Positions 1 through 34,295 of a stretch of DNA of 34,295 nt are shown one piece after another. The notes beneath the pieces were generated by a model. That model was given only the letters and a program-made list of their open reading frames with translations, made no database searches and was not told where the DNA came from. Origin of the DNA: a bacterium (lineage in GTDB: Bacteria; Patescibacteriota; Minisyncoccia; UBA10092); contig JAJYIB010000003.1 in assembly GCA_021790275.1 (NCBI GenBank), forward strand, positions 1 to 34,295, written 5' to 3'. How positions within the stretch are numbered: the stretch's first letter is position 1; each line of letters begins with the position of its first letter. The translations under genes and the position numbers were made by a program.

Positions 1-128
1 AAAATTGCGAAGAAAACTTTTTTGCGGAACAGCGAGCGAAGCGAGCGGCGGCGGGGCGGAGCGTCAGTTTCGTTCAAAGAAGGTTCGCGCATTTTCAAAC
101 AAAGGGCACTAAAAAACTCCGAGGCGGA

Positions 129-1250
129 TTATCGAATCGATTCATAGCCGCCGGGCAATCCTTTTTTGGAAAGGACTATTTGCCATAATTGCAAGTCTCT
201 CGCCCTAAAGGCGCCCGCGCAAGACAAAAGATAGTATTTCCACATTCTGAAAAATCTTTCGCCGTATTTGTCTTTTAATTTCCCCCAATTAGAATAAAAA
301 TTTTCAAACCACGCCATAAGCGTTTTGTCGTAGTCCGATCCGAAATTGTGCCAGTCTTCCATTATAAACAATCCTTCGATCGCGCGGCCGATTTGTTTTG
401 CGGAGGGAATCATCCCGTTCGGGAAAATATATTTTCCCATCCACGGATCGACGGAAGCTGTGGAGATATTGCCGCCGATGGTGTGCAAAAGAAGCAAGCC
501 GCCGTCTTCAAGGCATTCGTTCGCGATTTTGAAATAATCTCCGAAATTCTTGCGGCCGACGTGCTCGAACATTCCCAAAGAAACTATGCGGTCGAATTGC
601 CCGTTTAAATCGCGGTAATCCTGCAATCGTATTTCGACCGGAAGCCCGCCGCATAATTTCCGGCCCAGTTCCGCCTGTTCTTTCGACACGGTGATGCCGA
701 CAACGGAAACGCCGTAATTTTCGGCCGCAAATTTCGCGAAACTTCCCCAGCCGCAGCCGATGTCCAGAATTTTCATACCCGGCCGCAACTTTAATTTTTT
801 ACAAACCAGATCCAGTTTCGCATCTTGCGCTTCGTCGAGATTTTTCGCATTTTTCCAATAGCCGCAGGTATATACCAACCGCCTGCCGAGCATATTTTGG
901 TAAATGTCATTGCCCAAATCATAGTGCTCTTTGCCGACCCGAAACGCTCTTTTACGCGACTGCAGATTGAAAATTCCGGCCGCCGCGATACGAAAAACCG
1001 TTTTTAAATTTTTCCCGATTTTATTTTCCAACCCGGCGGAAATAACTTTATAAAAAAATTCATCTAATTTTTCCGCATCCCACCAGCCGTCCATATACGC
1101 TTCGCCCAAACCCAGGGAGCCGCGCGCCAAAACGCGATCGAAAACGTTATCGTTTTTCACCATAAAATCCCAAGGCTTGTTCCCGTTTATTGCGACGCCG
1201 GCTTCCGCCAGCAATTTTGCGGCCAAATGTTTTGCGATGTTTCGCGCCAT
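129..1250 (-). CDS. Cyclopropane-fatty-acyl-phospholipid synthase-like SAM methyltransferase
   Basis: HYDLGNDIYQNMLG, MKILDIGCGWGSFAKFAAENYGVSVVGITVS and SLGMFEHVG motifs are typical of the CFA synthase family. The ORF track starts at 1421, but the internal ATG at 1250 (MARNIAKHL) fits better and leaves room for the divergent promoter. Confidence 0.88.
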   Translation of the reverse strand: MARNIAKHLAAKLLAEAGVAINGNKPWDFMVKNDNVFDRVLARGSLGLGEAYMDGWWDAEKLDEFFYKVISAGLENKIGKNLKTVFRIAAAGIFNLQSRKRAFRVGKEHYDLGNDIYQNMLGRRLVYTCGYWKNAKNLDEAQDAKLDLVCKKLKLRPGMKILDIGCGWGSFAKFAAENYGVSVVGITVSKEQAELGRKLCGGLPVEIRLQDYRDLNGQFDRIVSLGMFEHVGRKNFGDYFKIANECLEDGGLLLLHTIGGNISTASVDPWMGKYIFPNGMIPSAKQIGRAIEGLFIMEDWHNFGSDYDKTLMAWFENFYSNWGKLKDKYGERFFRMWKYYLLSCAGAFRARDLQLWQIVLSKKGLPGGYESIR

Positions 1251-1299
1251 AAAATTATGAAAATCAAGACCGGACGCATTAAACCATAAATTATCCGAT

Positions 1300-1328
1300 T
1301 TGACAAGTTTTTGTTTTCGGAGTAAAAT
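1300..1328 (+). promoter_or_regulatory. Sigma70-type promoter for the response regulator gene
   Basis: TTGACA (1300-1305), 17-nt spacer, TAAAAT (1323-1328); SD GGGAGG just before ATG 1359. Confidence 0.75.
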
Positions 1329-1358
1329 TGGGGAAAATAGTTCTTTTAGAGGGAGGAT

Positions 1359-1724
1359 ATGGTGAGAAAAAAAATTTTGTTGGCGGAGGATTACGAAGCC
1401 CTGCGCCTGTATTTTGAACATTATTTGACAGAGGCAGGGTTCGAGGTGATTGCCGTAAAAAACGGCCGAGACGCATTACCGCATCTCGGTGGAGTCGATC
1501 TAGTTTTGACCGACTTTAGGATGCCGTTTTTAAACGGCATAGAGTTGGCGGCGAAGGCAAAGCGGCAAAAGCCGCACTTACCGGTGATAGTGATCACCTC
1601 GTCACCGTGGGATGTGCCGAGCGATCATCCGGCCGATCAAGTCGTCGAGAAGACAGTCGGAAAAATGGAGAATCTTCTCGAAGAAATAGTTTATGTTCTC
1701 AAAAGAAAGGAGAAAAAAAAGTGA
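1359..1724 (+). CDS. Single-domain response regulator (CheY-like receiver)
   Basis: KILLAEDYEALRLYFEHYL..VDLVLTDFRMPFLNGIELA..LPVIVITS receiver signature; no output domain. Confidence 0.88.
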   Translation: MVRKKILLAEDYEALRLYFEHYLTEAGFEVIAVKNGRDALPHLGGVDLVLTDFRMPFLNGIELAAKAKRQKPHLPVIVITSSPWDVPSDHPADQVVEKTVGKMENLLEEIVYVLKRKEKKK

Positions 1725-1930
1725 AAAAAATATTTTTTTCTTTGCTGACGGCAGCGTTTTTGGCTGCCGTGATATTTTTCGTGTATCGGGCAACTCGGGA
1801 ATACGCCGAGTTGCCTACGGTGAAATTTTCCGTCAGCCGCAATATCATTGTGGCTGTGGAAAATTTCAAGGGAGAGCCGATGCCGCTCTCCCCTCTGCCG
1901 GAAAAATACGAGAAGGTTTACGTTCAATGA
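1721..1930 (+). CDS. Small single-TM protein translationally coupled to the response regulator
   Basis: GTG start overlaps the upstream TGA (GTGA); SD AAAGGAG; VKKIFFSLLTAAFLAAVIFFVY is an N-terminal TM or signal segment. Confidence 0.6.
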   Translation: MKKIFFSLLTAAFLAAVIFFVYRATREYAELPTVKFSVSRNIIVAVENFKGEPMPLSPLPEKYEKVYVQ

Positions 1931-1948
1931 ACCTTCTCATAAATATCG

Positions 1949-1985
1949 GGCGTCCCGCGTTGCGGGACGCCTATTTTATTTTTTC
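1949..1985 (+). terminator. Intrinsic terminator
   Basis: GGCGTCCCGC-GTT-GCGGGACGCC (1949-1971), then TATTTTATTTTTT. Confidence 0.85.
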
Positions 1986-2047
1986 ATTATTTTCTCAATA
2001 AAAAAGTTTGTAAAAAGCGGCAAAAAAGTATTAAGATTTAAAAAAAT

Positions 2048-2137
2048 GGAAGCGTGCCAGAGAGGCCGAATGGGCCGCACTCGAAATGCGGTATGCCGGA
2101 AACGGCATCGGAGGTTCGAATCCTCCCGCTTCCGCCA
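2048..2137 (+). tRNA. tRNA-Ser(CGA), CCA encoded
   Basis: Acceptor GGAAGCG/CGCTTCC, discriminator G, CCA; anticodon arm CCGCA-CTCGAAA-TGCGG; long variable arm; T-loop TTCGAAT. Confidence 0.93.
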
Positions 2138-2170
2138 GTGATTTTAATCAATATTAGCAATAGTTTTTCA

Positions 2171-2195
2171 GGTCGAGGATAACGGGATTCGAACC
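2171..2195 (-). other. Isolated tRNA 3'-end fragment (possible attachment-site remnant)
   Basis: Minus strand GGTTCGAATCCCGTTATCCTCGACC resembles a T-loop plus acceptor 3' half, with no matching 5' half. Confidence 0.45.
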
Positions 2196-2200
2196 AAAGT

Positions 2201-2599
2201 ATGAAAGTAGTAATAGCCGGAAGCGCAAAGCTTCAAAATGAAATAAAAAAGTGGATAGAATATTGGAATAGTAAAAGTGGCTATGCAATCTTAGATTACC
2301 CTAAAGTTATACCCCAAGATAATTTTGAGAAGCTTTATCCGGATGTCCACAGAAACTTTTTCAAAAACATAACCGAAGCAGATATTCTTTTTATCGCCAA
2401 TGATAAAAAGAAAGGCATTGATGGGTACATAGGAGCTGAAACATTTGCCGAATTGGGATTTGGCTTAGCTCAAAAATTAGTCTATGGAAAAAACATAAAA
2501 CTAATACTTGCCAATATGCCACACAAAGAGGTTGCCTGTTATGATGAGATAGTTTTATGGGAGAAACTTGGTTGGATTGATCAGATCTTAAGCCAATAA
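2201..2599 (+). CDS. Nucleoside 2-deoxyribosyltransferase-like / TIR-like fold protein
   Basis: MKVVIAGSA..; ADILFIANDKKKGIDGYIGAETFAELGFGLAQ resembles the NDT-fold D-x-G-x(n)-E-x-G-x-A pattern; locally AT-rich. Confidence 0.55.
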   Translation: MKVVIAGSAKLQNEIKKWIEYWNSKSGYAILDYPKVIPQDNFEKLYPDVHRNFFKNITEADILFIANDKKKGIDGYIGAETFAELGFGLAQKLVYGKNIKLILANMPHKEVACYDEIVLWEKLGWIDQILSQ

Positions 2600-2646
2600 A
2601 ATGCTATATTGCATATAACCGATTACAACGAATTATAACGGTAAAT

Positions 2647-2799
2647 TTAGAAAACTTTTTTAGCAAATTCGGGGATCTCAAAATACGCAGGATTTTCTTT
2701 GTAGATTTGTCGCAAAATTCTTATAATTTTATCAACGCGATGAAACAAAAACACCCGTACCAGTTCAAACTTCGGGACATCGCCACCGCCATTGATTTT
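2647..2799 (-). pseudogene. Open frame continuing after the TGA of the next gene; possible gene remnant or C-terminal extension
   Basis: In frame with CDS 2800-4080 past its TGA: KINGGGDVPKFELVRVFLFHRVDKIIRILRQIYKENPAYFEIPEFAKKVF*. The opposite strand is also open here. Confidence 0.25.
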
Positions 2800-4080
2800 T
2801 CACCGGACAATTACCACTTTTGAAATGCTGAAAACGCTGTTCAGCGAATAGCGGGAAGAAAAATTTATGTCATTGCCGTTCGCGATATACGGATCGCGCA
2901 TCAGATAGCGGCTGTTCGCGCCGCTTGTCAGAACGACGAAATGCTTGCCGCCGTAAACATTCATTCCGATAACGACCGGATTGCCGGCCGCGAGGTTGGC
3001 GTCGATAACGGACGCTTTGCGGGCGGCGGTTACGCCGCCCGCGCTGATAGTATACAAAAGATAGGCCGGATAATACGCGGCGAAATTGTCGGGATTGGAG
3101 TTGATGGTCGCCGGCGTTATATCGCGATAGCCGTAATGCGTCATCATCATCGCCATCGAGGCCACAAGACAGCCGTCGCTCGCCAGATTGTAGCGGGTGC
3201 CGTTCAAAGCGTCACTCCCCCATTTCGAATCGCGCTGGTTGTAATAACAGCCCCACGAGTCGCAAACCGTCTGGTTGGAAAGCAAATTCGATCCGCCGGC
3301 ATTTTTGGTAAACTCGGAAAAACTTTTAAGCTGTGCTTCGGCTTCGGCAAGTAATTTTTGATAAACCGATTCTCTGGCGCCGGTTTCGGTAAGCAGGCGG
3401 TTTTTCGATTTAATCGCCGCCGCAAGCGATGTTTGCTGTGCGGCAAGCGATGCCCGCTGCTGAGCAAGTGCCGCCTGTTTTTGGCGCGAAGCGTCCCGCG
3501 AATCGGACAGATCGCTTTTTTGTTTTTGAAGCAATTTCACGCCGTCGCCGATCGCCGCTTCCATTTTGACGTTGGCGCGGTAATCGTTCCATATTCCGCC
3601 GAGGCCGCTCGACGAAAGAATCTGCGCCAACAGCGGCGTGTCGTCGGCTTTTTGCAAATCGCGCAGGTAAGCCCCGAGCGTTTTTTGATTTTCGGAAATT
3701 TTTTGCTCTTTGTTTGAAATTTCGCCGCCCAATTCGCGGATTTGCGCTTGAACAATGCCGATCCGGCGATTCGTAACGCCGATTTGCGCCTTAATGGCGT
3801 CGCGGCGGAGATCGAGCGCGACAAGAGCCGTTTTTAGCGTCCGCTTGTCATTGCCGATTTTTTTAAGCTCCGTTTCGTAAACCGCGATTTTTTTGTTCAG
3901 CGCGTCGATTTGCGGATCCGACGCGTCGATTTGATTTTGATTTGAATCCGAAGCCGATGAAAGATCCGGCGCGGCGGCGGCAACCGCCGCCGCGCCGCAT
4001 CGCGAGACCGCCAAAAAACCGGCGGCAAAAACCGCGGCGGCAAAAAAAATAAAAATTTTATTTTTTAGACGATCGGTCAT
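2800..4080 (-). CDS. Secreted coiled-coil protein with C-terminal C39-like cysteine peptidase domain
   Basis: N-terminal signal/TM; PcsB-like coiled coil; YYNQRDSKWGSDAL..DGCLVASMAMMMTHYG..GKHFVVLT..MRDPY matches C39-like Cys/His/Asp motifs. Confidence 0.75.
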   Translation of the reverse strand: MTDRLKNKIFIFFAAAVFAAGFLAVSRCGAAAVAAAAPDLSSASDSNQNQIDASDPQIDALNKKIAVYETELKKIGNDKRTLKTALVALDLRRDAIKAQIGVTNRRIGIVQAQIRELGGEISNKEQKISENQKTLGAYLRDLQKADDTPLLAQILSSSGLGGIWNDYRANVKMEAAIGDGVKLLQKQKSDLSDSRDASRQKQAALAQQRASLAAQQTSLAAAIKSKNRLLTETGARESVYQKLLAEAEAQLKSFSEFTKNAGGSNLLSNQTVCDSWGCYYNQRDSKWGSDALNGTRYNLASDGCLVASMAMMMTHYGYRDITPATINSNPDNFAAYYPAYLLYTISAGGVTAARKASVIDANLAAGNPVVIGMNVYGGKHFVVLTSGANSRYLMRDPYIANGNDINFSSRYSLNSVFSISKVVIVR

Positions 4081-4106
4081 TTTTATAATTATAGTATAAA
4101 ATAAAA

Positions 4107-4131
4107 GGCCCCGCGAAGTGAAAAGCGGGGC
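4107..4131 (-). terminator. Intrinsic terminator for the 4147-4386 gene
   Basis: GCCCCGC / GCGGGGC stem, followed on the minus strand by CTTTTATTTTAT. Confidence 0.75.
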
Positions 4132-4146
4132 GAAATCGTTAAAACT

Positions 4147-4386
4147 TTACCGCCGATGATGGCGGTAATAGTACGGCACGTAAGAATATGGATAATAATT
4201 ATAATACGCGCCGTAAGTGGGATAGTATACAACGACGGGCGGAGGCGGTGAAGGTATATAAACCACCGCCGGCTGGCTTACGACTACGACGGGATGAAAT
4301 TCCACCGCCGTCCCATTGGGGAACATCGTCGTACAGCCGGATGATATACAAAACAAAATTGCTATAAACACTAAAAATTTAACCAT
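4147..4386 (-). CDS. Small Tyr/Pro-rich lipoprotein
   Basis: MVKFLVFIAILFCISSGC lipobox; tail rich in Tyr/Pro (YYPTYGAYYNYYPYSYVPYYYRHHRR). Confidence 0.65.
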   Translation of the reverse strand: MVKFLVFIAILFCISSGCTTMFPNGTAVEFHPVVVVSQPAVVYIPSPPPPVVVYYPTYGAYYNYYPYSYVPYYYRHHRR

Positions 4387-4482
4387 TTTAACCTCCTTGT
4401 TATTAAATTTTCAAACAACAAACTTTAAACATATTATACTCCGAAACCGCCAAAAAATCAAGCCCGAAAATCGCAAAAGATT

Positions 4483-5982
4483 TTATTCGACAAAAACTTT
4501 TTCGCCCGCTTTTTCTTTTACGCGGATCCAAAAAGCCGCGGCGGCGCCCGCCAGAACCAGAATGGAAGCAGTTTTAAAAACGGTGCCGTAAGCGGAAACT
4601 TGCGCTTTGAGAATTATCAGCCCGACAAACTGCCTGTATGTTTCGGGATTTAACAAATTAACGCGGCTGTTTTGGGCGATGCTTAAAACATTGCCGCCTA
4701 TCGTGTTCGTTAAAATTGTTCCGAAAACCGCGATGCCGAAAGCGCCGGCGATGTTTCTCGCGAGAGCGAGAATGGCCGAAGCGCTGCCGATTTCTTCTTT
4801 CGGAATTACCGAAGCGATGATATTGGTCCTTTGCGCCATTCCGAAACCCATACCGAACGCCATTATCGCCAAAGGTATTATTATATTGAGCGGGCCGGAA
4901 CGCGGATCGAGATACGAAAAAACATAAATGCCCAAACCGGCGACGGCCGTACTCGCCGCAATCACATATCGCGGCTCCACTTGGCCGGTCAAGCTTCCGC
5001 CGAGAGGCGAAGCGATCATAAGCGCCGCGGCCATCGGAATGAATAAATAGCCGGTTTGAGTGGCGTTATAACCCAAAAACGTCTGGGCGAAAATCGGAAT
5101 TAAAAAAACGCTTCCCATCATTCCCATAAAGACGACGAAATTATTCCCCAAAACGTTGCTGAAAACTTTTATCTTGAAAAATTGAAGATCCACGATCGGT
5201 TCGGAAGTTTTCTTTTCGATGAGAATAAAAATTAAAGAGAAAAAAATCGTTATGAAATAACATAAAGCGCTCGTCGACGATGTCCAGCCCCAAACCGAGC
5301 CCTGGTCCAAAACCAAAACCAAAGTCGCCAGAGCGACGCCCAAAGTAATCGAACCCCACCAGTCGAAACGGCGGGTTTTTCTTTCGGAAACCGATTCTTT
5401 AACGAAAGTCAGCGCCATAAACAGGCCCAATATGCCGACGGGAATATTAACCAAAAAAATCGAACGCCAGCCGAACGTGTCTATCAAATTGCCGCCGATA
5501 AGGGGGCCGAAAACCGAAGCGGCCGCAAACGACGACGACCATAAACCGAGCGCCTGCGCGCGGTCTTTGCCTTCGTTAAAAGTAACGGCCAAGATCGCCA
5601 TCGCCGTCGGGTAATCGGCCGAGCTGGCGATGGCCTGGATGACTCTGAAAAAAATCATCGAGGTGAGATTCCAGGCGAAGCCGGCCAAAGCCGAACCGAA
5701 AAGAAATCCGACAAATCCGAGAATGTAAACTTTTTTCCGGCCAATGGTGTCGCCAAGCTTGCCCCAGACCGGCACGAAAACCGCATTGGCGAGAATATAG
5801 GCGGTGGCGATCCAGCCGGCGGCCGTTACGGTGATTTTGAAATCATCGATGATTTTCGGCAGGGCGAGATTGACGATCGTCTGATCGAGCCTCCCCAAAA
5901 AAGTCCCCAAAATCACCGTCACCAAAATCCACCAGCGCATCGGATCTTTGCCGCCGGTCGGAAAATTTTCTCTCGTTTCCAT
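4483..5982 (-). CDS. MFS drug efflux transporter, DHA2 (EmrB/QacA) family
   Basis: LGTFLGRLDQTIVNLALPKI; multi-TM; GKLGDTIGRKKVY motif A. Confidence 0.92.
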   Translation of the reverse strand: METRENFPTGGKDPMRWWILVTVILGTFLGRLDQTIVNLALPKIIDDFKITVTAAGWIATAYILANAVFVPVWGKLGDTIGRKKVYILGFVGFLFGSALAGFAWNLTSMIFFRVIQAIASSADYPTAMAILAVTFNEGKDRAQALGLWSSSFAAASVFGPLIGGNLIDTFGWRSIFLVNIPVGILGLFMALTFVKESVSERKTRRFDWWGSITLGVALATLVLVLDQGSVWGWTSSTSALCYFITIFFSLIFILIEKKTSEPIVDLQFFKIKVFSNVLGNNFVVFMGMMGSVFLIPIFAQTFLGYNATQTGYLFIPMAAALMIASPLGGSLTGQVEPRYVIAASTAVAGLGIYVFSYLDPRSGPLNIIIPLAIMAFGMGFGMAQRTNIIASVIPKEEIGSASAILALARNIAGAFGIAVFGTILTNTIGGNVLSIAQNSRVNLLNPETYRQFVGLIILKAQVSAYGTVFKTASILVLAGAAAAFWIRVKEKAGEKVFVE

Positions 5983-5984
5983 AA

Positions 5985-6698
5985 TTATTTATCAACCCAG
6001 ATTTTCGCCGACATTCCGTTTTTAAGTTCGGGATATCGAGTCGTATCGAATCTCACTTTAACGTCGAACTGATTCGTCTGGCGCTGATCGGAAATATTGA
6101 AAACGACATCGCCTTCCCTTGAAGAAGGACTCACTTCGTCGACGACGCCGAAATATTTTTTGGAGCCGAAAGCGTCGACCGTAAAAACGGCGGTCTGGCC
6201 CACGCGGACGTATTCCAAACCTTTATCTTCTTCGAGATGCCCCACGGCGCGGAGATCGCCGTCATCGATCATCGATACCACCGTTTCGCCGCGGTTGAAC
6301 AGTTTGCCGATGTTGTTATTGACGCCGATAACAGTGCCGCCGGTCTGCGCCTTGATCAGTTCGTTGCCGACGCGCGCGACAACGGTATCGGCGAGAATTT
6401 TGTCCCCTTCTTTGACGAAAACTTCCTGTAAAACGCCGGCGTTTTGCGGCGCCAAATTTATTTTCGGCGCCGAAATTTCCGATTTTTCTATATAAACCCT
6501 GCTCGAAACGTTATTCCAATAAACCAGGCCGGCGGCGGCGATCGCCGCCAAAATAACGAACGCGGCGGCGATGATCCAGACATTGCGAATCAGCCGCGAA
6601 ATTATTTTTTCTTCTTTTTTAACTTCGCGAAGAATCGATTTTTCTTCTTTAAGAATCTCTTTTTCTTCTTCGATTATTTTTTCGTTTTGTTCTTTCAT
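5985..6698 (-). CDS. HlyD/EmrA-family membrane fusion protein
   Basis: Single N-terminal TM; biotinyl-lipoyl-like APQNAGVLQEVFVKEGDKILADTVVARVGNELIKAQTGGTVIGV. Confidence 0.85.
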   Translation of the reverse strand: MKEQNEKIIEEEKEILKEEKSILREVKKEEKIISRLIRNVWIIAAAFVILAAIAAAGLVYWNNVSSRVYIEKSEISAPKINLAPQNAGVLQEVFVKEGDKILADTVVARVGNELIKAQTGGTVIGVNNNIGKLFNRGETVVSMIDDGDLRAVGHLEEDKGLEYVRVGQTAVFTVDAFGSKKYFGVVDEVSPSSREGDVVFNISDQRQTNQFDVKVRFDTTRYPELKNGMSAKIWVDK

Positions 6699-6710
6699 AA
6701 TTTTAAAAAA

Positions 6711-8150
6711 TTACATTCCGCCGAAGCTTATGATTTTTTCTCCGGCCTCAAGCCCCGAAACGACTTCTGTCATCCCGTCGTCGCCCGAAATGCCGACGCC
6801 GATTTTTCTTTCTTCCGGATTACTCCCGCCCGTATCGACGAGAACGAATTTTTCGCCGTTTTTGTTTATTATCGCCCGCGCCGGAATCGCCGCGACATTT
6901 TCCCGCTTCGCCGTGACAATCGACACGTTGGCCGACATTCCGTCTTTAATCCGGCCGTCGGCTTTGTCGAAAATCGCCGTTACTTTGTATGCCGGAACGC
7001 CGTTCGTCATCAGCGCCGCCGGATCGATATTCGCGACTCTGGCGCCAAAAACCGCGCCGCCGTAAGCGTCGAGAGTTATGTCGGCTTCGTCGCCCGATTT
7101 TATCTTGGCGACATCGGCTTCGGAAACATAAGATTCGACTTCGTATTGCGACGAAGAAATCACCGAAACCAAAACGGCGTTCGGCCCGACAATCTGTCCG
7201 GCTTTGGCGTCTTGCCTCGAAACGACGCCGTTTATCGGCGATAAAATCACGTTTTTCTCGAGTTGAGCCTTGATATTCAAAACGGCGGATTTGTAAGCGT
7301 CGACGTTCGATTCCTGCGAAGCGACGGCCGCATTTTGGGAATCGATCGCCTGTTTTTTGTTGGTGATATTGTTGACGGCCGCGTTGATTTCGGCGCTCGC
7401 GGCCGAAACGTAAGTTTTGTCGGCGTTAACCGTCGTCTGCGAAGAATTGTATATTTTATTGACCGCGCTCGTCAGCGATATCAGAAAATTCTGAATTTCG
7501 AAAAGATAATTTTTGGCGTTTTTCAGACTTTGATATTGCCCGTCCGGCGAAAGATTGTTCAATGTATCAAGCTCGCGGCGCCAGTTATCAAGCTCGGTCT
7601 GCGACAAAAGCCGGCCGTTTTGGGAATCGGTCTGCGCCTGCGAATCAATAGTTAAAAAATTCAACAGCGGATGGTTCGATTCGCCGTTCGTGAAAAGATT
7701 GTCCGCCTGATTGTTCACCGCATCATTGGCTTTGGTATAGGCGTCGCTTAAAACATTGGGAATGTCGCCGTAAAGATTGCCGAGATCGATTTTCGATTTA
7801 TCCAGAATCGATTCCTGGGCGGAAAGATCGGCCTGCGATTTGGCAAGCTGGGCGTTCAAATCCGCGCTGTCCAAACCGACAAGCGGCCGGCCGGCCGAAA
7901 CGTAATCGCCGACTTGAACCGAAACGGCGCCGATTTTGCCGCCGTTCTGAAACGCCAAATCGACGCTTTGAACCGGCTTGACGGTTCCGTCGCTTTTTAC
8001 AATTTCCGTTATATCCGATTTTTTAACGACGATGTCGCCGGAAAGTAATTTCGGATCGCTTTTAAAATATATAATGGCGATTGCCGAGGCGGCCAGAACG
8101 GCCAGAGCCGCCGCAATCGAGTAAACATTTTTTTTGGGAAAATTTTTCAT
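6711..8150 (-). CDS. Efflux periplasmic adaptor (RND/MacA-like HlyD family)
   Basis: GGKIGAVSVQVGDYVSAGRPLVGLDSADLNAQLAKSQADL; ILSPINGVVSRQDAKAGQIV; IKDGMSANVSI. Confidence 0.88.
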   Translation of the reverse strand: MKNFPKKNVYSIAAALAVLAASAIAIIYFKSDPKLLSGDIVVKKSDITEIVKSDGTVKPVQSVDLAFQNGGKIGAVSVQVGDYVSAGRPLVGLDSADLNAQLAKSQADLSAQESILDKSKIDLGNLYGDIPNVLSDAYTKANDAVNNQADNLFTNGESNHPLLNFLTIDSQAQTDSQNGRLLSQTELDNWRRELDTLNNLSPDGQYQSLKNAKNYLFEIQNFLISLTSAVNKIYNSSQTTVNADKTYVSAASAEINAAVNNITNKKQAIDSQNAAVASQESNVDAYKSAVLNIKAQLEKNVILSPINGVVSRQDAKAGQIVGPNAVLVSVISSSQYEVESYVSEADVAKIKSGDEADITLDAYGGAVFGARVANIDPAALMTNGVPAYKVTAIFDKADGRIKDGMSANVSIVTAKRENVAAIPARAIINKNGEKFVLVDTGGSNPEERKIGVGISGDDGMTEVVSGLEAGEKIISFGGM

Positions 8151-8155
8151 AAATT

Positions 8156-8566
8156 TTATTTGAGAAGATTTTTTAAAATTCTGGCGAGATTTTTCCGGTC
8201 GTCCGCGCTTAATGTTTCCAAAAGGGCTCTCATCCGCGCCGTTTTTTCTTTAAAGCCGGCCGCAAGCGCTTTTTTACCGCCGATCGTCAGAGACAGGCAC
8301 ACCACGCGGCGATCGCCTTTCGTCGACAGGCGTTTGATTTTACCGGATTTCACAAGCAGTTCGATCAGCGCCGTGGCCGAAGGCGGCGTCACCGCCAGAT
8401 AATCGGCGACGTCCTTCATCGTCGGGTTTTCATTTTCCGCGATATAGCGGAGAGTTTCGAGCTGGAGCAGTGAAAATCCGGATGCCTGGCGATAGCGTTC
8501 GGCAATAAGACGCCGCGTGTTGAAAATAAGGAGAATTAAATCGTTTAGATCGCCGGATTTGGCCAT
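8156..8566 (-). CDS. MarR-family transcriptional regulator
   Basis: wHTH: LQLETLRYIAENENPTMKDVADYLAVTPPSATALIELLVKSGKIKRLSTKGDRRVVCLSLT. Confidence 0.92.
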   Translation of the reverse strand: MAKSGDLNDLILLIFNTRRLIAERYRQASGFSLLQLETLRYIAENENPTMKDVADYLAVTPPSATALIELLVKSGKIKRLSTKGDRRVVCLSLTIGGKKALAAGFKEKTARMRALLETLSADDRKNLARILKNLLK

Positions 8567-8570
8567 TTTA

Positions 8571-8591
8571 TTAGATAATTGAATTATTAAA
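8571..8591. promoter_or_regulatory. Candidate MarR operator (inverted repeat)
   Basis: TTAGATAATTGAATTATTAA, core ATAATT-G-AATTAT, between the -10 and the marR start. Confidence 0.5.
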
Positions 8592-8598
8592 CCGCTTA

Positions 8599-8627
8599 AG
8601 TATATTACGGGCGCGAAAACTTGTCAA
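8599..8627 (-). promoter_or_regulatory. Sigma70-type promoter of the marR-efflux operon
   Basis: Minus strand TTGACA (8627-8622), 17-nt spacer, TATACT (8604-8599). Confidence 0.8.
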
Positions 8628-8664
8628 CAGCGGACGAAATAGCTTAAAATTCGACAGACAAACG

Positions 8665-9126
8665 ATGAACGAATTCGAATGGAAAATAGAAGAGCCGAGT
8701 TTTACCCCGAAAAGTTCGGAATGGTTTTGGGCGCTGGGAATCGCGGCGCTGGCGATGATTGTTTTCGCCATAATTCTGAAAAATTATCTTCTGATAATAA
8801 TCGTCGCCCTTTTGGCTTTTATTGTTTATCATGGCCGGAACACGACTTCAGATATGCTGAATGTCGGACTCGGCGACGAAGGACTGCGTATCGGGAAAAA
8901 ACTTTATTCTTACGAAGAACTGGAATCGTTCTGGATTTTTCCCGCCGCGCCCGGGATTCAAAATCCGGAATTGGCTTTGCGGCGCAAAAACCGTTTCGCT
9001 CCGCTTCTGACCGTGCCATTTTACGAAGCCGACGAAGAAAAAATCAAAAGCATAATCGGCGGTCATTTGCCGGAAAAAGAAGAAACGGAATCGCTGGTTG
9101 ACTTATTGAGAAAAAAATGGTTTTGA
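8665..9126 (+). CDS. Two-TM membrane protein, probable conserved hypothetical
   Basis: EWFWALGIAALAMIVFAIILKNYLLIIIVALLAFIVYH, then a soluble domain (LRIGKKLYSYEELESFWIF). Confidence 0.7.
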   Translation: MNEFEWKIEEPSFTPKSSEWFWALGIAALAMIVFAIILKNYLLIIIVALLAFIVYHGRNTTSDMLNVGLGDEGLRIGKKLYSYEELESFWIFPAAPGIQNPELALRRKNRFAPLLTVPFYEADEEKIKSIIGGHLPEKEETESLVDLLRKKWF

Positions 9127-9146
9127 GTTAGAATTCGGTCCCGAAT

Positions 9147-9218
9147 CCCCTTGTCGTTCAATGGACAGGACGCGAGATTGCGGATCTCGTAATGCAGGTT
9201 CGATTCCTGCCGAGGGGA
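9147..9218 (+). tRNA. tRNA-Arg(GCG), CCA not encoded
   Basis: Acceptor CCCCTTG/CGAGGGG; anticodon arm CGAGA-TTGCGGA-TCTCG; T arm GCAGG-TTCGATT-CCTGC. Confidence 0.9.
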
Positions 9219-9221
9219 CAT

Positions 9222-11366
9222 ATGCCATCATTTCTCGACGAGCCGATTGGAAACATAAGATATTTTGCACCGGCGGCGGTAAAAAAGCTGGCGAGATTGA
9301 AAATAGCGACCGTGCGCGATCTGCTGTATCATTTTCCTTCGCGCTACGATGATTTTTCCGATTTTATTCCGATCGCCGACGCCAAACCCGATTGCGCGGC
9401 CACTATTAGCGGCGAAATTTTAAGCGCGAAAAATATCCGCACTTTCAAAAAGCGGATGATGATCACCGAAATCGTCGTCGGCGACGAATCCGGAGAAATA
9501 AACGCGGTGTGGTTTAACCAGCCGTATCTTTTGAATCAATTTCAAACGGGCCGGCGGATAAATCTGTCGGGAAAAATCGCGCCGAACAAAAAACGGCTTT
9601 GCTTTTCCAATCCGGCTTATGAAATCGCCGACTCCGGCCGCGGCGGAAGTTTGCGGCAAAAAGAACCGCTTCACACCGGCCGGCTGGTGCCGGTCTATCC
9701 CGAAACTTACGGCCTTACATCCCGCTGGCTGAGATCGATTATCAAACCGCTTTTGAAATTCGCCGGCCGCGCGCCCGATGTCTTGCCGGCCGAATTGAGA
9801 AAAGAAAACAATCTTCCGGATTTTGAAAGCGCGATGGCGCAGATTCATTTTCCCGCAAGCGTCGAAAATGCCGCTTCCGCCAAGCGCCGCTTCGCTTTCG
9901 AAGAGCTTTTTATCCTGCAGATGTTTATGGGATTGAATCGCCTGAAATTTCAACGCCAAACCGCGCCGGCGGTTCCTTTCGACGAAAATGCGGCGAAAAA
10001 ATTCGTCAAAACATTGCCGTTCGAACTGACCGGCGACCAAAAAAAAGCCGCCTGGCAAATTATCGGCGATATGTCGCAAAATCGGCCGATGAACCGCCTG
10101 CTCGAAGGCGATGTCGGCAGCGGCAAAACGATTGTCGCCGCGATGGCGGCGTATCTGGCCGCTTTGAAAAATTTTCAGACGGCGTTTATGGCGCCGACGG
10201 AAATTTTGAGCCGACAGCATTTCGAAAAAATCGCGCCGTTATTCGCAAAATCCGGCATCGCCGCCGGGCTTTTGACTTCTTCCGAATCCAGAATTTTCTC
10301 AAATTCCGGCGAAAAAATTTCGAGAAAAAAATTTTTGGAAAAAGTCGCCGACGGAGAAATAAAAATTTTAATCGGCACTCATGCTTTGGTCCAAAAAAGC
10401 GTAAGATTCAAAAATCTGGCGCTGGCGATCGTCGATGAACAGCACCGTTTCGGCGTAAATCACCGCGCCGCTTTGTTAAAAAACGGAAGCGGCGCTCCGC
10501 CTGGCGGAACGCCGCTCGTCCCCCATCTTTTGTCGATGTCGGCCACCCCGATTCCGAGAACCTTGGGCCTGACAATATGGGGAGATCTCGATTTGTCGCT
10601 TATACAGGAAATGCCGAAAGGAAGAAAAAACATAATCACCAAAATAACGGCGCCGGCCGAAAGAAGCGAGGTTTACGAATTCATCAGGAACGAAATCAAA
10701 AACGGCCGGCAGGCGTTTGTGGTCTGTCCGCTTGTCGAAGTGTCGGAAAAATTGTCGGCAAAATCCGCCGAAGGCCGCGAAATAAAAGCGGCAAAAAAAG
10801 AACAGGCGTTTTTACAAGAAAAAATTTTTCCCGAATTGAAAATCGGATTGCTTCACGGCCGATTGAAGCCGAAAGAAAAAGAAAAAACGATGGCGGAATT
10901 TTTGAACCGGAATCTCGATATTTTGGCGACCACTTCGGTTGTCGAAGTCGGCGTCGATATTCCGAACGCTTCCGTAATGATGATAGAAGGCGCCGACCGG
11001 TTCGGCCTCGCCTCGCTTCATCAATTCCGCGGCCGCGTCGGCCGCGGTAAACACCAGTCGTATTGCTTTTTAATGGCCGATTCGCCGTCGGCGCAAACCA
11101 GCAAAAGATTAAAAGCGCTGGAATCGGCGCAAAACGGCTTCAAGCTGGCTGAACGCGACCTGGAAATTCGCGGCCCGGGCGATTTTACCGGTATTCGCCA
11201 ATCGGGACTCCCCGATTTGGCGATCGCCTCGCTTGCGGATTTGCGGCTTGTCGAAGAAACCCGCGAAGCCGCCCGAAAAATTTTATCCCGCGATCCCAAT
11301 CTGAAAAATTATCCGATTTTGAAATCCCGTCTTGCGGAATTCCGAAACAGAGTTCATTTAGAGTAA
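9222..11366 (+). CDS. recG: ATP-dependent DNA helicase RecG
   Basis: LLEGDVGSGKTIVAAMA, VDEQHRFGV, MSATPIPRTLGLTIWGDLD, VVEVGVDIPNASVMMIEGADRFGLASLHQFRGRVGRG. Start taken as MPSFLDEPIGNIRYFAP. Confidence 0.96.
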   Translation: MPSFLDEPIGNIRYFAPAAVKKLARLKIATVRDLLYHFPSRYDDFSDFIPIADAKPDCAATISGEILSAKNIRTFKKRMMITEIVVGDESGEINAVWFNQPYLLNQFQTGRRINLSGKIAPNKKRLCFSNPAYEIADSGRGGSLRQKEPLHTGRLVPVYPETYGLTSRWLRSIIKPLLKFAGRAPDVLPAELRKENNLPDFESAMAQIHFPASVENAASAKRRFAFEELFILQMFMGLNRLKFQRQTAPAVPFDENAAKKFVKTLPFELTGDQKKAAWQIIGDMSQNRPMNRLLEGDVGSGKTIVAAMAAYLAALKNFQTAFMAPTEILSRQHFEKIAPLFAKSGIAAGLLTSSESRIFSNSGEKISRKKFLEKVADGEIKILIGTHALVQKSVRFKNLALAIVDEQHRFGVNHRAALLKNGSGAPPGGTPLVPHLLSMSATPIPRTLGLTIWGDLDLSLIQEMPKGRKNIITKITAPAERSEVYEFIRNEIKNGRQAFVVCPLVEVSEKLSAKSAEGREIKAAKKEQAFLQEKIFPELKIGLLHGRLKPKEKEKTMAEFLNRNLDILATTSVVEVGVDIPNASVMMIEGADRFGLASLHQFRGRVGRGKHQSYCFLMADSPSAQTSKRLKALESAQNGFKLAERDLEIRGPGDFTGIRQSGLPDLAIASLADLRLVEETREAARKILSRDPNLKNYPILKSRLAEFRNRVHLE
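10488..10516. repeat. GC-rich palindrome inside recG
   Basis: AGCGGCGCTCCGC-CTG-GCGGAACGCCGCT; one mismatch in 13 bp. Confidence 0.7.
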
Positions 11367-11389
11367 ATTTAAAAACCTGTGAACAATTA

Positions 11390-11485
11390 TTTACACTTAC
11401 CAATATGTTGTGCTAGTATAAAAATGATCGAAAGATCACGAATTCTAGAGCTAGGGGGCCCCTTTACCTGGGGTCCTCTTTGCGT
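11390..11485 (+). ncRNA. Candidate small RNA with its own promoter (low confidence)
   Basis: TTTACA-18 nt-TAGTAT (11390-11419), then TGATC-GAAA-GATCA hairpin (11425-11438) and AGGGGGCCCC-TTTACCT-GGGGTCCTCT hairpin (11453-11479), then TTT. Confidence 0.3.
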
Positions 11486-12222
11486 TCTAATTCCCTTTTC
11501 CAACATATAAAATCGCGAATTTTTTGAATATCAAAAATCATAAGCCCCTTTTCAACCAGGGTGGATAATTCTTTAGAAACCTTCCGAACGGTTGCAAACA
11601 AAATTACCTTTTTCCCAGCACTCATTAATTTTTCAATCGGATCGGCGAAATCACTATCTCCGCTCCATAGTATAAAAGTTTCTGCGCTATTTCGCTCGCA
11701 ATCAAGAAGCATATCTACGCCTATTTCAACATCAAAATTGCATTTCATATCTTTAATAAAATATTCTCCCTTTTTATTCATATCCTTGAATCTTTCATTT
11801 AAATACTCAATAGTTGTGATTTCATATTTTTTTAAAAGCGCTCGGCGAATAAACTGGCTGATTAATACTGTTGAATCGGGTAAAATACTTGAAACATCAA
11901 TAGAAAGTTCCATAATTTTTACAGGTTTTGTTCTAAGAAAATATTTATTATTCTCTGCTTCCGTTTTTTCTTTCTCTGATCTTTCATCTCCAGCCAAATA
12001 ACCATTATAAAAATTAACTGCCTCAATAGTATCAAAAGAATCCAGAAATTGTTTTAATCTCCTCAGTTCAATATGCCATCCGAGTTTTTCACTCCACGGA
12101 CGCACATTTGCATAATCAATATAAACACGAGTTTTTGCGCTAAGAATGTTATTGAGTTGTTTGATAACCCGCTGCTTATTCTTTGCGATATTTTCAATTT
12201 TCACTGTTTTTGGCGTAAACAT
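11464..12222 (-). CDS. NYN/PIN-like (LabA/DUF88-type) domain protein, putative ribonuclease
   Basis: TRVYIDYANVRPW; CNFDVEIGVDMLLDC; TFILWSGDSDFADPIEKLMSAGKKVILFAT: conserved acidic motifs. Confidence 0.85.
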   Translation of the reverse strand: MFTPKTVKIENIAKNKQRVIKQLNNILSAKTRVYIDYANVRPWSEKLGWHIELRRLKQFLDSFDTIEAVNFYNGYLAGDERSEKEKTEAENNKYFLRTKPVKIMELSIDVSSILPDSTVLISQFIRRALLKKYEITTIEYLNERFKDMNKKGEYFIKDMKCNFDVEIGVDMLLDCERNSAETFILWSGDSDFADPIEKLMSAGKKVILFATVRKVSKELSTLVEKGLMIFDIQKIRDFICWKRELERKEDPR

Positions 12223-12226
12223 ATAA

Positions 12227-12439
12227 TCAACTTATTTTCTGATATCGATAATTATATCGAATATTGTCATTAAGAAATTGTCCATGTGATGATGCGTGTA
12301 AAAATTGCCGATACAAATGTTCTGGCACATTGAAATATTGATATACATCACCAGAAATAAACTCCACTTCCAAAGTATTCAACTGTTGGTCGTATCCAAT
12401 TGAGCGGATATTTGATGACGATACTGATATTCTACGCAT
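12227..12439 (-). CDS. KTSC-domain protein
   Basis: VSSSNIRSIGYDQQLNTLEVEFISGDVYQYFNVPEHLYRQFLHASSHGQFLNDNIRYNY matches the KTSC family pattern, including YxY. Confidence 0.88.
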   Translation of the reverse strand: MRRISVSSSNIRSIGYDQQLNTLEVEFISGDVYQYFNVPEHLYRQFLHASSHGQFLNDNIRYNYRYQKIS

Positions 12440-12474
12440 AATTATTTTTTGCGTTTTTGGTATTTAAAAAAATA

Positions 12475-13077
12475 TTATTTAATTGACCTGATATATTTAT
12501 CCTTATAATTTTTAATATCTTTATATTCAACCCAAAAATCCGTAGACCCGGTTTGTCTTATTGTACCATTTGCTCCTTTGTAATATTTTTTACCAAATAC
12601 CATTTTTGCTTTCCTATCTGAAAGAATATAACAATTTATTTTACGATTTTTTCACCAAGTCGCAACATCAACAAAAACATAATATAAATTTACGTCAAAA
12701 TCATTTTTTAATGACACTGATTGTTTTAAATTTTTCCCGTTAATTTTTATATCGCAAAAAGTTCTCGCATTTTGCCGCACCCAAACTGGCTTATTATCCT
12801 GAGCTACTGTTGTAGCCTTGGCATGAAAAAACAACACCTTCCCATTAAACTTTAATCCAATATCCCAATTTTTATTAGAATTTCCAGCATATATAATATC
12901 ATTCTCCAATAAAGATGACAGGTCATTCCCATAAGTTGCTAGAAGTTGTTTTAAAACCAACAACTCGCCTATAAATCCCCTATCAAAAGGTTTGTTGCAT
13001 AAATTTCTAAATCTCCAGCAATCATTTAACATTTTATCCGTTAACATTTTCCACTTTTTATATGTTTTTTTGTCCAT
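12475..13077 (-). pseudogene. PD-(D/E)XK-like nuclease-fold protein interrupted by an in-frame TGA (12652-12654)
   Basis: FIGELLVLKQLLATYG and NWDIGLKFNGKVLFFHAKAT resemble the PD-(D/E)XK core. After VFVDVATW-TGA the same frame continues for 58 codons (KNRKINCYILSDRKAKMVFGKKYYKG..DFWVEYKDIKNYKDKYIRSIK*). Confidence 0.65.
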
Positions 13078-13089
13078 AATTTTTATATT

Positions 13090-14646
13090 TCATCTCGATT
13101 TCGGCGTGTTCCAAAAGCCCATATATTTTCCGAGCGCCAGGCGGGTTTGCGCGTCCAAAGCCGGAACGGCGCCGAAAACGACCATATTCACAGGCAGTAA
13201 AATCCATTGCAAAACCATTAAAATATACCTGAGACGCCCTCGATAAAGCGGTTTCGGCGGCAGAAGATAAATCGCCAAAACGGCGGTAAACACCAGCCCG
13301 CCCATCGCCAAAGTCATAATCCAGCGCGTAATGAACGGCAGATTGTAGGAAAGCAGAGTGTCGGAAAATCCGCCGCGACCGATAAGCGTCGGCAGCCAGC
13401 CCAGAAGAAAGATAATCAGCGAATTGGTCGCCAGCGAATGAGCGCCTTCGATCATATTGAATCCCAAACTCCATTTTTTACTCGCCGCTATCCTGCCGTT
13501 TTTCGAAAATCCATAAAGAAAATAGGCGTTGTTTTCGACGCCGTAGGCCCAGCGGCGGATCTGTTTGTATTGGTTTTTCATCGTCCGCCAAAATGTGGCG
13601 GCGACGTTGGCATCCATATAGATCGGGAAAAAAAGAGGCGCGGTGCGCCAGTCGCCGTCGAAATTCAAAAGACACTGCCAAAAAATCCGCGAATCTTCGC
13701 TGACGACATTGGTTTGCCAGAAACCGATTTCGGCAAGCGGCTTGAATCCGATCGATTGAGAAGAAAAAGTGATGAGCCGCTCGGGGCGCGCCTGCTGAAT
13801 CATCTGCCAGAAAGTCGTTGAAAATGCGAAAACTCGCGCGAAAGCCGGCGCCTGCCAGATATTATTCGTGAAAAGAGGAATCGGCTGAAAAGAAGAGCGC
13901 AGAGGGTATTGTGCCGTCAGGTAATAATATGTCAGACAACCGAAAAAATCCCGGTGAACGACGGAATCGACATCGAAACAGGAAACGATTATCCGCTCGT
14001 AAGGAATTTCAAGCGCGTCGATAATTTCGCTTTTCGCTTTTTTGATCGCCCAAGCGTCGTTACTGCCCTTGCCCGCGATTTCTCCCGCGATATCCGCCGG
14101 ATGGACCGAAATCAAAAATTTAAAAAACTTGCCGCCGAATTCGCGATTTATTTTTTCGGCGATATCCAAAGCCGGTTTGCCGCCTCTTGCTTCGACCGCC
14201 AGAACTGCGATTATTTTTTCCAGAGGATAATTCGATGCTATCAAACTTTCAAAACTTGCCCGCACGACTTCGAGCGGCTCTTGATACATCGGCAAAATAA
14301 CAAGATGATAGATATCGCTCCATTTGGCGTTTTTAAGATCCGGCGAAACGGGAACGGCGCGTTCAATTTCGCCGCGCCAGTTTTTTTTAAGATTTTCATT
14401 CATCCGGTTGAAAGCCGACCTCATATGGAGCGATAAAAAAATAGTTTTCAAAAGCCAGTAAACATCGAAAGCGATGATAAAAACGGCCGCCCAAAAAGGC
14501 AAAAATCGAGAAAGCGCGACAACGGCAATAAGAGTCAGCCACGACAAAAACGCCGGCAGAATTTCTAAAAACCGGTAATACCGCCTTCTTTTCGCATCGG
14601 CGATTTCGGAAGCGCGGCCGACGGTCAGATATGAATCGTTTTTCAT
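13090..14646 (-). CDS. Membrane glycosyltransferase family 2-like protein
   Basis: Multi-TM; HLVILPMYQEPLEVVRASFESL; IIVSCFDVDSVVHRDFFG; RRWAYGVEN (QxxRW-like). Start taken as MKNDSYL. Confidence 0.82.
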   Translation of the reverse strand: MKNDSYLTVGRASEIADAKRRRYYRFLEILPAFLSWLTLIAVVALSRFLPFWAAVFIIAFDVYWLLKTIFLSLHMRSAFNRMNENLKKNWRGEIERAVPVSPDLKNAKWSDIYHLVILPMYQEPLEVVRASFESLIASNYPLEKIIAVLAVEARGGKPALDIAEKINREFGGKFFKFLISVHPADIAGEIAGKGSNDAWAIKKAKSEIIDALEIPYERIIVSCFDVDSVVHRDFFGCLTYYYLTAQYPLRSSFQPIPLFTNNIWQAPAFARVFAFSTTFWQMIQQARPERLITFSSQSIGFKPLAEIGFWQTNVVSEDSRIFWQCLLNFDGDWRTAPLFFPIYMDANVAATFWRTMKNQYKQIRRWAYGVENNAYFLYGFSKNGRIAASKKWSLGFNMIEGAHSLATNSLIIFLLGWLPTLIGRGGFSDTLLSYNLPFITRWIMTLAMGGLVFTAVLAIYLLPPKPLYRGRLRYILMVLQWILLPVNMVVFGAVPALDAQTRLALGKYMGFWNTPKSR

Positions 14647-14728
14647 AAAATCGGCACGAAATCGGTCAAAAGAGTTATAACACGGAAATTGCAAAAAGTT
14701 AAAGAATCCGCTAAAATGGCGGAATTGC

Positions 14729-14800
14729 GGCCCTATCGTCTAGTGGTTAGGACAACACGCTTTCAATGTGTAAACGGGGGTTCGATTCCCCCTAGGGCTA
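14729..14800 (+). tRNA. tRNA-Glu(TTC), CCA not encoded
   Basis: GGCCCTA/TAGGGCT acceptor; ACACG-CTTTCAA-TGTGT anticodon arm; GGGGG-TTCGATT-CCCCC T arm. Confidence 0.93.
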
Positions 14801-14801
14801 C

Positions 14802-15866
14802 ATGAGGATTCTCGGCATTGAAACTTCTTGCGATGATACCGCGGCGGCGGTTTTGGAAGCGAAAGGCGGATTTGCAAAGCCGTCTTTTTCGGTTTTGTCG
14901 AATGTGTTGTATTCGCAAACGGCGATCCATAAAAAATTCGGGGGCATCGTGCCGAATCTGGCTTCGCGGGCGCATCTCGCAAAAATCGAGCCGACCGTAA
15001 AAGAAGCCCTGCGCGCGGCAAAAACCGCGCCGGAAAAAATCGACCTTATCGCCGCGACGCGCGGTCCGGGCCTGATGCCGTCACTTTTGATAGGAGTGAA
15101 TTTTGCCCGCGCTCTGTCATACAAATGGCAAAAACCGATAATCGGCATAAACCACATCGAAGGGCATATTTTTTCCAACTGGCTTTCGCCGGCCGGGAAA
15201 TTTTCGATTTCCGATTTTCGATTTCCGGTTTTGGTTCTCGTGGCGAGCGGCGGGCATACGGAACTGGTTTTGATGAAAAATTACGGCAAATACGAAGTTG
15301 TCGGCCGCACTCTGGATGACGCGGCCGGCGAATGCTTCGATAAAACGGCGCGAATTCTGAAACTGGGTTTTCCGGGCGGCCCGGCAATCGCCGAAGCGGC
15401 GAAAAAATCAAAAATCGAAGATCTAAAATCTGAAATTTCCCTGCCACGACCGATGATGAATTCCAAAAATTTCGATTTTTCTTTTTCGGGGCTCAAAACC
15501 GCCGTTTTGTATATGCGCGAAGATTTGATAAAAAAATATGCGGCCGAAAAAATCGTTCCGGCGATGGCGGCCGAAATTCAAGAATCGATCGTCGAGGTTT
15601 TGGTTTTTAAAACAATAAAAGCCGCCGAAAAATTCCGGCCGAAAACCCTGATGATAGCCGGCGGCGTTTCGGCCAACGCGAAATTGCGTGAAAAAATGGC
15701 GGCGGCGGCGGCGCTCGCCGGCATTCCGCTTTCGATTCCCGGCCGCGCCTATTCCACCGACAACGCCGCGATGATCGCCGCCGCCGGATATTTCGATTAT
15801 CTCAAAAAGAAACCGGCCGGCGATTCATGGAAAAAAATTGAAGCGGATGCTAATCTTGGCTTATGA
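14802..15866 (+). CDS. tsaD: tRNA N6-adenosine threonylcarbamoyltransferase TsaD
   Basis: MRILGIETSCDDTAAAV; GGIVPNLASRAHL; NHIEGHIFSNW; LVASGGHTELVLM; FDFSFSGLKTAV. Confidence 0.97.
   Translation: MRILGIETSCDDTAAAVLEAKGGFAKPSFSVLSNVLYSQTAIHKKFGGIVPNLASRAHLAKIEPTVKEALRAAKTAPEKIDLIAATRGPGLMPSLLIGVNFARALSYKWQKPIIGINHIEGHIFSNWLSPAGKFSISDFRFPVLVLVASGGHTELVLMKNYGKYEVVGRTLDDAAGECFDKTARILKLGFPGGPAIAEAAKKSKIEDLKSEISLPRPMMNSKNFDFSFSGLKTAVLYMREDLIKKYAAEKIVPAMAAEIQESIVEVLVFKTIKAAEKFRPKTLMIAGGVSANAKLREKMAAAAALAGIPLSIPGRAYSTDNAAMIAAAGYFDYLKKKPAGDSWKKIEADANLGL
15200..15227. repeat. Tandem heptanucleotide repeat (ATTTTCG ATTTCCG)x2 inside tsaD
   Basis: ATTTTCGATTTCCG occurs twice exactly in tandem. Confidence 0.9.
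15402..15436. repeat. Degenerate heptanucleotide repeat inside tsaD, opposite orientation
   Basis: AAAAAAT CAAAAAT CGAAGAT CTAAAAT CTGAAAT, consensus CNAAAAT = reverse complement of ATTTTNG. Confidence 0.7.
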
Positions 15867-18046
15867 ATTCTCAATACGATCCGAAACAAGCAGAAGAAAA
15901 AATTTACCGGCTTTGGGAAAAATCGGGGTTCGCCGATCCCGACAAACTGCCGGGCAAACGGACAAAAAAATTTTCGGCGATGATGGCGCCGCCCAACATC
16001 ACCGGTTCTTTGCATATGGGGCATGCTCTGGAAAACATTTCCGTCGACATCGCGGTGCGGATGAAAAGAATGCAGGGGTTTAAAGCACTCTGGCTCCCCG
16101 GCATCGATCATGCCGGCATCGCCGCCCAAAACGCCGTCGAAAAAAATTTGCGCAAACAGAACATCCGCCGCCAGGATTTGGGCCGCGAAAAATTCGTCGA
16201 AAAAATGTATGAATGGAAAGAAAAATACGGCCACATCATTTTGGATCAATTAAAAAAACTCGGCGCGCTTCCCGACTGGTCGCGCACGCGATTCACTTTG
16301 GATCCAGAATACGCCGAGGCAGTGCGTCATGCGTTCATCCATTATTACGAAAAAGGATGGATATACCGCGGCGAACGGGTTATCAACTGGTGCCCACGAT
16401 GCGAAACCGGAATTTCCGATTTGGAAGTCGAATACAAAGAAGAACCGGCAAAGCTTTATCATATAAAATATCCGCTGGCGGACGGTGGATTTATCATCGT
16501 GGCCACAACACGCCCGGAAACTATGTTCGGCGACACGGCGGTGGCGGTAAATCCCAAAGACGGCCGTTATAAAAAACTGATAGGAAAATTCGCCGCGGTG
16601 CCGATTCAAAACCGCAGAATCCCGATAATCGCCGACCGCGGCGTCGATATGAAATTCGGAACCGGCGCCGTGAAAGTTACGCCGGCGCACGATGTTTCCG
16701 ATTTCGAAATGTCGATTCGTCACAATTTGCCGAGGATAAAAATAATAAACGAAAAAGGAATAATGACGGACGAGTCGGGAGTTTTTTGCGCCGGGTTGAA
16801 AACCGGAGAATGCCGCGGAAAAACCGCCGAAGAACTTCAAAAACTCGGGCTTTTGGAAAAGGCCGAAAATTACATTCACAATGCCGCTTTTTGCGAACGC
16901 TGCGGAACGAAAATCGAGCCGCGGCTTTCCCTGCAATGGTTTTTGAAAATGGCCGAGCTCGCCGAACTGACGATAAAAGCGATTAAAAACAAAAAAACCG
17001 CTCTTTATCCGAAAAAATGGGAAAAACCGGCGCTGGAATGGCTAAAAAACATCCGCGACTGGAACATCTCGCGGCAATTGTGGTGGGGGCATCGCTTGCC
17101 GGTCTGGTTTCACGAACCGAAATGCGAGCCGAAGAAAGACCGTGAAAAAGATGTTGCGAAGTGCAAAGAATTTGTCGTGTCGGAAAAAAAACCGAAATGC
17201 GAATACTGCGATGCGGAATTCATTCGAAGCGACGATGTTTTGGATACCTGGTTTTCATCGGCGCTCTGGCCTTTCGCCACGCTCGGCTGGCCGAAAAAAA
17301 CGACCGACTTGTCCGAATATTATCCGACCGATTATATCACTTCGGCGCGGGAAATCCTCAACCTTTGGATTATCCGAATGATTTTTTCCGGAATGGAATT
17401 TATGGGAAAAACGCCTTTCAAAACGGCTCATATTCACGCCACTATTTTAACCAAAGACGGTAAAAGAATGTCAAAATCTCTCGGCACCGGCATCGACCCG
17501 CTTCTGCTCGTCGAGCGATATGGCGCCGACGCCGTTCGTTTCGGCATCACGTACCAGAATCTCGGCGGCCAGGACATCAGGTTTTCCGAAGACGCGATAA
17601 TCACCGGAAAAAAATTCTGCAACAAGATTTGGAACGCGACGCGTTTTGTAATGATGGCAAATCGGGAAAAAATTTCCGATTTTAACGATAAAAATCCCAA
17701 GCCGAAAACGGCCGCCGATAAAAAAATTCTGATTGCGCTGAAAATGGCAAATAAAAAAACCGAAACCGGAATCGATAAATATGAATTCGGCAAAGTTCTG
17801 CATAGTCTTTACGATTTCTTCTGGCACGACTTCTGCGATCAATATATAGAGGAATCGAAAAAACAATCGGCCGACCCGAAGCTCGCCGAAAACACGAACC
17901 GGATTTTATTTTATGTTTTGACGAATTCCTTAAAACTGCTTCACCCTTTCCTGCCGTTTATCACCGAAGAAATCTGGGACAACCTTAGATCCGCCGGACT
18001 AAAAGCCGGCCCGCTTATCATTGAAAGCTGGCCGCGGCAAGTATGA
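15863..18046 (+). CDS. valS: Valyl-tRNA synthetase (short, no C-terminal coiled-coil extension)
   Basis: PPNITGSLHMGHAL; ATTRPETMFGDTAVAV; VKVTPAHDVSDFEM; GKRMSKSLGTGIDPLLLVERYGADAVRFG. ATGA overlap with tsaD. Confidence 0.95.
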   Translation: MNSQYDPKQAEEKIYRLWEKSGFADPDKLPGKRTKKFSAMMAPPNITGSLHMGHALENISVDIAVRMKRMQGFKALWLPGIDHAGIAAQNAVEKNLRKQNIRRQDLGREKFVEKMYEWKEKYGHIILDQLKKLGALPDWSRTRFTLDPEYAEAVRHAFIHYYEKGWIYRGERVINWCPRCETGISDLEVEYKEEPAKLYHIKYPLADGGFIIVATTRPETMFGDTAVAVNPKDGRYKKLIGKFAAVPIQNRRIPIIADRGVDMKFGTGAVKVTPAHDVSDFEMSIRHNLPRIKIINEKGIMTDESGVFCAGLKTGECRGKTAEELQKLGLLEKAENYIHNAAFCERCGTKIEPRLSLQWFLKMAELAELTIKAIKNKKTALYPKKWEKPALEWLKNIRDWNISRQLWWGHRLPVWFHEPKCEPKKDREKDVAKCKEFVVSEKKPKCEYCDAEFIRSDDVLDTWFSSALWPFATLGWPKKTTDLSEYYPTDYITSAREILNLWIIRMIFSGMEFMGKTPFKTAHIHATILTKDGKRMSKSLGTGIDPLLLVERYGADAVRFGITYQNLGGQDIRFSEDAIITGKKFCNKIWNATRFVMMANREKISDFNDKNPKPKTAADKKILIALKMANKKTETGIDKYEFGKVLHSLYDFFWHDFCDQYIEESKKQSADPKLAENTNRILFYVLTNSLKLLHPFLPFITEEIWDNLRSAGLKAGPLIIESWPRQV

Positions 18047-18804
18047 TATTCGGCTATAATGCACTGGATTTAACATCGGTTCTGCTGCTCGCTCTCGCGC
18101 CGAGTTTGATTTGGCTGTTTTTTTATCTTAAAGAAGACCCGCATCCCGAACCGCGCTTCTGGCTCGGGACGATGTTCGCGATGGGCATAATTTTGGCGCC
18201 GATCGTCATTTCTTTCGAAATGATTTTCGGAAAAATAATCGGAACTTTCGCCGACGGATCGCTCGCCGCCGGCCTGCTTTTGTTCTGCTTCGCCCCCCTT
18301 GTCGAAGAAACCGCTAAATACGGCACCGTCCATCTGGCGATGAATAAAAATCCGGTAATCGACGAACCGGTCGATCCGATGATTTATGTCATCACCGCCG
18401 CTTTGGGTTTTGCGGCGATAGAAAATGTTTTTGCCGTATTTTCTTTCATTCCCGTCGGCGATCCGGGATACCTTTATGCCGCTTTTAATTTCCTATCGAT
18501 GCGGTTTATAACCGCCGTCGCCTTGCACGGGCTCGCTTCAAGCATTTCCGGCTATTATTTCGCCAAATTTTATTTTTTCGAAAGAAAGGCGCGGCTGATT
18601 TTCAAAGGCGTCATTTTCGCCTCGATTTTCCACGGAGCTTACAATTTCCTGATCGTCAGAAACGGCGCAACACTGCCGACGATTCTGGCCGCCGTTTTGC
18701 TCGGTGGCGGCGCCGCGGCGGCGATTATTATGTTCCACAAGCTCAAATATCCCCAAACTTATCAACAACCCGCGGTTGACGAAACGCGGGCGAAAGAAAT
18801 ATAA
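18043..18804 (+). CDS. PrsW-family intramembrane metalloprotease
   Basis: Multi-TM; LVEETAKYGTVHLA, GFAAIENVFAVF, FITAVALHGLASSISGYY, IFHGAYNF. ATGA overlap with valS. Confidence 0.88.
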   Translation: MIFGYNALDLTSVLLLALAPSLIWLFFYLKEDPHPEPRFWLGTMFAMGIILAPIVISFEMIFGKIIGTFADGSLAAGLLLFCFAPLVEETAKYGTVHLAMNKNPVIDEPVDPMIYVITAALGFAAIENVFAVFSFIPVGDPGYLYAAFNFLSMRFITAVALHGLASSISGYYFAKFYFFERKARLIFKGVIFASIFHGAYNFLIVRNGATLPTILAAVLLGGGAAAAIIMFHKLKYPQTYQQPAVDETRAKEI

Positions 18805-19220
18805 TGCAATCGGAAAAGCCGTTAATTTTAAAGTCAAAAATGGAAAAAGAAACAAAAAACATCGAATGGGCGCCGAGCGAAGCCGAAGGCCAGCTTTCGA
18901 TAGACGTTTTTCAGACGCCGGCCGATATCGTGATTAAATCGACCATCGCCGGAGTCAAACCCGAACATTTGGATATCGCCATAACCAACGATATGGTGAC
19001 AATCCGCGGCCGGAGAGAAACCGAAGAAGAACTCACCCGCGACGATTATTTTTATCAGGAATGTTATTGGGGTCCGTTTTCAAGATCGATTATCTTGCCG
19101 GTCGATGTTCAGACCGAAAAATCAATCGCCACTTTAAAAAACGGCGTCCTGACAATCCGCCTGCCGAAATCCGAAAAAATCAAAACCAAAAAAATAGAAA
19201 TCAATCGTCACGAAGAATAA
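18804..19220 (+). CDS. Hsp20/alpha-crystallin small heat shock protein
   Basis: LSIDVFQTPADIVIKSTIAGVKPEHLDIAITNDMVTIRGRRE..YQECYWGPFSRSIILP. The start could instead be the ATG near 18840. Confidence 0.92.
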   Translation: MQSEKPLILKSKMEKETKNIEWAPSEAEGQLSIDVFQTPADIVIKSTIAGVKPEHLDIAITNDMVTIRGRRETEEELTRDDYFYQECYWGPFSRSIILPVDVQTEKSIATLKNGVLTIRLPKSEKIKTKKIEINRHEE

Positions 19221-19250
19221 TCCCGCCGCTTCGGAACGGAATAAAAATAA

Positions 19251-19276
19251 AAGGACTTGCGACGACGCAGGTCCTT
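19251..19276 (-). terminator. Intrinsic terminator, possibly bidirectional
   Basis: AAGGACTTGCG-ACGA-CGCAGGTCCTT stem; minus-strand continuation TTTTATTTTTA. Confidence 0.75.
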
Positions 19277-19625
19277 ATTCGTTTTCACCCTTCCATTTTC
19301 GGTAAGCCCTGTCTATTTCCTCCATATGGGCTTCGTCGGAATTGATATCCGAAGGAAAGATATTTTTCGCGCGGCTTTCGGCTTCCCAGATGATTTTCCG
19401 TTTTGTCTCGTAATCCGGATAATCAATAATATGAACAATCCGATAAAGACATTCTTTGGCGAGATCGGGCGGTATCCATCCGGGATCGTCCAAAACCTCC
19501 AAAATTTCTTCGGCCATTTCCCATTCCTTTAGTCTTTCCGGCTCTCTGCCGTGCACTTTTTCGTAGGCCTCGGCCAGAGGACCGCTTTTTTCAAACAGCT
19601 TGCGCTTCTCGCGCGGCATTCGCAA
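19275..19625 (-). CDS. Hypothetical charged cytosolic protein downstream of murD
   Basis: 116-aa ORF directly abutting the murD stop, with an SD-like GGGAGGTGAT; no family recognised. Confidence 0.55.
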   Translation of the reverse strand: MRMPREKRKLFEKSGPLAEAYEKVHGREPERLKEWEMAEEILEVLDDPGWIPPDLAKECLYRIVHIIDYPDYETKRKIIWEAESRAKNIFPSDINSDEAHMEEIDRAYRKWKGENE

Positions 19626-21059
19626 TCACCTCCCTCGTTCGAAATTTTCTTTTATAATTTTATTGAATTTGCGGCCGCGGTCAAATTCATTCTTGAATTT
19701 TCCGAAACTGGCCGCCCCGGGCGAAAAAATTATTTTTTCAAAACATTTTCTGTTTTTAATCGCGCCGATTATTTCGCCAACCGATTCGGACAGCCGCGGC
19801 TTCGATTTGAAATATCTCAATTTTTCCAATTCGGCAACCAGTTTTTCGGTGGCGCTGCCGCCGAGAAGAAACAGATTTTTTCGGGGAACTTCTTTTTTGA
19901 TTTTTCTCGCCAAATTTTTGAAATCAAGCATCTTGTCGGCGCCGCCGCAGATCAAAGCGGTTTTTTTGATATCCGGCTTGAATCCGTCGATTGCCGCGGC
20001 GACTCCCTCCGGACTGGTGGAGGCCGAATCGTTTACAATTTCCAGATTGCCGCTTTTAAAAACGATTTCCTGCCGGAAAGGCACGGCCGGAAGCGACGGA
20101 ATTTTCGCCGCCATTTCCTTCCATTTTTTCCCGTATAAATAGCCGACCAAAAGCGCCGCCAGAAGATTTTGTTTCCGGTGCGGGCTGAAATTTTCGATTT
20201 CGGCCACGAATTTTTTTTGTCCGTTATTTTGAAAAATTATTTTTTGCCCGCCGCAATACAAGCCGTTTTTATTTTTCGGCAATGACTTGAGGGCAATATA
20301 AAATATCGCGCTCTTCGGCTTTCGCTTGAAGAACGGCGCGTTGTTGATATCGTAATTTAAAATGAGAAAATCCTTATCCGTCTGATTGGAAAAGACGCGA
20401 GATTTCGCCAGCGCGTAATTTTTCATATTGCCGTGCCGATTGAGATGATCGACATATAAATTGGTAATCACCGCGATTTTCGGAGCTTTCAGATTTTGAT
20501 TCAATTCCCAATATTCGAGCTGATACGACGGAATTTCCAAAATCAGCGGTTTCCGCGCGCCGCTTTGCGGCGCGCGGAGAATTCTATCCAGTATTTTCAA
20601 AGGAGCCAGTGCCGGAATATTGCCGCCTATGCGCGCGGGTTTTAAAAAATGATGCGTCCAGACGGCGGTGGTGGTTTTCCCTCTGGTGCCGGTGATCGCG
20701 ATATATTCCGTTTCCGGCATAACCTGATTCAAAATTTTCAGCATCAGCGACAAATCGGTTTCAATCGCTTTGCCGTTTTCGCCGGCGAATCGCGCCCATT
20801 TGCTGTTGGCGCTTACGGCCTGATTAAAAACTATAACATCGCTGTTTAAAAAATCCGCTTCACGGTGTTTCCCCAAAACATATTTTATTTTCAATCCTTT
20901 TAATTTTGCCAGACCGGATGTTAATTCTTGAGCGGAATTCAAATCGGTAACCGAAAGTTTCGCCCCGCGTTTTGCCAAAAATGCGGCGGTGGCCGCGCCG
21001 CCGCCCAGCCGGCCAAGCCCGACCAGCAGGATTTTTTTATTTTTGATTAGATTGCGCAT
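19626..21059 (-). CDS. murD: UDP-N-acetylmuramoyl-L-alanine--D-glutamate ligase (MurD)
   Basis: ILLVGLGRLGGGAATAAFL; YIAITGTRGKTTTAVW; LEIPSYQLEY; ITNLYVDHLNRHGNMKNYALAKSRVF; VNDSASTSPEGVAAAIDGF. Confidence 0.93.
   Translation of the reverse strand: MRNLIKNKKILLVGLGRLGGGAATAAFLAKRGAKLSVTDLNSAQELTSGLAKLKGLKIKYVLGKHREADFLNSDVIVFNQAVSANSKWARFAGENGKAIETDLSLMLKILNQVMPETEYIAITGTRGKTTTAVWTHHFLKPARIGGNIPALAPLKILDRILRAPQSGARKPLILEIPSYQLEYWELNQNLKAPKIAVITNLYVDHLNRHGNMKNYALAKSRVFSNQTDKDFLILNYDINNAPFFKRKPKSAIFYIALKSLPKNKNGLYCGGQKIIFQNNGQKKFVAEIENFSPHRKQNLLAALLVGYLYGKKWKEMAAKIPSLPAVPFRQEIVFKSGNLEIVNDSASTSPEGVAAAIDGFKPDIKKTALICGGADKMLDFKNLARKIKKEVPRKNLFLLGGSATEKLVAELEKLRYFKSKPRLSESVGEIIGAIKNRKCFEKIIFSPGAASFGKFKNEFDRGRKFNKIIKENFERGR
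20552..20578. repeat. GC-rich perfect palindrome inside murD
   Basis: TCCGCGCGCCGC-TTT-GCGGCGCGCGGA, 12 bp perfect. Confidence 0.8.
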
Positions 21060-21194
21060 TATTTAGTGAATGGAAACCGTAAATGCCACCTATGCGCTAA
21101 ACTTTATTGCAAAATATGGCTAAAAACAATGATTTTACATATCCACAGACTGATACGGCAAAGGCCGTTCTATATCAGCAAAGTTGAATGCTTG

Positions 21195-21275
21195 TGCGAC
21201 CGGGAGGATTCGAACCTCCACGCCTTGCGGCGCCAGCTCCTAAAGCTGGTGCGTCTGCCGTTTCGCCACGGTCGC
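21195..21275 (-). tRNA. tRNA-Leu(TAG), CCA not encoded
   Basis: GCGACCG/CGGTCGC acceptor; CCAGC-TTTAGGA-GCTGG; long variable arm; GGAGG-TTCGAAT-CCTCC. Confidence 0.93.
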
Positions 21276-21319
21276 GTTTGAAAATTATAGCAGATTTTCG
21301 CCCTTGTCTTCGCCTCTCG

Positions 21320-21970
21320 TTATATTTTGCCGGCGCTTTCAAGTTTTGCCTGAATCACGGTGCGCATCGAAGACGAACCGACCGGCCAGCAGGTTATCAA
21401 GGCGATATCCGACTCGCCTTGCGGAATCTGCGCCAGCAATTCGTTGGTTTTGGCCGGCGTTAAAACGTCGTCGGCAAAAACTTTGTAAGCCAATTTTTTA
21501 TTTCCGTAAAAAACATAAACTTCGTCGCCTTTTTCGAGCTTATGCAAAAGCGCGAAAATCGAACCGTAGTCGCCGCGATACCAAATCGCTTTCGAGCTGT
21601 GCCCGAGAATAACCGAACGGCCGTTTTCGCCGAACTGCTGGGAGCCGGGATAAAACGCGACGCCGCTTTCCATCGCCGCCAATATCGTTTTATTGTCCCC
21701 GTCTTTCGGAAAAACGATCGGAGACATCGTGGCGGTTTTGGGAATCGCAAGATAATAGTCGTTTTCGCTTCCGGACGGTTTTTCAACCGCGCCGCTTAAA
21801 CCGAGAATCGGCCAATTTTTCAAATCGGACCCGAAAGGGGAATTGACGACCAAATCATAGCGCAAAATCCGAAAATACGCTCCACCGTTCAAAACCAGAT
21901 AAACCGCGAACGCGGCGGCAAAAAATATCGCGGCGAATATCGCCAATTCTTTTTTAGGATTGATTTTCAT
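21320..21970 (-). CDS. Sortase family protein
   Basis: N-terminal TM; SVILGHSSKAIWYRGDYGSIFALLHKLEKGDEVYVFYG; ALITCWPVGSSSMRTVIQA (catalytic H, C, R). Start taken as MKINPKKE at 21970. Confidence 0.85.
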   Translation of the reverse strand: MKINPKKELAIFAAIFFAAAFAVYLVLNGGAYFRILRYDLVVNSPFGSDLKNWPILGLSGAVEKPSGSENDYYLAIPKTATMSPIVFPKDGDNKTILAAMESGVAFYPGSQQFGENGRSVILGHSSKAIWYRGDYGSIFALLHKLEKGDEVYVFYGNKKLAYKVFADDVLTPAKTNELLAQIPQGESDIALITCWPVGSSSMRTVIQAKLESAGKI

Positions 21971-22970
21971 TCGTTTCCGTATCGGCTTTCGCTTCCGATT
22001 TTTTGATCTTTCCGATTTTTCTTTCAAGAATCGCGCCGTTATAAGCGTCGGCCAGAGCAATTCCGTGTCCGAACCGCGCTTTGAATAACAACAAATAAAT
22101 CGCGGCGGCCAGAATCAGCCCGCCCGGAAAAACCCAAAGCCATAGATCTTCCGGCCCCGTCGCGGCGTTGGCCACCGGAGTTGAAATACTTTTTGCCGGC
22201 GCTTCGGTTGCCGCCTGCGCAACGGGCACGGATGCGGTTTCGTAATTCGGCGCGTAGTAGCTTGCGGCATAAGCCGTTTGATAAGGCACTGTGAAATTAG
22301 GATAATTGGCCGGATTGGGCGCGGCGGTGGCGGCATAAGCGACCGGCGTTTGAGGAACCGTGAAATTATATTTTCCGATATCGGGCGCCTGGTATGCGTA
22401 GCCGTAAGAAGCGGGAGTGAAAGAAAAATTATAATGACCGATATCGGTCGAAGCCGCCGGATTTGTCGCCGGAATAACGGGCGACGGGAAATTGTAATGG
22501 GCGGGATTCGCGTCGGAATACGAATCAGACGGCGCGCCGTAATAAGGAACGTATCCATATCCCGAAACATTGTTCGTGATGGGATAGTTGTAAGTTCCTA
22601 TATAGACCGTCGAAGGATAGCTGTAAGTTCCGATGTCCGCCGAAGCCGGATAGTTATAAGTTCCTATATCGGCCGAGGATGGATTATTGTAAGTTCCGAT
22701 ATCGGCCGTCGTAGGATAATCGTAAGTGCCGACATCCGCCGAGGACGGATAGCTGTAAGTTCCGATGTCCGCCGCAGACGGATAGCTATAAGTGCCGATA
22801 TCGGTCGTAGAAGGATAAGTTCCTGTATCGGCCGAGGACGGATTATCATAAGTCCCGATATCCGCGGTATCCGCGCGAACCATCGGAGTCCAAATATTAA
22901 AAGAAAACAAAAATACCGCCGCCAAAAGCGTCAATGATATTTTCTTCGATGCAAATTTTATATTTTTCAT
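21954..22970 (-). CDS. Secreted repeat protein with C-terminal TM; sortase partner candidate
   Basis: Signal peptide; nine [IVT]GTY-containing repeats; C-terminal ATGPEDLWLWVFPGGLILAAAIYLLLFKARF. Overlaps the sortase start by 17 nt. Confidence 0.75.
   Translation of the reverse strand: MKNIKFASKKISLTLLAAVFLFSFNIWTPMVRADTADIGTYDNPSSADTGTYPSTTDIGTYSYPSAADIGTYSYPSSADVGTYDYPTTADIGTYNNPSSADIGTYNYPASADIGTYSYPSTVYIGTYNYPITNNVSGYGYVPYYGAPSDSYSDANPAHYNFPSPVIPATNPAASTDIGHYNFSFTPASYGYAYQAPDIGKYNFTVPQTPVAYAATAAPNPANYPNFTVPYQTAYAASYYAPNYETASVPVAQAATEAPAKSISTPVANAATGPEDLWLWVFPGGLILAAAIYLLLFKARFGHGIALADAYNGAILERKIGKIKKSEAKADTETNENQS
22581..22872. repeat. Coding tandem repeat, about 33-nt unit (SADIGTYSYPS)
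   Basis: Nine recognisable TGTAAGTTCC(G/T)ATATCGGCCG-type copies in phase with the reading frame. Confidence 0.85.
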
Positions 22971-23022
22971 ATTTATTCTCCCCTTCTTTTTTTCCGTTAT
23001 TATAACCGAAAAAAAGAAAGAG

Positions 23023-23063
23023 GCGGAAGATTTCGTCCCGCACTGCGGGACGAAATCTTCCGC
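23023..23063 (-). terminator. Long perfect hairpin / terminator of the 23068-24030 gene
   Basis: GCGGAAGATTTCGTCCCGC-ACT-GCGGGACGAAATCTTCCGC, 19 bp perfect; minus strand continues CTCTTTCTTTTTTT. Confidence 0.85.
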
Positions 23064-23067
23064 TAAT

Positions 23068-24030
23068 CTACGGCGCCGGATGCTGATATGGGATCATATC
23101 AGCATTACCGACGCTATCCTGCTGCTTGGAGTACGCGACGAAATAAATTCGCGCCTCCTGTATTCCGTCGTTGATCTCGGCTTGCAATACGCCGGGATCG
23201 ACGACGAGCGGCAAACCATCGGGAGGTGAAACCATAATCACCTCCCGCGATTTGACGACAAGCGCCGTTGCCGAATCTATAAAATTCGGATCGAACGCTA
23301 TCGTCGCCTCGCCGCCCTTGCTCACAACCTCAAAGTGAGCGTCGGCGGCGAACGCGCCGGACAAAACGATTTTTTTCCCGTTGACATAAATCGTTTTGCC
23401 GGCAAACCTGTCGGCGCCGCGGCTGACTTCGACATCGAAGCGGACAGTGTCCGGCGCCGGCTTGATCGAACCGTCGGTCAGGCCTTTGCGGATCACCGAC
23501 CCGATGTCGCGGGACCGGCCGGTCAACTTATTCGCTCCGACAACAACGTCGAGGCGAATTTTGAACAGTCCGGCCGGCGGCATCGTTGCCGCGATTCTTT
23601 TTTCCGCCGCAATCTTTGCGATTGCGGCCTTTTTCGCATCGCGCGCCGGCCGGTGGTACGGCTTTTTTGCCGCTTTCGCGCGCCGACGCGAAGCTTTGCG
23701 GATCGTCGCCGATTTTGAGACGGCGATTTTCGCCTCACCGACGTAAATCTCCATCGGCGTGCCGGAAGGCGCGCCGATATTCACGCTGATGCCGTTTTGT
23801 GACGGCGCCGGCGTAACTGCCGGCGACACGGCGGCCGCAGGCGGAATCGGCTTGCGCGCCGCCTGTTCCGCCTTATCTTTTTTCACAACAAAAGATAAAG
23901 CGAAAAACAAAGCGACGGCAATCACAACAATCAATAGCGTTACGCCAACACTCACCACAACGCTACCGATCCAATCATCACTCCCGATGTAGCGAACATC
24001 GCCGCGTCTTCTCCAGGGCCTTTTATCCAT
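23068..24030 (-). CDS. Hypothetical membrane-anchored protein
   Basis: Single TM (IGSVVVSVGVTLLIVVIAVALFFALSFVV), Ala/Lys-rich linker, C-terminal soluble domain; promoter and GGAGGTG SD upstream. Confidence 0.6.
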   Translation of the reverse strand: MDKRPWRRRGDVRYIGSDDWIGSVVVSVGVTLLIVVIAVALFFALSFVVKKDKAEQAARKPIPPAAAVSPAVTPAPSQNGISVNIGAPSGTPMEIYVGEAKIAVSKSATIRKASRRRAKAAKKPYHRPARDAKKAAIAKIAAEKRIAATMPPAGLFKIRLDVVVGANKLTGRSRDIGSVIRKGLTDGSIKPAPDTVRFDVEVSRGADRFAGKTIYVNGKKIVLSGAFAADAHFEVVSKGGEATIAFDPNFIDSATALVVKSREVIMVSPPDGLPLVVDPGVLQAEINDGIQEARIYFVAYSKQQDSVGNADMIPYQHPAP

Positions 24031-24090
24031 AATAGCCCACCTCCAAATAAATTTATAAAGAGCAAAATGCTCTTATGGACTTGCCCCAAT

Positions 24091-24119
24091 ATTATACACT
24101 ATATATTTATTTCCGTCAA
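24091..24119 (-). promoter_or_regulatory. Sigma70-type promoter of the 23068-24030 gene
   Basis: Minus strand TTGACG-17 nt-TATAAT. Confidence 0.8.
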
Positions 24120-24149
24120 ACAAACGCGAAAAGACGCAAAAAAACGGGA

Positions 24150-24178
24150 AAGCCCGCCCCGCAATGCGGGGCGGGCTT
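24150..24178. terminator. Intrinsic terminator (bidirectional-looking)
   Basis: AAGCCCGCCCCGC-AAT-GCGGGGCGGGCTT, 13 bp perfect; T-rich on both sides. Confidence 0.85.
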
Positions 24179-24203
24179 GAATTTTTTTCGAACACCGAGG
24201 CAA

Positions 24204-24545
24204 TTATCTTCCTTGCAGGAAATTTACGATAAACGGCTCGACGGAATACGTCAAAACCGCGACCACAATGCCGATGATGGCATAAATCAAAACGTTTTTG
24301 GCTTTTTCATGCGCCGCCGAACTTGCTCCCGCGAAAAGAAATAAAATGGCGGAGTAAATAAGCATTATAACAGAAACGATGGCCACGGCCGCCGAAAGAA
24401 ATGTCAAAACATTGCCGAGAATGGTGAGAACTCCGGACGGACTGGTTATAATCGGCCCCTGTAAAATATCAGCCGCCGCCAAAAACGGCAGAAGAGCCGC
24501 CAAGCCGAATATCCCCGCCCCTGTTTTTATAAAATTCTTTTTCAT
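24204..24545 (-). CDS. TrbC/VirB2-like pilin-family small membrane protein
   Basis: Signal, then two TMs (NVLTFLSAAVAIVSVIMLIYSAILFLFAGASSAAHEKAKNVLIYAIIGIVVAVL). Confidence 0.72.
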   Translation of the reverse strand: MKKNFIKTGAGIFGLAALLPFLAAADILQGPIITSPSGVLTILGNVLTFLSAAVAIVSVIMLIYSAILFLFAGASSAAHEKAKNVLIYAIIGIVVAVLTYSVEPFIVNFLQGR

Positions 24546-24578
24546 TATAATAATTTTAATTTTAATTATTTACCGATT

Positions 24579-24911
24579 TTAAAAACTGCCGCTTAAAAAT
24601 CCTTTGATAATGCTTGTGATGCCTTTCGCCACCAGTAAAATCACAATTCCGATTATAGCATACCACAAAGTTTTCCGCGCCTGCGTCACTTTATCTTTGT
24701 TGCCGCCGCTTGTCATAAAAATCAGCGCCGACCAGAGAATGATTATCGTCGATATCGTCGCGCCGATTTCCAAAAGCCAGGTGGCTATTTTATCGATCAA
24801 AGTCGGAATATCGCCGGCGCCGATGGGATTAACCAGCTCGACGGCAAGCGCTTTTCCTCCCACCATAAACATTATGGCAAAAACAAGCGAAAAAATCAAG
24901 AATGTTTTCAT
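24579..24911 (-). CDS. TrbC/VirB2-like pilin-family small membrane protein
   Basis: Signal, then IATWLLEIGATISTIIILWSALIFMTSGGNKDKVTQARKTLWYAIIGIVILLVAKGI. Start taken as MKTFLIF. Confidence 0.78.
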   Translation of the reverse strand: MKTFLIFSLVFAIMFMVGGKALAVELVNPIGAGDIPTLIDKIATWLLEIGATISTIIILWSALIFMTSGGNKDKVTQARKTLWYAIIGIVILLVAKGITSIIKGFLSGSF

Positions 24912-24934
24912 AAACAAATTATACCGCAAGCGGT

Positions 24935-25801
24935 TTATTTAGTAAACGTCGTGTCCCAATGATCGCCTTCGCGGGCGAAAATCACGCCGTTCGGCGCTTT
25001 GTATTGAATAGCGCCGTCGCTTCTTACGCCGATATCGGTAAAATTACCGGTAATATAATTATTAAGTGCCGGATTCAGCGCGAAATCCAATTTATAGCCG
25101 CCGGAATGACTGCCGACGCCGCTGCCGGAATGCCCCAATTCCGTACCGCCCGTTATTTCGAGATTGCAATGGCACTGGTTTTTTAATTGAAGCGCTTCCG
25201 CCACCGTTGTTGCCTGAATGCCGCCGACCGACGTGCAACCGCCGGAAACATTTTGAAATCGAGTATCGGCCGGACAAGCGCTTTTATTGACCGAAATGCC
25301 GTTTGTTTGGAAAACGTCTCTCGCGCCTTGTTCCGTCAGCGTTCCTTCCGGACCGGCCGTGCCGCCGGCGCCGCCTCCGCCGAATTGCCCGCCGCCTCCG
25401 CCGGGAAATCGCCCGCCGGCCGCCGGTGCGGCCGGCGGCATCGGAGCCGTGTTGGCCGGAGCGATGCATTCGACTTTATTCCACGGCCATGGAAAAGCGC
25501 TTTTATTCACCGCGAAATTGACAATCGTGTTGAGCACCAGCCAGGAACCGAAAACCCAGAAAACGCCCCAAAGCAGAATTCCCAATCTTTTTTTGGCATC
25601 GGAAATCTTTGTCGGCGACCCGCCGGAAAACATAAACATAAAAGCGATGATTATCGCCATTAAAGTTATCAGAGCGAACGAAGTGTAAATCAGAAAATTC
25701 ACTATATTCTGGATTAAAACGAAAAAATCGCAAACGGTGCAGGGATGAGGCGCATAACTGGTGGCGCAAGGCACAAGGCCTCTCAAAAAATTCAGATTCA
25801 T
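24935..25801 (-). CDS. Pilin-like TM region fused to a C-terminal M15-like peptidase domain
   Basis: NIVNFLIYTSFALITLMAIIIAFMFMFSGGSPTKISDAKKRLG (TrbC-like), Gly-rich linker, then SHSGGYKLDF..EGDHWDTTF resembling M15 SxHxxGxxxD and ExxHW motifs. Confidence 0.65.
   Translation of the reverse strand: MNLNFLRGLVPCATSYAPHPCTVCDFFVLIQNIVNFLIYTSFALITLMAIIIAFMFMFSGGSPTKISDAKKRLGILLWGVFWVFGSWLVLNTIVNFAVNKSAFPWPWNKVECIAPANTAPMPPAAPAAGGRFPGGGGGQFGGGGAGGTAGPEGTLTEQGARDVFQTNGISVNKSACPADTRFQNVSGGCTSVGGIQATTVAEALQLKNQCHCNLEITGGTELGHSGSGVGSHSGGYKLDFALNPALNNYITGNFTDIGVRSDGAIQYKAPNGVIFAREGDHWDTTFTK
25413..25438. repeat. GC-rich inverted repeat in the linker of the pilin/peptidase gene
   Basis: CCGCCGGCCGC-CGGT-GCGGCCGGCGG, 11 bp perfect. 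Confidence 0.6.
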
Positions 25802-27129
25802 TGGTTTTGATTCTGCATCAATGATGAAACTTTCGCCGCGGCATCGCCGAGCGCGTCGGCCGGCTTCGCGCCGTTTAACGTCACCGCATTTATCATATCC
25901 TGAAATATGCGGTTGATGGCGTCGGGGTCGATTTTATACCAATCCGCGGCCGACAAAACCGAATCGGCGAAAACTCCGAGATCCGGCGACGATTGTTCTT
26001 CCCCCAAAACATCGCGGCGCGAAGCCGGCCGCGCAACTTCTTTTGAAAAATAACTATTCACATCCTTGCCGGTAAGAAAAACCAAGAAATTCCAGGCGGC
26101 GGCGGCATTCGGCGAGGCGGCGGGAACGCTGTAAGCCCAGAAATCGGCATAATTCACCGTTTTCGAAGCGCCGGAAAGCTGGGGAACGGGTGCAATGCCG
26201 ATGCGCAAATTCGGCGCTCTTTGCTTTAATTGATTCAAGTCGGCCGCATATCCGAAAATAACAGCCGTTTGTCCCGAAACGAACGCGTCGGCGGAATCGG
26301 GCAGGCTGTTATTCCAAGAATAAGCGTCGGAATTCGGATTTGAAAAATCGGTGTAAAAGCGCAAAGCCGATTCGCCCGGCTTGTAAACCGAACCGCCGGA
26401 AGTTATCGGCTGATCGAAAGCCGCCGATCTGCCGTCGTCGCTTATCATCTTAGCGCCGGCCTGCATCATCAGCAAACTCGCGATATCGGCGGAGTGTTCG
26501 ACATTATCGGCCGTTCCCAAAGCGGCGCCGGATTTAATCAGATTGCCCGCTTTGTCTTTTGTCGTCAGTTTTTTTACGTCTTTGACAAAATCGTCCCAGT
26601 TGGCGGGCGGCACGGCGATGCCGGCCGCATTGAACAAATCTTTGTTGTAAAACATCGCCAGAGCGTCGGTCCAGACGGGCAGAGCGTAAATTTTGTTCTG
26701 CGAAACGAAATCGGAAACGGCGACATCGGGAAATGTGTCCTGAAAAGTTCTCAAACTCATCAGCGATTCGGGAAGCGGCGAAATTTTATTGCCGTGTTTC
26801 GGAAGCCAGGAAGAACGAAACATTATGATATCCGGCGCCTTGCCCGAAGCCAGCGCGTTTATCAAATCCTGTTCGTAAGTCGCCGGATCTTTCTGGACAT
26901 AATCGAAAGAAACGCTACCGTTGGTTTTTTTGTAAGCGTCGAAAACCGGCTGCCACGCCTGCCGATCGTCATAAAGCCCCCAAAATTCGAGGGTTACTCT
27001 TTTCGTGGCGCCCGGCCGCGCGCCGGGGATGATGCCCAAAAAAACCGAAAACAAAAGCAGAATGATTACGACAACGGCGCCGATCATAATCAGCGTGCCG
27101 CGGGTTATTTGATTGCCTCCTATTTGCAT
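25798..27129 (-). CDS. TM-anchored extracellular solute-binding protein (family 1)
   Basis: N-terminal TM, then VTLEFWGLYDDRQAWQPVFDAYKKTNG..LASGKAPDIIMFRSSWLPKHG..YALPVWTDALAMFYNKDLFNAAGI. ATGA overlap with the next gene. Confidence 0.88.
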   Translation of the reverse strand: MQIGGNQITRGTLIMIGAVVVIILLLFSVFLGIIPGARPGATKRVTLEFWGLYDDRQAWQPVFDAYKKTNGSVSFDYVQKDPATYEQDLINALASGKAPDIIMFRSSWLPKHGNKISPLPESLMSLRTFQDTFPDVAVSDFVSQNKIYALPVWTDALAMFYNKDLFNAAGIAVPPANWDDFVKDVKKLTTKDKAGNLIKSGAALGTADNVEHSADIASLLMMQAGAKMISDDGRSAAFDQPITSGGSVYKPGESALRFYTDFSNPNSDAYSWNNSLPDSADAFVSGQTAVIFGYAADLNQLKQRAPNLRIGIAPVPQLSGASKTVNYADFWAYSVPAASPNAAAAWNFLVFLTGKDVNSYFSKEVARPASRRDVLGEEQSSPDLGVFADSVLSAADWYKIDPDAINRIFQDMINAVTLNGAKPADALGDAAAKVSSLMQNQNQ

Positions 27130-27132
27130 ATT

Positions 27133-27669
27133 CTAAATTTTTTTAAAAATATAGCCGAAATGATGACTGCCGGCATCAAGCGTTTTCGATTCGCCAAAAC
27201 CGTTTGCGTCGATAAGCGTTTTTAATTCTTCTTCCGAAAGCCGCAAATTTTTTTGAGGGCCGAGTCCGATATACGGTTTCCATTCGATAACGGCCAATTC
27301 GCCGTTCGGCTTTAAAATTCGCCGCGCTTCATTTATCAAGCCGTTCTTGTCTTTCACTTGAAACAAAACATTGGCGATAAACACCAGGTCGCAAATTCCG
27401 TCATCGAGAGTCGAACCGCGCGGACGTTCCAAATCCGATTCTATCGTTTTGATAATGAAAAGCCCGTCGAGGCGGGCGCGCGAACGGACGGCTTCGAGCG
27501 ACTGCGGCAAAATGTCGATGGCGAAAATTTTTCCCGAGGGTCCGGCGCTTTTGGCGAAAGCGACGGAAAAAAAACCGTGCCCCGCGCCGAAATCGGCAAC
27601 AGTCATCCCCGATTTAACGTCAAGCTGGGAAACAACTTTGTCGATATTTATAAATCCCTTTTCTTCCAT
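27133..27669 (-). CDS. Class I SAM-dependent methyltransferase
   Basis: MTVADFGAGHGFFSVAFAKSAGPSGKIFAIDI; EARRILKPNGELAVIEW. Confidence 0.9.
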   Translation of the reverse strand: MEEKGFINIDKVVSQLDVKSGMTVADFGAGHGFFSVAFAKSAGPSGKIFAIDILPQSLEAVRSRARLDGLFIIKTIESDLERPRGSTLDDGICDLVFIANVLFQVKDKNGLINEARRILKPNGELAVIEWKPYIGLGPQKNLRLSEEELKTLIDANGFGESKTLDAGSHHFGYIFKKI

Positions 27670-27716
27670 CGATCTAATTTTACAATAGAAAATAAAAATA
27701 AACTATCCACAAGAAA

Positions 27717-27753
27717 ATTCCCGCCGCCTCCGCAAAGCGGAGGCGGCGGGAAT
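27717..27753. terminator. Long perfect hairpin between hppA and the methyltransferase gene
   Basis: ATTCCCGCCGCCTCCGC-AAA-GCGGAGGCGGCGGGAAT, 17 bp perfect. Confidence 0.75.
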
Positions 27754-27776
27754 CCGTCTCATCCCCAACACATTCG

Positions 27777-29816
27777 TTAAATAAACAATGAAGCGAGAGC
27801 GAGCGTCAAAGTCGAAAGTAGTTTTATCAAAACGTGAAGCGAAGGACCGGCTGTGTCTTTGAACGGATCGCCGACGGTATCGCCGGTAACCGCCGCCTGA
27901 TGCGCCGGCGATTTTTTGCCGCCGAGATGCCCCGCTTCGATCCATTTTTTGGCGTTGTCCCAAGCGCCGCCGGCGTTATTCATCAACGTCGCCATCAAAA
28001 TTCCGGCAATGGTGCCGATCATTATCAAGCCGGCTTCCGCTTCCGCCCTCAACAGAATGCCGACGGCAACCGGAACGGCGACGGCCAAAACGCCCGGCAG
28101 AATCATCTGCTTCAAAGCGCCCCGCGTCGTTATATCGACGGCTCTTGAATAATCCGGCTTTTCCGTTCCTTCCATTATTCCCGGATGCTCCTTAAACTGG
28201 CGTCTGACCTCGTTTATAATCGAAAAAGCCGCCTTGCCGACAGCCCGAATCGCCAGAGACGAAAAAACAAAAACCAGCGCCGCGCCGATAAGCGCGCCGA
28301 CAAAAACTTTAATTTTCGCCAAATCGACGATTTGAATATGAACTTCGGTCAGATAAGCCGAAAAAAGCAGAAATGCCGCGAGAGACGCCGAACCGATGGC
28401 ATAGCCCTTCGTCAACGCCTTTGTAGTGTTGCCGGCGGAATCCAATTTATCCATCGTTTCTCTCATCTTGCCGGTTTCGCCCGCCATTTCGGCGATGCCG
28501 GCGCCGTTGTCGACTATCGGACCGAAAGTGTCCATCGCCAGAATATACGCCGCGGTAACAAGCATCCCGATGGTGGCGACCGCCGTGCCGTAAATTCCGC
28601 CGCCCGGAATTCCGGAGAGTAAGCCGATTTTATAAGACCCCAAAAGCGCGGCCGAAATCGCGATAACCGTAAGACCGGTCGATTCCAAACCGACGGAATA
28701 ACCGGTGATAATGTTTGTCGCGTGTCCGGTTTGCGACGCTTCGGCGATTTCTCTCACCGGCCGGAATTTCGCTTCGGTGTAATACTGAGTCAGATAAACA
28801 AAAACGATGCTGGTTAAAATTCCAATGATTCCGTCCCAAAAAAACCACATATTGCCGAGCAGAATTTTGACCGCGAAATAAAACGCGATGGCGGCAATTC
28901 CGGCCGCGACAAAATAACCGCGATTGAGCGCCGTCATCGGATCGGCGTCATTTTTCGCTCTGGCGGAAAAAACGCCGATGATCGAAGCGAGCAGGCCGCA
29001 GGCGCCCAAAACCAAAGGAAAAAGAATGCCGGAAATTCCGAAATAGGGATAAAGAGATGCGCCCAAAATCATCGCGCCGATATTTTCGGCCGCCGTCGAT
29101 TCGAAAATGTCCGCTCCGCGGCCGGCGCAATCGCCGACGTTATCGCCGACCAAGTCGGCGACCACCGCCGGATTTCTCGGATCGTCTTCCGGAATGCCGG
29201 CTTCGATCTTGCCGACCAAATCGGCGCCGACATCGGCCGCTTTGGTATAAATCCCGCCGCCGAGCTGGGAAAAAAGCGCCACCAGCGACGCACCGAAGCC
29301 ATAGCCGACGATAAGCGAAGGAATTTTGGCCGCTTCGTAGCCGAACAATCTGTAAATTTCAAAAAGCCCCGCAATACCCATTAAACTCAATGAAACGATA
29401 ATCAATCCGGAAACCGCTCCGCCCCTTAAAGCGACCGAAAGCGCTTCGCCGAAGCTGTTTTTGGCGGCGGCGGCCGAACGCGAATTGGATCGAACCGCCA
29501 CCGACATCCCGATAATTCCGGAAACCGCCGAAGATGCGGCGCCAAAAACAAACGCCAGCGCCATCTGCCAGCCCAAAACCGGTTTGCCGGAAAAATAATA
29601 AGCCGCCCACAAGCCGGCGGCGGCTATCGCGCCGATAAAGGCGATGGTTTTGTATTGACGGCCGATGAAAGCGGAAGCGCCTTCGCGAATCGCGCCGGAA
29701 ACGCGCTTCATTTCTTCGGTGCCCTGATCTTTTTTAACAAGCCAGAAAATAAAATAAACCGCAACGCCCAGCGCGATCAAAGGAAAAAACAAAGCGATAA
29801 AAATCGGATTTGGCAT
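27777..29816 (-). CDS. hppA: Membrane-bound proton-translocating pyrophosphatase
   Basis: GGGIYTKAADVGADLVGKIEAGIPEDDPRNPAVVADLVGDNVGDCAGRGADIFES; AGNTTKALTKGYAIGSA; GDTVGDPFKDTAGPSLHVLIKL. Confidence 0.96.
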   Translation of the reverse strand: MPNPIFIALFFPLIALGVAVYFIFWLVKKDQGTEEMKRVSGAIREGASAFIGRQYKTIAFIGAIAAAGLWAAYYFSGKPVLGWQMALAFVFGAASSAVSGIIGMSVAVRSNSRSAAAAKNSFGEALSVALRGGAVSGLIIVSLSLMGIAGLFEIYRLFGYEAAKIPSLIVGYGFGASLVALFSQLGGGIYTKAADVGADLVGKIEAGIPEDDPRNPAVVADLVGDNVGDCAGRGADIFESTAAENIGAMILGASLYPYFGISGILFPLVLGACGLLASIIGVFSARAKNDADPMTALNRGYFVAAGIAAIAFYFAVKILLGNMWFFWDGIIGILTSIVFVYLTQYYTEAKFRPVREIAEASQTGHATNIITGYSVGLESTGLTVIAISAALLGSYKIGLLSGIPGGGIYGTAVATIGMLVTAAYILAMDTFGPIVDNGAGIAEMAGETGKMRETMDKLDSAGNTTKALTKGYAIGSASLAAFLLFSAYLTEVHIQIVDLAKIKVFVGALIGAALVFVFSSLAIRAVGKAAFSIINEVRRQFKEHPGIMEGTEKPDYSRAVDITTRGALKQMILPGVLAVAVPVAVGILLRAEAEAGLIMIGTIAGILMATLMNNAGGAWDNAKKWIEAGHLGGKKSPAHQAAVTGDTVGDPFKDTAGPSLHVLIKLLSTLTLALASLFI

Positions 29817-29834
29817 ATTTTTAAATTTTATTTT

Positions 29835-31214
29835 TTATGCGTATTCTCTCGGCTTCAATTCTTCGTCTATTTCTTTTTCCGGCGACGGCTCGGTTTCATA
29901 ACCGGCCTGTTGTTCTTCGGACCGGTAAACCCCTTCGGCCTTATCTTCGTCTTCCGCTTCGGCGGCCATTTCTTCTTCCGCCGCCTCGGCCCCTTCTTTG
30001 ATTGCCTTTTTTTCTTCGGCCGATTCTTTTTCGATTTCTTCCGATGATTCGGGTTTGCCCTCCGCCGAAACTTTACCTTCGAGATCGGCAAGATTGGCGC
30101 CCGCGCCGACGATATCGATTTTCCATCCGGTGAGTTTGGCGGCCAGCCGCACGTTTTGGCCGGCCTTGCCGATGGCCAGCGACAGCTGATCTTCCGGAAC
30201 AAAAACTTTCGCCGAATGATGACTCGGTTCCGATTCTATTTTAATGGCTTTCGCCGGCGATATCGAATTGGAAATAAAAACTTCCGGATCTTCCGACCAC
30301 TCGATGATGTCGATTTTCTCGCCGCCGATTTCGGAAATAACGGCGGCGACGCGCGTGCCTTTTTGGCCGACGCACGAACCGATCGGATCAACGCCTTCTT
30401 CATTGGAAGCGACGGCGATTTTTGTCCGGCTGCCGGCTTCGCGCGCAATCGATTTTATTTCCACCGTTCCGGCGCCGATTTCGGGCACCTCAAGCTCGAA
30501 AAGACGCGAAATCATTTTCGGATGCGAACGCGACAAAACGATTCCCGGCCCTCTCGGATCGGAATTGACGGCTAAAATATAAAATTTCATCCGCGAACCG
30601 ACGGGATATCGTTCGCCGAAAACCTGTTCCTCTTTCGGCAAAACCGCAACCGTTCGCCCCAGATCGATAAAGATATTGTACGGCTCGATTCTTTGGATGA
30701 TGCCGCTTATCAATTCGCTTTCTTTGTCTTTATATTCGTTCCAGACCGCTTCCCGCTCCGCTTCGCGGATTCTTTGGATAATTACCTGCTTGGCGGTTTG
30801 GGCGGCGATGCGGCCGAAATCTTCGCGGGCTTCCAGCGGAAATTCCATTTCATCGCCGACGGCAATATCTTTTTTTATCTTTTTCGCGTCATCGATCATT
30901 ATGTGCCGCTCGGCATTGAACTTCACTTTTTTTTCACCTTCTTCGCTCTCGATCGCCGCCGGCGATGCAATTTCTTCTTCCTCGTCTTCCGGCTTAAGCA
31001 TCGATTCGTCGACAACGATTTTCACCTGGAAAAATTCCGCTTCGCCGGTTTTCTGATCGAATTTGGCCCGGACAATCTGGCCTTTTTCTCCATATTCTTT
31101 TTTATAAGCCGCGGCCAAAGCGATTTCCACCGTTTCAAGCACTTTCTCTTTGGGAATGCCTTTTTCTTCGGAAATCTGCCCCAAGGCCGAAGCTAGTTGT
31201 TTTAAATCCATCAT
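29835..31214 (-). CDS. nusA: Transcription termination/antitermination protein NusA
   Basis: S1 and KH domains; [92 protein letters not shown]. Start at ATG 31214 or 31211. Confidence 0.95.
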
Positions 31215-31250
31215 AATTTTTATTAAAATAACCGAAATTTTGGTTTTAAA

Positions 31251-31271
31251 AAGCCCGCGCTCGGCGGACTT
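31251..31271 (-). terminator. Hairpin between the ferritin-like gene and nusA
   Basis: Minus strand AAGTCCGC-CGAGC-GCGGGCTT, then TTTAAAA. Confidence 0.55.
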
Positions 31272-31324
31272 CAAAAAACGTTCATTCAATCACGCTTGTA
31301 TTATACGCTTCAAAAACTTCCCCG

Positions 31325-31609
31325 TCAACTTTTCGTTTTTTCCTTCACTTCTTCACCGCCTTTAACCAATTCTTCCGATTGCTCCCCGTCTTCTTTCAAA
31401 AGTAAAGCCTGAAATTCGCCGACGTGGGTTTTTTCTTCTTTCGCCACGTCCAAAAGAATTTTTTTAATGGCCGCGCTATCGGCCATCGTCGCCATCTGTT
31501 CGTATAAATTAACCGCGTCGAGTTCGGCGATTATCCCGGCACGCAAAATTTCTTTATCCAGATCTTCTTTTTTTATTTTTTCCAAATTTACCGGAATTTG
31601 CGACAGCAT
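31325..31609 (-). CDS. Small ferritin-like/rubrerythrin-like protein
   Basis: LRAGIIAELDAVNLYEQMATMADSAAIKKILLDVAKEEKTHVGEFQALL: ExxxxY and EExxH metal-ligand pattern in a two-helix protein. Confidence 0.75.
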   Translation of the reverse strand: MLSQIPVNLEKIKKEDLDKEILRAGIIAELDAVNLYEQMATMADSAAIKKILLDVAKEEKTHVGEFQALLLKEDGEQSEELVKGGEEVKEKTKS

Positions 31610-31696
31610 TTTTTAAATACGATAAATTTTAATCGCTTTGATTATATCAAAAAATAAAAAATAATTCAAAACAATAATATGCGAAAACAAATAAAA

Positions 31697-31718
31697 TCCC
31701 GCGCCGGCCGGCGCGGGA
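31697..31718 (-). terminator. Intrinsic terminator of the sigma factor gene
   Basis: TCCCGCGCCGGCCGGCGCGGGA perfect 22-nt palindrome; minus strand continues TTTTATTTG. Confidence 0.75.
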
Positions 31719-31738
31719 AAAGCAGTTTTATTTTTTCT

Positions 31739-32725
31739 TCATTTTCCTTCCTTCTTGAATTCAATCCGGTATTCATTACAATAAATACGGATTAATGCTT
31801 TAAGTTTTGTCAAGGCCTTAACCTGCATTTGCCGCACCCGTTCGCGGGTAACGCCCATAATATCTCCGATTGCCTGCAGTGTGAGCGGCTTGCAACCGAT
31901 GCCGAATCTTTTTCTGATAACAAATTCCCATTTCGGATCCAACCGCTTTAACAGAGATGAAATTTTCTTCGCCAATTTCGCCTGGTCCATCGACTCTATA
32001 ATCGACGATTCGGATAAGGCCGAACCGTCGGCCAAAAAATCTTTCAACGAATCGTCGTTATCGCCGTCTCCGACCGGCAATTCCAGCGAAATCGGATTGA
32101 AAGACGCATTCAACAAGCGTGAAATATATTTTTCCGACGTGTTGAAATATTGCGCCGCCTCTTCGATCGACATGCGCTTCTTATCTATTTTGCGGAGCAT
32201 CTCGACAGCATGCACCGGAACGCGTATCGGACGACCCTTTTCGATAATGGCGCGGCCGATGGCTTGTCTTATCCAAACCACCGCATACGTGGAGAAGCGG
32301 AAATCGACATCGATATCGAACTTCTCGATGCAGTGGTACAATCCGAATACTCCCTCCTGTATCAAGTCGTTCATTTCCAAACTGCCGCTTCGGGCTTCGT
32401 ACAAACCCGCAAATTTTACGACCAGACGGATATTCCCCTCCACGATTTCATCGCGCAAAGCGGCGATTTGCTTTTGCGCTTTGGCGGATTTTTTCCGTTC
32501 AAGCGAGCGCATCCGTCTTATTTTTTCAATCGTTTCGTCGCTTCTTAAGTAAGAAATGCGTCTCGCATCTTTAAAAAAATAAGCCAATGCCGACTTGGGA
32601 TCACTTACAGCCGTTTCAACTTCTTCCAATACCGGCGCCGGCTCCGAATCCGGCGCATTGTTTAAATCCGATTCGCCTGCCGCGTCGGATAACTCGAAAA
32701 TATCTTTCTTCCTTTTCATTGTCAT
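31739..32725 (-). CDS. RNA polymerase sigma-70 family sigma factor
   Basis: NDLIQEGVFGLYHCIEKFDIDVDFRFSTYAVVWIRQAIGRAI; LTLQAIGDIMGVTRERVRQMQVKALTKLK. Confidence 0.93.
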   Translation of the reverse strand: MTMKRKKDIFELSDAAGESDLNNAPDSEPAPVLEEVETAVSDPKSALAYFFKDARRISYLRSDETIEKIRRMRSLERKKSAKAQKQIAALRDEIVEGNIRLVVKFAGLYEARSGSLEMNDLIQEGVFGLYHCIEKFDIDVDFRFSTYAVVWIRQAIGRAIIEKGRPIRVPVHAVEMLRKIDKKRMSIEEAAQYFNTSEKYISRLLNASFNPISLELPVGDGDNDDSLKDFLADGSALSESSIIESMDQAKLAKKISSLLKRLDPKWEFVIRKRFGIGCKPLTLQAIGDIMGVTRERVRQMQVKALTKLKALIRIYCNEYRIEFKKEGK

Positions 32726-32964
32726 TGCCGCCTCCGTATTATTTTGATTTTAAAGTTCGATGTCTGGCGCGATGCGCACTATGCGCGCATCCGGTTTATA
32801 GCAAAAAAACGCCGCACTGTAAAGCGAGAAGTTTTGCGCAAAACACCAAGATTAAAGATGATACCGATGCGTTTGTTTGACGAAATCCGAACCTTTTTTG
32901 AACGGCATTGACGGCGCGCTGTGCGCGGCCGAATCGGTCGACAAAATTTCTGAAAGTTTAATTC

Positions 32965-33050
32965 TGGTGCGCGGGAGAGGATTTGCACCTCCACGCCCTT
33001 GCGGGCACAAGCCCCTCGAACTTGCGTGTCTGCTGTTTCACCACCCGCGC
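32965..33050 (-). tRNA. tRNA-Leu(GAG), CCA encoded, atypical loops
   Basis: GCGCGGG/CCCGCGC acceptor, A73, CCA; CAAGT-TCGAGGG-GCTTG anticodon arm (C33); GGAGG-TGCAAAT-CCTCT T arm (G55); long variable arm. Confidence 0.85.
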
Positions 33051-33071
33051 TCGATATTTATTTTAACACTT

Positions 33072-33512
33072 TTATTTTTCCGAAGAAATTTCTTCCGCCG
33101 ATTCGTTCTCTGTAATCTCGGGAGTTTTGACAGCCGGAGCGGCGACCGGAGCCACGGCTTCGGCAAGCTCCACCCGTTTCATCTTGGCTTGTTTACCGAT
33201 ACGATCGCGAAGATAATAAAGTTTGGCGCGGCGCACTTTCGCCTGCGACAAAATTTCGATTTTTTCTATAGCCGGTGTATGGAACGGAAAAATTCTTTCG
33301 ATACCGACTCCGCCCGAAACTTTGCGAACGGTAAAAGCGCCCGTTTTCCCGCGGCCGTGCTTGACGGCGATAACAATTCCTTCGAATGCCTGCAAGCGCT
33401 CTTTGTCGCCCTCCTTCACTTTTTGCCAGACGCGGATTTTCATCCCCGATCTTATTTCGGGAACGTCTTTTTTGAGATTATTATTGTCGAATGATTTTAT
33501 TTTATCGGTCAT
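33072..33512 (-). CDS. rplS: 50S ribosomal protein L19
   Basis: IRSGMKIRVWQKVKEGDKERLQAFEGIVIAVKHGRGKTGAFTVRKVSGGVGIERIFPFHTPAIEKIEI..RVRRAKLYYLRDRIGK-type L19 signature; Ala/Glu-rich C-terminal tail. Start taken as MTDKIKSF. Confidence 0.95.
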   Translation of the reverse strand: MTDKIKSFDNNNLKKDVPEIRSGMKIRVWQKVKEGDKERLQAFEGIVIAVKHGRGKTGAFTVRKVSGGVGIERIFPFHTPAIEKIEILSQAKVRRAKLYYLRDRIGKQAKMKRVELAEAVAPVAAPAVKTPEITENESAEEISSEK

Positions 33513-33587
33513 AAAAGTTAAAAATTTTCTCTCATAAAAACTGCATAACAAACTATCGGCTCGCAATTCAACTCGGCCATTATGCCA

Positions 33588-34295
33588 CTATTTTTCCAGT
33601 TCCGTCAACACTTTTTTCAAATCTTCCGGCAGGCCGGCTTCAAAAGCGAACGAGCGGCCGCCAAGGGAAAAGACCAGATAAAACGCATGAAGAAACTGAC
33701 GATGCAGACCTTGCGGAGCTTCCCGTCCTTTACCATAAACTTTATCGCCCGCCACCGGATGGCCAAGCGATGCCATCTGCACTCTTATCTGATGCATTCG
33801 GCCGGTTTTCGGAAAAACTTCCATTAAAGAATAGCTTTTGAATTTTTCAACGAGTTTGTATTCGGTAATCGCCAGTTTTCCTTTCATTTCTTTCGATTTT
33901 TGTTTTTCCGGCCGCGCGATGATTCTTTTGCGAAAATCTTTCGGCGATCTGATAATTTCTGAAATTATTTCTCCCGATTCCTTTTTCGGCCGCCCCCAAA
34001 CCAGCGCCAGATATTTTTTGACCACCCGCTTTTCCTGCCATTCTTTTTTTAAATTTTCGAAAGTTTTCTGGTTTTTGGCGACAACCATAAGACCGGATGT
34101 GTCCTTGTCGAGCCGATGCACGATGCCCGGACGAACCGGATCTTCGCCGACGTTTTTTATTTCCGGCCAGCGCGCGACAAGAGCGTTGACCAAAGTGTCG
34201 GCCGGCTCGTTTTCGGAAGGGTGAACCGAAATTCCCGGCTGTTTGTTTAAAACGACAATGTCGGCGTCTTCGTAAACAACGTCGAGCGGGATATT
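33588..34295 (-). CDS. RluA-family 23S rRNA pseudouridine synthase (5' end outside window)
   Basis: VVYEDADIVVLNKQPGISVHPSENEPADTLVNAL..RPGIVHRLDKDTSGLMVVAKN..PKTGRMHQIRVQMASLGHPVAGDKVYG. Open to the window edge. Confidence 0.93.
   Translation of the reverse strand, partial: NIPLDVVYEDADIVVLNKQPGISVHPSENEPADTLVNALVARWPEIKNVGEDPVRPGIVHRLDKDTSGLMVVAKNQKTFENLKKEWQEKRVVKKYLALVWGRPKKESGEIISEIIRSPKDFRKRIIARPEKQKSKEMKGKLAITEYKLVEKFKSYSLMEVFPKTGRMHQIRVQMASLGHPVAGDKVYGKGREAPQGLHRQFLHAFYLVFSLGGRSFAFEAGLPEDLKKVLTELEK

What the first reader, a model, noticed from the sequence alone, without database searches (positions are those of the whole stretch)
24204..27129. Solute-binding protein coupled to three pilin-like proteins, one with an M15-like peptidase tail
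The TM-anchored family-1 binding protein overlaps (ATGA) the next gene, which fuses TrbC-like TMs to a Gly-rich linker and an M15-like SHSGGYKLDF..EGDHW domain. Two more VirB2/TrbC-like small proteins follow. No ABC permease or ATPase and no VirB4-like ATPase is in the window. This could be a surface uptake or host-contact device in which pilin-like channels, a wall-cutting peptidase and a substrate receptor act together.
Basis: partly seen in the sequence, partly recalled or inferred. Interest (0 to 1): 0.6.

Follow-up and report, generated by a model that had tools for sequence, protein, structure and literature searches.

The report
Sugar-binding receptor with pilin–hydrolase operon
In a tiny, probably host-dependent bacterium (Patescibacteria), a membrane-tethered sugar-binding protein without an importer sits in one conserved operon with secretion-pilus subunits, one of which carries a likely cell-wall-cutting enzyme, which suggests a host-contact device that can be tested.

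Summary
The genes are real and at the stated coordinates. A TM-anchored family-1 oligosaccharide-binding protein (SBP), a pilin with a hydrolase-like tail, and two small pilins follow a methyltransferase gene and end at a strong terminator. The genome, of the Ca. Azambacteria family, has no PF00528 permease. It does have VirB4, TrsD, PrgI and another pilin on contig C35. The order is deeply conserved. The SBP is in 251/286 genomes of the class and 213/287 of the phylum, nearly always single-copy. A T4SS-type pilin starts within 400 bp downstream in 62/66 class loci and 24/40 loci from other classes. In three genomes (two families) the SBP–pilin genes run straight into prgI–trsD–virB4. The tail of the first pilin switches between an M15-like domain and a bona fide SLT transglycosylase, which supports wall cutting. 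The M15 label rests on motif, gene context and one weak fold hit; HMM, profile and PDB searches do not confirm it. Several lineages keep gyrA–(methyltransferase)–pilins without the SBP, so the receptor is widespread but not obligatory. Best reading: an accessory module of the known Patescibacteria T4SS, a wall-cutting pilin plus a permease-independent glycan receptor for host contact. Membership in the T4SS is likely; how the SBP acts is inferred.

The parts
27133..27669 (-). class I SAM methyltransferase, first gene of the presumed operon (3-bp gap to the SBP gene)
   Evidence: Pfam Methyltransf_31 5e-17; a homologue is on the same strand in 45 of 60 class SBP loci, and it is kept with the pilins in several SBP-less loci
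25798..27129 (-). TM-anchored extracellular solute-binding protein, family 1 (oligosaccharide type)
   Evidence: PF01547 108.2 bits; AF2 pLDDT 92.9, pTM 0.86; Foldseek best 5ci5 E 2.5e-27, then many oligosaccharide-binding SBPs; single copy in 251/286 class genomes
27040..27102 (-). N-terminal transmembrane anchor of the SBP (residues ~10-30)
   Evidence: hydropathy and model helix 10-30; 59 of 66 class SBPs scored TM, 7 scored lipobox
25798..25801 (-). ATGA stop/start overlap of the SBP and fusion genes
   Evidence: sequence
24935..25801 (-). pilin-hydrolase fusion: two-TM VirB2-like pilin part, Gly-rich linker, C-terminal hydrolase-like domain
   Evidence: T4SS_pilin/TrbC sub-threshold in this member, T4SS_pilin at E<=0.01 in 41 of 47 long homologues; AF2 helices 23-57 and 63-98 plus a separate C-terminal domain, much of it pLDDT >90
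24938..25336 (-). C-terminal domain (residues 156-288) with candidate zinc/catalytic residues H232, D239, E278, H281
   Evidence: motif GGTExGH...HxxGxKxD...ExxHWD kept in most of 11 homologous domains, two of them degenerate; relatives carry an SLT domain at this place
24579..24911 (-). small T4SS-type pilin 2 (ATG start at 24911; TTG at 24929 also possible)
   Evidence: PF18895 45.6 bits; orthologues in all six order relatives examined
24204..24545 (-). small T4SS-type pilin 1
   Evidence: PF18895 34.7 bits; orthologues in five of six order relatives, the sixth contig ends before it
24150..24178 (-). intrinsic terminator (13 bp stem, 11 GC), works on both strands, closes the operon

Best explanation
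The operon encodes an accessory, surface-facing module of the monoderm-type T4SS that is nearly universal in Patescibacteria. Two small VirB2-like pilins and a third pilin with an outward-facing wall hydrolase (M15-like here, SLT transglycosylase in relatives; a built-in VirB1 equivalent) would join or line the T4SS conduit or pilus, with VirB4 on contig C35 as the motor, and open peptidoglycan locally. The tethered oligosaccharide-binding SBP does not feed an ABC transporter. It would sit beside this apparatus as a receptor that captures glycan ligands from the wall or the host surface and signals contact, or presents the ligand to the conduit. Shown: gene content, operon layout, deep conservation, absence of a PF00528 permease, presence of VirB4, and swapping of tail domains. 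Inferred: physical association, the ligand, catalysis, and the direction of transport or signalling.
For: Pilins match the T4SS_pilin family. VirB4 (377 bits, above the NCBIfam cut-off) and TrsD are on C35, with a further pilin. The SBP-pilin genes run into prgI-trsD-virB4 in L098, L094 and L112. A pilin starts within 400 bp downstream of the SBP in 62/66 class and 24/40 other-class loci, although the upstream genes differ (gyrA-methyltransferase, nusA-methyltransferase, galU). The SBP has an intact oligosaccharide-binding fold and near-invariant positions. No PF00528 permease in the own genome and 26/143 in the class, while the SBP is in 251/286; none of 10 permease loci sampled has an SBP of this family within 1.5 kb. 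The C-terminal enzyme type is swapped on one pilin scaffold: 11 SLT, about 10 M15-like and 3 further motif-type fusions. Saccharibacterial T4SS genes and a pilin array are reported essential for epibiotic growth (PMC12102498).
Against: At least eight SBP-less genomes keep the same locus as gyrA-(methyltransferase)-pilins with no SBP between, and SBP-less genomes hold about as many pilins. So the SBP is not needed for the pilins. In other classes the SBP can lie beside glycosyltransferase/O-antigen-ligase-like or VanW-like genes without pilins. Both VirB4 and the SBP are near universal, so co-occurrence has little power, and some SBP genomes lack a detectable VirB4. The M15 assignment is weak. 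No SBP-pilin fusion was found. Two of seven order members have no hydrolase tail.
Confidence: 0.4

Rival explanations
1. Receptor-fed uptake: the SBP hands oligosaccharides or wall fragments to a channel of pilin-like proteins, which import them in place of an ABC permease.
For: Intact oligosaccharide-SBP fold, no PF00528 permease, adjacency to channel-forming pilins. A review suggests the Saccharibacteria T4SS as a possible nucleotide importer, citing a T4SS linked to DNA uptake in Helicobacter (PMC11665869).
Against: No precedent known to me for SBP-fed import through VirB2-like pilins. Pilins persist without the SBP. Pilins are structural subunits and no pore was shown.
Confidence: 0.15
2. 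Co-transcribed neighbours with separate jobs: the SBP is a surface glycan-binding protein (adhesin, sensor or envelope factor) acting alone, and the pilins serve the T4SS.
For: SBP and pilins can be uncoupled in both directions. In other classes the SBP lies next to galU, glycosyltransferase/O-antigen-ligase-like or VanW-like envelope genes.
Against: SBP-pilin adjacency is kept across dozens of families while upstream neighbours change, more than inert neighbours would be expected to show.
Confidence: 0.3
3. Ordinary ABC sugar uptake: the SBP serves a permease in the missing ~9% of the genome or one outside PF00528.
For: Genome 91% complete; the fold is that of ABC-transporter SBPs.
Against: No PF00528 match in the own genome while all 14 controls ring; most class genomes that carry the SBP cannot have such a permease; 0 of 10 sampled permease loci has this SBP within 1.5 kb.
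Confidence: 0.07
4. The pilins form a T4SS-independent surface filament or pore, with the hydrolase tail opening the cell's own wall.
For: In most genomes the array is far from virB4, on another contig or tens of kb away.
Against: Contiguity with prgI-trsD-virB4 in three genomes; no other assembly ATPase in the operon.
Confidence: 0.1

Closest known systems
Patescibacteria T4SS related to MPF-FATA conjugation systems, with VirB2 arrays (PMC12102498)
   Same: VirB4, TrsD, PrgI and pilin near dnaA/yidC on contig C35; arrays of divergent VirB2-like pilins
   Different: That paper does not mention solute-binding proteins (word search) and concludes that VirB2 genomes mostly lack VirB1; here an SBP heads the array and a hydrolase is fused to a pilin, usually away from virB4
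VirB1 / TraG-type wall hydrolases of T4SS
   Same: A peptidoglycan hydrolase tied to T4SS assembly; in relatives a true SLT domain
   Different: Fused to a VirB2-like two-TM pilin instead of being a separate soluble or bitopic protein; the M15-like version is a different enzyme type
Family-1 oligosaccharide-binding proteins of ABC transporters (MalE, GacH, Lin1841, Tlet_1705)
   Same: Fold, length and sequence family
   Different: Neither MalFG-type permease genes nor an ATPase gene beside it; anchored mostly by an uncleaved TM; pilin genes in place of transporter genes
PrgZ/TraC pheromone receptors (enterococcal conjugative plasmids) and ChvE-VirA (Agrobacterium); from my own knowledge
   Same: A solute-binding protein acting as ligand sensor for a T4SS
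   Different: PrgZ is a peptide-type SBP using the host Opp permease and ChvE is another SBP family; neither lies in a pilin operon; no equivalent of PrgX or VirA was looked for here

Membership tests
T4SS_pilin (PF18895, VirB2-like) | Profile match above the curated cut-off | tested here: met
   45.6 and 34.7 bits for the two small proteins, cut-off 26.6; the fusion itself is below (15.9)
T4SS_pilin (PF18895, VirB2-like) | Two TM helices joined by a short, basic, presumably cytoplasmic loop | tested here: met
   hydropathy and sequence; AF2 helices 23-57 and 63-98 of the fusion
T4SS_pilin (PF18895, VirB2-like) | Assembly into a pilus or channel by VirB4 | not testable with these tools
   only gene context; VirB4 is present on C35
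SBP_bac_1 (PF01547) | Sequence profile and bilobal SBP fold | tested here: met
   108.2 bits; Foldseek 2.5e-27 to 5ci5
ABC transporter receptor | Cognate MalF/MalG-type permease (PF00528) in the genome | tested here: not met
   0 hits in own genome, 14/14 controls positive; 26/143 in class; genome 91% complete
M15 peptidase (VanY / M15_3) | Zinc motif H-x6-D ... E-x2-H in order | tested here: met
   H232, D239, E278, H281; kept in most homologous domains, two degenerate
M15 peptidase (VanY / M15_3) | Profile or fold similarity to M15 | tested here: inconclusive
   PF01427 only 0.0047 in one homologue; HHalign to VanY prob 12.6 over the motif region alone; no PDB hit; weak viral M15A hit E 0.039
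SLT transglycosylase (relatives' tails) | Pfam SLT match | tested here: met
   two members, best 6.9e-23; 11 SLT-pilin fusions by a profile seeded on L023
Patescibacteria T4SS (module membership) | Encoded with virB4, prgI, trsD | tested here: inconclusive
   contiguous in L094, L098 and L112; separate contigs in the window's genome

The most novel reading that the evidence does not exclude
A receptor-equipped T4SS: Patescibacteria couple a permease-free oligosaccharide receptor directly to VirB2-like pilins with a built-in wall hydrolase, so that binding of host or wall glycan at the surface gates or feeds the secretion conduit. This would be a solute-binding protein working with a secretion pilus rather than with an ABC transporter.
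Probability: 0.3. Interest if true: 0.85.

Novelty: new variant of a known kind. Interest (0 to 1): 0.6.

Why it matters
How Patescibacteria contact and exploit their hosts is largely unknown, and the role of their near-universal T4SS is reported as completely unknown in Saccharibacteria (PMC11665869). A gene set whose receptor is found in about 88% of class genomes sampled and 74% of phylum genomes sampled, tying a defined ligand receptor and a wall hydrolase to T4SS pilins, offers concrete handles: what the receptor binds and what the hydrolase cuts would indicate the host surface and the step involved. It also amends the published inference that VirB2-bearing Patescibacteria do without VirB1, since hydrolase domains are fused to pilins at a separate locus in some of them.

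Tried and rejected
Cognate ABC transporter: rejected for this genome by PF00528, disfavoured class-wide. Gene-order artefact: rejected by conservation. Strict SBP dependence of the pilins: rejected by SBP-less gyrA-(methyltransferase)-pilin loci and pilin counts. SBP/VirB4 co-occurrence as evidence: no power, both near universal and not nested. M15 identity by PDB sequence search, PDB Foldseek on the whole fusion and HHalign against VanY domains from the phylum: no confirmation; the TM helices may mask the domain in Foldseek. PF08291 was too rare in the phylum to build a profile. SBP-pilin gene fusion: none found. The first related-loci query was too divergent. Paper searches found no report of this SBP-pilin operon; the library covers open-licence papers only.

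Full report
WHAT IS THERE. On the minus strand of the window: a methyltransferase (27133-27669), a family-1 solute-binding protein (25798-27129), a pilin-hydrolase fusion (24935-25801), a small pilin (24579-24911) and a second small pilin (24204-24545). Gaps are 3 bp, a 4-bp ATGA overlap, 5 or 23 bp (depending on the start codon of the small pilin) and 33 bp, and a 13-bp GC-rich hairpin follows at 24150-24178. This looks like one transcription unit. Pfam gives SBP_bac_1 at 108.2 bits and T4SS_pilin at 45.6 and 34.7 bits (cut-off 26.6). The fusion is sub-threshold for both pilin models, but 41 of 47 long homologues hit T4SS_pilin at E<=0.01.

GENOME CONTEXT. G000 is 573 kb in 41 contigs, 91% complete. 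Its SBP is closest (65-70% identity) to those of genomes named Ca. Azambacteria. No PF00528 permease was found, while all 14 controls were positive. VirB4 is on contig C35: the NCBIfam CD1110-family VirB4-like ATPase scores 377 bits, above cut-off. A TrsD-like and a PrgI-like protein and a further T4SS_pilin lie beside it, downstream of jag and yidC and near dnaA (the PrgI family is assigned from the L098 homologue). This matches the T4SS described for Patescibacteria in PMC12102498.

CONSERVATION. In the order, six of the seven other genomes carry methyltransferase-SBP-pilin-pilin(-pilin) in the same order; the seventh, G001, lacks both fusion and SBP. In the class, the SBP is in 251 of 286 genomes, nearly always as one copy; in the phylum, in 213 of 287. 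I fetched SBP loci mostly one per family. A same-strand pilin ORF starts within 400 bp downstream in 62 of 66 class loci and 24 of 40 loci outside the class. By another count, 55 of 60 class loci with enough sequence have a pilin start within 1.5 kb, and two of the five others have one a little further. The upstream neighbour changes: gyrA-methyltransferase in most of the class, nusA-methyltransferase in the window's family, galU in several other classes. The SBP-pilin pair stays, which argues for selection on it rather than inertia.

LINK TO THE T4SS. In L098, L094 and L112 (three genomes, two families) the SBP and two pilin genes run directly into prgI (PF12666), the trsD-like gene and virB4 (PF19044, 102.9 bits) (the Pfam scan was made on L098, the other two by gene order, length and the VirB4 coordinates). 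Elsewhere the two loci are apart. VirB4 (250/286) and the SBP (251/286) are both near universal and neither is nested in the other, so co-occurrence proves little.

THE SBP. AlphaFold2 gives pLDDT 92.9 and pTM 0.86. The best PDB matches are oligosaccharide-binding proteins: Tlet_1705, GacH, beta-1,2-glucooligosaccharide-binding Lin1841, cyclo/maltodextrin-binding protein, cellodextrin-binding CbpB (sequence search). Positions such as W50, P99, D100, P151, D155, N162, W178, Q223, W272 and Q317 are invariant or nearly so across 33 to 48 diverse members. Fifty-nine of 66 class SBPs scored as TM-anchored and 7 as lipoproteins. Only 26 of 143 class genomes have any PF00528 permease, and none of 10 sampled permease loci has this SBP within 1.5 kb. 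For most members an ABC partner of this type is therefore excluded.

THE FUSION. The pilin part has a VPCG...C..C motif and two TM helices (23-57, 63-98). The C-terminal domain is a separate fold, modelled at pLDDT above 90 over much of its length, with a weak loop at 225-231. Its signature is GGTExGH...HxxGxKxD...ExxHWD. The order H232-x6-D239...E278-x2-H281 is that of M15/LAS zinc peptidases and is kept in most of 11 homologous domains, two of them degenerate. Pfam, PDB sequence, PDB Foldseek and HHalign against VanY domains do not confirm M15 membership. The second-best viral Foldseek hit is a phage 'Peptidase M15A' at only E 0.039. I treat M15 as a motif-level lead. Independent support for wall cutting is the swap: at the same place behind the SBP, eleven distinct relatives carry an SLT transglycosylase tail (profile seeded on L023; Pfam SLT best 6.9e-23 among members scanned), about ten the M15-like tail, and three a second Cys-rich motif-type tail found by a regular expression. 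Two of the seven order members have no tail.

EVIDENCE THAT LIMITS THE CLAIM. In SBP-less genomes I looked at what lies at the pilin arrays. L243, L245, L246, L248 and L249 read gyrA-methyltransferase-pilin-pilin, and L241, L247 and L250 read gyrA-pilins (the ~820-aa gene upstream is gyrA by sequence where printed and by position and length in the rest). The SBP was lost, or never inserted, there, and pilin numbers are similar. In some other classes the SBP lies with glycosyltransferase/O-antigen-ligase-like or VanW-like genes and no pilin. So receptor and pilins are usually linked but separable. Family names for these neighbours are my reading of the sequences, not a database result.

MECHANISM. 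Most likely this is an accessory surface module of the Patescibacteria T4SS. Pilins extend or line the conduit, the fused hydrolase opens the wall locally as VirB1 does elsewhere, and the tethered SBP senses or captures glycan at the contact site. From my own knowledge, SBPs act as sensors for T4SS twice (PrgZ/TraC of enterococcal plasmids, ChvE-VirA of Agrobacterium), so a receptor role has precedent even though those proteins are not homologous systems. Direct uptake through the pilins is possible but has no precedent known to me.

LITERATURE. PMC12102498 reports arrays of 2-11 VirB2-like pilins, essentiality of a pilin array in Ca. S. epibionticum, and that most VirB2 genomes lack VirB1; it does not contain the word 'solute'. 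PMC10936435 names T4SS pilins among proteins it discusses as host-adhesion related, from its expression analysis of cultured Paceibacteria attached to methanogens. PMC11665869 states that the role of the T4SS in Saccharibacteria is completely unknown. I found no report of this operon or of hydrolase-pilin fusions in the open library.

VERDICT. Observation confirmed; interpretation partly supported; a new variant of a known kind, of above-average interest because it is phylum-wide, apparently unreported and testable.

Noticed in passing
window 21320-24030 (-): A separate unit after the terminator: a TM protein (23068-24030), a secreted protein with about ten TADIGTY-type tandem repeats and a C-terminal TM (21954-22970), and an overlapping sortase (21320-22060). 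The order is kept in L018, L020 and L023; it may be a dedicated sortase with its repeat-rich substrate.
   Followed up: partly
window 27777-29816 (-): Membrane pyrophosphatase gene sits between nusA and the methyltransferase here and in L018, but in other relatives with these genes nusA leads to the methyltransferase without it: an apparent insertion in, or loss from, the operon.
   Followed up: partly
L243, L245, L246, L248, L249: A small SAM methyltransferase stays between gyrA and the pilins even where the SBP is missing, so it may act on the pilins or the T4SS.
   Followed up: partly
L148, L156: In other classes the same SBP family sits between a glycosyltransferase-like gene and an O-antigen-ligase-like gene, without pilins, hinting at a glycan ligand.
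   Followed up: no
window 2800-4080 (-): Secreted coiled-coil protein with a C-terminal C39-like peptidase sequence, possibly another wall or peptide hydrolase.
   Followed up: no
window 129-1421 (-): Gene resembling cyclopropane-fatty-acyl-phospholipid synthase, unexpected for a genome this reduced; read from sequence only.
   Followed up: no
G000:C31:4085-4471 (L266): The genome also has a canonical VanY-type M15 carboxypeptidase elsewhere (1.1e-21), distinct from the fused domain.
   Followed up: no
L129:623-2851 (+): In another class a 742-aa protein near an SBP-pilin locus carries an SLT domain without a pilin part.
   Followed up: no
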